Positions 1-64,000 of a stretch of 64,000 nucleotides of DNA are shown here, in pieces. Numbering within the stretch: position 1 is the first letter of the stretch; each line of letters opens with the position of its first letter. Source of the DNA: Psychrobacter immobilis (GTDB lineage: Bacteria; Pseudomonadota; Gammaproteobacteria; Pseudomonadales; Moraxellaceae); NCBI RefSeq assembly GCF_904846175.1, contig NZ_CAJGZM010000008.1, positions 1 to 64,000 of the forward strand. The letters are read 5' to 3'. Position numbers and translations under genes: made by a program. Below the pieces are notes generated by a model, which made no database searches, had not been told where the DNA came from, and worked only from the letters and a program-made list of their open reading frames with translations.

Positions 1-122
1 CAGATCTAAATCCCATTGAGAAAAAATGGGCACAAGCTAAGTTTCTACGCCAAGGATGGATGGAGAATAATTTGCCTAAACTGTTTCAGGATATGGGTTG
101 TATCTCTTTTATTGTGAACTGA
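1..122 (+). mobile_element. 3' remnant of an IS630-like transposase
   Basis: Frame 3 is open from position 3 and ends at the TGA at 120-122, giving 39 residues that begin DLNPIEKKWAQAK. That DLNPIE-xxW block is the C-terminal part of the DDE domain in IS630/Tc1-type transposases (family knowledge; its Glu is the last catalytic acid). The gene is cut by the window edge, so whether the element is complete upstream cannot be judged. I did not find a convincing terminal inverted repeat downstream; the sequence passes directly into a short tandem repeat and the end of the glycosylase gene. Confidence 0.7.
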
Positions 123-148
123 CTATATTAAACGTTTTATTAATTAAA

Positions 149-208
149 TGGTTATCAAAGTATGGTTTATAAAAATGCGGCTTATAAAAGCATTACTTAT
201 AAAGGCAT
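149..208. repeat. Four 15-bp degenerate tandem units
   Basis: Units read TGGTTATCAAAGTAT, GGTTTATAAAAATGC, GGCTTATAAAAGCAT and TACTTATAAAGGCAT, with TTATAAA recurring at exactly 15-bp spacing. The array lies between the transposase remnant and the 3' end of the minus-strand glycosylase gene and overlaps its last codons. It resembles, with a different period, the 13-bp arrays elsewhere in the window. Confidence 0.6.
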
Positions 209-829
209 AGCGGTTTTTTGACGTAAGAAACCATAGTATTGCCATAGCAATAAGCTGGCAGCGCTACGATGTGGTGACCAATCTTGGGTTAGGTTTTTTA
301 ATTGTTTTGGCGTTGGGCGTTCCGCTAACCCTAATAAATCCATCGCTGCTACTTTAATCGCTAAATCATCGACTGCCAGCACATCGGCGCGTTTTAATGA
401 AAACAGCAGATACATCTCAACCGTCCAGCGCCCAATACCGATAACGGCAGTCAAGGTTTTGATAACTTCCTCATCGGTTAGGGTTTCTAACGCGGCAAAA
501 TCTATATCGTGCTCGACCAAAGAGCGCGTATAACGAATTTTTTGCTTAGAGAGTCCTTGCGTTCGTAAGTCCTCGTCTGTCGCTGCATGAATCGCTGCCG
601 GCGTCGTCAAACCTCTATCTACCAAACGTTGCCAAATACTGGCTGCCGCCGCTACAGACAACTGTTGCCCAACTATCGCTCTCATTATCTGTGTGAATCC
701 GCCAGCATTATGTCGCAAGTCAGGCAGGCAGACTTGCTCATAAACAGGCGAAAATCTTGGTTCGATACTAATCAAAGCAGTGATATGCGCTGATAATTCT
801 TTAACGTTTTCAATGGTTTGTATGGTCAT
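197..829 (-). CDS. AlkA-like DNA-3-methyladenine glycosylase (HhH-GPD)
   Basis: This 210-residue protein should excise alkylated bases in base-excision repair. The helix-hairpin-helix lies at residues 131-141 (GIGRWTVEMYL), followed by the acidic pair in LAVDDLAI (about 151-158). The second Asp, D155, aligns with catalytic Asp238 of E. coli AlkA. The upstream block MRAIVGQQLSV (49-59) is also typical of the family. The length matches the short AlkA/MAG form lacking the N-terminal TBP-like domain. It is transcribed toward the IS remnant and appears monocistronic, since a terminator separates it from the Smr gene upstream. Substrate range cannot be read from sequence. Confidence 0.88.
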   Translation of the reverse strand: MTIQTIENVKELSAHITALISIEPRFSPVYEQVCLPDLRHNAGGFTQIMRAIVGQQLSVAAAASIWQRLVDRGLTTPAAIHAATDEDLRTQGLSKQKIRYTRSLVEHDIDFAALETLTDEEVIKTLTAVIGIGRWTVEMYLLFSLKRADVLAVDDLAIKVAAMDLLGLAERPTPKQLKNLTQDWSPHRSAASLLLWQYYGFLRQKTAMPL

Positions 830-934
830 AATAGTTCTGATTTCACTGTTTTTTAAACGGAAAATAGAGATATAAAAATAATGGCATATATAATTGAAGC
901 TTATGATTAAAAAATTGTACGATTTTCTTTATAA

Positions 935-962
935 AAAAGGACTGCAATTTGCAGTCCTTTTT
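935..962 (-). terminator. Rho-independent terminator of the Smr gene
   Basis: A perfect hairpin (aaaggactgca / tgcagtccttt) is flanked by A and T runs, so it can act on either strand. It sits just after the stop of the minus-strand Smr gene. Confidence 0.85.
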
Positions 963-989
963 ATTTTGATGTTGAGCTAAAACTAACAA

Positions 990-1721
990 CTACTCGCCAT
1001 CATTTTTAGGCTTTTTAAGTAAGACCAATACCGCACCATTACCGCCATCTTTTGGTGGGGCAGAGCAAAAAGCCAATACTTCTGGCAATTGACGTAGCCA
1101 ACCATTGACGCAGGTTTTTAAAATGGCCTCAGAACCTTTACCATGGACGATTTTTACCATGGTTTCGTTATTTTGTTTCGCTTGGCTTAATAGTTGGGTC
1201 ATCGCCACGCGCGCTTCTTCGATGGTGCAGCCATGAATATCTACCGCGTCATACCAACGTAGCTTGCCTTTTTTGAGTTGATCAAAGATTTTGTTTTGCA
1301 AGGTTGGCTGCTTATAAGACAAATAGGCTTCAGCAGCGACCGGATTGAGTAATGCTTGCATATCTGACAGGCCTGCGCCCAAGTCACTTGCTTCACTACC
1401 TTGAGCTGCGGCACGTTTTGATAACGTTGCGGCGTCAAGTTTGCCAGCTTTTGAAGCATTGGCAGGCGAGCGCACGTTTTTATCTTCTAGTTGATTGACG
1501 CCATGCATCGCTTGCATAAATAGCACTTTATCGTCGTCGATATGTTCGCTATCTAATTGCTTGACCGTTTTTTTAACTTGTTTTTGCGTCAACAGTGAGA
1601 CAGGTTCGGTTGGCTTTTCATTGTCGCCATCTACTGAGTTGGTATCACGACCTTTACTCAGTTGCCCTTTAAGCTCTTTTAGTTGGTCTTGCATTTCTTT
1701 TGAAAACAGAGAGTTTGACAT
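990..1721 (-). CDS. Smr-domain protein (MutS2/SmrA-type nuclease domain)
   Basis: A 243-residue protein whose C-terminal third is a small MutS-related (Smr) domain: DIHG at 161-164 (the LDLHG-type motif), HGKG at 193-196 and GGNGAVLVLL near 227-236. Smr domains in SmrA/SmrB and MutS2 cut nucleic acid; SmrB cleaves mRNA at collided ribosomes. Residues 1-130 are charged and low in complexity, with no recognised domain. There is no signal peptide, so it should be cytoplasmic. It lies downstream of trpC on the same strand with a 100-bp gap, probably as a separate unit. Whether it is SmrA- or SmrB-like cannot be settled here. Confidence 0.85.
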   Translation of the reverse strand: MSNSLFSKEMQDQLKELKGQLSKGRDTNSVDGDNEKPTEPVSLLTQKQVKKTVKQLDSEHIDDDKVLFMQAMHGVNQLEDKNVRSPANASKAGKLDAATLSKRAAAQGSEASDLGAGLSDMQALLNPVAAEAYLSYKQPTLQNKIFDQLKKGKLRWYDAVDIHGCTIEEARVAMTQLLSQAKQNNETMVKIVHGKGSEAILKTCVNGWLRQLPEVLAFCSAPPKDGGNGAVLVLLKKPKNDGE

Positions 1722-1821
1722 AATAGTTAACGTATCGTTGGTGAGTGAATGAGGTGTTTATTAGATGTCTTGAAACTATCTAATCTTAAATTAAGATTTT
1801 TCAGTTACTTTTTTAATTACT

Positions 1822-2709
1822 TTACGCCTGTGCTGCGACGCTCGCAAGTAAGGATTGTAATGCTTGTCCAGGATGTTCAGTTTTCATAAATTGCTCACCG
1901 ATTAAGAAGTGCTGAATATTATGGCTTAACATCATTTGGATATCATCGCTGCTGTGAATACCACTTTCGGTTACGATGAGCGGTCGTGCTAAGCTGTCAT
2001 TGGGGTTAGCAGAAAGCGCATCATCGATGGCAAGCTCACGTAATAGCGTGTTCTTTAACTCAAGTGTCGTCTGTAAATCCACATCAAAGGTATTTAAATC
2101 ACGGTTGTTGACACCGTAAATATTGTGTTCTGAATGTGGCAGCTGTAGGGCACGTTCAAGCTCTTCTGCCGTATGCACTTCTATCAATACATCCATACCA
2201 AGCTCAATGCTTAAAGCGTGTAGCTCTTGTACTTGGGTATCGTCAAGACAGGCCATAATCAGCAAGATGCAATCGGCACCCATCAAGTAAGATTGGTAAA
2301 TCTGATATACATCGACCATAAAATCTTTGCGTAATATCGGTAAGCTGCAAGACTCGCGTGCTTGGATTAAGTAGCTGTCATCACCTTGGAAATAATCACG
2401 GTCGGTGAGCACCGACAGACAACTGGCACCCGCTTGCTCATATTGCTTAGCAAACAGCGCTGGCGCAAAGTTATGATTGATAACACCTTTAGAAGGTGAA
2501 GCTTTTTTAATCTCAGCAATGATACCAATATCAACGCTGCGCAAAGCATTAGCAAAACCGCGACGGGGCTTTGTATCAGCGGCAACTTGCGCTTTTAATG
2601 CCTCAAGCGATACTGCCGCACGAGCAGCGACCACTTCCTCATGTTTAGTAGCGACAATACGCTGCAACACTGAAGGAATAGAGGTATCTGATTTTAGATT
2701 GGCGGTCAT
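1822..2709 (-). CDS. trpC: Indole-3-glycerol-phosphate synthase
   Basis: TrpC closes the carboxyphenylamino-deoxyribulose-5-phosphate ring to indole-3-glycerol phosphate in tryptophan synthesis. The 295-residue TIM barrel shows IAEIKKASPSKG at 64-75 (catalytic Glu and Lys), TDRDYF at 102-107, PILRKDF at 124-130, GVNNRDL and the phosphate-binding VTESGI / FLIGE blocks near the C terminus. It is monofunctional: no PRAI (TrpF) domain follows. It is the last gene of the trpG-trpD-trpC series, 119 bp after trpD. Confidence 0.97.
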   Translation of the reverse strand: MTANLKSDTSIPSVLQRIVATKHEEVVAARAAVSLEALKAQVAADTKPRRGFANALRSVDIGIIAEIKKASPSKGVINHNFAPALFAKQYEQAGASCLSVLTDRDYFQGDDSYLIQARESCSLPILRKDFMVDVYQIYQSYLMGADCILLIMACLDDTQVQELHALSIELGMDVLIEVHTAEELERALQLPHSEHNIYGVNNRDLNTFDVDLQTTLELKNTLLRELAIDDALSANPNDSLARPLIVTESGIHSSDDIQMMLSHNIQHFLIGEQFMKTEHPGQALQSLLASVAAQA

Positions 2710-2828
2710 GGCTATATTCCATTATTTGGTAAAAAAATTAGGGAAACAATTAAGCAAATAAATTAAAGCTGCATAAATAGTTGCGATTAACAGGATTATG
2801 CGTCACGTATTTTTTAAAGCTAATTTTA

Positions 2829-4001
2829 TCAAGCTTCAGTGGCTAATTGCTGCGTATATTTGGCCAAGTCATCTAGCTTAATTAAAGCGTCACCATTTTG
2901 AATGACTTTTTGTGCGCGGCTTACACCATTGGGATAATTACTGGCAAGCCCTGCGGTATATATCGCCGCACCGGCATTTAACGCAATCATATCACGGGCT
3001 TTTAGAACAGCGCGATCATTAGTATCTTCACCCGATAAAGCGGCACGAATCAGCTCAAGACTCTGTGATGGGGAATCGACATCAAGCCCAATAAGAGTTT
3101 GTGACTCGACGCCTGCATCTTCTGGCATCATCTCATAGACGGAGATTTCACCATCTTTTAACTCAGCTACCGTGGTTGAGGTGGCCAGACTGATTTCATC
3201 CAAACCATCTTTTGCACCGACCACCATCACATGGCGCGCGCCTAAGTTTTTCATCACTTTTGCTAAAGGCTCACATAACTGCGCGGTAAAGACGCCGATG
3301 ACAAGATTTGGTGTGCCAGCAGGGTTGGTGAGTGGACCTAAAATATTAAAAATCGTCCGCGCTTTTAGCTCACGGCGTACTGGATTGGCATAACGCATCG
3401 CACTATGATGATTGGGGGCAAATAAGAAACCAATGCCTTGACTTTCGATACACTGCTGCGCTTGTTCAGGGGTTAAGGATAGGCTAATACCTGCTTGCTC
3501 AAGTAAGTCTGAGCTACCAGATTTGGTCGAGACCCCGCGGTTACCATGCTTAGCAACTTGGGCACCTGCTGCGGCTGCTACCAATGCTGCCGCTGTCGAT
3601 ACGTTAAATAAATTGGCACCATCACCCCCAGTACCAACGATATCCACCATATATTCGCAGTCTTTTGGGCTAATATTGGCAGCTAAAGCACGCATGGCAC
3701 TCGCTGAGGCCGTAATCTCGTCAATCGACTCACCTTTCATACGCAGACCGGTCAAAATCGCTCCCATCATGGCATCGCTACATCTGCCTTGCATAATGAT
3801 GAGCATTACTTGATACATCTCATCAAAGGTCAGATCAATATGCTGAAAAATTCTGCCCAAAGCGGTGGTTAGTAGCTTATGAATACTCTCATCAGACAGC
3901 TGATTGATGGCTTCAGCGGTTTGTTGGGTTTCACTACTTTTATCGCCTTCATTACCGTGATTCATAGTTGATTTTGCAGCCTGCATTGTCGCAGTGGTCA
4001 T
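2829..4001 (-). CDS. trpD: Anthranilate phosphoribosyltransferase
   Basis: TrpD transfers phosphoribose from PRPP to anthranilate. The glycine-rich GTGGDGANLFNVST motif is at 123-136, KHGNRGVSTKSGSSDLLE begins at 151, and the GPLTNP motif follows. At 390 residues it is about 45 longer than the usual ~345, because of a polar N-terminal extension before the helical domain starts near residue 38. The chosen ATG has a GAGAA-type ribosome site about 8 nt upstream; Met6 and Met13 are alternatives. It lies 78 bp after trpG and 119 bp before trpC. Confidence 0.96.
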   Translation of the reverse strand: MTTATMQAAKSTMNHGNEGDKSSETQQTAEAINQLSDESIHKLLTTALGRIFQHIDLTFDEMYQVMLIIMQGRCSDAMMGAILTGLRMKGESIDEITASASAMRALAANISPKDCEYMVDIVGTGGDGANLFNVSTAAALVAAAAGAQVAKHGNRGVSTKSGSSDLLEQAGISLSLTPEQAQQCIESQGIGFLFAPNHHSAMRYANPVRRELKARTIFNILGPLTNPAGTPNLVIGVFTAQLCEPLAKVMKNLGARHVMVVGAKDGLDEISLATSTTVAELKDGEISVYEMMPEDAGVESQTLIGLDVDSPSQSLELIRAALSGEDTNDRAVLKARDMIALNAGAAIYTAGLASNYPNGVSRAQKVIQNGDALIKLDDLAKYTQQLATEA

Positions 4002-4079
4002 AATATTCTCACTTATTATTATCTTTTATAATTATCGTATAAATTGATTAGGTTAAATAAAGCGCGTTGTTTAAAACAG

Positions 4080-4703
4080 CTATCCTACTTGCGGTAGCTC
4101 ATCTGAGGCTATCACCGCTAAGTGATGCGCTTGCAAAAAGTTATTAAGCAGTTGATAACCTGCTTCGCTTAAAATCGATTCAGGATGAAACTGAACGCCT
4201 TCAATCGCAAACTCACGGTGACGAATGCCCATGATGGCTTCGATGCTGCCATCCGCATTTTGTGTCCAAGCACTGATTTCAAAGCATTCTGGTAAGGTTG
4301 CTTGATCAATCACCAGCGAGTGATAACGGGTAAACTGGGCTGGATTGGGCAAATTGACAAACGCCCCTTGTCCATTATGATAAATAGCCGATAAACGCCC
4401 ATGCATGACCTCGCTTGCTTTCACAACTTTGCCGCCAAATGCTTGGCCGATTGCCTGATGGCCCAAGCAAATACCTAATATCGGGATAATACCTTTAAAA
4501 GTATCAATCACTTCTAATGAGATACCAGCGCTGTCAGGGTCGCATGGTCCTGGACCGATAACAATCATAGCAGGGGCAAGTGCTTTAATCTCATCAATGC
4601 TGATCTCATCATTACGCCAAACCCTGATGTCCTGCTGCAATTCACCGAAGTACTGTACAATATTGTAGGTAAAGCTGTCGTAATTATCGATCATCAAAAT
4701 CAT
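4080..4703 (-). CDS. trpG: Anthranilate synthase component II (glutamine amidotransferase)
   Basis: TrpG supplies ammonia from glutamine to TrpE. At 207 residues it is a free-standing class I amidotransferase: GPGPCDP at 50-56, the nucleophile Cys79 in ILGICLGHQ, and His173/Glu175 in FHPES complete the triad. trpE is not in the window, consistent with the split trpE / trpGDC arrangement known in Moraxellaceae. The same subunit may also serve PabB in folate synthesis, as in Acinetobacter-type bacteria; that is an inference from family knowledge. It is first of three co-directional trp genes and divergent from glnA. Confidence 0.95.
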
Positions 4704-4904
4704 TATATGTTCAACTTAGTATCTTCAACGCATTGCTAGGCGGTTACTTTACGGTTTTACGCTTGGTCAGGATAGCTTTTATGTTCGTTTATAAAGCGCG
4801 GTCATTTTTATAATTTTAAAAGCTTGTGATATTAAACGTCGTTATCTTAACACTATTTTGCTATCTATCAAATGTAGAGCCTTTGCCCTCTAATAGATAA
4901 TATA

Positions 4905-4921
4905 TGCACCATAAAAGTGCG
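4905..4921 (+). promoter_or_regulatory. NtrC-type upstream activator dyad, site 1
   Basis: TGCACCATAAAAGTGCG matches the NtrC layout TGCAC-N7-GTGCA with one mismatch at the last base. It lies about 225 bp upstream of the sigma-54 promoter of glnA. NtrC binding is inferred from the motif. Confidence 0.65.
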
Positions 4922-4947
4922 ATAATTATTAATAGAGAGTTAGCATC

Positions 4948-4964
4948 TGCGCCTCTATAGTGCG
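4948..4964 (+). promoter_or_regulatory. NtrC-type upstream activator dyad, site 2
   Basis: TGCGCCTCTATAGTGCG matches TGCAC-N7-GTGCA with two mismatches. Its centre is 43 bp from that of site 1, about four helical turns, so both dyads would face the same side of the DNA. Confidence 0.55.
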
Positions 4965-5130
4965 TTCATCGTTATATTATACTTTTATGTTTAAAGGTTA
5001 AACACCGTAGTTGCCATGCAAATTATTTTTTAATATGACATTATATATTTTATAAGTGACTGTATTTACTGTAAAAATAATAATGTATGGCTTTGTATTA
5101 TATTGGATGTTTTATAGCTGTACTAAGCAT

Positions 5131-5146
5131 TGGCATAGCAGTTGCA
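5131..5146 (+). promoter_or_regulatory. Sigma-54 (-24/-12) promoter of glnA
   Basis: TGGCATAGCAGTTGCA carries the GG and GC elements exactly 10 bases apart, as in the consensus TGGCAC-N5-TTGC. Transcription would start near 5158, leaving a leader of about 255 nt before glnA. The two NtrC-type dyads at 4905 and 4948 support the call. Confidence 0.75.
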
Positions 5147-5413
5147 CCCATAATCAGTATAAGTAACTAACGTTACGAGATAATGCACTACGAAGTAATG
5201 TAGCGTTATTTATTAATATGCATTTGAAGAGTTCAGCATTATGAGTCAGATGTTGCTAAAATAGCTTTTGCTTGTATTCGGTTAAGAAAATTACCGTTAA
5301 GAGTAAAGAGACATACTGAGTAAATAACGCTGATAACACCGATTTTCTAGAATCTAATATTTTAATCCTGAGTTTTAATTTCAGTACCATGATAACCATA
5401 AAGGAAACTATCC

Positions 5414-6823
5414 ATGTCGAATAAACTACTTGATCTGATCAAATCATCCAATGCCAAATGGGTCGATTTTCGTTTCACTGATACGCGCGGTAAAGAGCAT
5501 CACATGACTTTTCCGGCGCACAGCGTTGATGAAGAAGTGATGGAAGATGGCAAAATGTTTGACGGCTCATCGATTGCTGGCTGGAAAGGTATCGAAGCCT
5601 CCGATATGATTTTGCGCCCTGACCCAGAAACCGCCTTTATCGACCCGTTTTTTGACGCAGTTACTGTGGTTGTGACCTGTGACATTATCGAGCCATCAAC
5701 GCTACAAGGCTATGATCGTGACCCACGCTCTATCGCTCGCCGTGCTGAAGAGTATTTAAAATCGACTGGCATTGGCGACACGGCTTTTTTTGGTCCTGAG
5801 CCTGAGTTTTTTGTATTTGATGAAGTGAAATGGTCCGTCAACATGTCTGGTGTCAGCCATGAAATCGTTGCTGAAGAAGCCGCTTGGTCAACCAATAAAG
5901 ACTATGAGTGGGGTAACATGGGCCATCGCCCGCGCGTTAAAGGTGGCTATGTACCAGTACCACCTGTTGATAGCTCACAAGATATGCGTGCGGTGATGTG
6001 CGATCGTATCGAAGATATGATTGGCGAAGGTTGCATTGAGGTGCATCATCATGAAGTCACTCCTTGCCAGCTAGAGATTGGCGTTGCTTTTAATACGTTA
6101 GTTCGCAAGGCGGATGAAGTACAAAAGCTAAAATATGCCGTCCATAACGTTGCCCATCAGTTTGGTAAAACCGCAACCTTTATGCCAAAACCTATCGTTG
6201 GTGATAATGGCTCTGGTATGCACGTGCATATTTCTATCTCAAAAGACGGCGTCAATACTTTCTCAGGCGATGAATATGCTGGCCTTTCAGAAACCGCGCT
6301 ATACTTCATCGGCGGTGTTATCAAACATGCGCGTGCCTTGAATGCGATTACCAACCCATCGACCAATAGCTATAAGCGCCTAGTGCCACATTATGAAGCG
6401 CCTATCAAGCTTGCGTATTCAGCGTCTAATCGTTCAGCCTCTATCCGTATTCCGCACGTTAGTAGCCCAAAAGCGGTACGTGTTGAAGCACGTTTCCCTG
6501 ATCCAGCAGCCAACCCATACCTAGCGTTTGCGGCGTTGCTCATGGCAGGTCTTGACGGTATTCAAAACAAAATGCATCCAGGTGAAGCCGCTGATAAAAA
6601 CTTATATGACTTGCCACCAGAAGAAGAAGCACTCATTCCAACGGTCGCCGAAAACTTAGAAGTGGCGCTACAGGCGTTAAAAGATGACCATGAGTTCTTA
6701 TTAAAAGGTGACGTCTTCACTAAAGAGATGTTAGAAGCCTATATTGCACTGAAGCAAGAAGAAGTGCAGCGTGTCAACATTACTGTACATCCTGTTGAGT
6801 TTGACTTGTACTATAGCTGCTAA
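5414..6823 (+). CDS. glnA: Glutamine synthetase, type I
   Basis: GlnA condenses glutamate and ammonia using ATP and is the main ammonia-assimilating enzyme; it forms a dodecamer. The 469-residue length is standard for bacterial GSI-beta. Visible are DGSSIAGW near residue 50, the ATP site [14 protein letters not shown], the substrate block NRSASIRIP, and the adenylylation site NLYDLPPEE with the target Tyr398. It should therefore be controlled by GlnE adenylylation as well as by the sigma-54 promoter upstream. An AAGGAAA ribosome site precedes the ATG. A terminator follows, so it appears monocistronic; no ntrB/ntrC follow in the window. Confidence 0.98.
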
Positions 6824-6851
6824 TCTATAGTTAACACGCCAAATTCTCGAT

Positions 6852-6888
6852 AAAAAACCAGTTAAGTAATTCTTAGCTGGTTTTTTTT
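6852..6888 (+). terminator. Terminator of glnA
   Basis: A hairpin (aaaccag-t-taag / ctta-g-ctggttt) is followed by eight T residues, 30 bp after the glnA stop. Confidence 0.85.
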
Positions 6889-7013
6889 GTTCAATCAAAG
6901 TGCGAGTTTAATTGGTCAACTTAGTGTGAAGTCATTGCTGATTTAATGTTAAAAATATCGCATAATGGTTTCATCTATATATTAATAATAAATATCTACT
7001 AGGCTAACTGACT

Positions 7014-7838
7014 ATGATTGCATCATTAAAAAGAACTATTTTCAATAAAAGGTTGCCGCTAAGTTTGCTGACAGGGCTAGTCATTTGCACAGCCAGTCTT
7101 TACGCACCGATGGCAAATGCCGCTGCTATTTATAAAGTTGTCGATGCAAAGACCGGTCAAGTGACCTTTACCGACCGACCGCAAAACTATGAGCAGCAAG
7201 CTGGCAAGCAAATTAGCCAAACCAGTGTCATGACTGGCAGCGATAGTGTTGCTGCAAATAGTTCGGGTCAAACAAATAATACAAGCAATCAGCCTGTCAA
7301 TACTACCCAAGCTCCTGCTGCCGCTAACACCACTGCCAACAGTGACTCAACCGCTAATAAAGCGCCCATTAATTATCAGCTGACGATGACAGAGCCTAGT
7401 GAAGAGCGGGCGTATCGTCGTCCCGTACAAAGCGTCGATATAAAGGTGCAAGTAAAGCCGGCACTACAAGCAGGCGATAGTGTCAGTATTTACTTAGATG
7501 GCAACGAGGTGGCGCAAGGTTTAAGCGCTTCGATTGCAACCGTTGATATTTTGCCGGGTACGCATAGCGTAAAAGCTGTGCTAAAAAATAAAAAAGGTCA
7601 GATAGCAAAACAGGTAGAGCGTACCGTCTATGTCATCCAAAATACGCAAACCTTGCAAAATAAGAAAAAAATAGCAGAGCAATTATTGGCGTATCAGCGC
7701 CTGCCTTGGCATCAAAAAGTACTATTAAAAATGCGTCAAGACGGCAAGCAACCGAATATGTTGTCATTTACTAAGCCAGTAGTTGATAGACCCATAGTTG
7801 ATAAACCCATGACACTTGAACAGCCGGTAAAAAAATAA
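7014..7838 (+). CDS. Exported DUF4124-domain protein
   Basis: A 274-residue envelope protein of unknown role. Residues 1-37 form a signal peptide ending ANA-A. Directly after it comes a DUF4124 segment, IYKVVDAKTGQVTFTDRP (39-56). A Thr/Asn/Ala-rich linker (75-120) leads to an immunoglobulin-like beta region (about 130-210: VQSVDIKVQVKP, VSIYLDGNEV, LPGTHSVKAVL). The C-terminal tail is basic. DUF4124 proteins next to glnA are common in gammaproteobacteria, but no function is established. It has its own spacer from glnA and is followed by a strong hairpin. Confidence 0.8.
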   Translation: MIASLKRTIFNKRLPLSLLTGLVICTASLYAPMANAAAIYKVVDAKTGQVTFTDRPQNYEQQAGKQISQTSVMTGSDSVAANSSGQTNNTSNQPVNTTQAPAAANTTANSDSTANKAPINYQLTMTEPSEERAYRRPVQSVDIKVQVKPALQAGDSVSIYLDGNEVAQGLSASIATVDILPGTHSVKAVLKNKKGQIAKQVERTVYVIQNTQTLQNKKKIAEQLLAYQRLPWHQKVLLKMRQDGKQPNMLSFTKPVVDRPIVDKPMTLEQPVKK

Positions 7839-7912
7839 CTTTGGGTCACTGTGTTAAATGTTAATAATAAAAAGTTAGCGGTAATACATTAATAATAATT
7901 CATAGACATAAA

Positions 7913-7948
7913 ATAAGGGCAATCACTGAAAGCAGTGATTGCCCTTAT
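7913..7948. terminator. Bidirectional hairpin between convergent genes
   Basis: A perfect 16-bp stem (ataagggcaatcactg and its complement) with loop aaag lies between the DUF4124 gene (plus) and the SIMPL gene (minus). It lacks a long T run on either side, so its efficiency is uncertain. Confidence 0.7.
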
Positions 7949-7997
7949 CTATAGAACTTAGCAATAATATCTATTGCTTAACTCATTAATTATTCAT

Positions 7998-8714
7998 TTA
8001 TTTTGTTAATTCAATCGTGCCATTAGCAGTCACTGAAATGGTGCTGTTGCCAGACTCAAAGCTTTGGCTTGGTACTGAATCACTTACAGATTCAGCTTTC
8101 ATGTTCATCGCGCTATACATAGGGCGCGGATAGTTGCTGCCGGTATTTAGATTGACAGTGACGACACGATAGCTGCGTGCATCCCATGCACGAGTCAGGT
8201 TTTTAGCCTGCTGTTGAAAGGCGCGTGAAGCATCGGTCATCAGTTTTTGCTCTAGCGCATCTTTTTTAGCATCTGAAACCCCAAAGTTTAGATTTTCCAT
8301 GACTAAGGTTTGTTGTAAGTCTGCAATCAACTGGCTGGTCGCCGCAAAGTCGGTGCTCTTTAAGTCGATGCTGGCTTGTCCAGTCCAACCAATGATTTTG
8401 TCATTTTTATCGTAGCGCGGGTAGGTGCGCTGCTGACCGGTACTGACTGTCACGCTTGGGTAGCGTTTGGCGATTTTCATGGCATTATTGACAGAGGTAT
8501 TAAGCGTGGTCGCTAGTGTTTTAGCATCTGATGCCTGGGCTTTTTTATACATACTGGCGCGAACTTCGTCATTCTGAATTTCTTCTTTGACTTCTGTCTG
8601 AAAAGTCAGCTGATCGTAGCCTGTGGGTTCTGCATGGGCGCTACCCATCATCGCTGTCAATAAGGCAGCGGTGCCTGTAGCAAGTGCGGCTTTGTTCATC
8701 CAAGTATTTCTCAT
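7998..8714 (-). CDS. SIMPL-domain (DUF541) periplasmic protein
   Basis: A 238-residue exported protein; residues 1-28 are a signal peptide ending SAHA. The mature part matches the SIMPL/DUF541 layout: an N-terminal strand (YDQLTFQTEVKEEI), a helical middle with repeated Ala/Lys/Gln-rich segments, the YRVVTVNLNTG strand and a final ISVTANGTIEL strand. The family includes E. coli YggE, linked to oxidative-stress protection, and a mammalian protein; the biochemical role is unsettled. It is convergent with the DUF4124 gene and preceded by an AGGAG-type ribosome site. Confidence 0.8.
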   Translation of the reverse strand: MRNTWMNKAALATGTAALLTAMMGSAHAEPTGYDQLTFQTEVKEEIQNDEVRASMYKKAQASDAKTLATTLNTSVNNAMKIAKRYPSVTVSTGQQRTYPRYDKNDKIIGWTGQASIDLKSTDFAATSQLIADLQQTLVMENLNFGVSDAKKDALEQKLMTDASRAFQQQAKNLTRAWDARSYRVVTVNLNTGSNYPRPMYSAMNMKAESVSDSVPSQSFESGNSTISVTANGTIELTK

Positions 8715-8968
8715 AGCTATCTCCTAATAAGTGGTAATAATCGTAATCATATTTGTGCGAGGTGTATGGTTATAAAACTCACTTTTATATGAGGGTTTTT
8801 TGTATTGGTTTTTATTCAATATACCCTGACTAAAATAGCAAAAATCAAACCAATTGCTGTGAGAATTTTGTCATTCAAGTTGCTGCTTAGATTTGGTTGC
8901 ATCGTTGCTTGTGCGCAGTAAGTGGAGAGATGGTTTATCGCCTAAAGCAAACAGTTTGACGATGGGGG

Positions 8969-8996
8969 TTGTAATAATAAAAAATTCTTGTATAAT
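8969..8996 (+). promoter_or_regulatory. Sigma-70 promoter of ffs
   Basis: TTGTAA (8969-8974) and a perfect TATAAT (8991-8996) are separated by 16 bp, placing the start near 9003, at the predicted 5' end of the SRP RNA. Confidence 0.7.
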
Positions 8997-9002
8997 CTGC
9001 AA

Positions 9003-9120
<118 letters not shown>

Positions 9121-9178
9121 TGCCCAAAATTTGCTGATAGTCCTGCTATATCGTTTCAAAGAGTCAAACCTGATAATA

Positions 9179-9206
9179 AGTCCTTCATCGTAAAGGGCTT
9201 TTTTTT
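9179..9206 (+). terminator. Second hairpin terminator after ffs
   Basis: Stem agtcctt / aagggct followed by eight T residues, 60 bp beyond the SRP RNA end. It may back up termination ahead of lemA. Confidence 0.7.
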
Positions 9207-9323
9207 CGCCTGCATTTCGTCTGATTTTGAACTCTGAACCAGATTTATAGGTTAAAATACAATGTAGTAACCTTTATTAACAATAATATCAATTATTAAT
9301 ACGAAACGTTTTGGGATCTGTTT

Positions 9324-9920
9324 ATGAAAATGTTTGTTTGGGTGTTCATTGCAGTGGTTGTATTGGTCGTGGTCTTTGGGGTATCCGTTTTTAATAAGCT
9401 GGTGCGTGCCCGCAACCAAGCGAAAAATGGCTTTGCGCAAATCGATGTACAACTAAAACGTCGTCATGATTTGATTCCAAATTTGGTTGAGACAGCCAAG
9501 CGTTATTTAGCGCACGAAGAAGAAACGCTGACCCGCGTGATTAGTGCGCGTAATCATGCTCAAAGTCTGCAGGATTCTAGCAAGCATCAGCCAGATTCGC
9601 TTGAACACATGGCGCTGTTTGCCAAGGCAGAAGGGATGTTATCTAAAGCATTAGGTCAATTCTCAGCGGTTGTGGAGGCTTACCCTGAGCTAAAAGCGGA
9701 CAGTATGATTAAAGAGTTGATGGATGAGTTGACCAATACTGAAAATCGGATTGGCTTTGCACGTCAGCATTATAATGACAGCGTGATGTTTTATAATAAC
9801 GACCGTGAAGTGTTCCCTAATAACCTTGTCAGCAGCACCTTTGGCTTTCGACCACTCAGCCCATTGGTATTTGAAGACAGAAAGGCAATTGCGCAAGCAC
9901 CTGTCGTTAATATGGGTTGA
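9324..9920 (+). CDS. lemA: LemA family membrane protein
   Basis: A 198-residue protein with one N-terminal transmembrane segment (about 4-24) followed by the LemA signature NGFAQIDVQLKRRHDLIPNL (35-54) and a long helical bundle ending with NRIGFARQHYND-type sequence. LemA proteins are membrane-anchored coiled-coil proteins of unclear function, often adjacent to M48 peptidases, as here: the peptidase starts 40 bp downstream, so the two probably form one operon. The start has a GGAT ribosome site (gggatctgtttATG). Confidence 0.93.
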   Translation: MKMFVWVFIAVVVLVVVFGVSVFNKLVRARNQAKNGFAQIDVQLKRRHDLIPNLVETAKRYLAHEEETLTRVISARNHAQSLQDSSKHQPDSLEHMALFAKAEGMLSKALGQFSAVVEAYPELKADSMIKELMDELTNTENRIGFARQHYNDSVMFYNNDREVFPNNLVSSTFGFRPLSPLVFEDRKAIAQAPVVNMG

Positions 9921-9959
9921 TTTTATATGCATTTAGCTATCGCTAGGTCAGATAAGTAG

Positions 9960-12900
9960 ATGGATTTTTTTGGTGCACAGCGTAGCCATACTCGGCGCAG
10001 CTTATTGCTCTATGGGCTATTTTTTCTCATTATATTTGTCCATATTACGATGGCGCTCGCTATTATGTCGCTGCTGCTGAAGATGTTTACCGGTGGCATT
10101 TATTACTGGGTGTTAATACTGGTAGTTGTATGGACGACCGGTAGCTTTGTCGTCGGTAGTTTTTTAGAATATGGACGCTTAAAAGCAGGCGGTCGGGCGA
10201 TTGCTCAGCGTGTGGGCGCCGTTCGGTTATTCATTGACCATAGCCAAGATGCTTGGCAGCATAGTCAAGGTGTTGCTCATCAACATCAGCCTGTACAGAA
10301 AGTTCGTTTTAGTGCCCTTCATATTGCGGTACGCGATGAGCGTGATTTCCCGCCTGTTTATCGACGTTATTATGAGATTGCCCAACAGCTCGCCATTGCC
10401 TCGGGTTTGAGTATGCCTATTTTGTATGTGCTGCCTGATGAGCAAGGGATTAACGGCTTCGTTGCCGGCCGTCATAGTCAAGATATGGTATTGGTTGTCA
10501 CTCAAGGCGCGCTTGATAAGCTGTCCGATGAGGGGTTGTATGGTTTGATAGGGCACGAATATGGTCATATCTTGCATGGCGATGCCACCTTCAATTTACA
10601 GCTAATGGTCGTGCTAGCAGGCTTGCAATTACTTTATGACTGGAGTGATTCCGTCAATAACTTTGGCGCTAGCAGTCAGAATAAGCAGCAAAATTATTTT
10701 GACAATGCGGTCAATCAAAATAACCCTTTACCCCAAAGAGCCATTGATAGTCATGCCCGTAGCACTGAAGCGCAGACAGCAAGCTTTACGACTCATAATG
10801 AGTGGGTCACCTACTGGCAAAATCAATCCAAAAATCAGCAGTCATCTGCTAAGCCTCAGTCGATGTGGCTACAAAGCACAGCTGCCACTGATCGGCAAGC
10901 GCCGCGAAGTATCTGGACATTACTAATACATGGATTGAGCTTCTCAAGCATGGCCAGTGCTCAACTCATTAAACACAGCTTTAATCGTGAACGTGAGTTA
11001 CTCGCTGATGCGACGAGCGTACAGCTAACACGCTCGCCTGCGATCATGGAAACCTTAAAAGCCATCTATCAAGATTCGCTTGGTTCGCGCTTAACCGGTA
11101 TCGCCGATATCAATGGGCTTAGTCATTTCTTTTTTGCCAGTAGCGGGGCGGATTTGGGTGACTTCTCTTGGTTTGCCACACATCCAAGCTTGACTGAGCG
11201 TATGAGCGCTATTAACGACAATGCTTATCATGATTTCGCGGTGCAGGTTGCTAAAGAAAAACGCATCAATCAACAAAAGATTAAAGAGATATATGAACAG
11301 CGGCGATTGGGTGATTGGGGCGTGATAACAGCAAATAGCCTAAGCAATATTAAACAAGAGACAAATACGCAACACTCGCCAATATTTAACAATCAATCAA
11401 CCTCTATTAATAACAGCATCATCGATGGCTCTAATGACGTTATCAATAAAGAAGTCGCTGCCTTTTCTACAGGTGAAATGAACAACCAATCGGAAGCCGA
11501 TGCGGGGCTTGAGTTTGTTGTAGAACAGGATGTGGTCATTGATGGTCGTTTGCAGGTACAAGCAGAGCAGATAGGCACTCATCAGTTGCTAAAGCCGTGG
11601 CAAGCAAAACCTGACAGTGACTTAGCATCAGATACATTAATTGGTATCGAGGATATAGAAAAAGTATCGTTACCACAGTATGTGATCAATCACAGTTATC
11701 ATCCGTTAGGGGCGCAAGCATTGATTGAAGCAGTGCTGCTGTGTCATCAAGGTCAGGTGCTGTCAACAACGGCGACTTATGATTTAACCGATATTTGGCT
11801 TGGACTGCATGAGGATGTTACGTCTGCTACTGAAATCAGCAACACGCCATTTTTACCACATAGGTTAGATCACAAATTATTAGAGACGGTGGCAAGTCTT
11901 GATCGGCGTTTAGACAGTGCGTTGCTAGCATTGGCGCTAAAGCAACTGAGACAATATAATCTGTCAGAAAGCGCTACTAATGAATTACGCTTAAAGTATA
12001 AAGCTAATCATAGTAATCAATATCATCAACATTATATGCAGCAAAAAAAATGTCGTACGATGCTGATACGCTATCAGCAAGGTATTATTGAAGTCTTTAA
12101 AACCTATCTAACGGCAGATTTAAGCCAAAACTTTGCTGATAAATTATCTAATGATGATGGTTGTATTGATGAATATAAACCAGTGTTCACTCTTTCAGGA
12201 AATACCGATTCTCGGTTGCCATCAATCTTAGCATTATGGCAAGCGCTACAGCTGCAGCAATTATTACCGATATTGTCTGCCATATTAAATGATGAACAAT
12301 CGCAGTCGCATATACCTGCACAGACATTATGGCAGCAAGTATTACACGCTAGTACGGATGATATTTATGCTCAGCTTGATCCTTCAGGACAAGTACTTGA
12401 TGGTCTTGATGTTGCCGCGAGAACAATGGTTGCTTTATTGGCTTATCGCTTATCAAAAGATGCCAAAGGGCAGATAATATCCGCACTAGATAGCTCAGTA
12501 CATAGTGCAGTGCTCTTTAATAGTGCTAGCAGTGCTCATTATCTTGTGGATTTACGACGTCATGCACGTTTGATTGATATTGATTTAGCAGTCGTTAGTG
12601 ATGCAAACTTGCAATGGTTATTATTGACCGCGCAAAATCTAAATAGTGTCCAATTATTGGCGTTGATAGAAGCGGTGCCTATTTTTATAGCGCCTGTCTG
12701 TAAGTCGGCTGCATCAGAAGCCAAACGTGAGGATAATTCTCAAGAGAGGCAACAGGGCAGCGGTCAAATAGATTATAATGCTTATATACAGGAAGGTAAT
12801 GCGGGTAATGCCACTGGTCATCATTCATATGATTATAATACTTACCGGCAATGGCTGAGTACGTTGCATACAGTGATGTTACACGATACGATAGTCAGTC

Positions 12901-12965
12901 AAGATGAATATGACTGTTTGACCATGCTAGCCAATCATTGGTTAGGGGTTCGACAGCTTTTCTAA
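9960..12965 (+). CDS. M48-family membrane metallopeptidase with a long C-terminal extension
   Basis: A 1001-residue protein. Two transmembrane segments (about 14-38 and 45-67) precede the zinc peptidase domain: HEYGH at 199-203 gives two His ligands, and E346 in RERELLAD is the probable third ligand, as in HtpX/Ste24-type M48 enzymes. The domain is interrupted by a polar Asn/Gln/Ser-rich insertion at about 235-320. After about residue 430 some 570 residues follow in which I recognise no domain; they are helical and Leu/Gln-rich and may be tetratricopeptide-like. Probable partner of LemA upstream. It contains one copy of the AAATAGCCTAAGC word in an Asn/Ser-rich linker. Confidence 0.88.
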   Translation: MDFFGAQRSHTRRSLLLYGLFFLIIFVHITMALAIMSLLLKMFTGGIYYWVLILVVVWTTGSFVVGSFLEYGRLKAGGRAIAQRVGAVRLFIDHSQDAWQHSQGVAHQHQPVQKVRFSALHIAVRDERDFPPVYRRYYEIAQQLAIASGLSMPILYVLPDEQGINGFVAGRHSQDMVLVVTQGALDKLSDEGLYGLIGHEYGHILHGDATFNLQLMVVLAGLQLLYDWSDSVNNFGASSQNKQQNYFDNAVNQNNPLPQRAIDSHARSTEAQTASFTTHNEWVTYWQNQSKNQQSSAKPQSMWLQSTAATDRQAPRSIWTLLIHGLSFSSMASAQLIKHSFNRERELLADATSVQLTRSPAIMETLKAIYQDSLGSRLTGIADINGLSHFFFASSGADLGDFSWFATHPSLTERMSAINDNAYHDFAVQVAKEKRINQQKIKEIYEQRRLGDWGVITANSLSNIKQETNTQHSPIFNNQSTSINNSIIDGSNDVINKEVAAFSTGEMNNQSEADAGLEFVVEQDVVIDGRLQVQAEQIGTHQLLKPWQAKPDSDLASDTLIGIEDIEKVSLPQYVINHSYHPLGAQALIEAVLLCHQGQVLSTTATYDLTDIWLGLHEDVTSATEISNTPFLPHRLDHKLLETVASLDRRLDSALLALALKQLRQYNLSESATNELRLKYKANHSNQYHQHYMQQKKCRTMLIRYQQGIIEVFKTYLTADLSQNFADKLSNDDGCIDEYKPVFTLSGNTDSRLPSILALWQALQLQQLLPILSAILNDEQSQSHIPAQTLWQQVLHASTDDIYAQLDPSGQVLDGLDVAARTMVALLAYRLSKDAKGQIISALDSSVHSAVLFNSASSAHYLVDLRRHARLIDIDLAVVSDANLQWLLLTAQNLNSVQLLALIEAVPIFIAPVCKSAASEAKREDNSQERQQGSGQIDYNAYIQEGNAGNATGHHSYDYNTYRQWLSTLHTVMLHDTIVSQDEYDCLTMLANHWLGVRQLF
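11333..11345 (+). repeat. Copy of the dispersed 13-mer AAATAGCCTAAGC
   Basis: Exact copy inside the M48 peptidase gene, in a low-complexity linker (translated around ANSLSN). It is the only one of six copies within a coding region. Confidence 0.8.
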
Positions 12966-13114
12966 TCAATGTAATTGACTACATTTAAGTAAGTGTTTTG
13001 CTGGCAAGAAGCAATATGTTTTAAATGTTTTTTTGATATTATTTTTCTTCGTTGTTTTTTTTTGACAGTAACAGCCTGTAAATCCATTTTAGATAAGTAG
13101 GATAGTAAATAAGC

Positions 13115-13975
13115 ATGAGTGATATCCAAGACCCGCTAGTTGTCATGCAGCATCGTATGCAGCAGCGCCAGATTTTAGCGATGATGGGTATCAATCAGTG
13201 GGTGCAGCCGAGCTCTGAAACCATGAATATCGCAGATATTTCTGCGCCTGCTCTGCTCGAGCAGACTACAGCTAACCCAACTTTAGCTAATGCTAGCACT
13301 TCTTCTGCGACCACCACTGAACAGCCAAGCGTTGAATCTTCGAATATTAAATCCTCAAATATTGATGCTATATCAGGTATGGTAGATGATGAGTCTATTA
13401 ACCATTATTACGATGATGCGAATGAGACAGGTTTGATTCAGCCTGAACCTCAAAGTCCAGTTACCTATAGTTTTGATTCGACTGCCCCTGATGTATCTAA
13501 GCCAGCCGTTACATCCCTTGTAGACACTATCGTCGAGCAAACTGCTATTGCTGATATAAATAACACTGAGAGCTTTGAAGCAGATAGTTTTAAAGAGGAC
13601 AGCTTTAAAAAGATAGTGCCATTTGATTTACAAGGTGGTCGCTATGGCGATTGGGTGGTTTTGGTGGATATCCAAGCACTCAATAATGAGAGCCAAAAGC
13701 TCTGGCAAAATATCATGCAAGCGCTATCCATCACCTGTGAGACGACCTCATTTCCTATTTGTGATGGTATGGATACGGCTGAGCTTGCCAATGCCAGCCT
13801 TGCTGGATATGTCTTTAAGCTTGGTCGCAGTGAAGAGATAAAAGTTGCCGCATTGACTGCGTTACCTGAAGGTCTTGAGCATCCTAACTTGACTACTGTG
13901 CCCACACTAGAAGAGATGCTTACTAGTAACAAATTAAAGCGTCAACTTTGGGAGCGGTTATCGAGCCAGAGCTAA
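13115..13975 (+). CDS. holD: Probable DNA polymerase III psi subunit (HolD-like) with a long disordered insertion
   Basis: A 286-residue protein. Residues 16-31 (QRQILAMMGINQWVQP) resemble the N terminus of E. coli HolD (QLQQLGITQW), the part that contacts the clamp loader. Residues from about 175 to the end resemble the rest of HolD: a WVVLVDIQAL strand, LWQNIMQALSI helix, GYVFKLG (compare NSWRLG) and a final PTLEEMLTSNKLKRQLWERL helix (compare PALTDLRANPTARAALWQQI). Between them are about 135 Ser/Asp/Glu-rich residues with no visible fold. The assignment rests on recalled pattern similarity, not a search. Its neighbours (M48 gene, serC) do not inform function. A GTAGGATAG ribosome site is some 12 nt upstream. 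Confidence 0.55.
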   Translation: MSDIQDPLVVMQHRMQQRQILAMMGINQWVQPSSETMNIADISAPALLEQTTANPTLANASTSSATTTEQPSVESSNIKSSNIDAISGMVDDESINHYYDDANETGLIQPEPQSPVTYSFDSTAPDVSKPAVTSLVDTIVEQTAIADINNTESFEADSFKEDSFKKIVPFDLQGGRYGDWVVLVDIQALNNESQKLWQNIMQALSITCETTSFPICDGMDTAELANASLAGYVFKLGRSEEIKVAALTALPEGLEHPNLTTVPTLEEMLTSNKLKRQLWERLSSQS

Positions 13976-14130
13976 AGGCTTAGCTTAGAGCTTGCTGCAA
14001 TAGCTATTGAACATAATGATTAAAAATAGAAATAGAGATAAGACTCACCTTAAGGGGTTTTAAAGCTGTAGTTTGTAGCTTTTAAAATCTATATAACAAC
14101 GATGATTTCATCATATTTAGGATATTGATT

Positions 14131-15240
14131 ATGACCACTAAAGCCGCTTCTAACCGTGTAGCCAATTTTTCAGCGGGACCTGCCACCATACCGACCGCCG
14201 TCTTATCACGCGCTCAAGAAGAATTGCTTGATTGGCAGGGACGCGGTATGTCGGTCATGGAAGTGAGTCACCGTAGTAAAGAATACATCGCGATTACCGA
14301 AAAAGCTGAAGCTAAATTGCGCTCGCTAATGGACATTCCAGATAACTATAAAGTGCTGTTTTTACAAGGCGGTGCCAGCTTACAGTTTTCAGCGATTCCA
14401 TTAAATCTATTAAATGGTGGCCGCGCATACTATCTAACGACGGGTACTTGGTCTGGTAAAGCGGTTAAAGAAGCACAGCGTTATGCCAAATTAGGTCTGG
14501 GCGAGGTTAATGTGGTCGCAACGGGTAAAGACAGTAAATTTACCGATGTGCCAGCCCAAAGCGATTGGAACCTGAGTAAAGATGCAGCGTACTTCCACTA
14601 CTGCGCCAATGAAACCATTCATGGTGTACAAATATTTGAGCCGCCACAAGTCGATGCGCCGATTATCGCCGATATGTCTTCTTGCATTTTGTCACAGCCC
14701 ATTGATGTCTCTAAATTTGGCATGATTTACGCGGGTGCGCAAAAAAATATCGGGCCAGCAGGTCTGATTATCGTGATTATCCGTGAAGACTTATTGGGCA
14801 AAGCGAGTGAGTGGTGCCCGCTGCTGATGAATTATGAGCATCAGGCGGAAAAAGAATCAATGTCAAACACGCCAGCGACGTATTCTTGGTATTTAGCAGG
14901 GCTGGTATTTGATTGGTTAGAGGAGCAGGGCGGCGTTGCTGCTATCGGCAAAATTAACCAACAAAAAGCCGATTTGCTTTACAAGGTGATTGATGACAGC
15001 AGTTTTTATAGCAACCCAGTTGACCCTAAATATCGCTCTATCATGAACGTGCCGTTTACGTTAGCCGACAGCAGCCTTGATAAAGTGTTTTTAGAAGAGT
15101 CGGAAGCGGCAGGCTTGATGAATCTAAAAGGTCACCGCGATGTTGGCGGCATGCGCGCCAGCATTTATAATGCAGTGTCATTAGATTGGGTACAGCAGTT
15201 GGTTGACTTTATGATCGCCTTTGAAAAAAAGCACGCTTAA
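14131..15240 (+). CDS. serC: Phosphoserine aminotransferase
   Basis: SerC converts 3-phosphohydroxypyruvate to phosphoserine (serine synthesis), and the analogous step in pyridoxal-phosphate synthesis. ANFSAGPATIP near the N terminus, the PLP-lysine region YAGAQKNIGPAG and GGMRASIYNA near the C terminus are family hallmarks. The ATG at 14131 (MTTKAAS) gives 369 residues and has an AGGATAT ribosome site; an upstream in-frame TTG at 14125 is less likely. It is followed by a terminator and seems to stand alone. Confidence 0.97.
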   Translation: MTTKAASNRVANFSAGPATIPTAVLSRAQEELLDWQGRGMSVMEVSHRSKEYIAITEKAEAKLRSLMDIPDNYKVLFLQGGASLQFSAIPLNLLNGGRAYYLTTGTWSGKAVKEAQRYAKLGLGEVNVVATGKDSKFTDVPAQSDWNLSKDAAYFHYCANETIHGVQIFEPPQVDAPIIADMSSCILSQPIDVSKFGMIYAGAQKNIGPAGLIIVIIREDLLGKASEWCPLLMNYEHQAEKESMSNTPATYSWYLAGLVFDWLEEQGGVAAIGKINQQKADLLYKVIDDSSFYSNPVDPKYRSIMNVPFTLADSSLDKVFLEESEAAGLMNLKGHRDVGGMRASIYNAVSLDWVQQLVDFMIAFEKKHA

Positions 15241-15261
15241 GTCAGTACAAGTTTTAAAACA

Positions 15262-15293
15262 AAAGACGCAACTTTATGAGCTGCGTCTTTTTT
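15262..15293 (+). terminator. Terminator of serC
   Basis: Hairpin aaagacgca / tgcgtcttt followed by TTT, 20 bp after the serC stop. Confidence 0.8.
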
Positions 15294-15470
15294 ATGTCTA
15301 TTAGCGTTTTTTTAAGGGGCATAATGCGTTATGTAGCAACCTTAACACCGCAAAGCATTAGGTTAAAAAACCTAAGTTTGTTATGATAAAATTTCGTTAA
15401 TCGTCTATTTTGCAGTCAGTCGCACATTTTCTATCCATATTGATTTAGAGTAGAGGGTCGTTATACAGTC

Positions 15471-17306
15471 ATGATGCTAAAAAATACCATGCTAAAAGCC
15501 GTTTTGCTTGCCATTACTATCAGCTGGATACCTGCTAGTATCGCGGCGCCAATCACCACGACTGCGCTTGGGCATAATAGTACCACTGAGTATATTGACG
15601 TGCCATACATGCCCTATGCCAATCCAAAGGCGCCCAAAGGTGGTACGCTTTCACTGGATGCACGCGGTACCTTTAATGCGGCCAATAAATGGATGACCAC
15701 AGGTGTGGCGATGATAGGTACTGATTATCTGTATGATACCTTGATGACGGGTTCCCTCAATGAAGCCTTTACCATGTATCCGCAGCTGGCAAATAAAGTC
15801 ACGTATGATCCCGATGATACCAGTTGGATTATTTACCATATTAATCCTGCCGCGCGCTTTTGGGATGGGACAGCGGTTACCAGTAGTGACGTTAAAGCCA
15901 CTTATGACGCAATATTGAATAAAGGGCCGATGTATATTCGCAGCTATTTGGGTGATATTAAAGACATTCAAGTTCTTGATAAACAACAAGTAAAATTCAT
16001 TTTTAACTCTGATGACAATAAAGAGATTTTATTAACGGTTGGGCAGTTTCCTATTTTTGCTAAGACCTCTATCGATAAGGATTTTGAGAAAATAACGTTG
16101 ACACCGCTGATGGGGAGTGGTCCTTATAAACTTGGGCGCATTGATGCAGGGCGTGCGGTCAGCTATGTGCGTGATCCCAATTATTGGGGTCGTGATTTGA
16201 TAGTCAATCGTGGGCGTTATAATTTTGATATGATTAAGTTTGTCTATTATCAAAGTGATGAGATTGCTTTTGAGGGTTTTAAATCTGGGCAATATCGTTT
16301 CCGCCCGGAGAATAAAGCCTCTAATTGGGCAACAGGTTACAATTTTCCCGCCGTCAAAGCAGGTCTGATTAATAAAGAAACCATAAACAGCGAAAATCCA
16401 GTACCGATGCAAGGTTTGGTGATGAATATGCGCCGGCCAATTTTTCAAGACATTCGTGTCCGCCAAGCCTTGACGGCGGCTTACGATTTTGAATGGATGA
16501 ATAAAACCTTATTCCATGGCCAGTATGAGCGTTTGCAAAGCTTCTTTCATGGTTCCGAGCTTGCTGCTACTGGTACACCATCTGCGGCTGAGATGCAGGT
16601 GTTAAGTCCATTGTTAACCAATCTTGAACCGATTCAGCGCCAAGCAGTATTGACGGAATGGCAATTACCAACCAGTGACGGTAGCGGCTTTAATCGTGGC
16701 GGGTTGTTAAAGGCGCGTCAGCTATTGCTAGATGCGGGTTTTTATTATCAAGATATGAAGTTGTATCAGCCAAACGGCAAGCTTGCTCAAATTGAGATTT
16801 TGATGACAGGTGAGACCATGGGGCGTGTATTGTTGCCTTATATTCGTAATCTAAAGCGTTTGGGCTTTGATGCGACCTTACGTCAAGTCGATGGGCCACA
16901 ATATTACGAGCGCATGCGCCGTTTTGACTATGATATGGTAGTCGATGTCTTCGCCCAAAGTCTATCGCCTGGCGCTGAGCAAGTGGGTTTTTGGGGTAGC
17001 ACCGCCGCTGATGAAGCGGGCAACGCTAATACCATCGGTATTAAAAACCCTGCGATTGACAGTGTTATTAAAAAATTGGGCGACGCTAAAAGTCGCGATG
17101 AGATTGTCTTATATACTCACGTACTTGATCGCCTGCTACGGGCAGGTCATTATTTAGTACCTTTATACGGCAAATCTAGCACCAATGTTGCCTACTGGAA
17201 TCAATATCGGCATACTGCAAAACTGCCGACCAATGCTATCGGTATCGATTATTGGTGGACAGATAAAGAAGCGGAAGCCCGTGTTAATCAATATTTGAAG
17301 CAATAG
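15471..17306 (+). CDS. yejA: YejA-like peptide-binding protein of an ABC importer
   Basis: A 611-residue periplasmic solute-binding protein of family 5 (the OppA/DppA family). The signal peptide spans about residues 1-25 (ending SIAAP). Visible are the family blocks LSLDARGTFNAANKW, ARFWDGTAVTSSDVKATYD and GSGPYKLG, and the C-terminal YWWTDKEAEARV typical of YejA. YejABEF-type systems import oligopeptides such as microcin C-like compounds in E. coli. The gene opens a five-gene set with gloB, yejB, yejE and yejF. The stop codon lies inside the first unit of the 13-bp tandem array at 17301. Confidence 0.9.
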   Translation: MMLKNTMLKAVLLAITISWIPASIAAPITTTALGHNSTTEYIDVPYMPYANPKAPKGGTLSLDARGTFNAANKWMTTGVAMIGTDYLYDTLMTGSLNEAFTMYPQLANKVTYDPDDTSWIIYHINPAARFWDGTAVTSSDVKATYDAILNKGPMYIRSYLGDIKDIQVLDKQQVKFIFNSDDNKEILLTVGQFPIFAKTSIDKDFEKITLTPLMGSGPYKLGRIDAGRAVSYVRDPNYWGRDLIVNRGRYNFDMIKFVYYQSDEIAFEGFKSGQYRFRPENKASNWATGYNFPAVKAGLINKETINSENPVPMQGLVMNMRRPIFQDIRVRQALTAAYDFEWMNKTLFHGQYERLQSFFHGSELAATGTPSAAEMQVLSPLLTNLEPIQRQAVLTEWQLPTSDGSGFNRGGLLKARQLLLDAGFYYQDMKLYQPNGKLAQIEILMTGETMGRVLLPYIRNLKRLGFDATLRQVDGPQYYERMRRFDYDMVVDVFAQSLSPGAEQVGFWGSTAADEAGNANTIGIKNPAIDSVIKKLGDAKSRDEIVLYTHVLDRLLRAGHYLVPLYGKSSTNVAYWNQYRHTAKLPTNAIGIDYWWTDKEAEARVNQYLKQ

Positions 17307-17404
17307 TTTAAGATAATGGCTCCAAACGATCGTTAGAGGCAATAGTTTTAAAAAACAGCTCGAAACAATAATTTATAAAAATGGCTTAAGCCAATAAATG
17401 CAAT
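17301..17404. repeat. Eight degenerate 13-bp tandem units between yejA and gloB
   Basis: Read in steps of 13 from 17301: caatagtttaaga, taatggctccaaa, cgatcgttagagg, caatagttttaaa, aaacagctcgaaa, caataatttataa, aaatggcttaagc, caataaatgcaat. Columns 3 (A) and 8 (T) are invariant and most others have one dominant base. Rotated, the unit is TRGYTT-N7, the same as the array before dnaX at 53438. The array fills most of the yejA-gloB gap. Confidence 0.75.
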
Positions 17405-17485
17405 GACTCTGCATAATTTTTTAGTTGGTTTAAAAATTACATACAAGACATTCGCAATAAAGACAATCACTGCTAAGGACTTTAT

Positions 17486-18265
17486 ATGAGTATTCGTATT
17501 CACCCCATTAAAGCATTTAATGACAATTATATTTGGACATTAATTAATGATAGCAATAAACAGGCGATTGTCATTGATCCGGGTCAAGCTGAGCCAGTTA
17601 TCGCTTATTTAGAAGAAAACGGCTTAGAGCTGACGTCTATCTGGACCACGCATCATCACCATGATCATATCGGCGGTGTTGCCGAGCTACAAGAATCTTA
17701 TCCGATGACGCATCTGGTTGCGCATACAGAGCATAATGTCGATGAAGACCAGACTATCAAAGACGGTAGTACGGTCAGTGCTTGGGGCTGCGCCGCGCAA
17801 GTATGGGATGTCTCAGGACATACTGCCAGTCATGTAGCGTATATCTTGGATATCGATGGACAGAAGCATTGTTTCTGCGGTGATACCTTATTTAGTGCCG
17901 GTTGCGGACGTGTCTTTACCGGCACGATTGAGCAATTGCATGAGAGCTTTAAGCGTTTAAATGGCTTGCCAGCGGAGACGCTGTTGTACCCTGCCCATGA
18001 ATATACTGCCAGCAACCTACACTTTGGTTTATCTATTGAACCTGCGAGTGAAGCGATGCAGCAAGCGATTGCGCAAGCAGAAGAAAAAACCGCCCAAGGT
18101 ATCCCGACATTGCCTGTGACATTAGAGCATGAGCGCGCAATCAATGTGTTTTTGCGTACGCAAGAGCCGAGTGTGATAGCAGGAGTGAAGTCTAAAGTCA
18201 CTATAGACGATGATAAGTCTTTGACAGTGTTTGCCGCGTTACGTGAGCTTAAAAATAACTTCTAA
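17486..18265 (+). CDS. gloB: Hydroxyacylglutathione hydrolase (glyoxalase II)
   Basis: GloB hydrolyses S-lactoylglutathione to lactate and glutathione, the second step of methylglyoxal detoxification. The 259-residue protein has the metallo-beta-lactamase metal motif THHHHDHIGG (H56, H58, D60, H61), the GHTASH block, CGDTLFSAGCGRVFTGT and YPAHEYTASN, and the C-terminal glyoxalase II helical domain. An AAGGA ribosome site is 7 nt upstream. Its position between yejA and yejB is unusual; nothing in its sequence ties it to peptide transport. Confidence 0.96.
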   Translation: MSIRIHPIKAFNDNYIWTLINDSNKQAIVIDPGQAEPVIAYLEENGLELTSIWTTHHHHDHIGGVAELQESYPMTHLVAHTEHNVDEDQTIKDGSTVSAWGCAAQVWDVSGHTASHVAYILDIDGQKHCFCGDTLFSAGCGRVFTGTIEQLHESFKRLNGLPAETLLYPAHEYTASNLHFGLSIEPASEAMQQAIAQAEEKTAQGIPTLPVTLEHERAINVFLRTQEPSVIAGVKSKVTIDDDKSLTVFAALRELKNNF

Positions 18266-18276
18266 AGTCTTATATA

Positions 18277-18351
18277 TTTTTGATAGCTGTTTTTTTAGAT
18301 GCTTGCTTTTTGATAACTGCAGTTTCAACAAGTGCTTTTTAAATAAGGTTT
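18277..18351. repeat. Possible degenerate 15-bp tandem units between gloB and yejB
   Basis: Steps of 15 give TTTTTGATAGCTGTT, TTTTTAGATGCTTGC, TTTTTGATAACTGCA, GTTTCAACAAGTGCT and TTTTAAATAAGGTTT. Units 1 and 3 are clearly related (TTTTTGATARCTG, 30 bp apart); the others are weak. Confidence 0.4.
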
Positions 18352-18403
18352 AGCTGCTCATTTTCTCTGTTGCCATATTTCTTTGTTTTAGGAAGCCGCC
18401 ATT

Positions 18404-19474
18404 ATGGGTCGTTATATCTTAAAAAGGTTACTACTGATATTACCGACGCTATTTTTGATATTACTGGCGAACTTTGTCATTGTACAAGCGGCGCCGGGCG
18501 GCCCTGTTGAGCAGCAACTGGCACTTATCGAGCAAAGCGCAAAAGACAGTGCGCTCAGCGGTAATATCGGTGCGGGTAGTGCCGGTGGCAACAATAGTAC
18601 TTACCAAGGCACGCGTGGTCTATCTGAGGAGATGGTGGCGGCGATTAATGCGCAATATGGCTTTGATAAGTCAGCCCCTGAGCGCTTCTTGCTCATGCTA
18701 AAAAATTACGCCAAGCTTGATTTTGGCGAGTCGTTTTTTAAAGGGCAGTCGGTAACCGATTTGATTATAGAAAAACTGCCAGTATCCATCTCGCTTGGGC
18801 TCTGGAGCACCTTGCTGATTTATATGATAGCCATTCCACTGGGCGTCTATAAAGCCATGCATCATGGCTCAGGTATAGATAAAGTTACTGCCATGCTACT
18901 GGCTATCGGTCATGCGATTCCCGTCTTTGTATTTGCCGTCATACTCTTGGTGTTCTTTGCCGGTGGCAGCTATTGGAATATTTTTCCACTGCAAGGATTA
19001 ACTTCCGAGAATTTTGATCAATTAAGCGCACTTGGTAAAATTAAAGATTACTTTTGGCATCTGGCACTACCGCTTCTAGCAAGTACGGTTGGTGGCTTTG
19101 CTGGCTTGACTTATTTGACTAAGTTTAGCTTTTTAGAAGAGCTCGGTAAGCAATACGTGCTTACCGCGCGAGCAAAAGGCTTGGGCGAACGGCAAGTGTT
19201 ATACGGTCATGTCTTTCGTAATGCGATGTTGATTATTATCGCTGGTATCCCAGCGGCCATCGTTGGGATTTTCTTTGCCGGTAATTTTCTCATTGAAATT
19301 ATCTTTAAGCTTGATGGTTTGGGATTGTTGGGTTTTGAAGCCATTCAGCAGCGTGATTATCCAGTGATATTCGGCACGCTGTTTATCTTTACCTTAGTGG
19401 GGCTATTATTACAGTTAATCAGTGATTTAAGTTATCATTTAATTGATCCCCGTATCGACTTTGAGGGGCGCTAA
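18404..19474 (+). CDS. yejB: YejB-like ABC importer permease
   Basis: A 356-residue inner-membrane permease (DppB/OppB family). It begins MGRYILKRLLLILPTLFLI, a first transmembrane segment, followed by a periplasmic stretch (about 30-110) with an Ala/Gly/Ser-rich insert, and then five further membrane segments. The EAA-type loop is RAKGLGERQVLYGHVFRNAM. It pairs with YejE to form the channel. An AGGAAG ribosome site precedes the ATG, and its stop overlaps the yejE start (TAATG), showing translational coupling. Confidence 0.92.
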   Translation: MGRYILKRLLLILPTLFLILLANFVIVQAAPGGPVEQQLALIEQSAKDSALSGNIGAGSAGGNNSTYQGTRGLSEEMVAAINAQYGFDKSAPERFLLMLKNYAKLDFGESFFKGQSVTDLIIEKLPVSISLGLWSTLLIYMIAIPLGVYKAMHHGSGIDKVTAMLLAIGHAIPVFVFAVILLVFFAGGSYWNIFPLQGLTSENFDQLSALGKIKDYFWHLALPLLASTVGGFAGLTYLTKFSFLEELGKQYVLTARAKGLGERQVLYGHVFRNAMLIIIAGIPAAIVGIFFAGNFLIEIIFKLDGLGLLGFEAIQQRDYPVIFGTLFIFTLVGLLLQLISDLSYHLIDPRIDFEGR

Positions 19475-20556
19475 TGTCAAGTCATCCATTATCTTCAGTG
19501 CCCTCAAGCGCCTCTTCGATTCCTATAGAAAAAAAACGTCGCCTAAACCCTATTTGGCAAGCACGCCTAAACCGTTTTCGCCATAATCGTCTTGGTGTCA
19601 TATCGCTGTTTATTTTTGCGCTGATATTTGTCATCTGTATGGCAGCCAATGTGATTGCCAATGACAAGCCGCTATTGGTGCAGTATCAAGGAGACTATTA
19701 TTTTCCTGTCCTAAAAGCCTATCCTGAGACGACTTTTGGCGGAGTGTTTGAGACTGAAACCAATTATAAAGATCCTGCAGTACAAACGCTGATTGATGAG
19801 CAGGGTTTTTATATTATGCCGCTCATACCCTTTGCCGACCAGACACCTAACGTTGAGCTAGGTATTCCATATCCAGCCGCGCCCAACAGCCAAAATTGGC
19901 TTGGGACTGATGATTTAGGTCGTGATGTGCTGGCGCGGATACTTTACGGCATGCGGGTATCGTTGTTGTTCGGTTTAGCACTGACACTCGCGGGTGCATT
20001 AATTGGCATCATCGTCGGTGCGATACAAGGTTATTACGGTGGTTGGGTAGATTTGGCAGGACAGCGCTTTATGGAAGTATGGGGCGGGATGCCGCAGCTG
20101 TTTATGATCATTATCTTGGTCAGCTTGTTTAGCCCCAGTATATTTATGCTGTTTGCCATGATGCTGTTATTTGGTTGGATGGGTCTAGTCGGTTTGGTAC
20201 GTGCCGAGTTTTTACGCGCCCGTAATTTTGATTATGTTCGTGCCGCGCGCAACCTTGGCGTTTCTGACAGTCAAATCATGCTCAGGCATATCTTGCCCAA
20301 TGCATTGGCATCAAGCTTGTCACAGCTGCCGTTTATTTTAACGGCCAATATTATTGTTTTGACCGCGCTGGACTTTTTAGGATATGGTCTGCCACCTGGG
20401 TCACCGTCACTTGGTGAGCTGATGGTGCAAGGAAAAAATAATCTTGATGCCCCTTGGTTGGCGTTATCGGGATTTTTTAGTTTAACCTTTATATTATCAT
20501 TGCTAATCTTCGTTGGCGAAGCGCTACGTGATGCTTTTGATACGAGGCGCTCCTGA
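19474..20556 (+). CDS. yejE: YejE-like ABC importer permease
   Basis: A 360-residue permease of the DppC/OppC family. It has an N-terminal cytoplasmic stretch (1-35), a first membrane helix at about 38-58, a periplasmic domain containing the family block NWLGTDDLGRDVLARILYGMR, then five membrane segments and the EAA loop RAARNLGVSDSQIMLRHILPNA. It starts in the TAATG overlap with yejB and is followed after one base by the yejF ATG, so yejB, yejE and yejF are one translationally linked block. Confidence 0.92.
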   Translation: MSSHPLSSVPSSASSIPIEKKRRLNPIWQARLNRFRHNRLGVISLFIFALIFVICMAANVIANDKPLLVQYQGDYYFPVLKAYPETTFGGVFETETNYKDPAVQTLIDEQGFYIMPLIPFADQTPNVELGIPYPAAPNSQNWLGTDDLGRDVLARILYGMRVSLLFGLALTLAGALIGIIVGAIQGYYGGWVDLAGQRFMEVWGGMPQLFMIIILVSLFSPSIFMLFAMMLLFGWMGLVGLVRAEFLRARNFDYVRAARNLGVSDSQIMLRHILPNALASSLSQLPFILTANIIVLTALDFLGYGLPPGSPSLGELMVQGKNNLDAPWLALSGFFSLTFILSLLIFVGEALRDAFDTRRS

Positions 20557-20557
20557 T

Positions 20558-22273
20558 ATGACAACTGATAAGATTATAAACGCTAATATGACGACGACTA
20601 CTGAGCAAAGTGCTACTGAGAAAAATGCCCGTTTAAATGATAATCATAGCAATAGCCAAAATAAGTTAATACTGACCGTAGATAAACTTAGCATCATAAC
20701 TCATGCAGGTGTTGCTCTGGTAGATAAGCTATCGTATGAGCTGAGGCAAGGGCAGACGTTAGCTATAGTAGGTGAGTCAGGCTCTGGTAAGTCGATTGCC
20801 AGTCTTGCACTATTGGGTTTGTTACCCGATAATTTGACCGTGACCGGTGAGGTGCAATTAGCAGATGTAACAGGAATGGTGACATTACCGATAGCGAATA
20901 ATAAGACACGTAATGCAGCACTGCGCTCTGTGCGTGGGCAGCGCATTGGCATGGTTTTTCAAGAGCCGATGACCGCGCTCAACCCATTGCATACGGTCGG
21001 CAAACAAATTGCTGAATCATTGCATCTCAGCGGCGTAGCCAAAAAACAATGGCGCGAAAAAAGTATCGCTTTATTAGATGATGTCAATATCACTGAGCCT
21101 GCTGATAAACTGAATCGCTATCCACATGAGCTATCGGGCGGTCAACGTCAACGGGTCATGATTGCGATGGCATTGGCGCAGCAGCCTAATATCTTAATCG
21201 CTGATGAACCAACCACCGCGCTTGATGTGACTTTACAACATGAAATCCTTGAGCTGCTAGATGATCTTAAGCGTCAGCACAATATGGCAATGATACTCAT
21301 CAGCCATGATCTCAATCTAGTCAGACGCTACAGCGATGACGTCATCGTTATGCGCCAAGGGCAGACGATTGAGCAAGGGCAGACTGTAGCGGTCTTTAAT
21401 CAGCCTAAAGCTGAATATACCCGCTCGCTGATTCAGCAAGATTTCGGGCAAGCATTAAATTTAAGAGAGAATAGTGAAGACAAACAAATAAACGTACTGA
21501 AAGTAAATAATTTGCAAGTACAGTTTTCGATTGAAAAAAGCTTATTTGGCGGTACAAAGCGTTGGCTTGATGCCGTAAAAGACGTTGATATGACCCTGCA
21601 AAAAGGGCAGGCGTTAGGTATCGTTGGTGAATCAGGCTCTGGTAAAACCACCATTGCGCTGGCGTTAAGTCAATTACTTAGTAATCAAGCCCATGTTAGT
21701 GGACAAATAATGGTCAATGGACAAGATATTACGGCATTGTCCAAACGTGAGCTACGTCAGTTTCGCTCACAGATTCAAATGGTGTTTCAAGACCCTTTTG
21801 CCAGTATTAATCCACGCATGACGGTCATGCAAATCGTCGAAGAAGGATTGCTGGTTCAAGGTGTCAACAAAGCAGAACGCCAGCAGGCGGTGATGGATAG
21901 TTTGGCTACTGTGTATCTGCCAGCTGAGTTTGCGCAGCGTTATCCGCATGAGCTATCAGGTGGTCAACGCCAGCGCGTAGCCCTTGCCCGTGCACTCATT
22001 ATGCAGCCAAGTTTATTAATATTGGATGAGCCAACTTCTGCACTTGATAGCACCACGCAGGTTACTGTGGTCAACTTGTTACGTGAGATTCAGGAGAAAC
22101 TGCAAATCAGCTATGTGTTTATCAGCCACGACTTAAAAGTAGTACGCGCCTTATGTCAGCATATGATGGTGATAAAAGATGGCGTGTGTATTGAGTCTGG
22201 TCGTAGTGAAGATGTGTTTAGTAATCCGCAGCATCCGTATGCGCAGCAGTTGTTGCAGGCAAGTTTGCTATAG
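20558..22273 (+). CDS. yejF: YejF-like ABC importer ATPase (two fused nucleotide-binding domains)
   Basis: This 571-residue protein energises the YejABEF importer. It has two ABC domains: the first with Walker A GESGSGKS, signature LSGGQRQRV and Walker B ILIADEPTTALD; the second with GESGSGKT, LSGGQRQRV and LLILDEPTSALD. Both lie in the cytoplasm under YejB/YejE. The ATG at 20558, one base after the yejE stop, is preferred to an in-frame TTG at 20513 inside yejE. Residues 1-35 are polar and variable. Confidence 0.93.
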   Translation: MTTDKIINANMTTTTEQSATEKNARLNDNHSNSQNKLILTVDKLSIITHAGVALVDKLSYELRQGQTLAIVGESGSGKSIASLALLGLLPDNLTVTGEVQLADVTGMVTLPIANNKTRNAALRSVRGQRIGMVFQEPMTALNPLHTVGKQIAESLHLSGVAKKQWREKSIALLDDVNITEPADKLNRYPHELSGGQRQRVMIAMALAQQPNILIADEPTTALDVTLQHEILELLDDLKRQHNMAMILISHDLNLVRRYSDDVIVMRQGQTIEQGQTVAVFNQPKAEYTRSLIQQDFGQALNLRENSEDKQINVLKVNNLQVQFSIEKSLFGGTKRWLDAVKDVDMTLQKGQALGIVGESGSGKTTIALALSQLLSNQAHVSGQIMVNGQDITALSKRELRQFRSQIQMVFQDPFASINPRMTVMQIVEEGLLVQGVNKAERQQAVMDSLATVYLPAEFAQRYPHELSGGQRQRVALARALIMQPSLLILDEPTSALDSTTQVTVVNLLREIQEKLQISYVFISHDLKVVRALCQHMMVIKDGVCIESGRSEDVFSNPQHPYAQQLLQASLL

Positions 22274-22329
22274 ACTAAGCAACTAAGACCAAATAACTAT
22301 ATGAATTTAGAGACATCGGAACTCACTAC

Positions 22330-23532
22330 ATGACAAGTAGGCTTAAGATAGAACCCATCCAAGCCCGAGATACCAGCGAGCCAAATCGTCCCTCAACCAC
22401 GCTTGAGCTGTTGTTTGACTTGGTTTATGTCATTGCTGTCGCCGCCGCTGCCAATGGTTTTTATAATCGCTTGAGTGAGCATGACCTTTCAGGATTTTTA
22501 ACCTTTATTGTGGCATTCTTTATCCTATGGAATGCTTGGACCAGCTTTACGTGGTTTGCGTCAGGATATGACCCTGACGATTGGTTTTATCGCTTATCGG
22601 TGATGTTTCAGATGTTTGGCTCACTGATGATAGCGGCCAATATTCATCAGTTTTATGAGCAAGGACTGACATGGATTGGTGTCACTGGTTATGCCATTAT
22701 GCGGCTGGCGAGTTGTAGTCAGTGGTGGCGCGTCTATCGCCAAGTACCGGGTCACCAAAAAGTTGCTGGACGCAGTATGGTCGGTTTGTTAACCTTGCAA
22801 GCCTTGTGGATAAGCTGGCTGTTTTTACCCGCATCGCTACAAACGCCCGCTTTGTTCTTGTTTATCGCAGCAGAGCTCCTCATGCCTGTGTGGGCGCGCT
22901 CAGAGCAGTTTAATAATTGGCATCCAGCGCATATTGCGGAGCGTTACGGGCTATTAACCATCATTGTACTGGGTGAGGGTGTGGTCGGCGTCAGTAACAG
23001 TATTCAGTATTTTCTGGTCAATTCTGCTTCAGCCGCCAGCTCCATTATTTTCTTAGGTTCAAGTTTGGTTGCTTTGGTTTTTTCTTTATGGTGGTTATAT
23101 TTTATCGTTCCATTCGATACCATTTTGAATAAAGAGCGCCGACGGCATGACTTGTTTTTATTTGGCTATGGTCATTTTTTTATCTTTGCTTCAATCGCCG
23201 GTCTAGGCAGTATGCTAAATTTGGTCACAGAATCTGCTGCCGCTGATACCAGCGCTCCGGGCTATCAAATTATCTCCCAGCCTTATGCAATGGGCATGTT
23301 GATGGCTATGCTGAGTGTGTTTTTATTAACGCTCACCATACTGCGCGAATTAATGTGCCGTAAATCGAGTCATAATGTCATCGCCATGCTCATTGCTTTG
23401 ATTATCATTGGACTGAGTTATATGGCGGTCGTACAAGGATTGCCGATTACTTACGGTATTTGGCTCAGTATCTTGGCACCTGTGGTGATGATTTGGTATT
23501 TTAACCAAGATAATAAGCAGTGGCTGGTCTAA
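22330..23532 (+). CDS. LtrA-like (low temperature requirement A) membrane protein
   Basis: A 400-residue integral membrane protein with about ten to twelve hydrophobic segments. The N-terminal motif TTLELLFDLVYVIAVAAAA and the internal HIAERYGLLTIIVLGEGVVGV block are hallmarks of the LtrA family, named for a Listeria gene needed for growth in the cold. Its biochemical function is not established. It starts 57 bp after yejF on the same strand and may be read through from the yej genes. Confidence 0.85.
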   Translation: MTSRLKIEPIQARDTSEPNRPSTTLELLFDLVYVIAVAAAANGFYNRLSEHDLSGFLTFIVAFFILWNAWTSFTWFASGYDPDDWFYRLSVMFQMFGSLMIAANIHQFYEQGLTWIGVTGYAIMRLASCSQWWRVYRQVPGHQKVAGRSMVGLLTLQALWISWLFLPASLQTPALFLFIAAELLMPVWARSEQFNNWHPAHIAERYGLLTIIVLGEGVVGVSNSIQYFLVNSASAASSIIFLGSSLVALVFSLWWLYFIVPFDTILNKERRRHDLFLFGYGHFFIFASIAGLGSMLNLVTESAAADTSAPGYQIISQPYAMGMLMAMLSVFLLTLTILRELMCRKSSHNVIAMLIALIIIGLSYMAVVQGLPITYGIWLSILAPVVMIWYFNQDNKQWLV

Positions 23533-23853
23533 GAAGCGGATTAATGCGTTACAGCCAAGCCTATAGTGACTATCAATTGACTGCTTAATAAGTAAAAATA
23601 TAAGCAGCACATAAGCAAGAATGAGGCGCTAAATAATCAGAACATAGCAGTTCATAATAATCACGACATCCTAAAAATGGCGGTGGTACAATAAGTTTAG
23701 ACAGTAGTTTACTGTAGGTAGACGCTGACACAGTACTTTCATTAAAAGCACCATTATTTTGACAGCATTTTTATTTTGACAGCGGTGATGAATCACTGCT
23801 TTAAGTTGTCGTTATTGCTAGTATTAGCATCATTAAAAAGGATTTTTGTACCC
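23533..23853. other. Gene-free spacer with a repeated 13-mer
   Basis: No supported gene lies in this 321-bp stretch. TTATTTTGACAGC occurs at 23754-23766 and again at 23771-23783, 17 bp apart, close upstream of the alcohol dehydrogenase; each copy contains TTGACA-like sequence that could serve as a -35 element. An in-frame upstream extension of the dehydrogenase ORF runs through the end of this stretch but lacks a ribosome site. Confidence 0.4.
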
Positions 23854-25164
23854 ATGAAAAAACAAAATACTATTTCTAAATTGGTCAGTAGCACGGGCTT
23901 ACAGCATGCTGGCTATTTGGCGGTTGCCAAGACGCGTGCCAAAGTATTAAAAGCTTTCGCTTACGTTGTGCCTATTAGAAGACCGATGTTATTTGTTGGT
24001 GAGACCTCGTGTGAAGATTTGTGCGACATGGTCATCAATGAAGGCAATACCAATGTTTTTATCGTTACTGACGCGGTATTAAACAAACTTGGTATCCCTG
24101 CCAAAGTCACGGATTATCTAGATAGCAAAAATATCAGCTATAAAGTCTACGATGGCATTACTCCAGACCCTACTTTTAAGGTTGTCGAAGAAGGACTACG
24201 TAAGTCTGTCGACGCTAAATGCGACTCAATTATTGCCATCGGTGGCGGCTCGGTCATTGATGCTGCTAAGATGATTGCCATGTCACAAGGCAATAACTGC
24301 AAGCCAAAACAGCTTATCGGTATCTTGAAAGCTAGAAAGCCTTCGGTGCCGCTTTATTGTATTCCTACCACAGCTGGTACGGGTTCAGAAGCGACTTTGG
24401 GTGCGGTGGTATCAGACGACAAAACGCATCAAAAAGCCTTATCTATCGACCCAAGAATGGTGCCATTAGCAGCGGCTATTGACCCAGTTATTATGAAAGG
24501 TATGCCGGCTCACATCACAGCAGATACAGGTATCGATGTCTTAACCCATGCTTTAGAAGCGTGGATGAGTGCCAATGCCAGCGTCGAGACAGATTACTAT
24601 GCCGCTTCTGCGGTCAAATCTGTGATGCAAAACCTACCACTGGTTTATAAAGATGGCGGCAACCTTAAAGCCCGTGAAGAGATGGGTATTGCCGCTCATT
24701 ACGGCGGTATCGCTTTTAATAAAGCCGGTCTAGGTTACGTCCATGCTATCGCTCACCAGTTGGGAGCGCATTATAGTATCCCTCATGGTCGCGCCAATGC
24801 CATCGTGTTGCCGTATGTGCTTGACGTCAATCGTAAAGGCAGCAAGAAAAGATTGGCAGAGCTGGCTCGCAAGACCGGTATGGTCAAATCGGGTCAAGCT
24901 GGCAAGAGCGATGCTGAGATTGCCGACCATCTCATCGCGCAAGTGCGCGAACTGATTGCAACGTTGAATATCGATCCAACTGTTAAGGATATGCAGAGTA
25001 GTGATTTTAGTAACATCGCCAAAGCTGCTGCAAAAGAAGTCAGCGATACTTATGCGGTACCGACTTATCTATCCGCTTCTGAAATCAAGGCTATTTTAAC
25101 TAAGATTAAGCAGGTCAGTGATGAGCATGCTAGCCAAGATTCAAAAACTGATAAAGTTGCTTAA
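23854..25164 (+). CDS. Iron-containing alcohol dehydrogenase
   Basis: A group III metal-dependent alcohol dehydrogenase. The NAD-binding GGGSVIDAAKM motif, TTAGTGSEATLGAVV, and the metal-ligand regions DVLTHALEAWMS, VHAIAHQLGAHY and PHGRANAIVLP are present. The start at 23854 (MKKQNTIS) gives 436 residues and has an AAAAGGAT ribosome site about 11 nt upstream. An open frame extends back to 23776, but the extra 26 residues are hydrophobic and unlike the family. Substrate is unknown; relatives act on small alcohols and aldehydes. It is followed by a bidirectional terminator. Confidence 0.9.
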   Translation: MKKQNTISKLVSSTGLQHAGYLAVAKTRAKVLKAFAYVVPIRRPMLFVGETSCEDLCDMVINEGNTNVFIVTDAVLNKLGIPAKVTDYLDSKNISYKVYDGITPDPTFKVVEEGLRKSVDAKCDSIIAIGGGSVIDAAKMIAMSQGNNCKPKQLIGILKARKPSVPLYCIPTTAGTGSEATLGAVVSDDKTHQKALSIDPRMVPLAAAIDPVIMKGMPAHITADTGIDVLTHALEAWMSANASVETDYYAASAVKSVMQNLPLVYKDGGNLKAREEMGIAAHYGGIAFNKAGLGYVHAIAHQLGAHYSIPHGRANAIVLPYVLDVNRKGSKKRLAELARKTGMVKSGQAGKSDAEIADHLIAQVRELIATLNIDPTVKDMQSSDFSNIAKAAAKEVSDTYAVPTYLSASEIKAILTKIKQVSDEHASQDSKTDKVA

Positions 25165-25207
25165 TAGCTCTAATTTAATAGTCTCTAATTAACACCCTCT
25201 AAAAATA

Positions 25208-25247
25208 AAAAAGAGCACATTGCTGATATCGCAATGTGCTCTTTTTC
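25208..25247. terminator. Bidirectional terminator between the dehydrogenase gene and folE
   Basis: Strong stem aaagagcacattgc / gcaatgtgctcttt flanked by A and T runs, between convergent genes. Confidence 0.9.
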
Positions 25248-25289
25248 TTTACTTTTTATATCTATCGCTGGTTTTATCTTAATAGATAC

Positions 25290-25901
25290 TTAGAACGCAG
25301 GTTTACGCTTCGGCACTGCATCTAAAAATTCATTACGTGCCTGATTGTCGTGTACATACTCACCAAGCATCGCTGTGCTGCGCGTGGTCGAATGCTGTTT
25401 GTTAACACCGCGCATCATCATGCACATGTGCGCGGCGTCCATGATTACTGCCACACCGCGGCAACCTGTGACATCCATAATCGTTTGTGCTACTTGTTCG
25501 CTCAAATTCTCTTGAATTTGCAGGCGACGAGCAAACATATCAACGATACGAGCAAATTTTGACAATCCTAATACTTGACCGTTTGGTAAATAGCCGATGT
25601 GCGCGACGCCATGAAACGGCAACATATGATGCTCACATAATGAATAAAATTCAATGTTTTGTACCAAGACCAATTCACGATTGGTCGATGGAAATACAGC
25701 GCCATTAACTACTTCATCCAAGCTTTGATGATAACCCTTAGTTAAATGCGCAAACGCTTTTGCAGCGCGTATTGGGGTATCTTGTAAGCCAGGACGCTCT
25801 AAGTCTTCGCCAGTTGAAGTGATTAGCTGACGATAGGATTCAACACTTTCTTGAAAATCTGTTGCTATTGTTGGGGTATTGCTCATAAGTTTGGCAGCCA
25901 T
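25290..25901 (-). CDS. folE: GTP cyclohydrolase I
   Basis: FolE converts GTP to 7,8-dihydroneopterin triphosphate, the first step of folate (and queuosine-type) synthesis. The 203-residue protein shows the zinc site [10 protein letters not shown] (C89, H92) with the third ligand C160 in HMCMMMRGV, so it is the zinc-dependent type IA enzyme. [14 protein letters not shown] and GCRGVAVIM are conserved. Met6 is an alternative start; neither has a clear ribosome site. It is divergent from fabI across a 349-bp control region. Confidence 0.97.
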
Positions 25902-26111
25902 CCAAAATGTGGGTGTAGCTTAACGCTAAATCCCTAATTAACAACAGTTACAAACAACGGTTGTAAAGGATTTTTATGAAAATTGTGCAAGCTGGGAAGG
26001 GTTGTGATTATACTTGAAATCCCTTCAACTTCATACTGCTGTGGTCAGTGGATAATTGTTTAATCAGTATTAGATGTTACTATTACAAGAGATTAGGTGT
26101 CCATACCGTAT

Positions 26112-26140
26112 AAGTAAATACAGTATACGAGTGTTTACTT
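26112..26140. promoter_or_regulatory. Candidate repressor operator over the fabI promoter
   Basis: AAGTAAATAC and GTGTTTACTT form an imperfect inverted repeat centred on the palindrome GTATAC. The inner 18-mer AGTATACGAGTGTTTACT (26122-26139) resembles, in length and symmetry, operators of the TetR-type fatty-acid regulators FabR and DesT. It overlaps the expected -35 position of the promoter with TATAAT at 26154-26159. The regulator is inferred, not shown. Confidence 0.45.
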
Positions 26141-26159
26141 AAACCAATTCGTGTATAAT
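26131..26159 (+). promoter_or_regulatory. Probable sigma-70 promoter of fabI
   Basis: A perfect TATAAT (26154-26159) is 17 bp downstream of a poor -35 (GTGTTT, 26131-26136). The weak -35 lies inside the inverted repeat, as would suit repression. Confidence 0.5.
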
Positions 26160-26250
26160 GGGTCATCTTTTAATTTATGCTTTTACTCGCTATTTGTGAG
26201 CGAGCTATTAAAAATAATCTACCATTTAAATCGATTTACAGGGAAATATT

Positions 26251-27057
26251 ATGCTACTACAAGGACAACGCTTTGTCGTCACCGGCATCGCAAGCAAACT
26301 TTCTATCGCTTGGGCAATCGCTGAAGCGCTGCACCGTGAAGGCGCGTCGTTAATTCTTACTTATCCCAATGATAAAATTAAAAAACGTGTCGATATGGCC
26401 GCAGAAGCTTTTGAAGCTGATTTGGTACTTGAGTGTGACGTGGCATCAGATGAGTCGATTGCGGCCTGCTTTGAGCAAGTGACCGCGCATTGGGGCGATG
26501 GTATTGATGGTGTTGTCCACGCGATTGGCTTTGCACCGATGGATCAGTTGGATGGTGATTTTGTCAATGCCACGACTCGTGAAGGCAGCCAAATTGCCCA
26601 TGATATCTCAAGCTATAGCTTTGTGGCATTAGCAAAAGCAGCACGTGAGCTGTTAGCCATGCGTCATGGTTCTATGCTGACCTTGACTTATGAAGGTAGT
26701 ATTTCAGTATTGCCAAATTACAACGTTATGGGCATGGCTAAGGCCAGTTTAGAGGCCAGTGTGCGCTACCTTGCCACTTCGATGGGCGCTGAAGGTATTC
26801 GTGTCAACGCGATTTCGGCAGGTCCTATCCGTACGCTTGCGGCAAGCGGCATCAAGTCATTCCGTAAAATGCTCGATATCAGTGAAAAAATCGCCCCGCT
26901 TCAGCGCAATATCACCCAAGTTGAAGTCGGTAATGCGGCGCTATTTTTATTATCACCTTGGGCATCTGGTATCACCGGCGAGATTATGTTTGTGGATGCA
27001 GGTTTTAATACCGTCGCCATTAGTGAGCAGTTAATGATGCTTGATGAGACAAAATAG
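26251..27057 (+). CDS. fabI: Enoyl-ACP reductase (NADH), FabI type
   Basis: FabI reduces trans-2-enoyl-ACP in the last step of fatty-acid elongation. The 268-residue SDR protein has the modified dinucleotide motif [14 protein letters not shown] (11-24) and the FabI-type active site Tyr147, Tyr157 and Lys164 (YNVMGMAK, Y-x6-K), with [18 protein letters not shown] near the C terminus. It is the classic triclosan target family. AGGGA precedes the ATG. It is monocistronic, with a terminator after it. Confidence 0.97.
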
Positions 27058-27096
27058 TTATTAGTAATGAGCAGTTATATCATTTAAGTAGTAGGG

Positions 27097-27123
27097 AAGA
27101 CGGCCAATTGGCTGTCTTTTTTG
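27097..27123 (+). terminator. Terminator of fabI
   Basis: Stem aagacggcc / ggctgtctt (one G-T pair) with loop aatt and a T tail. Confidence 0.8.
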
Positions 27124-27167
27124 GTTATAATATGAGCTTTTTGGTGTTAAGCCATTAGGCAACGAAT

Positions 27168-27866
27168 ATGATAACCAGATTACCAAAATGGATATTGTGG
27201 GGCGGCGCTGTACTGGCATTTAGTGCAGGCTGCGTCAATACGGCAGCGTTAATGGGTTTTACCAATTTATCTGTTTCGCATGTGACAGGTAACGTCAGCT
27301 TATTCTCAGCAGCAATTGCCCATTTAGACGGTCGCAGTATTCTATATATCGGTGCCTTGCTGCTATCATTTTTGGCTGGGGCAATATTAAGCGGTTTTGT
27401 GATTGGGCAAAGGTCATTGAAGCTTGGTCGGCGTTACGGTAGTGCGCTGTATATTGAAGCGGCGTTGTTATTGCTAAGTTACTGGTTATATCAGCAGCAT
27501 GATTATCTAGGACAATTGGCGGCGGCGATGGCGTGCGGTTTACAGAATGCAATGGTCGCCACCTATAGCGGCGCGGTTATTCGAACTACGCATTTGACCG
27601 GTCTGACCTCTGATATGGGCGCTGCCATTGGTAATTGGCTAGCAGGTCGAAGCATTAGTAAACCGACCTTAGGTTTTCAAGCGATTATTTGGTACTGCTT
27701 TTGCGGTGGTAGTGCTGTAGGGGCTTTTTTATATGCCAGAGTCGGCTATGGTGCTTTGTTCTTACCCATTGCTATTGTATTGACTGCCGCCTTTGTCTAT
27801 AACTATGCATCAGACAATCTGCCAGAAAAGAGACAGCCAAGAGCAAAAAAGCGCCCATCGGTTTGA
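27168..27866 (+). CDS. DUF1275 (YoaK-like) membrane protein
   Basis: A 232-residue integral membrane protein with about six hydrophobic segments. The block GCVNTAALMGFTNLSVSHVTGN near the N terminus and MACGLQNAMVATYSGAVIRTTHLTG in the middle are the DUF1275/YoaK signatures. The function of the family is unknown. The ribosome site is poor (gcaacgaatATG). The stop codon lies within the loop of its terminator hairpin. Confidence 0.85.
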   Translation: MITRLPKWILWGGAVLAFSAGCVNTAALMGFTNLSVSHVTGNVSLFSAAIAHLDGRSILYIGALLLSFLAGAILSGFVIGQRSLKLGRRYGSALYIEAALLLLSYWLYQQHDYLGQLAAAMACGLQNAMVATYSGAVIRTTHLTGLTSDMGAAIGNWLAGRSISKPTLGFQAIIWYCFCGGSAVGAFLYARVGYGALFLPIAIVLTAAFVYNYASDNLPEKRQPRAKKRPSV

Positions 27867-27878
27867 TGAGCGCTTTTT
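27845..27878. terminator. Bidirectional terminator overlapping the DUF1275 stop codon
   Basis: Arms aaaaagcgc and gcgcttttt enclose the TGA stop at 27864-27866. It also lies just downstream of the minus-strand 53-residue ORF and could serve both. Confidence 0.75.
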
Positions 27879-27921
27879 ATTTTAATGTTATGAATTCATT
27901 ATCCATGCTTGGCTGAATAAA

Positions 27922-28083
27922 CTATTTATCGTCTTCTTCGTGATCTTCATGCTCATGTAGCCCTTGCATCATATCTAATGCGGAGTCATCGGTACGCTGC
28001 TGATCTTTTTTATCCAAGCCATCTTGATTGATGTCTTTTGGTGCCATTTTAGTGGTCGAATCCGTTCTATTTGCATCTGTCAT
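27922..28083 (-). CDS. Small acidic His-rich protein, 53 residues, unknown
   Basis: This short ORF starts at an ATG with an excellent ribosome site (AGGAG, 6 nt upstream) and ends with TAG, followed by a bidirectional hairpin. The product begins MTDANRTDSTTKMAPKD and ends LHEHEDHEEDDK: very hydrophilic, no hydrophobic core, with a metal-binding-looking His/Asp/Glu tail. It has no signal peptide. I do not recognise the family. The good translation signal and dedicated terminator argue that it is real; disorder or metal buffering are only possibilities. Confidence 0.65.
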   Translation of the reverse strand: MTDANRTDSTTKMAPKDINQDGLDKKDQQRTDDSALDMMQGLHEHEDHEEDDK

Positions 28084-28569
28084 AAAATACTCCTATTTGT
28101 TTTTATCAATGTCCAATAAAAATTTTTAAAAATATAGTAGGTAAGTTTATTGGCTTTTAATTTTAATTCACTCATTTAGTATGAGATAGCACTGTACGCT
28201 TGTACATACACGGTGTACGCTTGTTTAGTGACGATGTGTAACGATACATCACAAGGATTGATATTTCATAAAAAATGATTGTTTAGATACAGATGATTCA
28301 AAAGCGTATGGCAAGTTAGTAAAATTTATATCGCTAAAGGATTGTTTAATATGGTTTTATGAGAATATATTGAAGCCAGTTTTTTACTTTGCTATGACCA
28401 TGTTTATTGCAAATTTAATAACAGCATCGTTAAATCAGTTTTTTGGTATATATCTGCTATGATGACGGCGTATTTTTTGCGGTTACCGGTTAATTAATGG
28501 TAAATCGCTAAAATATGCTTTTATTTTAGAGTCTTTTTATACTGTCTTTGGGGAAAATAAGGACATTTT
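28084..28569. other. Gene-free control region ahead of the DASS transporter
   Basis: No coding sequence is supported in these 486 bp. TGTACGCTTGT occurs twice as a direct repeat at 28193-28203 and 28214-28224, start to start 21 bp (two helical turns), followed by the imperfect dyad GATGTGTA-acga-TACATCAC near 28233-28252. TATACT at 28538-28543 may be the -10 of the transporter gene. Confidence 0.45.
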
Positions 28570-29994
28570 ATGTCAGAGCAAAAGTTAGATAGCCATCTTC
28601 CTGATGATGGCAATGAGTATTTATTTACCGACACCTTTCCAAAGGGTACCGGTAAAGGGTTGATAGTGGTCGCTATTGCGGCAATTATCAGTATGACTAT
28701 TTATAATGTGTTACCGTACGATATAAGTGCCAATAAAGGCCTCGCGATGTTGTTCTTTATTGGCGTGTTATGGTTGACGGAAGCGGTGCATGTGACCATT
28801 ACAGCGATATTGGTTGTGGTCATAGGGGCACTTATTGGTTTGCCTGACTTCGATGCTGCAATCGGCTTACAGAGCTTTGCCAACCCAATTATTTATTTGT
28901 TCTTTGGTGGTTTTGCATTGGCGGCAGCACTGCATGTACAGCAGTTAGATAGAAAAATTGCGCTCAAGATTCTGTCAATGTCAGGCGGCAATCTTAGAAA
29001 CGCGGTATTCTTAATATTTGGGGTCACAGCGTTCTTATCGATGTGGATATCGAATACGGCTACTGCAGCGATGATGCTGCCATTGGCGCTTGGTATTCTA
29101 ACGCAGGTTGATCGTGAAAAAGACCGTGGCACTTTTGTATTTGTGCTATTAGGTATCGCTTATTCAGCGAGTCTCGGTGGTTTGGGTACGATTGTTGGTT
29201 CGCCGCCCAATGCGATTGCCGCCAAAGCGCTTGATATCGCTTTTGTCGATTGGATGAAGTTTGGTATTCCGATGATGCTGGTGCTGTTGCCATTATTATT
29301 GGGTGCAATGTATTTATTCCTTAAGCCTAATCTTAATCGTCAGGTCACGCTTAATGAAGATGATGAGGCTATTGCATGGAATAAGCCACGTGTGCTGACG
29401 ATTATTGTCTTTATCGTCACCGCACTAAGCTGGATACTTTCTAAGCAAATCGGTGCAGCACTGAATGTCGAAGATATTGACTCTATTGTCGCATTGTTAG
29501 CAGCATCAGCAGTGGTTAGCTTAGGTTTAGTTTCATGGAAGCAAGTGTCTGACAATACCGACTGGGGTGTACTCATGTTGTTTGGTGGCGGTATTGCACT
29601 CTCAACCGTTTTAAAGGTTTCAGGGGCATCTTTGGTTTTGGGTCAAACCGTTGCTAACGGACTTGCATCAGCACCAATTATCATAGTTGTACTGGCAGTT
29701 TCGGCATTTATTATCTTCCTAACGGAGTTTGCCTCTAATACCGCTTCTGCAGCTTTGTTAGTACCTGTCTTTGCTGCCATTGCAGAGCAAATGGGTCTGC
29801 CACCTGCAGTACTAGTGATGATCATCGGTATCGGTGCTTCTTGTGCCTTTATGCTACCGGTTGCGACTCCGCCAAACGCGATTGTCTTTGGTACGGGTCT
29901 GATTAAGCAAACAGAGATGATACGAGTTGGTGTCATACTTAATATCATTGCTACGTTCGTAGTAGGTTTATGGGCGTATTTTTTCTTACTATAG
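28570..29994 (+). CDS. DASS-family sodium:dicarboxylate/sulfate symporter
   Basis: A 474-residue inner-membrane transporter of the divalent anion:sodium symporter (SLC13) family, with roughly 11-12 hydrophobic segments. The paired sodium/substrate motifs are visible: SNTATAAMMLPLALG in the first half and EFASNTASAALLVPV in the second, plus PPNAIAAK and PPNAIVFG. Likely substrates are C4-dicarboxylates, citrate or sulfate; sequence alone does not decide. AAGGA precedes the ATG. A strong terminator follows. Confidence 0.93.
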   Translation: MSEQKLDSHLPDDGNEYLFTDTFPKGTGKGLIVVAIAAIISMTIYNVLPYDISANKGLAMLFFIGVLWLTEAVHVTITAILVVVIGALIGLPDFDAAIGLQSFANPIIYLFFGGFALAAALHVQQLDRKIALKILSMSGGNLRNAVFLIFGVTAFLSMWISNTATAAMMLPLALGILTQVDREKDRGTFVFVLLGIAYSASLGGLGTIVGSPPNAIAAKALDIAFVDWMKFGIPMMLVLLPLLLGAMYLFLKPNLNRQVTLNEDDEAIAWNKPRVLTIIVFIVTALSWILSKQIGAALNVEDIDSIVALLAASAVVSLGLVSWKQVSDNTDWGVLMLFGGGIALSTVLKVSGASLVLGQTVANGLASAPIIIVVLAVSAFIIFLTEFASNTASAALLVPVFAAIAEQMGLPPAVLVMIIGIGASCAFMLPVATPPNAIVFGTGLIKQTEMIRVGVILNIIATFVVGLWAYFFLL

Positions 29995-30022
29995 TTTAAG
30001 CCGTAATTTATTCGTCTAGATG

Positions 30023-30058
30023 AAACCCGATACTTAAGCTTAAATATCGGGTTTTTTA
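30023..30058 (+). terminator. Terminator of the DASS transporter gene
   Basis: Hairpin with arms aaacccgata and tatcgggttt followed by a T run. Confidence 0.85.
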
Positions 30059-30115
30059 TTTCTTTTTATTCTTAGTCGTTGTACAACATAGTAATTTGTG
30101 AGGAAGAAAAACAGG

Positions 30116-30904
30116 ATGGTGCACTCTAATAATCAACAATTCAACACTATTGCGGCTATCTCAGACATTCATAGTAATGTCTTTGCACTTGAAGCTGTGC
30201 TTGCTGATATCAAACATCGAGATATTGATCAAGTTATTAATCTCGGCGATATTCTATATGGGCCGATTGCACCTAAAGCCACGTATGAGCTTTTAACTAA
30301 ATATCAAGGCGATATTATTACTATTCGTGGTAATCAAGATAGACAGATTTATGAAGCTACGACAGTAGAGATGAAAGACAATTCTACGCTGACTTTCGTT
30401 ATAAAAGATTTGCCTGAAATGGCGATAAGATGGATGCAGAACTTGCCTTTTGATTATAATTTGAATGAAGATATATATCTGTGCCATGGGTCACCAGCCG
30501 ACGACATGGTATATCTATTAGAAAATATCGAAACAGGGCAGCCGACGTTGCGTAATAACGCAGATATTTTAGCATTGCTCAACGGTATCGACAGTCCAGT
30601 TATCGTATGTGGCCATACTCATATTCCGCGTACGGTAATGCTATCTACAGGACAAATTGTTATTAATACAGGTAGCGTTGGCTATCCCGCTTATACAGAT
30701 GATTTACCCATCGTGCATAAAATGCAGACTTATTCGCCCTATGCCAATTACGCTCTTATTAAATGTGTTGAAAATAAACAAGGTAAACAGTGGCAAACTG
30801 AGCATATTAGAGTGCCTTACGATTATGAAGCAGCGGCTAAATTGGCGTTAGCAAATGGTCGTGAAGATTGGGCATTTGCATTAAGGACAGGGCGGGTATT
30901 GTAA
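30116..30904 (+). CDS. Calcineurin-like metallophosphoesterase (YfcE type)
   Basis: A 262-residue phosphoesterase of the MPP superfamily. The metal-binding blocks are in order: SDIHSN (DxH), LGDILYGP (GDxxxxG), GNQDR (GNxD), LCHGSP and CGHTHIPR (GHTH). The ATG at 30116 (MVHSNNQ) follows AGGAAG by 9 nt; a GTG 18 nt upstream is less likely. The substrate is unknown; relatives hydrolyse phosphodiesters. It leads a small plus-strand cluster with the DUF1543 gene and an unknown ORF. Confidence 0.88.
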   Translation: MVHSNNQQFNTIAAISDIHSNVFALEAVLADIKHRDIDQVINLGDILYGPIAPKATYELLTKYQGDIITIRGNQDRQIYEATTVEMKDNSTLTFVIKDLPEMAIRWMQNLPFDYNLNEDIYLCHGSPADDMVYLLENIETGQPTLRNNADILALLNGIDSPVIVCGHTHIPRTVMLSTGQIVINTGSVGYPAYTDDLPIVHKMQTYSPYANYALIKCVENKQGKQWQTEHIRVPYDYEAAAKLALANGREDWAFALRTGRVL

Positions 30905-30994
30905 CTGGAAAATAGTCAAAGTGTCTTTAGATCAAGCTGATAATATTGATTGTGGTAACTATAATTCCTATATATCTAATAAGGACTAAATAAC

Positions 30995-31585
30995 ATGCCA
31001 ACGCTATTTATGGTTCAACTCGGTGGTCGCCCTAAAGGTCGTTTGATCGAACAGCACGATATTTTCTTTGGTATAGCCAATCAAGTGAGTGAGCTGGTAG
31101 ACGATATCAATCAGCATTGGCCTGAAGTCAAAAATAAATGGCACATTGACTCGTATCGAGCGATTAGTAAAGTTGATAATTATGCGATTAAATTGGTCGA
31201 ATCAAGTAGCCAAGCGGAGAGTGCCAACGATTTAAAGTTATTCTTTATCAATTTAGGTGGTTATCAGCGCGGCAGTTTTGAGGAATTTCATTACAAACTG
31301 CTTACTGTTGCTGCTACTCAAGCGGACGCCATTAAGCAAGCAAAGCAGAGCGAGTTTTATAAAGCGTTTACTTATAAAGATAAAGAGTCGCCTTTTAATG
31401 CCGCCTCGCATATTGATGATAAGTTTGCGGTGGATATCGATGATATATACAACATCAATGACCTTATCTCAAATATTCAGCTGTTAATTGAGCCGATTAC
31501 TAATGAGAGTCATGAGCTTGTGAATGCTGATGATAAAGAGTACGTTGGTTATCTCAGTATCAAGAATTTAAGGAAATTAGCATAA
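30995..31585 (+). CDS. DUF1543-domain protein
   Basis: A 196-residue cytoplasmic protein. The N terminus, LFMVQLGGRPKGRLIEQHD, is the DUF1543 hallmark, and a second copy-like segment near residues 85-110 (LFFINLGGYQRGSFEEFHY) shows the same L(G/N)LGG-x-x-x-G-x-x-E-x-H pattern, suggesting an internal duplication. No function is known for the family. AAGGA precedes the ATG. The next ORF starts one base after this stop. Confidence 0.8.
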   Translation: MPTLFMVQLGGRPKGRLIEQHDIFFGIANQVSELVDDINQHWPEVKNKWHIDSYRAISKVDNYAIKLVESSSQAESANDLKLFFINLGGYQRGSFEEFHYKLLTVAATQADAIKQAKQSEFYKAFTYKDKESPFNAASHIDDKFAVDIDDIYNINDLISNIQLLIEPITNESHELVNADDKEYVGYLSIKNLRKLA

Positions 31586-31586
31586 T

Positions 31587-31904
31587 ATGGCTTTAGATAT
31601 GTACTATAAAAATGGCATCATTCGTAAAATGCGTTGCCAGATACCTGATGAGCTATTGACCACTCTTTATCAGGTCTACAATAATGCCAATTTTCCACAA
31701 TTGACGTGGTTAATTGATAACCTTTATGAAAATTCGCAGATTCAGCCTGATGTCGCTAAGTCATTAGCTGATGAGTTGGTCACGTTTGAGAGATTAATAC
31801 TTTCGTTGCACCTGCCTTTTCCTATGCTGTCACTGCAAAAGCTGCATACCTTCTTTACGGGAGCTGCTACTAGTCGACAGCTCATTTATACCAGTAACGC
31901 TTAA
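31587..31904 (+). CDS. Hypothetical protein, 105 residues
   Basis: Begins one base after the DUF1543 stop, so it is probably translationally coupled to it. The product (MALDMYYKNGIIRKMRCQIP...) is soluble and helical with a Leu-rich middle and no signal peptide, metal motif or recognised domain. The chosen ATG is preceded by AGGAAATTAGC within the upstream gene. It may act with the DUF1543 protein, by position only. Confidence 0.65.
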   Translation: MALDMYYKNGIIRKMRCQIPDELLTTLYQVYNNANFPQLTWLIDNLYENSQIQPDVAKSLADELVTFERLILSLHLPFPMLSLQKLHTFFTGAATSRQLIYTSNA

Positions 31905-32113
31905 TTTTACTCTTTAGGCCGTTTTCATTAGTTTTAGGGCGTGCTTGATGGATTGATGGTTTAACCATGGGCATAAAAAAACTATTACATTATGGATGCC
32001 ATCAAAGCTAGGGCTCTCAAAACCGCTAAAAGATTTCAATGTGTCAACTAGGCACTATAACCATCTTGAATCATGCTCAAATTACCCCCATAATCTAACC
32101 ACTTCCAAATAAT

Positions 32114-32126
32114 AAATAGCCTAAGC
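32114..32126 (+). repeat. Copy of the dispersed 13-mer AAATAGCCTAAGC
   Basis: Exact copy ending only 4 bp before the hrpA ATG at 32131, where a ribosome site would be expected. Confidence 0.8.
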
Positions 32127-32130
32127 AAAT

Positions 32131-35100
32131 ATGCCCAATACTTCTAAGAATGTCGCAGAAACTCCTACTGAAAATATAACCAACGAATTAAGCTCCAATC
32201 CCCTTAGCTGCAATGACATCAGCTCTAATAGATCAAGTAAAGCTGCCAACCCAAGTAATGATGACTCAAATATCATGATAAACAGCGATAACGCATCTTC
32301 GCACGCTAAGGTTGCCGCTGATTTACCAGTTTTAGCTAAAGACAGTTATTTTCTTAGCCGCTTAGAGCGTGAGCTGGCGCGTGCCGTTGTGGCTAACAGT
32401 AAGAGAGATAAGAAAGTTTCTGATAGTAAAGCAGAGGATGAGCTCGCTAAAAAACGTGCGCAGTATGACAAGATAAAAACCCGCTCACAGCAAGCGGTGC
32501 AGGCACGTATGGATAGTATCCCAGACAAACTGGCAGAAAAACTAAATCTTGATTTGCCCGTGAGTCAACGTGCTGATGATTTAATTCAAGGTATTATTGA
32601 CAACCAAGTGATTATCGTCGCAGGTGAGACCGGCTCTGGTAAAACCACCCAATTACCGAAATTAGCAATGCTGGCAGGTCGCGGTATTACAGGACAAATA
32701 GGGCATACACAGCCAAGACGACTGGCTGCTAGAAGTGTGGCAAACCGTATCGCTGAAGAATTGGGTGAGCAACTCGGTAATACCGTCAGTTTCAAGATTC
32801 GTTTTAATGAACAAGGCACCGCGCAATCCGTCGTGAAGCTCATGACTGATGGTATTCTTCTGGCTGAATTGGGGCATGATCGTTTTTTAAGTAAATACGA
32901 CACCATTATTATTGATGAAGCTCATGAGCGTAGCTTAAATATTGACTTTATTATGGGCTATCTAAAAAAACTACTGCCCAAGCGCCCTGATTTAAAAGTC
33001 ATAATTACCTCTGCAACGCTTGATACCAAGCGTTTTAGCGAATACTTTAGCCGTTATGATAATAAGCTAAAACGCAACGTACCTGCGCCGATTTTTAATG
33101 TCGAAGGGCGTAGTTTCCCCGTTGAAGTCCGTTATCGTCCATTAACCGATGAGCCAGTAAACAGCTCTGATGATGATAGCTACGACGATTTTGAAGAGAA
33201 TCTGCCACGTGCTGTGGTTGCGGCAGTCGAAGAGTGCTTTAGCGATGCACAGAATAAAGGTCATGCTGACCAAGCGGATATTTTAATATTTGCCGCGACC
33301 GAAGCAGAGATTCGTGAGCTGCAAGAGGTACTTGAGCGTCATGGGCCGAAACACACCGAAATATTGCCGCTATTTGCACGGCAAACTTACGAAGAGCAGC
33401 AGCGCATCTTTCAGCCTTCAGGTCGTGGTCGGCGTATCGTTATCGCGACCAACGTTGCTGAAACTGCACTGACCGTACCTGGCATTCGTTATGTGATTGA
33501 CTTAGGATTTGCGCGGATATCACGCTATTCTTATCGCTCGCGCGTACAGCGTTTACCGATTGAAGCTATCTCACAAGCCGCTGCCAATCAGCGTAAAGGG
33601 CGTTGTGGTCGTGTCGCACCTGGCGTTTGTATTCGCCTTTATAGCGAAGAGGATTTTACTGGTCGTCCTGAGTTTACAGAACCTGAGATTTTACGTACCA
33701 ATCTTGCATCCGTTATTTTACAGATGGCCAATCTGCGTTTAGGCAGTGTCGATGACTTTGCCTTTATTGAGCCGCCCGATAGCCGTTTGGTCACTGATGG
33801 GCATAAATTGCTTGATGAGTTAGGCGCGATTACCTCTAAAAATGAAGTAACTACCACTAAGCAAACTACCAAGCCCAAAAAAGGTCTTGATCATCTGGTT
33901 CTGACAGCGACTGGTCAAAAGATGGCACGTATGCCCATTGATCCAAGGCTAGCACGTATGTTGGTTGCTGGTTCTGACTTTGATTGTATCCGTGAAATGC
34001 TCATCGTTGTCGCTGCGCTTGCCGTCCAAGATCCACGCGAGCGTCCAGTAAATAAGCGCCAGCAAGCGGATCAAAAGCATGCTGAGTTTCGTCAAGATGA
34101 CTCTGACTTTTTATTCTATCTGAGCCTGTGGAAAGCGCTGTTCGAAAAAGATGAAGACGGCAACAAGTTGTCTGGTAATCAGCGTAAGAATTTTACCAAG
34201 AAAAACTATCTGAGCTTCCCGCGTGTCCGCGAATGGAGCCAAACCCATCGCCAGCTAGTACAAATGGTTACTGAGCTGAAGCTGACCGATGTTAAAGATG
34301 TACAAACTACTGATAAAGGTAATGATAAAAATACTTCATTAGAGAATACTACTAGCGACCCTACCGGGATTGAAGATGAAGAACTCAAAGCCGTTAAATA
34401 TGCCAATTTACATCGCGCGCTATTGACAGGTTTGTTATCTACGATTGCTCATAAAACCGAAAATCGTGGTGAATACTTAGCGGCTCGCCAACAGAAAGCC
34501 AAAATCTTCCCCGCGAGTACGGTGTTTAAACAAGTGCCGCCTTGGGTCATGGCCTTTGAAGTGGTGGAAACATCGCAAGTCTTTATGCGTACCGTTGCTA
34601 AGATTGAACCAGAATGGATTATCTCAGCGGCAGGCGACTTATTAAAATATCACTACTTTGAGCCGCATTGGTCGAAAAAGACGGGTCGAGTCAAAGCATA
34701 CGCACAGATTAGCTTATTTGGTCTGATTATTATTAGTAAACAGCTGACCAACTATGAGCAAGTGAACTTGGCTGAGTCGCGAGAAATCTTCATCCGTGAT
34801 GGTTTGGTGACCGGTAATTTAGGTCGGCAAGCGCCATTTTTACAGCATAATATGGATAAAATCGCTGATATTGAACGCATCGAAGATAAATTGCGTCGTC
34901 GTGATTTATTGGTCGATGAAGAAGCGCTGTATCAGTTTTATGATAAAAAAATTCCCGAGCATATTGCCAGTCGCAAAGCGTTTGAGGATTGGCGTGCCGA
35001 AGTGGAAAAAACCGATGCTAAATATTTATTCTTTACCGATGATGATGTGCTTAATAGCCAAGCGCCAACGACAGGCGATTTCCCAGAAGTTTGGAAATTG

Positions 35101-36462
35101 GGCGATTTAAAATTACCGCTGCGCTATGTCTTTGATCCCTCGAGCGATGATGATGGCGTAACCATTCGCGTACCACTGGTAGCGCTACCGCAGCTTGATG
35201 CGATCGAGCTATTGTGGGGCGTACCCGGTTGGCGCTATGAGCTGGTATTGCAATTGCTCAAGTCATTGCCCAAGGATATTCGCCGTCAAATCGTACCGAT
35301 TCCCGACACGGCCGATAGCTTGTTTGATGAATTGCAGCCCTCTGGTGGTCAAGGCTTGCTTAAGCAGCTATGCCAAGCATTAAATCGTCGCGGCATTATG
35401 TCAGTGACGCCAGATAGCTTTAATCCTGCTAGTATTGATCGCTATTTGCAGCCGCAAATCTGCGTGGTCGATGACAAAAACCGCATTATCGAAAAAGGTC
35501 GCGACCTGCAAACGCTGCAAATTCGCCATGCTAGTGAAACCAGACAAGCGGTGAATGAGCAGCAGGGAACGCACACCGAATTCCCTGAGCATTTTGCCTT
35601 TAGCAAAAACCATCATAGCGCAGGCGTGGTGATGAAGCAGTTTGCTGCCTTGGTTGCCGACGCGTCAGGCGAAGCGGTATCGATTCATCAATATACTGAT
35701 GTGAATGCAGCGTTGCAGGCGCACCGTATCGGGGTTTTGACCCTGATTAAAGGTAAACTTGGCGCGAAGAAAAAACAGCTCACTAGCCAAATCGATAAGA
35801 TATTCAAATTGGCGTTTGCGCCACTCGGGGATATGGAAAAGCTGAAAACCATCGTTATCGATGCAGCATTGGATGCAGCGCTTGAAGAGCATTACGTGTT
35901 ATTTGATCATAGTGCTGATTTACCTGAAAGTGCTGATGATAGTGCTGTGGCGCTTGCAGAAGAATTGCCCTTTACACCAGAAGAGTATGAAAAAACCTTG
36001 GAAGTGGTGGCGGGAAACTTCCTATTGACCGGTCAAAGTGTGATAAAAACGCTTAAAAATGTCTATACGCGCTGGCAACGTATTCGCCAAAGTTTATTGA
36101 TGCTTGATCGTGAGATATTTGGCGAGTCTATCGAAGATATCGAAGACCAGCTAGGGGATTTGCAGTTGGCTGATTTTGTTTATCGCATGGATTATAGCCA
36201 TTGGCAGCAGTATCCGCGCTATTTGGAGGCATTAGAGATTCGTATCGAACGCCTTGAGCATAATATTGAATCCGACCTCGACGGTGTCTATGCCCTTGAT
36301 GAGCATATGGAGCGGCTGGCAAATCGTGCCAATGATAAAGCCATCAGTGACTACCGCTGGATGGTGGAGGAATATCGCATTCAACTCTTCGCGCAACCGA
36401 TGAAAACCCGCATGGCGGTATCACCAAAGCGTCTAAGCAAGATGTGGGATAAGATGAGTTAA
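32131..36462 (+). CDS. hrpA: ATP-dependent RNA helicase HrpA
   Basis: A 1443-residue DEAH-box helicase. Walker A GETGSGKT is at 165-172, DEAH at 262-265 and SAT at 294-296; the RNA-helicase C domain with QRKGRCGR follows, then the helicase-associated and OB-fold regions, and the long C-terminal DUF3418 half typical of HrpA. The length exceeds E. coli HrpA (1300) because of an Asn/Ser-rich N-terminal extension of about 70 residues and an insert near 700-750. HrpA resolves stalled ribosomes and remodels RNA. No Shine-Dalgarno is seen; the 13-mer repeat occupies its place. Confidence 0.95.
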   Translation: MPNTSKNVAETPTENITNELSSNPLSCNDISSNRSSKAANPSNDDSNIMINSDNASSHAKVAADLPVLAKDSYFLSRLERELARAVVANSKRDKKVSDSKAEDELAKKRAQYDKIKTRSQQAVQARMDSIPDKLAEKLNLDLPVSQRADDLIQGIIDNQVIIVAGETGSGKTTQLPKLAMLAGRGITGQIGHTQPRRLAARSVANRIAEELGEQLGNTVSFKIRFNEQGTAQSVVKLMTDGILLAELGHDRFLSKYDTIIIDEAHERSLNIDFIMGYLKKLLPKRPDLKVIITSATLDTKRFSEYFSRYDNKLKRNVPAPIFNVEGRSFPVEVRYRPLTDEPVNSSDDDSYDDFEENLPRAVVAAVEECFSDAQNKGHADQADILIFAATEAEIRELQEVLERHGPKHTEILPLFARQTYEEQQRIFQPSGRGRRIVIATNVAETALTVPGIRYVIDLGFARISRYSYRSRVQRLPIEAISQAAANQRKGRCGRVAPGVCIRLYSEEDFTGRPEFTEPEILRTNLASVILQMANLRLGSVDDFAFIEPPDSRLVTDGHKLLDELGAITSKNEVTTTKQTTKPKKGLDHLVLTATGQKMARMPIDPRLARMLVAGSDFDCIREMLIVVAALAVQDPRERPVNKRQQADQKHAEFRQDDSDFLFYLSLWKALFEKDEDGNKLSGNQRKNFTKKNYLSFPRVREWSQTHRQLVQMVTELKLTDVKDVQTTDKGNDKNTSLENTTSDPTGIEDEELKAVKYANLHRALLTGLLSTIAHKTENRGEYLAARQQKAKIFPASTVFKQVPPWVMAFEVVETSQVFMRTVAKIEPEWIISAAGDLLKYHYFEPHWSKKTGRVKAYAQISLFGLIIISKQLTNYEQVNLAESREIFIRDGLVTGNLGRQAPFLQHNMDKIADIERIEDKLRRRDLLVDEEALYQFYDKKIPEHIASRKAFEDWRAEVEKTDAKYLFFTDDDVLNSQAPTTGDFPEVWKLGDLKLPLRYVFDPSSDDDGVTIRVPLVALPQLDAIELLWGVPGWRYELVLQLLKSLPKDIRRQIVPIPDTADSLFDELQPSGGQGLLKQLCQALNRRGIMSVTPDSFNPASIDRYLQPQICVVDDKNRIIEKGRDLQTLQIRHASETRQAVNEQQGTHTEFPEHFAFSKNHHSAGVVMKQFAALVADASGEAVSIHQYTDVNAALQAHRIGVLTLIKGKLGAKKKQLTSQIDKIFKLAFAPLGDMEKLKTIVIDAALDAALEEHYVLFDHSADLPESADDSAVALAEELPFTPEEYEKTLEVVAGNFLLTGQSVIKTLKNVYTRWQRIRQSLLMLDREIFGESIEDIEDQLGDLQLADFVYRMDYSHWQQYPRYLEALEIRIERLEHNIESDLDGVYALDEHMERLANRANDKAISDYRWMVEEYRIQLFAQPMKTRMAVSPKRLSKMWDKMS

Positions 36463-36485
36463 GATGGGATTTTATCTTATAGTGT

Positions 36486-36552
36486 GTAGGGTACGCCTAG
36501 CGCACCATTTTCATGAGATGCATTTCTTATCGGTGCGCTAGGCACACCCTAC
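36486..36552. repeat. REP-like inverted repeat
   Basis: Two 21-nt arms (36486-36506 GTAGGGTACGCCTAGCGCACC; 36532-36552) are complementary except at two positions and enclose a 25-nt loop. A half copy, CGCTAAGCGCACCCTAC, lies at 37261-37277 on the other side of the flavin-barrel gene. The core GTAGGGTGCGC-type word is a known kind of dispersed palindrome in proteobacteria. Confidence 0.75.
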
Positions 36553-36658
36553 GTAAACTATTGTTTGAGTGCGTCAACCTAAGGCAAAAATATTTTTATT
36601 TATCATATTTAAAAAGTTTTATCCAGTGTTTATGATTATCAAAGGTAGTTACCAGAGT

Positions 36659-37165
36659 TTATACCAATTTATCCATCATACTAGGATATTTAATCCAGCG
36701 GTAATCATCAACTTTAAACTCTCTTACATTAGTAAAGTCAGACCAAATTAACTGACTTCCTTTTGTCCATTTTAAAGATTGAATTCGAGTGTTTACTCGC
36801 AATTTCTCTTCATTCTTAGCAGGTCTTAGTTCTCCTAATTTAGCGTATAGTCTTACACCTGGGTAATCGTCGAATTGCCCTTTGATAAAAGATGATAACC
36901 AAAAACACTTGCTTGAGTTGACTGCGCTAATACAAACATTATTGTTTTGTCTTAAGTTTTCTGCTAATTGTTCAGAAAAAGAATCGAATAGAAATCCTGT
37001 CCCATCTTCATTTAGAAAGACAGTTCCTATCGGAGTAATATTTGGCATTCCATTCTTAGAAACACTGGCAATATTTGCATGCATATTCGATTTTTGAGCC
37101 TTAGCAAAGACTTTTTTGATTGTATTCCAATTGATTAGATCTATATCCATTTTTATTAGTTCCAT
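36659..37165 (-). CDS. Pyridoxamine-phosphate-oxidase-like flavin split-barrel protein
   Basis: A 168-residue protein with the split-barrel pattern of PNPOx-like FMN-binding proteins: NIASVSKNGMPNITPIGTVFL near residue 32, FLFDSFSEQLAENLRQNNNVCISA in the middle and VRLYAKLGELRPAKN later. Function is unknown. The gene is visibly richer in A+T than its neighbours and sits between a REP-like palindrome (36486) and a half copy of it (37261), which suggests acquisition. Met6 has a better ribosome site (GGAAC, 9 nt upstream) than Met1, so the protein may be 163 residues. Confidence 0.75.
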   Translation of the reverse strand: MELIKMDIDLINWNTIKKVFAKAQKSNMHANIASVSKNGMPNITPIGTVFLNEDGTGFLFDSFSEQLAENLRQNNNVCISAVNSSKCFWLSSFIKGQFDDYPGVRLYAKLGELRPAKNEEKLRVNTRIQSLKWTKGSQLIWSDFTNVREFKVDDYRWIKYPSMMDKLV

Positions 37166-37260
37166 TTGTTTTGTTAAATGATACTAAGATTAAAAAATAA
37201 AAAGTGCAAGTAACATGTATTGTACGTACGATTTTTATATGATATCTCTCTCATTAATAC

Positions 37261-37277
37261 GCTAAGCGCACCCTACA
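37261..37277. repeat. Half copy of the REP-like repeat
   Basis: CGCTAAGCGCACCCTAC resembles the right arm of the palindrome at 36532-36552, in the same orientation, and continues with ACAAACTT as that arm continues with GTAAACTA. Confidence 0.6.
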
Positions 37278-37309
37278 CAAACTTAAATCCTAAATAGAAA
37301 AAAAGGCCA

Positions 37310-37340
37310 GATTAGCAATCGCTAACCCAGCCTTTTTATT
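37310..37340 (-). terminator. Terminator of aspA
   Basis: Imperfect hairpin (aaaaaggc...gattagc / gctaacc...gccttttt) with A and T flanks, just beyond the aspA stop. Confidence 0.7.
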
Positions 37341-37354
37341 CAGCTAAAGCCAAA

Positions 37355-38767
37355 TTATAGTAAGGCTCTAACTTTTGGATAAACCATATTGGCAGGAGAC
37401 AAGATGTCATCTAGCGTCTCTTTATCCATCAGTTTTTCTTCTAATACGATGTCATACACACTACCACCAGTCTCTTGTGCTCTTCTCGCAACAAAAGAAG
37501 ACGCGTCATAACCAAGATGTGGGTTTAGCGCAGTGACCAGCCCGATATTATTGAATACCTCGACGCTACACGCCTCATTATTCATCATCAGACCATCGAT
37601 ACAGCGAGTGGCAAACATCTCACAGATATTGGCCAGCATGCTCATGCCGGTAAACAAGTTAAAAGCAATCACTGGCTCAAAAACGTTTAGCTGTAGCTGA
37701 CCATTTTCTGACGCCATAGCGATGGTATGATCGATACCCATCACATGGAAGCAAGCTTGGTTCACCACTTCTGGAATAACTGGGTTTACTTTACCGGGCA
37801 TAATTGAGCTACCAGGCTGCATTTCAGGCAAGCGATATTGCGCCAAACCGGCACGCGGACCAGAAGATTGCAAACGTAAATCATGGGCAATCTTAGATAA
37901 ACGGGCAGCAAAAAGACGCAAGTTGCCAGACAGTGCAACATAAGCACTGGTGTCTTGCGTGGCTTCAATCAAGTCTTCAGCGATATAATAAGGTCTGCCA
38001 GTCAGCTCTGATAAGCTCTTGGCAACCTCTTCCGAATAGCCAGCTGGGGCATTCAAACCCGTACCAATCGCCGTACCGCCCATATTGATTTCATGAAATA
38101 GCGCACGAGTAGATTCGATACGATCCATCTCTTTTTTGATCATGGTTGCAAAGGCATTAAACTCTTGACCTGCAGTCATAGGTACCGCGTCTTGTAAATG
38201 CGTGCGACCCATTTTTAATTGATCAGCAAGCTCAACGCTTTTTTTCTTAAGGCTGGTATGTAATATTGCCATCTTATCTAATAAGCGTACGCAGTAATCA
38301 TCCAAAGCGACATTCATCGCCGTAGGGTAGGCGTCGTTGGTCGATTGTGACAGGTTGACATCGTTATTCGGATGCACGTGTTGATAATCGCCTTTATCGT
38401 AGCCGAGGATTTCTAGGGCTCGGTTGGCTATCACCTCATTGGCATTCATATTGGTTGATGTACCTGCGCCGCCTTGGAACATATCAACGATAAATTGGTC
38501 GTGATATTTATTATCGATTAAGTCGTCACACGCTGCAGTGATAGCATCCTTAACCGTATCATTGAGGACGCCTACTTTATTATTGGCAATAGCCGCCGCC
38601 TTTTTAACGGTGGAAAAAGCACGAATGAAGGTAGAAAACTGATTTAAGCGCACACCACTGACGGTGAAGTTTTCAAAAGCACGTAAGGTTTGTATGCCGT
38701 AGTAAGCATCAGCGGGAACGTCACGATAGCCGAGTAGGTCATGTTCTTGGCGAGTAGCAGTAGTCAT
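37355..38767 (-). CDS. aspA: Aspartate ammonia-lyase (aspartase)
   Basis: AspA reversibly deaminates aspartate to fumarate and ammonia. The 470-residue protein is of the fumarase/aspartase superfamily, with the signature GSSIMPGKVNPVIPE, the substrate-binding blocks VDMFQGGAGTSTNMNANEV and VNLSQSTNDAYPTAMN, and GRTHLQDAVPMTAGQEF. The sequence suits aspartase rather than class II fumarase, though the two families are close. AAGGA lies 9 nt before the ATG. Together with glnA and the glutamate dehydrogenase it points to amino-acid catabolism. Confidence 0.92.
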   Translation of the reverse strand: MTTATRQEHDLLGYRDVPADAYYGIQTLRAFENFTVSGVRLNQFSTFIRAFSTVKKAAAIANNKVGVLNDTVKDAITAACDDLIDNKYHDQFIVDMFQGGAGTSTNMNANEVIANRALEILGYDKGDYQHVHPNNDVNLSQSTNDAYPTAMNVALDDYCVRLLDKMAILHTSLKKKSVELADQLKMGRTHLQDAVPMTAGQEFNAFATMIKKEMDRIESTRALFHEINMGGTAIGTGLNAPAGYSEEVAKSLSELTGRPYYIAEDLIEATQDTSAYVALSGNLRLFAARLSKIAHDLRLQSSGPRAGLAQYRLPEMQPGSSIMPGKVNPVIPEVVNQACFHVMGIDHTIAMASENGQLQLNVFEPVIAFNLFTGMSMLANICEMFATRCIDGLMMNNEACSVEVFNNIGLVTALNPHLGYDASSFVARRAQETGGSVYDIVLEEKLMDKETLDDILSPANMVYPKVRALL

Positions 38768-39289
38768 TCAATAAAATTCCTTTCAATAAAAAGCCCTGAT
38801 TAAGACGCAGTGAGACCGTCATTTATTAAAATGACAGTAGTTGCATCACATTGGTAAATCAATACAATCAACATTCAAGCATAAGCCTTTTATAAGGTGA
38901 TTAATAATGAATATTTATTGCACGATGCATATTAAAACAAAAAAGTTTATATGATAAATGGCTGGTGATAAATGTTTTCGATCATACAAATTGGCTGGCT
39001 AATACGTCTGATTGCCATTCAAGGCTGACCGAAGTTTCACCCTTAATTCAAGTCTGCTAAAATCAATCAAGTAAGACATATAGATAGGATAAGTGATTAG
39101 CAATGATAAAATGATAAGTAGTGATGATATCAGCACAATTGAGAATATAAACAGACATCTACTGTACTATGTTTAGATGAGTAAAGCGACAAGGCGTTGC
39201 ACCTTATATCTCATAAGTTAAAAAGCAAAGACAATTGATTCTGTCTTTGCTTTAATAATTACGCCAAATATTCATATTTATGATTGAGC
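38768..39289. other. Gene-free stretch upstream of aspA
   Basis: No convincing ORF, RNA gene or long repeat in these 522 bp apart from the terminator hairpin at 39221-39253. The region nearest aspA must hold its minus-strand promoter; I could not single out a clear -35/-10 pair. Confidence 0.4.
39221..39253. terminator. Bidirectional terminator hairpin
   Basis: Stem aaagcaaagaca / tgtctttgcttt; it lies 37 bp beyond the stop of the minus-strand membrane-protein gene. Confidence 0.8.
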
Positions 39290-39625
39290 TTAAGGTTTGG
39301 CTCTTATATTTTCTGTCACCACACCCATGCCATAAAACAACAAGGCGATAAGCGTCAAGGCGACGATAAATGGTGTCAAAACCCAAATCACAATATTGAT
39401 TAGCAATGATGATAATAAGCCATTAAAGATAATGGTGTGGGGCGCGATAAAATCGGTGACGACATCAACTGCACGTTTGGCAATCGGGAAGAGTAGCGTA
39501 CTGATAGCCAAAATATAGAGATATTTTGCGAAGTCAGGATTGCTTGAGAGGACTATGAAGTAAAACCCCAAGTAATAGGTAATACCCAAAGCCCAACATT
39601 TGAGAGTATAGCTGAAACGAATCAT
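39290..39625 (-). CDS. Small integral membrane protein, unknown
   Basis: A 111-residue protein with about three to four hydrophobic segments: roughly residues 10-27 (ALGITYYLGFYFIVL), 33-50 (YLYILAISTLLFPIA), 66-84 and 84-103. I do not recognise a family. It has its own terminator at 39221-39253 and a GGAGG-type ribosome site (ggggaggaagtcacATG), so it is probably a real single gene. No neighbour suggests a role. Confidence 0.7.
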   Translation of the reverse strand: MIRFSYTLKCWALGITYYLGFYFIVLSSNPDFAKYLYILAISTLLFPIAKRAVDVVTDFIAPHTIIFNGLLSSLLINIVIWVLTPFIVALTLIALLFYGMGVVTENIRAKP

Positions 39626-39816
39626 GTGACTTCCTCCCCAAAAAAACTGCTTGTGATTTGACGTTTTATTAAAGGCGCGCTAGTAGGTTGAAGAGCGTCA
39701 AAATATATGCAATATAGTGAATATATTTATATATGTTATATTATGAATATATGAGTGAAGTCAATGATTTTCTGCGTTAACCGCAAGTTTAATCACTAAG
39801 CCTATAAATAATTTAA

Positions 39817-39829
39817 AAATAGCCTAAGC
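39817..39829 (+). repeat. Copy of the dispersed 13-mer AAATAGCCTAAGC
   Basis: Exact copy 26 bp upstream of the methyltransferase ATG at 39856, next to an AT-rich stretch at 39700-39755. Confidence 0.8.
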
Positions 39830-39855
39830 AAAAATAGATAAAGAAGGATTAAAAT

Positions 39856-40473
39856 ATGTGGAACGAGCGCTATGACGAAGCAGAGTATGTCTTTGGTACA
39901 AAACCTAATGATTTTTTAAAAAATGAATTTTCAAAAATACCGATAGGTGGCAGCGTTTTATGTTTGGCTGAAGGTGAAGGTAGGAATGCGGTGTTTTTGG
40001 CGGAGCAAGGATACCAAGTGACTGCCATGGACTTATCTGATGTGGGTTTAAACAAAGCACTACAGCTAGCGAGAGATAGAGGCGTTGATATCATCACTCA
40101 AGTTGCCGATTTAGCCGACTATGAGTTTGGTGAAGCACAGTGGGATGGTATTGTTTCTATCTGGGCGCATTTGCCAAAAGAAGTACGCCAGCGCGTTTAT
40201 GCACAGATTGTACCGGCGCTCAAGCCAAATGGTGTGTTTATCCTTGAAGCTTATACAGAGCAGCAACTGACCATGGAGGCAATCGGTGGTCCGCCGGCTA
40301 CGCAAAAAGAGCGCTTTGGTTCGTTAGCAGTCTTGCGTAGCGAGTTGGCAGACCTCGAAGAAATAACGGGTGTGGAAAAGCAGCGCATGATTTCTGAAGG
40401 TAAGCGCCATCAAGGTTTGAGTGCAGTGGTACAGTTTATCGCCAAAAAAACAAATAGTGAATTATTGAGTTAA
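39856..40473 (+). CDS. Class I SAM-dependent methyltransferase (TehB-like)
   Basis: A 205-residue cytoplasmic protein with a Rossmann methyltransferase core: motif I VLCLAEGEGRNAVFLAEQGY (about 35-54; the usual DxGxGxG is AEGEGRN), VTAMDLSDVGLNKA as the acidic loop for the SAM ribose, and a WDGIVSIWAHLP motif IV. The EGEGRN form is common in the TehB-like/DUF family of small methyltransferases linked to tellurite or thiopurine handling. Substrate is unknown. GAAGGA precedes the ATG. Confidence 0.85.
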   Translation: MWNERYDEAEYVFGTKPNDFLKNEFSKIPIGGSVLCLAEGEGRNAVFLAEQGYQVTAMDLSDVGLNKALQLARDRGVDIITQVADLADYEFGEAQWDGIVSIWAHLPKEVRQRVYAQIVPALKPNGVFILEAYTEQQLTMEAIGGPPATQKERFGSLAVLRSELADLEEITGVEKQRMISEGKRHQGLSAVVQFIAKKTNSELLS

Positions 40474-40501
40474 TCAATTATTCAACTATCTAATTTTTCA
40501 A

Positions 40502-41290
40502 TCATTCAACAATCTTTGGCGGCAGATAAATAGTAAATGTATTTAATGGTTCAATGAGCACGCTATAAGGGTGATTTTGCTCTGATAGCGTGACAATGCC
40601 TGAGTCTGACAACAGCTTAAAATTGGCAGCAATCAAAGACGCTGGCTGAACTTCAAGTCTTTTATGCCAAACTCGATAAGTACCAAGCTTGCCATCACGG
40701 CGATGATAAAAGCCTGCTAGCGGATGGGTCAAATAAACAAGCGCCGATTCGGTATCAGGGAAGCCCGGGAATGAGAAATTATCCACTGTATTTTGTGCAA
40801 GAGATACCGACGCCGCTGCCCATTCTGATTCAGCGTTAACAGAATACCTTACATACCTGCCAGTTGCGTCATCAAATTGACAATCAAAAGTTATCTTCGC
40901 ACTATGCCAAGGTAGGCTCCATAAGTATCTTGGCACTGCCAATGTCCAAGAATCTAAAGTCGTGCCCAGAAACCACACACAGCGCTCACCCGTTTCTGTA
41001 TCGATGATATAAATACGGTAGTTGGTCTGTCCCATTGTGAAGGTTGGAAAAGGATAAACCGCAGAAGTGAAATCAACATCGATAAAGGGTACGACAGAAA
41101 TTAAACCTTTTTCTTCACCATCTACCATCACTGTGTCAAGCTTAAACCTAGCAGGAAATATTCCCTCAAACCTTTCTGTTGGCACTGCATAGGTAATAAT
41201 AGAAAAATGCTTTAAGCCGCAAACAACGTCGATACCGGTCGGCTTAGGTCTGTCATGTAAATAATCCTTAAAACGTCGTAGTTCTTGCAC
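40502..41290 (-). CDS. DUF2071-domain protein
   Basis: A 262-residue cytoplasmic protein with the overall pattern of DUF2071/YqjF-like proteins (acetoacetate-decarboxylase-like fold): ITYAVPTERFEGIFPARFKLD near residue 32, ISVVPFIDVDFTS, TNYRIYIIDTETGERCVWFLGTTLD and a C-terminal YRVWHKRLEVQPASL. No function is known. It lies between a plus-strand methyltransferase gene and the AraC regulator gene, on the same strand as the latter but 156 bp away. Confidence 0.7.
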   Translation of the reverse strand: MQELRRFKDYLHDRPKPTGIDVVCGLKHFSIITYAVPTERFEGIFPARFKLDTVMVDGEEKGLISVVPFIDVDFTSAVYPFPTFTMGQTNYRIYIIDTETGERCVWFLGTTLDSWTLAVPRYLWSLPWHSAKITFDCQFDDATGRYVRYSVNAESEWAAASVSLAQNTVDNFSFPGFPDTESALVYLTHPLAGFYHRRDGKLGTYRVWHKRLEVQPASLIAANFKLLSDSGIVTLSEQNHPYSVLIEPLNTFTIYLPPKIVE

Positions 41291-41446
41291 GATACTTCCT
41301 TATAAACATGAATTTAGGCATTAATTCATAAACGTGATTGTCAGTTTTGATAATACAGTTAATGCTTGTATTCATGGGTATAAAGGATGAGCTGGTGATT
41401 CATTCCAATTGTTTAATTCCAAGTATTTAATCATAAGTAATTAATT

Positions 41447-42304
41447 TTAGGTATGCAATTCACCGCTCGGACTGATGCCAAATAACCGTTTATATTCTCG
41501 GCTAAACTGACTTGGGCTTTCATAACCGACTTGCATGGCGATTTGGGCAATTTGAGTGTCATTTGCTTGAATCAGTCGTCTTGCTTCCATTAAACGTAGA
41601 CTCTTTTGATACTGTAGCGGGCTTAACTGAGTAATTTCTTTAAAATGATGGTGGAACCCTGAGACACTCATGCCGCAGCGACTGGCCAATTCTTCTATGA
41701 CAATTGCCTCACTTAAATGCGTCTTTATCCAATCGGTAGCTTTGCTAATACGGTGCGTATGGCTGCCATTGACTACCAATTGGCGCAATTTATTGCCTTG
41801 CTCTGCTATAAGCAGACGATAGTAAATTTCTTGCTGAATTAATGAAGCCAGAAAATCAATATTGTTTGGACAATCAAGCAAGTGTATAAGACGCTCAAAC
41901 GCCGCCATTATAGTACTGTCTAATTGCCACTTTATTCCTAAATGACCTTCAGCGTTAGGTTGTTTAGGCGGTGTTTTTACTAAAACCTCACTAATCATGG
42001 CAAGGTTTAATTTCATAGATAGCACGATGACCGGACGCTCTATCGAAGCATGCTTTATGTGCATGCTTAAAGGGATATTAACTGGGCAAAACATTAGATT
42101 ACTCTTATCGAACCTTTGGCAGTCGGCACCCAAATAAATCTCGCGCGCACCTTGTAAAACGATGCAGATACTAGGTTCTTGAATATAGCTAACGGCTTTA
42201 CTGGGTTTATCAGCACAGTAAAAAAACAAACCTGGAATAGCAGATTCGATGGTTTTGTTTCTAGGCAATATCGACAGTAGTTGCTCAATGGTTGATTGGT
42301 TCAT
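41447..42304 (-). CDS. AraC-family transcriptional regulator
   Basis: A 285-residue regulator: an N-terminal cupin-like sensing domain of the AraC_N type (residues 20-160, with IQEPSICIVLQGAREIYLG) and a C-terminal pair of helix-turn-helix motifs (about 185-280: VIEELASRCGMSVSGFHHHFKEIT and IAQIAMQVGYESPSQFSREYKRLFG). It is divergent from the Ohr gene with 184 bp between the starts, so Ohr, itself or the DUF2071 gene are candidate targets. The inducer is unknown. Confidence 0.9.
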   Translation of the reverse strand: MNQSTIEQLLSILPRNKTIESAIPGLFFYCADKPSKAVSYIQEPSICIVLQGAREIYLGADCQRFDKSNLMFCPVNIPLSMHIKHASIERPVIVLSMKLNLAMISEVLVKTPPKQPNAEGHLGIKWQLDSTIMAAFERLIHLLDCPNNIDFLASLIQQEIYYRLLIAEQGNKLRQLVVNGSHTHRISKATDWIKTHLSEAIVIEELASRCGMSVSGFHHHFKEITQLSPLQYQKSLRLMEARRLIQANDTQIAQIAMQVGYESPSQFSREYKRLFGISPSGELHT

Positions 42305-42488
42305 TAGGTTTTCTTATTTTATTCAATTGCTCGATACTATAGATATTTGTAGGATTGGGCAAGACGTTTGTAGCTATGTTCTAACAGATTGTATCGCTGA
42401 CTCTTATACTAGCCTTATTGAGACTAATGCAGCCTCATTACTGATTTAATCAAATTTTTTTTAAATAAAACACCATAAGGAATAGATA

Positions 42489-42902
42489 ATGAAAATATTT
42501 TATAAAACTCGCGCCACTGCAACGGGCGGTCGTTCTGGTCATACCGGTCTTGACGATGGTTCATTAGGTTTTGATTTGGTTTCTTTTCAAGAGCAAGATA
42601 AAGAAGGGGTCAATCCAGAACAGCTTTTTGCCATGGGTTACGCGGCTTGTTTTGATAGCGCTTTAAATATGACGGCGCAGCAAATGAAACTGCCTATCAC
42701 TGCTTCAAAAACCTCGACCCAAGTTGGTATTGGTATGAAGGCCGATGGCAGCTATAACTTAGATATAGATTTGTACGTTGAGGTTTCTGGTATCGATGAA
42801 GCACAAGCGCAAACGCTTATTGAAGCTGCTCATCAAGTCTGCCCGTACTCCAATGCCACTCGCGGTAATGTCGATGCACGTTTGCATGTGACGGTTGTTT
42901 AA
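42489..42902 (+). CDS. ohr: Organic hydroperoxide resistance protein (Ohr, OsmC family)
   Basis: Ohr is a thiol peroxidase that reduces organic hydroperoxides using lipoylated proteins. The 137-residue protein has the two catalytic cysteines Cys54 (GYAACFDSAL) and Cys118 (QVCPYSNATRGN) and the N-terminal TGGRSG block with the conserved Arg. Length is typical. AAGGA precedes the ATG. Ohr genes are usually controlled by the MarR-type OhrR; here the neighbour is an AraC regulator, so control may differ. Confidence 0.93.
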   Translation: MKIFYKTRATATGGRSGHTGLDDGSLGFDLVSFQEQDKEGVNPEQLFAMGYAACFDSALNMTAQQMKLPITASKTSTQVGIGMKADGSYNLDIDLYVEVSGIDEAQAQTLIEAAHQVCPYSNATRGNVDARLHVTVV

Positions 42903-42911
42903 GCAGAATTG

Positions 42912-42966
42912 ATACTGACTAAGTATTAACTGATAGCTATTACCGAATAGCAATTATCTAATAACT
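42912..42966. repeat. Possible 14-bp tandem units after ohr
   Basis: ATTAACTGATAGCT, ATTACCGAATAGCA and ATTATCTAATAACT follow each other at 14-bp steps (42925-42966), preceded by a weaker unit. The similarity is suggestive but the sequence is AT-rich. Confidence 0.4.
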
Positions 42967-42998
42967 ATAAAAAAATATAAAAATAATAATACTTTCAA

Positions 42999-43033
42999 CT
43001 GCTTGGGTACATGAAGTATTCAAGCAGCTTTTT
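42999..43033 (+). terminator. Possible terminator of ohr
   Basis: Seven-bp stem ctgcttg / caagcag with a 15-nt loop, then CTTTTTA. Confidence 0.45.
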
Positions 43034-43095
43034 AATGAGTGATGCAATTTTCATAATTAAAATCAAATTATTAAATACAAAAAATGAGTTGCGTA

Positions 43096-43134
43096 CAAAA
43101 AAGAGCCAGTAGTTTGACTACTGGCTCTTTTTTT
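43096..43134. terminator. Bidirectional terminator between ohr and the lipoprotein gene
   Basis: Perfect stem aaagagccagtag / ctactggctcttt with loop tttga and flanking A and T runs. Confidence 0.9.
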
Positions 43135-43196
43135 AAATAGATTTTAGTAAAAATACAGATTTTGCTTAAGTAATTACCAGTTGTTATTTATGGTTA

Positions 43197-43568
43197 TTAT
43201 AGTTGGCAGTTAACTTGGTATTCTTGACCGTTATCTGATTTGATGGTCATGATGCCATAATCTGCTTTGGTGTGCCAATCGTAAGTAGTTTTAGGGTTCA
43301 CGTCGTTGACATAACGAGCGCCAGAACCTGATACCGCTTGCTTCATGCTAACTTTAGCGTTGTTTAAGCCAACTTTAGGCAAGGTAACATTTAGGTTGGC
43401 AGCTTGGCCGTCTGCAGTATAGGCAGCAGTGACCTGACCATTGTCTTCACAAGTGAATGACTGAACTACTTGTTGAGTGTTGGTCGTTGGCGTAGTAGTA
43501 GTTGGTGCATTGGTTGCACAAGCAGCTAGTAATACGGCAAAAGGTGCTACTGCTAATAATTTTTTCAT
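43197..43568 (-). CDS. MliC-like lipoprotein (C-type lysozyme inhibitor family)
   Basis: A 123-residue lipoprotein: signal peptide with lipobox LLAAC (acylated Cys17), a Thr/Pro/Asn-rich linker, then an MliC-type beta-barrel with FTCEDNGQVTAAYTADGQ, the SGSGARYVN motif and YDWHTKADYGIMTI. MliC/PliC proteins block host lysozyme; the SGxGARY-type loop is the one that enters the lysozyme active site in characterised members. The ATG at 43568 (MKKLLAV) has an AGGGAT ribosome site; the frame opens four codons earlier at a TTG. Confidence 0.8.
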   Translation of the reverse strand: MKKLLAVAPFAVLLAACATNAPTTTTPTTNTQQVVQSFTCEDNGQVTAAYTADGQAANLNVTLPKVGLNNAKVSMKQAVSGSGARYVNDVNPKTTYDWHTKADYGIMTIKSDNGQEYQVNCQL

Positions 43569-43746
43569 AATATCCCTCAAGTTTTAGTGTGAATTTTATT
43601 TTTTACGCTGAGCGGTATGATACAACAGAAAATGTAATTTCGTGTTGTGGTTCGAGTTTAGGAAAGTAACATCGGCTAGCGGATTTATGACTGAGTAGTA
43701 TGGCTGGTCAAGCTTTAATCGCTAGAGGCTTATTAGATATCTGCTA

Positions 43747-44673
43747 TCAAACCATTTTTTTTGGTCGATTTTTATTTAAGATAAATATCAACACCGCGCC
43801 TAAGATAACCGAGCTTGCGATAATAAATTCTAAGGTAAGCTGCTCAGACAAAAACACCACGCCCATAATTGCTGCAAGTACGGGAACACAAAGCTGTATC
43901 ACCGCAGATTGGGTCGTTTTTAATAGTGGCATAGCCACATACCAAATACTGTAGCCGATGCCAGAGGCTATAGCACCTGACGCTACCGCTAGTATGACAC
44001 CCGTCATACTTATGGTTGAGAGGTAACTCATACCGATTAGCGCTAATATAGGCACCACAGCTAGGCTCCTTAAAAAATTAAAGCCAGTCGTTCTGAGAGG
44101 TGATACGCAGGTTTTGCCACGTATGCTATAGATACCCCATGCGATACCGCTTATCGCCATTATAAGCGCCCCAGATAGGGATGGCATGGCCGCAGATGGC
44201 AGCATTAAATATATAAAGCCTATCAATGATATCAAAAGCGCTAGCCACTGCACGCCATTCAATCGCTCTTTATTATAAATTCCCCAACCAATCATCGTAA
44301 GCTGCACCGCGGAAAACAAAATAAGCGCACCCGTACCGGTATCAAGTGCTTGGTAAGCCACCGAAAAACAAATGGCATAAATGACCAAGCTGATAGCACT
44401 CAACCAATCACCTTTTTCTTTTAGAACATTCTTATCAACACTGCCCGTCTGTTGTAAAGCCGTCTGTTTTAGGCTGCTTTGTTTTAAACAGGTTCGTTTT
44501 AAAAAATTCGCCTGCAGCAGCATGATAAGACCAAGGCATGCAGCGCCGCTGAGCAAGCGGATAGCGGTAAAATTCCAGGCATCAATCGCACCTTCTGCCA
44601 GTGCCATTCTGCAAAGTAACGAATTGGCGGCAAAGGCTATTAAAGCGATAATCGTATATAAGGCGGCTTTCAA
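43747..44673 (-). CDS. DMT-superfamily (EamA) transporter
   Basis: A 308-residue inner-membrane protein with about ten transmembrane segments in two EamA repeats. The start MKAALYTIIALIAFAANSLLCRMAL and GAIASGIGYSIWYVAMPLLKTTQSAVIQLCVPVLA in the second repeat are typical of EamA drug/metabolite exporters. Between helices 2 and 3 is an unusual loop with a near-repeated Leu/Lys/Gln segment (RTCLKQSSLKQTALQQTG, about 65-82), perhaps from local duplication. Substrate unknown. Confidence 0.88.
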   Translation of the reverse strand: MKAALYTIIALIAFAANSLLCRMALAEGAIDAWNFTAIRLLSGAACLGLIMLLQANFLKRTCLKQSSLKQTALQQTGSVDKNVLKEKGDWLSAISLVIYAICFSVAYQALDTGTGALILFSAVQLTMIGWGIYNKERLNGVQWLALLISLIGFIYLMLPSAAMPSLSGALIMAISGIAWGIYSIRGKTCVSPLRTTGFNFLRSLAVVPILALIGMSYLSTISMTGVILAVASGAIASGIGYSIWYVAMPLLKTTQSAVIQLCVPVLAAIMGVVFLSEQLTLEFIIASSVILGAVLIFILNKNRPKKMV

Positions 44674-44775
44674 AAATAATTCCTACAATCATTAACAAAG
44701 TTTTTGCATAAAATAAAACACTTCTAAACAGCAAAGCTTTGATGCCAGCATAAAAATAACAATAAGGAAAAACAC

Positions 44776-45459
44776 ATGGATTGGGCAAGTATCTTTGTTT
44801 ATGACACCACATGGGCATTTGCCGCTGAAATACTCATACGCGTCACGGTAATGTTTACGCTTATTATTTTGTTTTTACGCTTTACCGGTAAGCGCGGCGT
44901 GCGGCAGCTGTCTATCTTTGAGCTGACGATTATCTTGTCACTTGGCTCTATCGCCGGTGACCCGATGTTCACCGAGGACTTGCCCATTATCCAAGCGGTG
45001 CTCATCATGAGTACCGTTATTATTCTTTATCGTCTATGTACATGGGCGATGATGAAGTTTGAATCTTTTGAGTATCTATTAGAAGGCAAAGCGCTTTATA
45101 TTGTCGAGGACAGCATGTTGGTTCTTGATAAGATAAAAAAGGGCGAAATGTCGCATGATGAGTTTTTTGCCGAAATGCGCCAGCAAGGGGTTGAGCATTT
45201 GGGACAGGTGCGCACTGGTTTGCTTGAGACAGATGGGGAATTTAGTATCTTATTATATGCGCCTGAAGACACCTGCTATGGCTTGCCGCTTTTCCCTAAG
45301 CAGTATCAGCCCGTCAAGCAGATAGAGCCAGAGGTGTATTATGCTTGTATGTATTGTGGCTACGTAGATTTTATTTCAAGCCCCAATCAAGTATGTAAGC
45401 GCTGTGAGAATGACTGTAAAAACTGGGCTAAAGCCTTAAATAGTAAAATTGTTAGATAG
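44776..45459 (+). CDS. DUF421 (YetF-like) membrane protein with a C-terminal zinc-ribbon-like tail
   Basis: A 227-residue protein. Three hydrophobic segments (about 14-35, 47-63 and 70-88) and the block FTGKRGVRQLSIFELTIILSLGSIAGDP define the DUF421/YetF family. The cytoplasmic part (95-180) is the usual DUF421 beta domain. Residues 191-214 add CMYCG...CKRCENDC: two CxxC pairs plus a fifth Cys, looking like a zinc ribbon that ordinary YetF proteins lack. AAGGA precedes the ATG. Function unknown. Confidence 0.85.
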   Translation: MDWASIFVYDTTWAFAAEILIRVTVMFTLIILFLRFTGKRGVRQLSIFELTIILSLGSIAGDPMFTEDLPIIQAVLIMSTVIILYRLCTWAMMKFESFEYLLEGKALYIVEDSMLVLDKIKKGEMSHDEFFAEMRQQGVEHLGQVRTGLLETDGEFSILLYAPEDTCYGLPLFPKQYQPVKQIEPEVYYACMYCGYVDFISSPNQVCKRCENDCKNWAKALNSKIVR

Positions 45460-45522
45460 TTAATGAATGACGCAGGATTTTACCATATTTGTTTAAACAA
45501 TCTAACGACGTTAAACTGTGTT

Positions 45523-45535
45523 AAATAGCCTAAGC
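45523..45535 (+). repeat. Copy of the dispersed 13-mer AAATAGCCTAAGC
   Basis: Exact copy in the 94-bp gap between the convergent DUF421 and NadR-like kinase genes. Confidence 0.8.
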
Positions 45536-45553
45536 GTTTTTATCTAATTACAA

Positions 45554-46138
45554 TCACTCTAATAATTTTACGACTTGTTGAACCCGTTCATCTCTGTCAC
45601 CACCGATACGTTGAAAAGACTTATTATGCAAAGTTAATTGGCTGGCAAAATAATCGCTGATGTCTTCACGTTGATGCGGACTATCACGTAAATCATCGGC
45701 GACCCAAGGGATATCCACTTCGGTCAATAAAATCATATCATAATGGTGCGCTAATGCTGCTTGGGTAAGTGCTTTAGGGCAATCGCCATAATACCAGTTG
45801 GAGTAGACCATAAGCTCAAATAAACTGGTGTCACAGAATAAATGATGGTTGTTGTTAGACGTTTGCGCAGCTTGTTTTGCAAGTTCGTTTTCCAATTCAA
45901 TTTGACCTTGTGCGATGGGCAGTAAGTCATCCCACGTACAGGTCAGCTGCTCATTATCCCATTTCGCTTGCAGATAGCTGCGCATATACTCTGGAACCCA
46001 AGGACAGCCAAAATGCGCAGCCAAATCGCGGCACAAAGTGGTCTTGCCAGTACTTTCTGCCCCCAGTATGGCGACCTTGATGACAGATTTAGGCGTATGC
46101 TGCGTGAGATTGAACGCGGTAGCGTCGTTGCCATTCAT
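45554..46138 (-). CDS. NadR-like ATP-binding kinase (probable nicotinamide riboside kinase)
   Basis: A 194-residue P-loop protein resembling the C-terminal kinase domain of NadR: Walker A GAESTGKTT (about 25-33), WVPEYMRSYLQ, FCDTSLFELMVYSNWYYGDCP and a LLTEVDIPWVADDLRD block. NadR's kinase phosphorylates nicotinamide riboside to NMN. It overlaps the end of pnuC by 50 bp on the same strand, so uptake and phosphorylation are probably coupled. There is no DNA-binding or adenylyltransferase domain. Confidence 0.82.
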   Translation of the reverse strand: MNGNDATAFNLTQHTPKSVIKVAILGAESTGKTTLCRDLAAHFGCPWVPEYMRSYLQAKWDNEQLTCTWDDLLPIAQGQIELENELAKQAAQTSNNNHHLFCDTSLFELMVYSNWYYGDCPKALTQAALAHHYDMILLTEVDIPWVADDLRDSPHQREDISDYFASQLTLHNKSFQRIGGDRDERVQQVVKLLE

Positions 46139-46850
46139 AATATGCCCAGATTGCGATAAGAGTGAAGACTACATATTGTAGCGACGTAAAGGTAAGACCT
46201 TTATAAAAATAGAGCGGTACTGAAATGGCATCAGCAACAATCCATAGCAGCCAATGCTCAATCTTGCGCCTTGCCATTAGCCACATTGCCATCAAAAAAA
46301 GTGCCGTAGTCAACATATCAGTATAGTCTACCCATGTAAATAAATGCACACCAAGCTCAGCGCCATCAAAGCTAAAATTATTATTGATGACGGGTCTAAA
46401 GTAGTATACCAAGGCGACAAAAGCGATGGTAGCTGCTGCTAGGGCGCTCAGTATGGGCACATCTTTTTTGTTTACATGCTCAACGTCAATGGCATATTGG
46501 GCGTCCGTATTTTGCACGCGCTCCTCTTGCTGCTGGCTGGTTGGGTTTATATGATTTTGATGCTTTTTGATTGCTGTATTGTGCTTATTCTGCGTCCAAT
46601 TTATCCAACCATAAATACTCATGATACTGTAATAGGCGTTGATAAACATATCGCCGAATAATTGCCACTTCCAAAGCAGATAAACAAAAATAGCGGTGCT
46701 AACTAGCCCAACAGGAAAAACTAAAATATTGGTTTTGCTGGCAAGTAAAACGCTGCTGACCCCAAATAGAACCGCGATTAATTCTAAAGCGATAAATAGG
46801 GTCGGGTAGTCGGCATATTGCCCGAATAACCAGTTTAGGAGTTCTGCCAT
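46089..46850 (-). CDS. pnuC: PnuC-family nicotinamide riboside transporter
   Basis: A 253-residue membrane protein with about seven hydrophobic segments. NWLFGQYADYPTLFIALELIAVLFG at the start, the YYSIMSIYGWINWTQ motif and DAISVPLYFYKGLTFTSLQYVVFTLIAIWAYYEW near the end are PnuC hallmarks. A polar insert (about 95-130, His/Asn/Gln-rich) lies between helices. PnuC lets nicotinamide riboside diffuse in, trapped by phosphorylation; the overlapping kinase gene downstream fits. A GGAAC ribosome site precedes the ATG. Confidence 0.9.
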   Translation of the reverse strand: MAELLNWLFGQYADYPTLFIALELIAVLFGVSSVLLASKTNILVFPVGLVSTAIFVYLLWKWQLFGDMFINAYYSIMSIYGWINWTQNKHNTAIKKHQNHINPTSQQQEERVQNTDAQYAIDVEHVNKKDVPILSALAAATIAFVALVYYFRPVINNNFSFDGAELGVHLFTWVDYTDMLTTALFLMAMWLMARRKIEHWLLWIVADAISVPLYFYKGLTFTSLQYVVFTLIAIWAYYEWQRRYRVQSHAAYA

Positions 46851-47249
46851 TACTGTTCCAAAGTCAAAAAGTAAAAAGAAGAGGTAGATAATATCGGTCG
46901 AGTTTATAAAATTTTAACGAGTCAGTGGCAATTAATTCCAATTAGTGACGGTGAGTCGCAAGCAAAACAGTCGTAACCAAAAATATCTATATTGGATAAA
47001 ATAATGCAACCAAGCCTTGATAATCAACGCTGATTATAGCGCAGCTGTCGAGAAATGAAGCCAATATTTACTTATTCTCATTAAGAAGCTGATTATTTGT
47101 AACAAAGTATTAGAAAAATTATATTATTCAGGCATAATAAAGGCACTTATTTTAAGTTTACAGTTATTCACCGAAAATTAGACGACTGTTGTTTTTCTCC
47201 ACTTTTATGCTTATTTCAAGCACCATCGTAGTAGACAAGGATGCGCATC
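46851..47249. other. Gene-free divergent region between pnuC and the FabH-like gene
   Basis: No supported gene in these 399 bp. It must contain promoters in both directions; I see AT-rich stretches but no certain -35/-10 pair, and no sign of a conserved NAD-type riboswitch ahead of pnuC. Confidence 0.4.
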
Positions 47250-48395
47250 ATGACGACTTGTATCACGGGCACCGGCCTGTATATTCCCCCTTATAGTATT
47301 AGTAATGAAGAGCTAGTAGATTCATTTAACCAGTATGTTGATAATTATAACGCCAAACATGCTGACTCGATTGAAGCAGGAACGGTTACGGCGCTAGAGC
47401 ATTCATCAGCGGCCTTTATCGAAAAAGTATCTGGTATCAAATCCCGTTATGTGATGGAAAAAGACGGTATCTTAGATCCTGAAATTATGGCGCCTGTGAT
47501 TCCTTACCGCAATTTGGGTGAAGAGCTATCAATCATGGCAGAAATGGGCACGGCAGCGCTAGAAGATGCGCTAGCAGATGCGGGTCTAGAGGCCAATGAT
47601 TTAGACGGTATCATTCTTGCATGCTCAAATTTTCAGCGTACTTATCCTGCGGTTTCTATCGAGATTCAGGATGCAATCGGTATGGTTGGCGGTTTTGCTT
47701 ATGATATGAACGTGGCTTGTAGCGCGGCGACTTTTGGTCTATCGCAAGCACATGGCTCAATCGTCTCGGGTCTTGCCAAACGCGTTGCCGTAGTCAACGT
47801 CGAGATTACCTCAGCGCATCTAAACTGGCGCAACCGTGACAGCCACTTTATCTTTGGTGATGTGGCAACGGCTTCTATCGTTGAAGAGCTTGATACGCCA
47901 AAAGGTTATGAGATTTTAAGCACCAAGTTGTTCACCCAGTTTTCAACCAATATCAAAAACGAATATGGCTTTATGGACCGCTCTGAGTTCTTAGCGGCGC
48001 AGACTGAGATGTATCCCGATATCAAAGAGCCAGTTACCGACAAGCTGTTTTTGCAAAATGGTCGTAAAGTATTCCGTGAAGTTTGTCCAAAAGTCTCAGA
48101 GATTATCACTGAGCATCTGCAAGAAAACGACATCGCAACGTCTGACGTAAAAATGATGTGGTTACACCAAGCCAATGCCAATATGCTTGATTTAATCTTG
48201 CGTACGGTAGTTGGACGTGATGCCGATAAGGCGATTGTGCCAAGTGTTATAGCTGAATTTGCCAACACCAGCTCCGCCAGTCCAATGATTGTCTTCCATC
48301 GCTATAAAGATGCGCTAAAATCTGGTGATTTGGGCGTTATTTGCTCGTTTGGTGCAGGTTACTCAATTGGTTCGGTACTGGTTCGTAAGGTTTAA
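47250..48395 (+). CDS. Beta-ketoacyl-ACP synthase III-like protein (FabH family)
   Basis: A 381-residue thiolase-fold enzyme. It has the nucleophile Cys in MNVACSAATFG, the His in MMWLHQANANMLD and the Asn in FANTSSASP, completing the Cys-His-Asn triad of KAS III. It is longer than E. coli FabH (317) and resembles the second FabH-type protein of Pseudomonas and Acinetobacter. The likely reaction is condensation of an acyl-CoA with malonyl-ACP to start fatty-acid chains. The ATG at 47250 is favoured by AAGGA 8 nt upstream; an ATG nine bases earlier is too close to it. Confidence 0.88.
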   Translation: MTTCITGTGLYIPPYSISNEELVDSFNQYVDNYNAKHADSIEAGTVTALEHSSAAFIEKVSGIKSRYVMEKDGILDPEIMAPVIPYRNLGEELSIMAEMGTAALEDALADAGLEANDLDGIILACSNFQRTYPAVSIEIQDAIGMVGGFAYDMNVACSAATFGLSQAHGSIVSGLAKRVAVVNVEITSAHLNWRNRDSHFIFGDVATASIVEELDTPKGYEILSTKLFTQFSTNIKNEYGFMDRSEFLAAQTEMYPDIKEPVTDKLFLQNGRKVFREVCPKVSEIITEHLQENDIATSDVKMMWLHQANANMLDLILRTVVGRDADKAIVPSVIAEFANTSSASPMIVFHRYKDALKSGDLGVICSFGAGYSIGSVLVRKV

Positions 48396-48424
48396 TAGTT
48401 AGTCAAAGCTCTGTTATAACCATA

Positions 48425-48458
48425 AAAATAGCTAAGAGAATTCTTAGCTATTTTTTTT
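48425..48458 (+). terminator. Terminator of the FabH-like gene
   Basis: Perfect stem aaaatagctaaga / tcttagctatttt with loop gaat and T tail. Confidence 0.9.
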
Positions 48459-48614
48459 ATTCTTATTGTTTATATTTCTTGCTTCTTTATGCATTTGTAT
48501 GCCTATAGCAACTAGAACTAGAGGTTGGTATGTGGGCGTAATTGAGTATAAATTGAGTAGTTTGTGAATATAATGGCAAGATTGCTTAGAGGTTTTAAAT
48601 TAAGCGCAAAAATT

Positions 48615-48623
48615 TGCTATAAT
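48615..48623 (+). promoter_or_regulatory. Extended -10 promoter of prfA
   Basis: TGCTATAAT is a perfect extended -10 element (TGn-TATAAT). No good -35 is seen 17 bp upstream, as is usual for this promoter class. It lies 38 bp before the prfA start. Confidence 0.6.
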
Positions 48624-48660
48624 CACTCTCTTATTTTACTCATTTTAAAAAAGTCCTTTT

Positions 48661-49749
48661 ATGAAAGAATCCTTACGCCTGCGTTTAGACCAGATGGTAG
48701 ACCGTTATGAAGAGGTCACCGCCTTATTATCAGACCCGAGTGTCATCAGCGATAATAATAAATTCCGTGAATTGTCCGTCGAACACAGCGACTTGATGGA
48801 TATCACGACATTATGGCAGAACTATGTGCGTGCAGAAACGGATCAAGCGGATGCAGAGGTGATGCTAGCGGAAGCTTCAGACCCTGAAATGAAAGAAATG
48901 ATGCAGGACGAGATTGACAGTGCGCGTGACACCATCGTAGAGATGGAAGAAGCGCTTAACGTCATGATGTTGCCAAAAGACCCTAACGATAAAGTACCTG
49001 CGTTTCTTGAGATTCGGGCAGGAACAGGCGGTGATGAAGCGGCGATTTTCTCTGGTGATTTGTTCCGTATGTATCAAAAGTACGCCCAAACTCAAGGCTG
49101 GACGGTAGATATTTTGTCGGCTAATGAGGGTGAGCACGGCGGCTATAAAGAAATTATTACCCGCGTGTCGGGCAATAGTGTTTATGGTCGTTTAAAGTTT
49201 GAGTCGGGCGCTCACCGCGTCCAGCGTGTCCCTGAGACCGAAAGCCAAGGCCGCGTCCATACCTCGGCTTGTACGGTTGCGGTCATGCCAGAGGTTGAGA
49301 TTGATGATACCGTCGATATCAATCCTGCCGACATTAAAATGGATACCTTCCGCTCAAGCGGCGCCGGTGGTCAGCACGTTAACACCACAGACTCTGCGGT
49401 ACGTTTGACGCACATTCCGACTGGTACCGTGGTAGAGTGTCAACAAGAACGCAGTCAGCACAAAAACCGTGCGCATGCGATGAAAATGCTGGTGTCCAAA
49501 ATCCAACAAGCAAAAGTACAAGCACAGGTTGATGTGGCGGACTCGATACGTCGCGACTTGGTCGGTAGCGGTGATCGCTCAGAGCGTATCCGTACTTATA
49601 ACTTCCCGCAAGGTCGCATGACTGACCATCGAATCAACCTGACGTTGTATAAGCTTGATGCGATTATGGAAGGCGATATGGATGAGTTACTAGATGCGCT
49701 GCTGCGTGAACACCAAGCAGACTTGATGGCGAGTATTGGTGGTGCTTAA
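48661..49749 (+). CDS. prfA: Peptide chain release factor 1
   Basis: RF1 terminates translation at UAA and UAG. The 362-residue protein has the catalytic GGQ at 239-241 within [10 protein letters not shown], the stop-codon-reading PxT motif as PET in [14 protein letters not shown], and the characteristic [12 protein letters not shown] domain. Gln241 is the residue methylated by PrmC. prmC does not follow; a small lipoprotein gene does. Length is standard. Confidence 0.98.
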
Positions 49750-49783
49750 TAAAAAATTGCTAAGTCCATGAGAGGCGTGCGTC

Positions 49784-50272
49784 ATGCATATAATAACCAG
49801 CTCAGCGCTACTATTACCATTCGACAAATTCGCGATGACCATCATTGCGATGTTAATGGCGTTTTGGTTATCTGCTTGTAGCGTTACACCTTCATCAACG
49901 CCAGTCTTACAGCCAGAGCAGAGCGATAGTAGTGCAGAAAATGATACTGCAACAAACGATAAAAATGATCCGTTTGCTTATCAAGCCTGTGTTTATCCGC
50001 CTAACGAGATGGTACAAGCCTGTACGGCAAAGGGTGGCGCGTTTTCACAGCAAGGAATGCTTGGTTGCTATCAGTGTGTGGTTTCTTATACAGATGCAGG
50101 TAAAGCTTGTCAAGACAGTAGCGACTGCCAAGGTAAGTGTAAAAATACGGGTGAGTTTATTGATGCCAGTACTAAAAATCAGTTAGGACAGTGCGCCAGT
50201 GACAGTAGCCCGTTTGGCTGTTATCAAACGATTGAAGAAGGCGTCACACGGCCCGCCATCTGTGTCGATTGA
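49784..50272 (+). CDS. Cysteine-rich lipoprotein, unknown
   Basis: A 162-residue probable lipoprotein: hydrophobic segment 16-30 followed by LSAC with the acylated Cys32. A Ser/Asn/Asp-rich linker leads to a compact domain (about 65-162) with ten cysteines (including GCYQC, DCQGKC and GCYQT), likely held by disulfides in the periplasm. The pattern CVYPPNEMVQACTAKGGAFSQQ resembles trypsin-inhibitor-like or Kazal-like cysteine-rich folds only superficially. It begins 34 bp after prfA and has a GAGAGG ribosome site. I do not recognise the family. Confidence 0.75.
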   Translation: MHIITSSALLLPFDKFAMTIIAMLMAFWLSACSVTPSSTPVLQPEQSDSSAENDTATNDKNDPFAYQACVYPPNEMVQACTAKGGAFSQQGMLGCYQCVVSYTDAGKACQDSSDCQGKCKNTGEFIDASTKNQLGQCASDSSPFGCYQTIEEGVTRPAICVD

Positions 50273-50402
50273 TTCGGTACTTTTTTTAATTTTAAAAACG
50301 CATCATCATTATTCAACTGTCTTATTTGAAATTTTTAATTCTGTATTCTAAATTTATAGTTTTCGTTTATTCCTTTAATTATCTAATAATTTTGAGAGTG
50401 TT

Positions 50403-51947
50403 ATGTCAAAGCCTAATAATCAAAATCAGCAAAATAACCAAGAGCAAGTTCCAGAAGATGCTAACGAGCTGATTGCTCAATTGCAAGCTAAGTTGGATGA
50501 TATCGTCGCATCGGGTAAACAACCTTATCCGAACACCTTTAAGCGTACGGATTACGCTCAGGATTTACAAACGGCTTTTGATGGTATCTCAAAGCAAGAA
50601 ATTGAAGATAAAATTGCCAACGGTGAAAAAACTCAGGTAAACGTTGCCGGTCGCGTGATGCTAAATCGTGGGGCGTTTATTGTCATTCAAGATATGACAG
50701 GTCGTATTCAGTTATATGTGGCACGTAAAGAGCTAGATCCAGAGACATTGGCGACTATTAAATCACTAGATTTGGGTGATATCGTTGGTGTATCTGGTTA
50801 TATCGGTCGTTCTGGAAAAGGCGACTTATATGTCCATATTGAAGAGTTTCATTTATTGACGAAAGCGCTACGTCCGATGCCAAATAAGTTTCATGGCTTA
50901 GCTGATGTAGAAGCACGCTATCGTAATCGCCATCTTGATTTGATGACTAATGAAACTACTCGCGATACTTTTGTGATACGCAGTCAAGTGATTAGCGGTA
51001 TTCGTAAGTTTATGTTAAATGAGCGTTTTATGGAAGTTGAAACGCCGATGATGCATTCTATCCCAGGTGGTGCGGTGGCGCGTCCGTTTGTGACCCATCA
51101 TAACGCTTTGGATATGCCGTTATATTTGCGTATCGCGCCTGAGCTATATCTGAAACGCCTTGTGGTTGGTGGTTTTGAGAAAGTATTTGAGATTAACCGC
51201 AGCTTCCGTAATGAAGGTGTATCAACTCGCCATAATCCTGAATTTACTATGATTGAGTTTTATCAGGCGTATGCTGACTATCATGACTTGATGGATTTGA
51301 CCGAGCGCTTGTTCAATGAGCTAGCGATGGATATCTTGGGCACGACTGAGCTGACTTATCAGGGCGAAGCGATTAGCCTAAAAGCACCATTTATCCGCCT
51401 GTCTATGTCTAATGCGATTGCTAAGTATGCAGAAAATTTCGATATGGCACGCATTAATGACCGTGACTATCTTGCAGAATATGCTTCAACGACCCTTAGA
51501 CAACAAGTAAAAGACGTCTTTGGTGTGGGCAAATTGCAGACCATTATCTTTGAAGAAACCGCTGAGCATCAGCTACGTCAGCCGACTTTTATCACAGAAT
51601 ACCCTGCTGAAACGTCACCACTGGCACGCCGCAACGATGACAATCCTGAAATTACCGATCGCTTTGAGCTATTTATCGGTGGTCGTGAACTGGCCAATGG
51701 TTTTAGCGAGCTTAATGATCCTGCCGATCAAGCCGAGCGTTTCCATGGCCAAGTCGCCGAAAAAGACGCTGGCGATGATGAAGCGATGCATTTCGATGAA
51801 GAGTACATCGAAGCCTTGTCTTATGGATTGCCACCAACAGCAGGCGAGGGTATTGGTATCGATCGTTTGGTGATGCTATTTACAGACTCGGCCAGTATTC
51901 GTGATGTGATTTTATTCCCGCACATGCGCCGCAAGCATGAAAGCTAG
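50403..51947 (+). CDS. lysS: Lysyl-tRNA synthetase, class II
   Basis: LysS charges tRNA-Lys. The 514-residue protein has an Asn/Gln-rich N-terminal tail, the OB-fold anticodon-binding domain (about 75-160: [20 protein letters not shown]) and the class II core with motif 2 [11 protein letters not shown] and motif 3 [25 protein letters not shown] is typical of LysS. It starts 131 bp after the Cys-rich lipoprotein gene and is followed by 114 bp to the next ORF. Confidence 0.97.
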
Positions 51948-52061
51948 ACTGCTTTACTTGCCATAAATCCACGCTGGGACTAAACTGAAAATAAGAAGGC
52001 TTTTTCTACTTTTAAAGGAATGGTCTCAAGTTCTTTATGAGACCTTATGTATAGGGATATT

Positions 52062-53423
52062 ATGGACACTCAGCAAGTACCAGCGTCGATTTGGCAGCAG
52101 ATGATTCAGCAGAATTTTTTATCTTTGTACGACTTAACCGCAGACAAAATTACTGACCCTGAGTATCTTCAGGGTTATGATTTTGTTTTTGAGTTTTCTA
52201 ATGCCATGGTTTACCTTATCATCAACGATGTAACGATACAGGCTGATAGGCAGGATATCGATAGTACTCAAGTTCGTACGTGGAGAAAAGAAGTTGTCAA
52301 CCAACTGATTAAGCAACATGCTCAGTTATATCTTAAAAATGATCAGGCGCTTGCTTATAAAAACAAATCTAAAAATGAATCGGCATCTGACACAACAACA
52401 GACAAGGCGATTTATTTTATTGGCTTGACCTCGTTGTCGGTTCAGCATCAAGAGATTGCTGAAAAGAACAGCGCTCAGAAGGGTTATCAAAATAGCTATC
52501 AGAATAGTTATCGTAATAACCATCAGAGCAAGCCCGTAGAAGCCGCCTCTTATGCGGTTGGCTATGAATATGGTAGTCAGTTTTTTGCAGAAGATTGTGT
52601 GCTAGATTTGGACGATGAAGAAAGTGTGCTACAAGTATTTAGCTATCAGAACTTCACTGAGATACTTAAGCAACTGGTAACGCCCAGTGATTTGACGGCA
52701 TTTTTAGATTTCCATCGGCGTAAGCTTGCTGGGTTTGAAGCGTTTCAAGACGAATCATCCTTGCTTGCACAGTTTTTACAGTCGCCAGATTTTCATCAAA
52801 GGGCGATTGAAGTTCAAAAACAACTGGTCAGCCATAACTTGATAGCGCAGATTGAACCACGATTGTTAAAAGCGGCAGAGCCTGAGCAGGCGGAATTTGC
52901 TAAAGCATTGATGGCAGAGATTCAAAAGAATACACGCATGTGGTATCGGCTTTTTAATAGCTTAGTCAGAGAGTGTTATGACGCGGGTACGCCACTGCCA
53001 AAAGAGCAAGTTGATATTTTGGTCGACGAGTCCATGTACACCTATGCTTGTTTGGTAGAAAAAATATTGGCTCACAGAAGCATTGACCAAGATTCTCGGT
53101 GGACGGGCTACGTGCGCCATGAGTATTCTTATAATGTCTTTGGGCGTCATTATCTGCTGGTGTTTTATGCGCAAGATGACAACAGCTCGTTAAGTGCCGA
53201 CAAGGTGCGTGCGGGTCATCAAGATTTATTATTCGAGCTCAATGCCCAAATGCAGCAGCCTGTTATGCAAGATCTGTTTTTAATTGGTGTCGACGTCAGA
53301 CCTTGTGAAGATAGCGTGAATACCGAAGTTCATCTTGACGCATTTCATCAGCATGGCTCGCTTATCGATGCAAATACCCAGCGTTTGTACCAACAGTTGG
53401 CTGAGTTGCGAGCTCAATCATAA
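52062..53423 (+). CDS. Hypothetical protein, 453 residues
   Basis: A large soluble protein I do not recognise. The ATG at 52062 (MDTQQVPAS) has an AGGGAT ribosome site; the frame opens five codons earlier. Residues 1-100 form a mixed alpha/beta region (GYDFVFEFSNAMVYLIINDV), about 100-165 is a Gln/Asn/Ser/Lys-rich linker, and the rest is mostly helical with repeated Leu/Gln-rich segments. A C-terminal strand region (HYLLVFYAQ, DLFLIGVDVRPCED) closes it. No signal peptide or membrane segment. It lies between lysS and dnaX on the same strand; a 13-bp tandem array follows it. Confidence 0.75.
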   Translation: MDTQQVPASIWQQMIQQNFLSLYDLTADKITDPEYLQGYDFVFEFSNAMVYLIINDVTIQADRQDIDSTQVRTWRKEVVNQLIKQHAQLYLKNDQALAYKNKSKNESASDTTTDKAIYFIGLTSLSVQHQEIAEKNSAQKGYQNSYQNSYRNNHQSKPVEAASYAVGYEYGSQFFAEDCVLDLDDEESVLQVFSYQNFTEILKQLVTPSDLTAFLDFHRRKLAGFEAFQDESSLLAQFLQSPDFHQRAIEVQKQLVSHNLIAQIEPRLLKAAEPEQAEFAKALMAEIQKNTRMWYRLFNSLVRECYDAGTPLPKEQVDILVDESMYTYACLVEKILAHRSIDQDSRWTGYVRHEYSYNVFGRHYLLVFYAQDDNSSLSADKVRAGHQDLLFELNAQMQQPVMQDLFLIGVDVRPCEDSVNTEVHLDAFHQHGSLIDANTQRLYQQLAELRAQS

Positions 53424-53437
53424 GCTATCCTAGAAAT

Positions 53438-53528
53438 TAGTTTCAATGCTTGGTTTTAATGCTTAGCTTTAACATTTAGCTTTGCTATTTGGTTTGAATA
53501 ATTGGCTTCGGTATCTGGTTTTAAGGTA
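53438..53528. repeat. Seven degenerate 13-bp tandem units upstream of dnaX
   Basis: Read in steps of 13: tagtttcaatgct, tggttttaatgct, tagctttaacatt, tagctttgctatt, tggtttgaataat, tggcttcggtatc, tggttttaaggta. Position 1 (T), 3 (G), 5 and 6 (T) are invariant, position 2 is A/G and position 4 C/T, giving TRGYTT-N7. It ends 51 bp before the dnaX start. The same rotated unit occurs at 17301-17404. Confidence 0.8.
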
Positions 53529-53579
53529 AATCGCTGATTTGATGCTTTATTTATATTACTACTCACATTGGCATTCATT

Positions 53580-55640
53580 ATGACGCAGCAATATCAAGTT
53601 TTAGCGCGCAAATATCGCCCAAAAAACTTTCACGAGTTGATTGGGCAGTCACACGTCTCACAAGCACTGATTAATGCGATTGATTATAATCGTCTGCATC
53701 ATGCTTATCTATTTACGGGTACGCGCGGTGTTGGTAAGACCACTATTGCACGTATTTTATCTAAATGCCTAAACTGCGATACCGGTATTACCAGCACCCC
53801 ATGTGGCGTCTGTGATAACTGCGTGGCGATTGATCAAGGGCGTTTTATTGATCTAATTGAGATTGATGCTGCCTCTCGTACCAAAGTTGAAGATACTCGT
53901 GAGCTACTTGATAATGTACCTTATGCGCCAAGCCAAGGTCGCTACAAGGTATACCTGATTGATGAAGTGCATATGCTGTCGACGCACAGCTTTAATGCGC
54001 TGCTCAAAACCTTGGAAGAGCCACCTGAGCATGTAAAATTCTTACTAGCCACCACCGATCCGCAAAAGTTGCCGATCACGATTATCTCGCGCTGTTTGCA
54101 GTTTGTGCTGCGTCCTTTATCGCAAAGCTTGCTCAGTGAACACCTAGCCAATATCTTAACCCAAGAGCAAGTTGGCTATACGCAGCCTGCACTTTGGCAG
54201 TTGGCCAGTGCCGCCAAAGGTTCTGTACGTGATGCGTTGTCATTGACCGATCAAGCCATTGCTTTTGGGCAAGGTGCACTCGATGATGTGACGGTCAATG
54301 CCATGCTCGGCTTAATTGATGCGGCTGATTTAGTGCGTTTAATTACAGACATTTATAATCATGATAAATCTGCCGTCGCCGCTCATATTGAGCAGATGCG
54401 TGCGCAAATGGTCGATGCTACTAGCATGTTTGATGGTTTGGCTGAGCTGCTACATCAATTGGCATTGACGCAACTGCTACCTGAGGTTGCCCTTAACGTA
54501 AACGAGGCACAAGCGCAGCAGATTAATCAGCTCGCCCAGCATATGAGCCCTGATGTCTTACAGCTATATTACGAAATCGTGGTACAAGCGCGTGAAGGCG
54601 TCAAACTGGCTAGCACACCGATGCAAGCGCTAGAGATGTGTATTTTACGTCTATTGGCTTTTCGTCCGTTACCCGTCGATGAGATTTTAAAGAACGTACC
54701 TGATACTGCTATATCGTCTGACCCTGTATTATCTGGTTCTATAGCATTAGTAGAAGCCGTTGCTTCTACTAATGCTACGGCTGCATCTAATACAGCATCA
54801 ATAAATACAAATACCGTTGAGGTATCAAATACCAATGCGCTTTTAAATACTAATGCGCATTCAGTATCGGCTTCTTTATCAGTGCCAACCTCAGCAGTAG
54901 TGGAAGCGATATCAGAATCGCAGCCAGAACCACAGTTAAAACCAGCAGCGAAATCAATACCGCCGCTACCAGACTATATTGCTGATTATGACAGCTCAAA
55001 TCAAAATGAGATTGAGTCATACAACACAAACTATGATGATGCTGAATTTGAACAATATAATAGTTACGGCAATGATGAAAGATTAGGTTTGTTAGACAGC
55101 AACGTTAACTCTGAGCCTGTTGTTGAGCCTGAACCTGTTGTTGAGCCTGAGCCTGTTGTTGAGCCTGACGCAAATGATGCTCAATTATTATCCCAGCTTG
55201 ATGACCCGCGTACCCTGTTACGTTGCGCCCCGCAAGAGTTGACGGGCGAATGGACACCAGAAAAATGGGACTATTGGCTGCAATGCGCTCGCGAAGCTGG
55301 TAGTTTGGCTTCAGATGAATTGGCGTTGGCGCGTCAAGGGATGATGACCGGTCACTGTAATGATAAAGCCGTCTTTGTCACGGCAGTCGACAGCAAGCAT
55401 TTGCAAGCCACCTTTCAACAACTCGCGGCAAAATTGCAAGAACAGTTTACGCAAGCGGACATCAGCTTGCAGATAGATGGCAGTGTCATGCAGTCCGATG
55501 ATAAGACCCCTGAGCGCCGCCAACAAAAACGCCTTATAGAAGCCCGTACAGTTGCGGAGTCTAAATTGCTCAATACACCTGTGATGCAATATTTGACGGA
55601 ACGCGGCGAAGGGAAAATGGGTAAGGTTCAGTTATATTAA
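53580..55640 (+). CDS. dnaX: DNA polymerase III tau/gamma subunit
   Basis: DnaX is the clamp-loader ATPase that also tethers the polymerase. From the ATG at 53580 it has 686 residues: Walker A GTRGVGKT at 47-54, a zinc site C66-C75-C78-C81, LIDEVHM, and the sensor region LLATTDPQKLPITIISRC. Domains I-III end near residue 370. A variable Ser/Thr/Asn-rich linker with an EPEPVV repeat (about 512-530) joins to the tau C-terminal domain. An in-frame TTG at 53568 is less likely. No strong ribosome site precedes the start. I saw no A-AAA-AAG slippery site of the E. coli type. Confidence 0.96.
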   Translation: MTQQYQVLARKYRPKNFHELIGQSHVSQALINAIDYNRLHHAYLFTGTRGVGKTTIARILSKCLNCDTGITSTPCGVCDNCVAIDQGRFIDLIEIDAASRTKVEDTRELLDNVPYAPSQGRYKVYLIDEVHMLSTHSFNALLKTLEEPPEHVKFLLATTDPQKLPITIISRCLQFVLRPLSQSLLSEHLANILTQEQVGYTQPALWQLASAAKGSVRDALSLTDQAIAFGQGALDDVTVNAMLGLIDAADLVRLITDIYNHDKSAVAAHIEQMRAQMVDATSMFDGLAELLHQLALTQLLPEVALNVNEAQAQQINQLAQHMSPDVLQLYYEIVVQAREGVKLASTPMQALEMCILRLLAFRPLPVDEILKNVPDTAISSDPVLSGSIALVEAVASTNATAASNTASINTNTVEVSNTNALLNTNAHSVSASLSVPTSAVVEAISESQPEPQLKPAAKSIPPLPDYIADYDSSNQNEIESYNTNYDDAEFEQYNSYGNDERLGLLDSNVNSEPVVEPEPVVEPEPVVEPDANDAQLLSQLDDPRTLLRCAPQELTGEWTPEKWDYWLQCAREAGSLASDELALARQGMMTGHCNDKAVFVTAVDSKHLQATFQQLAAKLQEQFTQADISLQIDGSVMQSDDKTPERRQQKRLIEARTVAESKLLNTPVMQYLTERGEGKMGKVQLY
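55112..55168 (+). repeat. 18-bp coding repeat in the dnaX linker
   Basis: GAGCCTGARCCTGTTGTT-type units encode EPVV-EPEPVV-EPEPVV-EPD. The near-identical codons show recent expansion in the tau linker. Confidence 0.75.
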
Positions 55641-55710
55641 ACAATCAGCAATTTTATGTTTGGCATTTTTTAATAACTAAACTATTAATAAGCTTATTAT
55701 ATTTACCAAG

Positions 55711-55750
55711 ATATCAAGGTGGAATAACTTTATCGCCTTGATATTTTTGG
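55711..55750 (+). terminator. Terminator of dnaX
   Basis: Eleven-bp stem atatcaaggtg / cgccttgatat followed by TTTTT. Confidence 0.8.
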
Positions 55751-55787
55751 TTTTATCGATGGAGAAGATTTTTTAGTTGACCATCAG

Positions 55788-55852
55788 AGTTATATTAAAA
55801 AACTGTAAGATTTATGATAATCCGCTATAATGGTTAAGTTATATTAAAAACT
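55788..55852 (+). promoter_or_regulatory. Promoter and paired repeats of the LysR-type gene
   Basis: AGTTATATTAAAAAACT (55788-55804) and AGTTATATTAAAAACT (55837-55852) are near-identical direct repeats 49 bp apart flanking TATAAT at 55826-55831. Such paired sites around a -10 could be autoregulator binding sites; this is an inference. Confidence 0.45.
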
Positions 55853-55874
55853 AAAAAGCAGCTTAGGTGGGAAT

Positions 55875-56774
55875 ATGTTAGATAATTTACGTGGTATGGC
55901 TGTGTTTGCCAGTGTGGTCGGACACGGCTCTTTTAGTGGTTCAGCTCGCGAACTGGGTATCACAACCAGTGCGGTCAGCCAGCAAATCCGCTCTTTAGAG
56001 AATGAGCTGGGCGTAGTTCTATTGCATCGCTCAACTCGTAAGCTAAGCTTAACAGAAGCGGGCGCAAGCTTTTATGAAGCAGCGAAAGACGTGGTTAGCG
56101 CCGCTGAACAAGGGCGTATTAAAGTCAATCAATTACGTGATGAGCTGGCCGGTAGCTTGCGTATTGCAACGACACCTGAGCTTGGCGTCCATCATATTTT
56201 GCCCGCTCTATCTACTTGGATGTCGGCGCATGATGACCTTAGCATTACGTATTTTGCCGACAATCATTATATTGACATGATTGATGAGCGTATCGATATT
56301 GCGGTACGTATGAGCCCCAATATCAATGACTCAACCTTGAGCAATCATCCGTTATCTGATGTGCGTCAACTGTTGGTCGCCTCACCGCAGTATTTACGTC
56401 AGCATAAAAAGATCGAAACACCAAAAGATTTGGCAGACCATCAGCTGATTTGTATCGATATTATGAAAGATGCGAGTCATGTAGAGCTTACCCAGACTGA
56501 AACAGGCAAGAAAACACGTATTAAAATGAACTCACGTATCCATACTAATAACGTCTTTATGGCAATGACTTTAGCAAAAGAAGGTCATGGCTTGATTCGT
56601 ATCATGGAAATGGACGTCAAAAAAGAGCTTGAAAGTGGCAATTTAGTCGAAGTGTTAACGGGCTATCAGCTGCCAAGTTTTGTGTTATATGCCGTCACCT
56701 TAAACCGTGATCAGCAACCTGCAAAAATCACCCGCTGCTTAGAGGTGTTAAAAAAATATTTTCATGCTAATTAA
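55875..56774 (+). CDS. LysR-family transcriptional regulator
   Basis: A 299-residue LysR protein: N-terminal winged helix-turn-helix (MAVFASVVGHGSFSGSARELGITTSAVSQQIRSLE, about 7-41, with LHRSTRKLSLTEAG) and a C-terminal periplasmic-binding-like effector domain (about 90-295). It is nearest in style to the CrgA/YhjC-like LysR group. GGTGGG precedes the ATG. It is convergent with the aminotransferase gene; no divergent target is adjacent, so its regulon is unknown. Confidence 0.92.
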   Translation: MLDNLRGMAVFASVVGHGSFSGSARELGITTSAVSQQIRSLENELGVVLLHRSTRKLSLTEAGASFYEAAKDVVSAAEQGRIKVNQLRDELAGSLRIATTPELGVHHILPALSTWMSAHDDLSITYFADNHYIDMIDERIDIAVRMSPNINDSTLSNHPLSDVRQLLVASPQYLRQHKKIETPKDLADHQLICIDIMKDASHVELTQTETGKKTRIKMNSRIHTNNVFMAMTLAKEGHGLIRIMEMDVKKELESGNLVEVLTGYQLPSFVLYAVTLNRDQQPAKITRCLEVLKKYFHAN

Positions 56775-56828
56775 GTCGAGCGTTTAACAACCTTTACTTG
56801 GCAGTAATTTTAAAGTGTTAAAAAGTAA

Positions 56829-56859
56829 AAAGCCTATAGATAAGTTATCTATAGGCTTT
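56829..56859. terminator. Bidirectional terminator between the LysR gene and argD
   Basis: Perfect 14-bp stem aaagcctatagata / tatctataggcttt with a three-base loop. Confidence 0.85.
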
Positions 56860-56881
56860 AGACTTTGATTAAATCAACCGT

Positions 56882-58063
56882 TTAAAACGAAGGTTTTAGT
56901 AAATCAACCAAACGCTCGACCACTTGTGAGCTTTCATCACGAGTCATATTAAGTGGTGGCAGCAGACGAATCACATGACCGCCTGTAACGTTGATAATTA
57001 ATTTTTGCTCATCACGGGCACGGTCAACCAATTTGCTACAGTCTATCTGTTCAGGGAGCGCGATACCAATCATCATTCCAGCGCCGCGAGTGCTGACGCC
57101 ATATTGCCCAAGTGCATTAACTACACCCTCACGAATGAATTGTCCTTCGGTGACGGCATTGTCCATGATATCGCCATTTGCAAGTACTTCATAAACGCTG
57201 TGTACTACGCGACTGGCCAATGGTGTGCCACCATATGTTGAACCATGACTACCGGCACCAAACAAGCCATTGGCGCGTCCCCGTACCATGCAAGCACCTA
57301 CAGGGAAACCATTACCTAAGCCTTTAGCAGTCGTTAGTACATCAGGGCGCGCATTGCTATGCTGATAAGCAAAGTACTTGCCTGTACGGCCGTTACCGGT
57401 TTGTACTTCATCCAACATAAATAACCAGTTATGGTTATCGCATACGGCTTGTATCTGTTCAAGGTAAGTAAAACCATTTTCTGCGGTATTAAGACCACCT
57501 TCACCTTGGATAGGCTCTACAAATACCGCACAGATATCATCATGGTCTTGAGCTGCTTGTTCAATGGCAGCAATATCACCAAAGGGCACACGGATAAAGT
57601 CTTCATCCAAAGTATAAAAACCTTCACGTGCTTTAGGATTGGCAGTTGCTGATAATGAGAGCAAGGTACGACCATGAAATGATTGTTCCATGACGATAAC
57701 TTTTGGGCGTTTAAAATCCTGCTGATACGCATACAGTCGCGCCAATTTTAGTGCCGCTTCATTGGCTTCAGCACCACTATTAGCAAAGAATACGCTATCC
57801 ATTTGCGCGGCATGACATAAGGCTTCGCCAGCGCGCTCTTGCCAATCGATGCCAAATAAATTACTGGTATGTACCAAGGTCGCTGCCTGCTGCTGAATAG
57901 CCTCCGTAACCTTTGGGTGACAGTGCCCTAAGCCGCATACTGCGATACCCGTCAAGGCATCTAAGTAAGGCGTGTCATCTTTGGTATAAAGCCAACTGCC
58001 TGAACCGCGTGTGAAGCTGATTGGTTGACGATTATAAGTGGGCATCAGGTAAGTAGCAGACAT
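56882..58063 (-). CDS. argD: Acetylornithine aminotransferase-type class III aminotransferase
   Basis: A 393-residue PLP enzyme. SGAEANEAALKLARLYAY, HGRTLLSLSAT, the LDEVQTGNGRTGKYFAYQ block and the PLP-lysine in DVLTTAKGLGNGFPVGA place it with ArgD/AstC-type aminotransferases, which convert N-acetylglutamate semialdehyde to N-acetylornithine in arginine synthesis. The start MSATYL at 58063 follows AAGG by 9 nt; an ATG nine bases upstream abuts that site. yacG lies just upstream on the same strand. Confidence 0.88.
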   Translation of the reverse strand: MSATYLMPTYNRQPISFTRGSGSWLYTKDDTPYLDALTGIAVCGLGHCHPKVTEAIQQQAATLVHTSNLFGIDWQERAGEALCHAAQMDSVFFANSGAEANEAALKLARLYAYQQDFKRPKVIVMEQSFHGRTLLSLSATANPKAREGFYTLDEDFIRVPFGDIAAIEQAAQDHDDICAVFVEPIQGEGGLNTAENGFTYLEQIQAVCDNHNWLFMLDEVQTGNGRTGKYFAYQHSNARPDVLTTAKGLGNGFPVGACMVRGRANGLFGAGSHGSTYGGTPLASRVVHSVYEVLANGDIMDNAVTEGQFIREGVVNALGQYGVSTRGAGMMIGIALPEQIDCSKLVDRARDEQKLIINVTGGHVIRLLPPLNMTRDESSQVVERLVDLLKPSF

Positions 58064-58103
58064 GTAAAACATCCTTGGGATAATGAAAGGTTAAAGGGAT
58101 TGG

Positions 58104-58301
58104 TTAGAGCTCATCAGAAAACGGCGTCGATTCAGCAGGTAAGGTATATTCTTCGTTTGCCCATGCGCCTAAGTCGATAAGCTTGCAGTGATGACTACAA
58201 AACGGCTTATATTTATTGTCTTGCCAGGCGGTTTGATTGCCGCACTCTGGACAAGGATAGGTTTTAGGTAAGGGATTGGTGCTAGAAGTAGATTCAGTCA
58301 T
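58104..58301 (-). CDS. yacG: DNA gyrase inhibitor YacG
   Basis: A 65-residue zinc protein with the YacG pattern: [10 protein letters not shown] and [18 protein letters not shown] supply the four metal cysteines (CxxC and CxxxC), followed by an acidic tail. In E. coli YacG binds GyrB and blocks gyrase. Residues 1-14 are polar. Its ribosome site is weak. It precedes the aminotransferase gene by 40 bp and may share its transcript. Confidence 0.9.
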
Positions 58302-58524
58302 AATAAAAGTGGGTATATCCTAGAGGCATATTAGTAAATGCGGTTATGCAAAACAGCGCTTATAATCAACAGCGAGTATGAATAATGGGTGTTTTCTAAA
58401 CAGATAAATTGGTACGATTGATTTATTTAGAGGTTTCAAAATCACGATGGCATTAAAACGACAAACTAATGGTCAATTGCACTGATCAATTCGCGATTGT
58501 CGTTCGATGAGCAACGTAGTTGCC

Positions 58525-58553
58525 TTACTATCGTGCTGGATTGACTATATAAT
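58525..58553 (+). promoter_or_regulatory. Sigma-70 promoter of the TrmB-like gene
   Basis: TTACTA (58525-58530) and a perfect TATAAT (58548-58553) with 17-bp spacing, 49 bp before the start. Confidence 0.55.
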
Positions 58554-58601
58554 AGCATGTGGTCGAATAATGACAAATGACAAATACCTTAAGGATAGTA
58601 G

Positions 58602-59243
58602 ATGACTCATTATCTTGAGCTTTCACATCAGCAGCAGCGTGCTTTTCAACCACAAAAACTCTCAGCCCCACGCGATTTTATCATGCCACAGGTATTGGTC
58701 GACGCTGAGCTGCCTTTAGTGTTAGAGATTGGGGCAGGGAAGGGTAAACATGCGCTTAGCTTTGCACAACAAAATCCTGATAGGCGCCTGATAGCCATCG
58801 AGCGCACGCGCAATAAGTTCGAGGCCTTTGCTAAATTGGCAGGACAGCAAAAATCAAGCAATCTAAGCGCAATTCATGCGGATGCCATCGCATGGATTGT
58901 TTATGCCATTGCGCCAAACAGTATCGAGCGTATCTTTATATTATATCCCAATCCTGAGCAACATAATCCTAATCAGCAATGGTTGAACATGCCTTTCTTT
59001 GAGTTCTTACTCTCTCGTTTGCAGGTAGGTGGGGAAGTGGTACTGGCGACTAATATAGAAGCCTATATGGATAATGCAGAACAGCAGGCCAATGAGCTTT
59101 GGTGCTTACCGAACACGCGCCATAAAGTGGCAAGCGATAGTCAACGCACACACTTTGAAGTTAAATACTTGGCGCGTGGTGAGACATGTTGGCAGCTAAA
59201 CATGCGTAAGCCTGAAGGGTATCAAACCAGATTTGATACATAG
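58602..59243 (+). CDS. TrmB-like SAM methyltransferase with altered active-site motifs
   Basis: A 213-residue protein homologous in layout to TrmB, the tRNA m7G46 methyltransferase: EIGAGKG at 42-48 binds SAM and IAIER follows. The motifs that define TrmB activity are changed: PDPWxKxRHxKRR is YPNPEQHNPNQQW (115-127), TDW-type is TNIEAY (150-155), and TKFE is RTHFE (182-186). It also lacks the usual N-terminal basic arm. It may act on another substrate or be a regulatory paralogue. AAGGAT precedes the ATG. Confidence 0.7.
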   Translation: MTHYLELSHQQQRAFQPQKLSAPRDFIMPQVLVDAELPLVLEIGAGKGKHALSFAQQNPDRRLIAIERTRNKFEAFAKLAGQQKSSNLSAIHADAIAWIVYAIAPNSIERIFILYPNPEQHNPNQQWLNMPFFEFLLSRLQVGGEVVLATNIEAYMDNAEQQANELWCLPNTRHKVASDSQRTHFEVKYLARGETCWQLNMRKPEGYQTRFDT

Positions 59244-59267
59244 CAAGCAAACCTTGAATCACAGGGT

Positions 59268-59280
59268 AAATAGCCTAAGC
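59268..59280 (+). repeat. Copy of the dispersed 13-mer AAATAGCCTAAGC
   Basis: Exact copy 25 bp after the TrmB-like stop. Confidence 0.8.
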
Positions 59281-59341
59281 GAATAAAATAACAAAAATAA
59301 TAGTTCAAAAAATTAGAATGTATTTCTAATATACTTATATA

Positions 59342-59354
59342 AAATAGCCTAAGC
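59342..59354 (+). repeat. Copy of the dispersed 13-mer AAATAGCCTAAGC
   Basis: Exact copy 74 bp after the previous one, in the same gap and orientation. Confidence 0.8.
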
Positions 59355-59371
59355 AAAAAAATGTAAATAAT

Positions 59372-59400
59372 AAAAAAGACCGCTACAAAAGAGCGGTCCA
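59372..59400 (-). terminator. Terminator of the AarF-like gene
   Basis: Stem gaccgct / agcggtc; read on the minus strand it is followed by TTTTTT. Confidence 0.8.
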
Positions 59401-59422
59401 AAAAAATATCAATATTTACGAA

Positions 59423-60844
59423 TTATAGAAAAGGTTTTACCAATTTATTAGAGTCAGTATATGCATCTAACACTGTCAAGAATGTATAAGCACCAATAAA
59501 CTTCCTGCTGATAAACATAAACTCTTTAGGTGGTAGGTTAAACTCAAAAGATTGCATCGCTTGCGAAGCATTGTTCGAGAGGCGAGTATGTAATTTACTG
59601 TTGGCCCAAATGTAACGCTGCTGTTCATCTAAACAGTTATCAGGTATGTCAGGATTTAAGGTAGGGTCACTAAAAGGTTCTGTGGCCAATAAAAACAAAG
59701 AAGCGATATCGGAGCGTACTTTATCGCTCATGCTATCGAAAAAATCATAACCGATCATAGCTCGTTCCATTGCCTGATGATCATGACGATATCCCGCTCG
59801 TAATAACCCGTGCGCAATCGTCAATAAGGTATTGTCAAACTGGCGAATGGCACCAAAATCTAGCAAGACCAGTTTATCGATTTCATGTTCATCAGGAGCG
59901 ACGCGAACGAGGTAATTACCAAAATTTGGATCCGTCTGCATCTCTCCCCAAACAAAAATCTCTTGCATCATGATTTCGATAGCCGCCTGACCAATGGCGC
60001 TGCGGCGCTCATGCGGTAATAATTGCAGCGCTTCAGAGACAACGGTAATACCCGGCTCATAAGACATGCATAACAAGCGTTTGGTTGAGTAAGTACGATT
60101 GATTTTGGGAACGATATAACGCGGGTCGTCAAATAAGCGCTCATAAAAACGCTCTGTAGTCGCCGCTTCCGCTTCATAGTCGACTTCGTGATGGAGTAGG
60201 TCACGTATCTCTTCAAACCATGCATCGAGTGCGCGTGTTTGCGGAACGATATTACTGACCTTTAATAAACGTTTAAATAAAGCCAAGTCAGAATTGATGG
60301 CATCCGCTACACCGGGATATTGAATTTTTAACACCACTTGTTCGCCAGTTGCCAATACGGTTGCTCGATGCACTTGGGCGAGGGAAGCAGTGCCGATAGG
60401 AACTGGATCAACCTCAAGCTCATTTAACTTAGCGCCCAATAACTGTCGTAATGTCAGTTCAATTTTTGGCCATGCTAAGGTTGCAGTATCATCATTAAGT
60501 GTTTGTAGGGCACGTGTGATTTCGGGCGGTAATATATGCTCGCCATAAATCGCTAGCATTTGACCAATTTTTACCACCGACCCTTTTAATTTACCCAGCT
60601 CTTCTGCCAAATAATGTGCCTGTTCTTCCATAAATATTTGGTTACGCGCCGTACGTGCTTCTTTGTTTAAGAACATACCAGACACACTATTACCTGCCCA
60701 ACGACGTCCGATATTTAAGGAAGTTTTCGCAATGGACATCCGGCGCTCAAAACCCGAGGTTTTTAAGTTATCGATAGATTGCTTGTTATTAGACGGTTTA
60801 TTGCTAGGAGGTCTAGAGGTATCATTTGCCATAAATATAATCAT
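59423..60844 (-). CDS. AarF/UbiB-family (ABC1) atypical kinase
   Basis: A 473-residue member of the UbiB/ABC1/ADCK group. The KxGQ motif (VVKIGQMLA) replaces the kinase glycine loop; VVLKIQYPGV has the ATP-binding lysine, EVDYEAEAATTERF the conserved Glu, TDPNFGNYL the catalytic Asp/Asn loop and LLDFGAIRQF the DFG metal site. UbiB proteins support ubiquinone synthesis or lipid traffic; this one lacks the C-terminal membrane helices of E. coli UbiB, so it is probably the second, ADCK-like paralogue. Met5 is an alternative start. Confidence 0.88.
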   Translation of the reverse strand: MIIFMANDTSRPPSNKPSNNKQSIDNLKTSGFERRMSIAKTSLNIGRRWAGNSVSGMFLNKEARTARNQIFMEEQAHYLAEELGKLKGSVVKIGQMLAIYGEHILPPEITRALQTLNDDTATLAWPKIELTLRQLLGAKLNELEVDPVPIGTASLAQVHRATVLATGEQVVLKIQYPGVADAINSDLALFKRLLKVSNIVPQTRALDAWFEEIRDLLHHEVDYEAEAATTERFYERLFDDPRYIVPKINRTYSTKRLLCMSYEPGITVVSEALQLLPHERRSAIGQAAIEIMMQEIFVWGEMQTDPNFGNYLVRVAPDEHEIDKLVLLDFGAIRQFDNTLLTIAHGLLRAGYRHDHQAMERAMIGYDFFDSMSDKVRSDIASLFLLATEPFSDPTLNPDIPDNCLDEQQRYIWANSKLHTRLSNNASQAMQSFEFNLPPKEFMFISRKFIGAYTFLTVLDAYTDSNKLVKPFL

Positions 60845-61259
60845 TCATCCGGTTGCTATTGATTTGCGGGCTTAAAACCGACAATACAAGGAGATGCGAC
60901 GTACTGGTACAAAATTGTATCACATAACGGGAGGTAGTTTGAGATGCCTGAGCTTAGCATGAACAGTTACTTTGTAAGTTAAAATATGCTTATTAAAAGC
61001 ACGCCTATTAATTGCTAAGTAACAAGCTACTACTAAGCATTAAAGCGCTAAAAATTAAGCACCACAATAATGATCTTTATTCTAACACTAAGCCGTCAAA
61101 GATAAATTTTTAGAAATAAGATGATAAAAAATGCGCAGTCAAAAAATCCGACCTAGCATTACACTAGGTCGGATTATGACAAAAACGATACAAGTTTTAA
61201 AACAGAACTTTTAAAAAACGGAGCTTCTAAGATAGAACCTTTACGTCAGCTTAACGGTA
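60845..61259. other. Gene-free stretch between the AarF-like gene and purD
   Basis: No supported gene. It holds the purD terminator at 61141-61175 and, presumably, the AarF-like gene's promoter on the minus strand near 60850-60950. Confidence 0.4.
61141..61175 (-). terminator. Terminator of purD
   Basis: Perfect stem aatccgacctag / ctaggtcggatt; on the minus strand it is followed by a T run. Confidence 0.85.
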
Positions 61260-62609
61260 TTAAAGGTTTTCGCGAGCAATCGCATGATGTCCGATATCAC
61301 GGCGATAATGTGCACCATCAAAACTAATGGCAGCAGTGACTGCCAATGCTGCTTGCTGCGCTCCTGAGATAGTATCTGCTAGCGCAGTCACACATAATAC
61401 GCGCCCACCATTGGTAACAATTTCTTTTTTGCTGTGAGTTGTTACATCAGGATTGATATTATCCAACTCAGCATGACTAAATGCAGTACCTGCGTGGAAG
61501 ACTTTTACCGCATTTTGATTGTCTGCATCTAACTCTGGTAAGCCTGCAATTACATCACCTTTTGATGAAGTTTCAGGATAGCCTTTTGAAGCAACGACAA
61601 TACCAAGAGCAGGGCGATCATCCCATTTGGCTTCGGTCGGTAATTTACCTTCCAATCCTTGTGCGACCAAATCAACCATCGATGATTGCAAACGCATCAA
61701 AATCGGCTGCGTTTCTGGGTCGCCAAAACGGCAGTTAAATTCAATCACATATGGGTCGCCCGCATCATCAATCATAAGCCCCGCGTATAAAAATCCCGTA
61801 TAAGGATGACCGGCGGCTTTCATCGCCTCAACGACAGGTTGGATGACTTGGGTCATCACCTTGTCATGAACGTCTTGAGTGACGACTGGCGCAGGAGAGT
61901 AAGCACCCATGCCGCCTGTATTTGGACCAGTATCCCCTTCAAAAGCACGCTTATGGTCTTGACTGGTTGCCATCGGTAAGATGTTTTCACCATCTACCAT
62001 ACAAATAAAGCTGGCTTCCTCACCTTGCAAGAACTGCTCAACGACCACGCGGCTACCAGCATCACCAAATTTATTGTCGGCAAGCATATCGTCAATTGCT
62101 TCATGTGCTTGTTCGATGGTTTCAGCAACGATAACGCCTTTACCCGCAGCCAGACCGTCGGCTTTAATAACAATCGGTGCACCTTGCTCATCAATATAAG
62201 CTTTAGCAGCAGCAGCGTCTGTGAATCCTTGATAAGCAGCCGTAGGAATACTGTTTTGTTCCATAAATTCTTTCGCAAAGGTTTTTGAGCCTTCGAGCTG
62301 CGCACAATAAGCAGTTGGCCCCCACGCTTTGATACCAGCATCACGGCAAGCATCGATAATACCCGTCACCAAGGGTGCTTCTGGACCAACAATAACCATG
62401 TCTATGGCATTATTTTGGCAAAATTCGATGACTGCACTGTGTTCGTTAGTATTGGCTGAATCCTCTAACGTGACGTTTTGGCATTTAGGTTCAAGGGCAG
62501 TGCCAGCATTACCGGGCGCAACATAGATGTTTTGTACGTTGTCGTCTTTTGCACACTGCCATGCTAGCGCATGTTCGCGACCACCTGAGCCAATCACCAA
62601 AATATTCAT
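61260..62609 (-). CDS. purD: Phosphoribosylamine-glycine ligase
   Basis: PurD joins glycine to phosphoribosylamine, the second step of purine synthesis. The protein starts MNILVIGSGGREHALAW, which is the PurD N terminus, and has the ATP-grasp features PIVIKADGLAAGKGVIVA, GPNTGGMGAYSPAP and EFNCRFGDPETQ. The start at 62609 gives 449 residues and has AAGGGC about 10 nt upstream; the frame extends 21 nt further to another ATG that lies on top of that site. Monocistronic, with a terminator. Confidence 0.97.
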   Translation of the reverse strand: MNILVIGSGGREHALAWQCAKDDNVQNIYVAPGNAGTALEPKCQNVTLEDSANTNEHSAVIEFCQNNAIDMVIVGPEAPLVTGIIDACRDAGIKAWGPTAYCAQLEGSKTFAKEFMEQNSIPTAAYQGFTDAAAAKAYIDEQGAPIVIKADGLAAGKGVIVAETIEQAHEAIDDMLADNKFGDAGSRVVVEQFLQGEEASFICMVDGENILPMATSQDHKRAFEGDTGPNTGGMGAYSPAPVVTQDVHDKVMTQVIQPVVEAMKAAGHPYTGFLYAGLMIDDAGDPYVIEFNCRFGDPETQPILMRLQSSMVDLVAQGLEGKLPTEAKWDDRPALGIVVASKGYPETSSKGDVIAGLPELDADNQNAVKVFHAGTAFSHAELDNINPDVTTHSKKEIVTNGGRVLCVTALADTISGAQQAALAVTAAISFDGAHYRRDIGHHAIARENL

Positions 62610-63162
62610 CATACGTCTTGCCCTTAGCATTAAAATTCATAATGTGTGAGTGAGTACTGAGCCAGTAGAACACGGTTCAATATACTGCGGTATTCTAACA
62701 AAAAAACGCCGTGATTGTCATGAGTATCCACCTGCCAGCAAGTATTAGACTACATTAGGATGTTATTGTCTCATTATTAAAGGTTATCGACATATTGATG
62801 ATTCATGAAATGATGTTGTACGCTTTAGCTATGCGCTTAGGTGCGTTACACTTTAATAGATTGGCAGCAGGAAAGACCCGCGAATGGCTATTTATGAGAT
62901 ACACAATTTGAGCCATTGAATGCCAGTAAAATTTAACGATTATTTAAAAAAGGGAGATTAATTACAGACCCGATACGTATACTAAATAAGCACGATGATA
63001 CAGAACTACGTTTGTAGAGAAGCATGGTTATATGGAAGCGAGGTACAAAAATACTGCTAATAAATAGCATGGATGAATGGCTGCAAACAATCGGCATCAA
63101 GCAAAAATAGGTCAGTCACAGAAGAAACTAGAACAACAAACTTATAACAAAGGACAATGGAT
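62610..63162. other. Gene-free divergent region between purD and the glutamate dehydrogenase
   Basis: In these 553 bp I find no supported gene. A 37-codon open frame at 62798-62911 lacks a ribosome site. No known purine riboswitch core or PurR-type dyad was recognised. Confidence 0.4.
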
Positions 63163-64000
63163 ATGCCTAACACCCTAAATATCGCAAAAGAGCGGATTAG
63201 CCAAATAAGCGATATTGCCACCAGTTATGTACAAAAGGACAAATCATTATTTGACCATTTTATTCATAGCTATTATCAGCCGCTGCATCAAGAAGCCGCA
63301 AAAAATATCAGTAATACTGACTTAGCGGGGATGGCGCTGCATCACTTTACCCTTCTCAAAGCCTATGATGGTAGTCAACCGCAGCTTGCTATTTTAAATC
63401 CTATTGCCGAAGAGCAGCATTTTCATAGCTCGCATACGGTTATTCAAATAGTCGCTTACGATAGACCATTTTTAGTAGACACCCTTTTGATGAGCCTAGA
63501 AGCGGAAGGTATTGACGTCCATCGCACCTACAACATCATTATGAATATCGAACGTGATGAAAATGGTGGTATTACTCATATCGAAGGCGCAGAGGAAAGT
63601 GGCACTTCACACATGTCTTTGATTCATTGTGAAATTGCTTATCAAAACAATGATGAGTTGGCGGCCTTAAAGAAAATGCTGCTCGCAAAAATTGATACAC
63701 TCGATATCGTTGTTGGCGATTGGCAACAAATACGTACTAAATTGATGGACGTAAAAGCGGAGCTGGCTACTAAGCCGCTACCTGAAGTATTTTACTCTCA
63801 GCAAGAGATTCAAGCATTTTTGGATTGGATATTGGATGAGCATTTTATATTTTTAGGCTACCGAGAATATCGCTTGGAAGATGGAAGTGACGTTGACGTT
63901 AATAGCACGACTAATCAAGCAGCCAACAGGGATTTAGACTTATTTTCAATTGGTAATAGTGGTCTTGGTCTATTGCGTGGCAGTAGCGAGGATGCGCTTT
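63163..64000 (+). CDS. NAD-specific glutamate dehydrogenase, large type, 5' part
   Basis: An open frame of 279 residues that runs off the window. The N terminus (MPNTLNIAKERI...) and the blocks VIQIVAYDRPFLVDTLLMSLEAEGIDVHRTYNIIM, EVFYSQQEIQAFLDWILDEHFIFLGYREY and NSGLGLLRG match the N-terminal region of the ~180-kDa NAD-dependent glutamate dehydrogenases (GDH180), which deaminate glutamate to 2-oxoglutarate. AAAGGA lies 8 nt before this ATG; an ATG at 63157 is too close to that site. The catalytic domain is outside the window. Confidence 0.9.
   Translation, partial: MPNTLNIAKERISQISDIATSYVQKDKSLFDHFIHSYYQPLHQEAAKNISNTDLAGMALHHFTLLKAYDGSQPQLAILNPIAEEQHFHSSHTVIQIVAYDRPFLVDTLLMSLEAEGIDVHRTYNIIMNIERDENGGITHIEGAEESGTSHMSLIHCEIAYQNNDELAALKKMLLAKIDTLDIVVGDWQQIRTKLMDVKAELATKPLPEVFYSQQEIQAFLDWILDEHFIFLGYREYRLEDGSDVDVNSTTNQAANRDLDLFSIGNSGLGLLRGSSEDAL

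Follow-up and report, generated by a model that had tools for sequence, protein, structure and literature searches.

A 13-bp tandem array between a solute-binding protein gene and gloB in Psychrobacter immobilis is probably a local minisatellite in a genome biased towards 12-16 bp duplications

The spacer upstream of gloB in Psychrobacter immobilis carries a tandem array of seven 13-bp units, which is probably a local, imperfect minisatellite in a genome biased towards tandem duplications of 12-16 bp. The array was studied in a window of 64,000 nucleotides, by which we mean the whole stretch of DNA that was analysed (contig NZ_CAJGZM010000008.1, positions 1 to 64,000), taken from an assembly of 3.12 Mb in 28 contigs.

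The gene upstream of the array, called yejA in an earlier reading made from the sequence only, encodes an extracellular solute-binding protein of family 5 (15471-17306, forward strand; PF00496, E 7.6e-57), and matches to it were found in 104 of 105 Psychrobacter genomes, the window's own genome included. Downstream lies gloB, encoding hydroxyacylglutathione hydrolase (17486-18265, forward strand; TIGR03413, 313.7 bits against a cut-off of 200.8), whose product is 97% identical to GloB of P. okhotskensis. Between them, on the same strand, seven units occupy positions 17304-17394: TAGTTTAAGATAA, TGGCTCCAAACGA, TCGTTAGAGGCAA, TAGTTTTAAAAAA, CAGCTCGAAACAA, TAATTTATAAAAA and TGGCTTAAGCCAA. The first unit opens with the TAG stop codon of the upstream gene (17304-17306), in agreement with the sequence-only reading, which had placed the yejA stop codon inside the first unit of a 13-bp array in this spacer. 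That array was borne out as well. Pair identity within phase columns gave z 7.3 at period 13 over 17304-17394 and z 6.3 over 17304-17407, all other periods from 5 to 21 gave z of at most 0.5, and the period-13 signal was reached by none of 2000 Markov resamples. When the whole window was scored at period 13, the array ranked second (0.586), after an array upstream of dnaX (0.626) and ahead of the next stretch (0.421). The eight units first proposed are better counted as seven. The supposed eighth, TAAATGCAATGAC (17395-17407, forward strand), is read as the 3′ flank of the array, since a similar word stands there in relatives that have 1, 2 or 4 units; across the 20 measured loci such a word comes after 1, 2, 4 or 7 units.

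Neighbouring units are strongly diverged, and because adjacent units match each other poorly, the array was detected neither by a plain lag-13 identity scan nor by Tandem Repeats Finder. The units adjoin directly, without unrelated spacers between them, which rules out a CRISPR array. A structured RNA or an intrinsic terminator was likewise rejected: the array had no stable fold (fold z -0.29 and 0.03), no intrinsic terminators were found in it, and it matched no known RNA family, the sole Rfam match of the window at gathering score being a small signal recognition particle RNA at 9013-9109 (70.4 bits). A plasmid search for DNA resembling the gloB spacer gave no match. Unit 7 contains a perfect palindrome, TGGCTTAAGCCA, at 17382-17394.

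To compare the spacer among relatives, one genome per species was searched. The gloB spacer contains 1, 2, 4 or 7 units in these genomes: seven in the window's genome and likewise in G007 (locus L201), its nearest relative, four in G006 (L212) and about four, with a one-base shift, in three further genomes (L202-L204), and two in two genomes (L205 and L217). A single local copy of the TAATTTAGAACAA type follows the stop codon in 12 of the 20 measured loci. Counted from the stop codon, the next conserved word lay 13, 26, 27, 52, 53 or 91 bases away, which is 0 or 1 modulo 13 in all 20 measured loci, own genome counted. These 20 were chosen from 30 loci because the conserved word could be recognised in them by eye, and the anchor patterns were drawn up, also by eye, once the spacers had been viewed, so that the modulo-13 series is not blind; ten loci with diverged spacers (L216, L219, L220 and L222-L228) were left out. 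Since the spacers hold 1, 2, 4 or 7 units at distances of 0 or 1 modulo 13, the gloB array most likely grew locally, from one copy. One copy being the commonest state, the change would have been a gain of units and not a loss. The window's genome and G007 have equal numbers of units, 7 and 7, at both gloB and dnaX, and so unit number appears to change slowly.

To ask which repeat lengths occur irrespective of sequence, sampled stretches were surveyed for tandem self-similarity without use of a motif, DNA outside open reading frames of at least 100 codons being counted as noncoding. In 225 kb from six Psychrobacter genomes, noncoding arrays numbered 20, 20, 18 and 13 at lags 13, 14, 15 and 16, compared with 2, 3, 5 and 4 at lags 9-12 and 8, 5, 1 and 2 at lags 17-20. 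Lags 13-16 thus hold 71 of the 101 noncoding arrays of lags 9-20 (p 4e-14 against equal shares). One first-order Markov resample each of the noncoding DNA of the window's genome and of genome G080 yielded 1 and 0 arrays, respectively, over lags 5 to 40. The fixed score used here disfavours short lags and favours those of 14 or more. This bias is reduced by a lag-scaled rule requiring 85% identity over the full unit, under which arrays at lags 12-16 and at lags 18-30 numbered 32 versus 4 in the window's genome, 45 versus 12 in G080 (chosen for its many hits to the dnaX-array model described below, so that its 13-bp class may be inflated), 12 versus 1 in four other Psychrobacter genomes, 25 versus 3 in genus g7, and 6 versus 9 in Vibrionaceae and others. 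The excess under this rule spans 12-16 bp and fades above 17-18 bp. The units of the 12-16 bp arrays found without a motif look unrelated to each other.

The density of noncoding arrays at lags 13-16 differed between lineages. Per 100 kb of noncoding DNA there were 41.6 in the window's genome, 36.6 in G080, 12.5 in the four other Psychrobacter genomes and 14.8 in the gloB region of 38 Psychrobacter loci, as well as 49.3 in g7 (two genomes of the same family), 7.0 in g10 (two genomes) and 9.8 in a control of 42 mostly Vibrio loci (L039-L080). The values for the four other Psychrobacter genomes and for the gloB region lie near that of the control. With a stricter score the gloB region showed almost no peak, with 5 arrays at the four lags 13-16 and 7 at eight neighbouring lags. 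No arrays at lags 13-16 were found in an E. coli control with only 9.3 kb of noncoding DNA, in samples of four genomes of the family (G114, 10.2 kb noncoding; G116, 6.1 kb; G105, 5.5 kb; G126, 4.9 kb) or in samples of four genomes of the class (G174, 14.0 kb; G159, 2.0 kb; G154, 3.5 kb; G165, 5.7 kb); these family and class samples are small and mostly GC-richer, and the computed GC of 0.14 for G126 probably results from many N. The pattern is thus pronounced in certain lineages, whereas elsewhere it is faint or missing. Among the best-ranked matches of a literature search, at the level of titles and the first lines of abstracts, there was no report of 12-16 bp tandem duplications in bacteria or of 13-bp arrays in Psychrobacter.

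Genes were affected too. In-frame arrays in coding sequence numbered 8, 10, 21, 31, 15, 7 and 4 at 6, 9, 12, 15, 18, 21 and 24 bp, and a Vibrionaceae-dominated control contained no coding 15-bp arrays (Fisher p 0.018). Comparison of 24 close species pairs gave coding tandem indels of 15 bp in 6 rows (4 loci), with 3 rows at 12 bp, 4 at 6 bp, 1 at 9 bp and 1 at 30 bp. In the same pairs none of 7 noncoding tandem indels measured 13-16 bp, a result which, small as the numbers are, was counted against the bias. A size preference that extends to genes would be unexpected of a sequence-specific binding site and expected of a mutational process.

The other 13-bp array of the window consists of seven units of about TRGYTTYRATRYT at 53438-53528 on the forward strand (z 7.5 at period 13), and precedes dnaX, which encodes the gamma and tau subunits of DNA polymerase III (53580-55640, forward strand; NF005942, 655.6 bits against a cut-off of 613). 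The sequence-only reading held that the gloB array has the same unit as the dnaX array, and this claim failed. A sequence-only model, R1, was built from nine 52-base pieces of dnaX arrays from five genomes, and was run over the window's genome, 105 genomes of the genus and 99 of the class (the window's genome being included in each set), and unfiltered over the window. Because the core of the dnaX unit reads nearly alike backwards, two column-permuted decoys were used in place of a reversed-sequence decoy, and one of these (R2) was also run over the window. R1 matched the dnaX array at 41.9 and 31.2 bits, and gave no match to 17304-17407 at E<=10 with filters off. Unit profiles of the two arrays were then compared in all phases and on both strands, with permuted columns as the null. 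The score was 3.68, and permutation gave a mean of 3.22 (sd 1.23; p 0.32); when 19 other 13-bp arrays were compared with the gloB array, 9 of them outscored the dnaX array. By this measure the units of the two arrays appear no more closely akin than chance allows. They have in common their period and a degenerate, AT-rich start, seen by eye as TRGYTT; an equal period does not by itself make two arrays of one genome related.

The dnaX array begins close to the stop codon of its own upstream gene, which is not the gene found upstream of the gloB array, and it too varies among relatives. Those that have it contain 2 to 8 units, in spacers of 39, 40, 52, 64, 65, 79, 104, 104 and 105 bases, 8 of the 9 lengths being 0 or 1 modulo 13. 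The anchor used for these measurements was present in 12 of 30 loci. Eleven of the 12 measure 0 or 1 modulo 13, a count that includes two loci without an array (L095 and L096, 14 bases) and one of unrelated sequence (L106, 118 bases). Nineteen of the 30 dnaX loci either lacked an array at this position or offered no anchor that could be recognised. Differences in unit number at one locus, which had been suggested as a check on the arrays, were thus seen between species at both gloB and dnaX. Several other features of this region were observed. The open reading frame of 458 residues just before dnaX (52047-53423) matched no Pfam or NCBIfam family at E<=0.001, and the sequence of the region before dnaX differs in some other Psychrobacter. 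Within dnaX, an 18-bp repeat is present in 3.2 copies with 95% matches (55111-55168), and the middle of DnaX, at about residues 400-510, aligns poorly in many relatives. In some species both spacers contain a stretch of approximately 170-200 bp with GGGCGTGTCCTCA and its complement at the ends, resembling a small mobile element without genes; it lies just before gloB in L015, L020, L022-L025 and L031, and before dnaX in L094 and, in part, L102.

Further arrays of the dnaX type were found in the genus, as a profile scan had been expected to show if the arrays had relatives. Searching the 105 Psychrobacter genomes with R1 at E<=0.01 produced 78 rows; when the 11 at dnaX were set aside, 67 matches remained, orthologous copies (for example L139 and L142) being left unmerged, of which 24 had E<=1e-3 and 11 had E<=1e-4. 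The two column-permuted decoys gave 13 and 13 matches over the genus, with 2 and 1 at E<=1e-3. We inspected 23 of the 67 loci, all from other genomes, together with six from the window's genome. Each of the 23 contained about three or more 13-bp units, and they lay mostly in spacers, with a few inside predicted open reading frames (for example L143 and L154). In the window's genome hits besides dnaX were weak (best E 9.4e-4); among the 98 other genomes of the class, 9 gave a hit, and no such hit reached E<=1e-3. Single dnaX-type words were 1.2-1.6 times commoner than permuted words in the noncoding DNA of the window's genome and four other Psychrobacter, which explains part of the excess of dnaX-type arrays. 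The genus-wide excess (67 versus 13 and 13) is nevertheless beyond what a sequence-blind process explains, and in this genus arrays of the dnaX type may form a favoured subclass, to which the gloB array does not belong. Further arrays and conservation at the locus both exist, and it was the lack of both that the sequence-only reading had named as its refutation; of the repeat family proposed from the sequence, the part that stands is the occurrence of further 13-bp arrays in the genus, and the part that does not is the gloB and dnaX arrays as copies with a shared unit.

A single dispersed family with a 13-bp TRGYTT unit is accordingly very improbable as the source of both the gloB and the dnaX array. 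Such a family would fit the common period and degenerate start, and also the R1 matches outside dnaX, which exceed those of the decoys. It was rejected on two tests. The shared-unit test failed because R1 misses the gloB array and the unit profiles are as alike as permuted ones (p 0.32). The empty-site test failed at gloB, where the 13-bp stretch is single and local in 12 of the 20 measured loci, the ten diverged spacers among the 30 standing outside this count. Moreover, no three-unit hits of dnaX type of at least 14 bits were present in 400 kb of the window's genome together with the window when both arrays were masked, and the matches in the genus have to be read against single words of this type that are already commoner than permuted ones. 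We also regard as improbable a role for the arrays as iteron-like sites, kept by selection, at which a DNA- or RNA-binding protein would recognise a 13-bp word. As binding sites might, both arrays occupy spacers flanked by genes of one strand, and dnaX-type units reappear at unrelated places in the genus, but unit number ranges from 1 to 7 at gloB and from 2 to 8 at dnaX, 19 of 30 dnaX loci have no array there or no recognisable anchor, units drift and those of different arrays look unrelated, and a peak of 15-bp arrays in coding frames is not expected of such sites.

Ordinary replication slippage between chance short repeats requires no size preference, and the 12-16 bp peak would then be general in AT-rich bacterial intergenic DNA. 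Slippage accounts for the gain and loss of units once two copies exist. At a lower threshold the control gave 7 arrays at the four lags 13-16 and 4 at eight neighbouring lags, as a general peak predicts, and flanking homology at exact duplications of at least 10 bp was on average above the chance value of about 0.8 (3.6 bases in 21 Psychrobacter cases and 2.0 in 12 g7 cases). At a stricter threshold, however, lags 13-16 and their neighbours held 1 versus 4 arrays in the control, compared with 15 versus 3 in the window's genome and 26 versus 7 in G080. The two g10 genomes, of the same family and with a noncoding GC of 0.36, had 2 arrays at lags 13-16 and 9 at neighbouring lags, and composition alone yields almost no arrays, as the Markov resamples showed. 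Slippage without a size preference is therefore rather unlikely as the whole explanation.

A size-restricted duplication bias, followed by gain and loss of units, is the origin that we consider probable; its molecular step is one that we infer, and the evidence on that step is mixed. According to this proposal a single 13-bp stretch, beginning at the upstream stop codon, would have been duplicated head to tail, and the gloB array would then have been altered by whole units and by the drift of point mutations, as comparison of species suggests. It would be one case of a Psychrobacter bias that generates 12-16 bp repeats from many sequences in noncoding DNA and in-frame steps of 15 bp in genes. 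The size of the unit may be fixed at the initial duplication, by an intermediate of repair or replication that would span about one to one and a half helical turns. An example that would fit is a displaced flap or an excision patch, ligated in next to its newly made copy. Later changes in unit number would be ordinary strand slippage between existing copies. No function is needed to explain the array.

The flanks of exact duplications bear on the first step in both directions. In 18 of the 33 cases (21 from Psychrobacter and 12 from g7) the flanking homology was at most 1 base, which a size-set event allows and slippage between pre-existing short repeats does not predict. Among those with units of 12-17 bp, 10 of 23 had at most 1 base of flanking homology; given this fraction and the mean homology above chance, slippage may feed many first duplications too. 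Ordinary end joining is unlikely, because Ku was not found in 41 genomes of the family, in a search that was positive in 1 of 14 control genomes (Bacillus subtilis). More tentatively, it is possible that a dedicated or unusually active repair step, present in Psychrobacter and in one or more further genera of its family, duplicates about 12-16 bp head to tail, such that spacers and some genes grow stepwise, with words of the TAGTTTTGATA type favoured. Should the size preference be borne out, spacers in this lineage would lengthen in quantised steps, set by a molecular ruler of about 14 bp.

The gloB array resembles bacterial minisatellites (VNTRs) in its head-to-tail units at one place in a spacer (z 7.3 at period 13), and in the whole-unit differences, 1, 2, 4 or 7 at gloB, between related genomes at a fixed position. 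It differs from them in that the units of the Psychrobacter arrays are strongly diverged, the gloB and dnaX arrays do not look hypervariable (7 and 7 units in the nearest relative), and unit size in the sampled stretches comes from the narrow range of 12-16 bp. Borg elements, in the part of the account that we draw on (PMC9879509), likewise contain many independent tandem repeats of differing sequence, in spacers and in frame in genes; the Borg repeats described there are perfect and the Psychrobacter ones imperfect, and the example units of 18-21 nt lie where Psychrobacter sizes have fallen off, above 17-18 bp. Small tandem duplications at DNA breaks in animal cells also duplicate a short stretch locally, but the animal route, as set out in the portion of that source used here (PMC8355091), ends in non-homologous end joining, whereas Ku was not found in the 41 genomes of the Psychrobacter family.

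Two arrays of different unit can be neighbours. In a spacer of G080 (L182:14644-14881), an array with the 13-bp unit ATTAAAACAAAGC is followed by one with the 14-bp unit AAGCTCTTAAATAA, which shifts to 15 bp.
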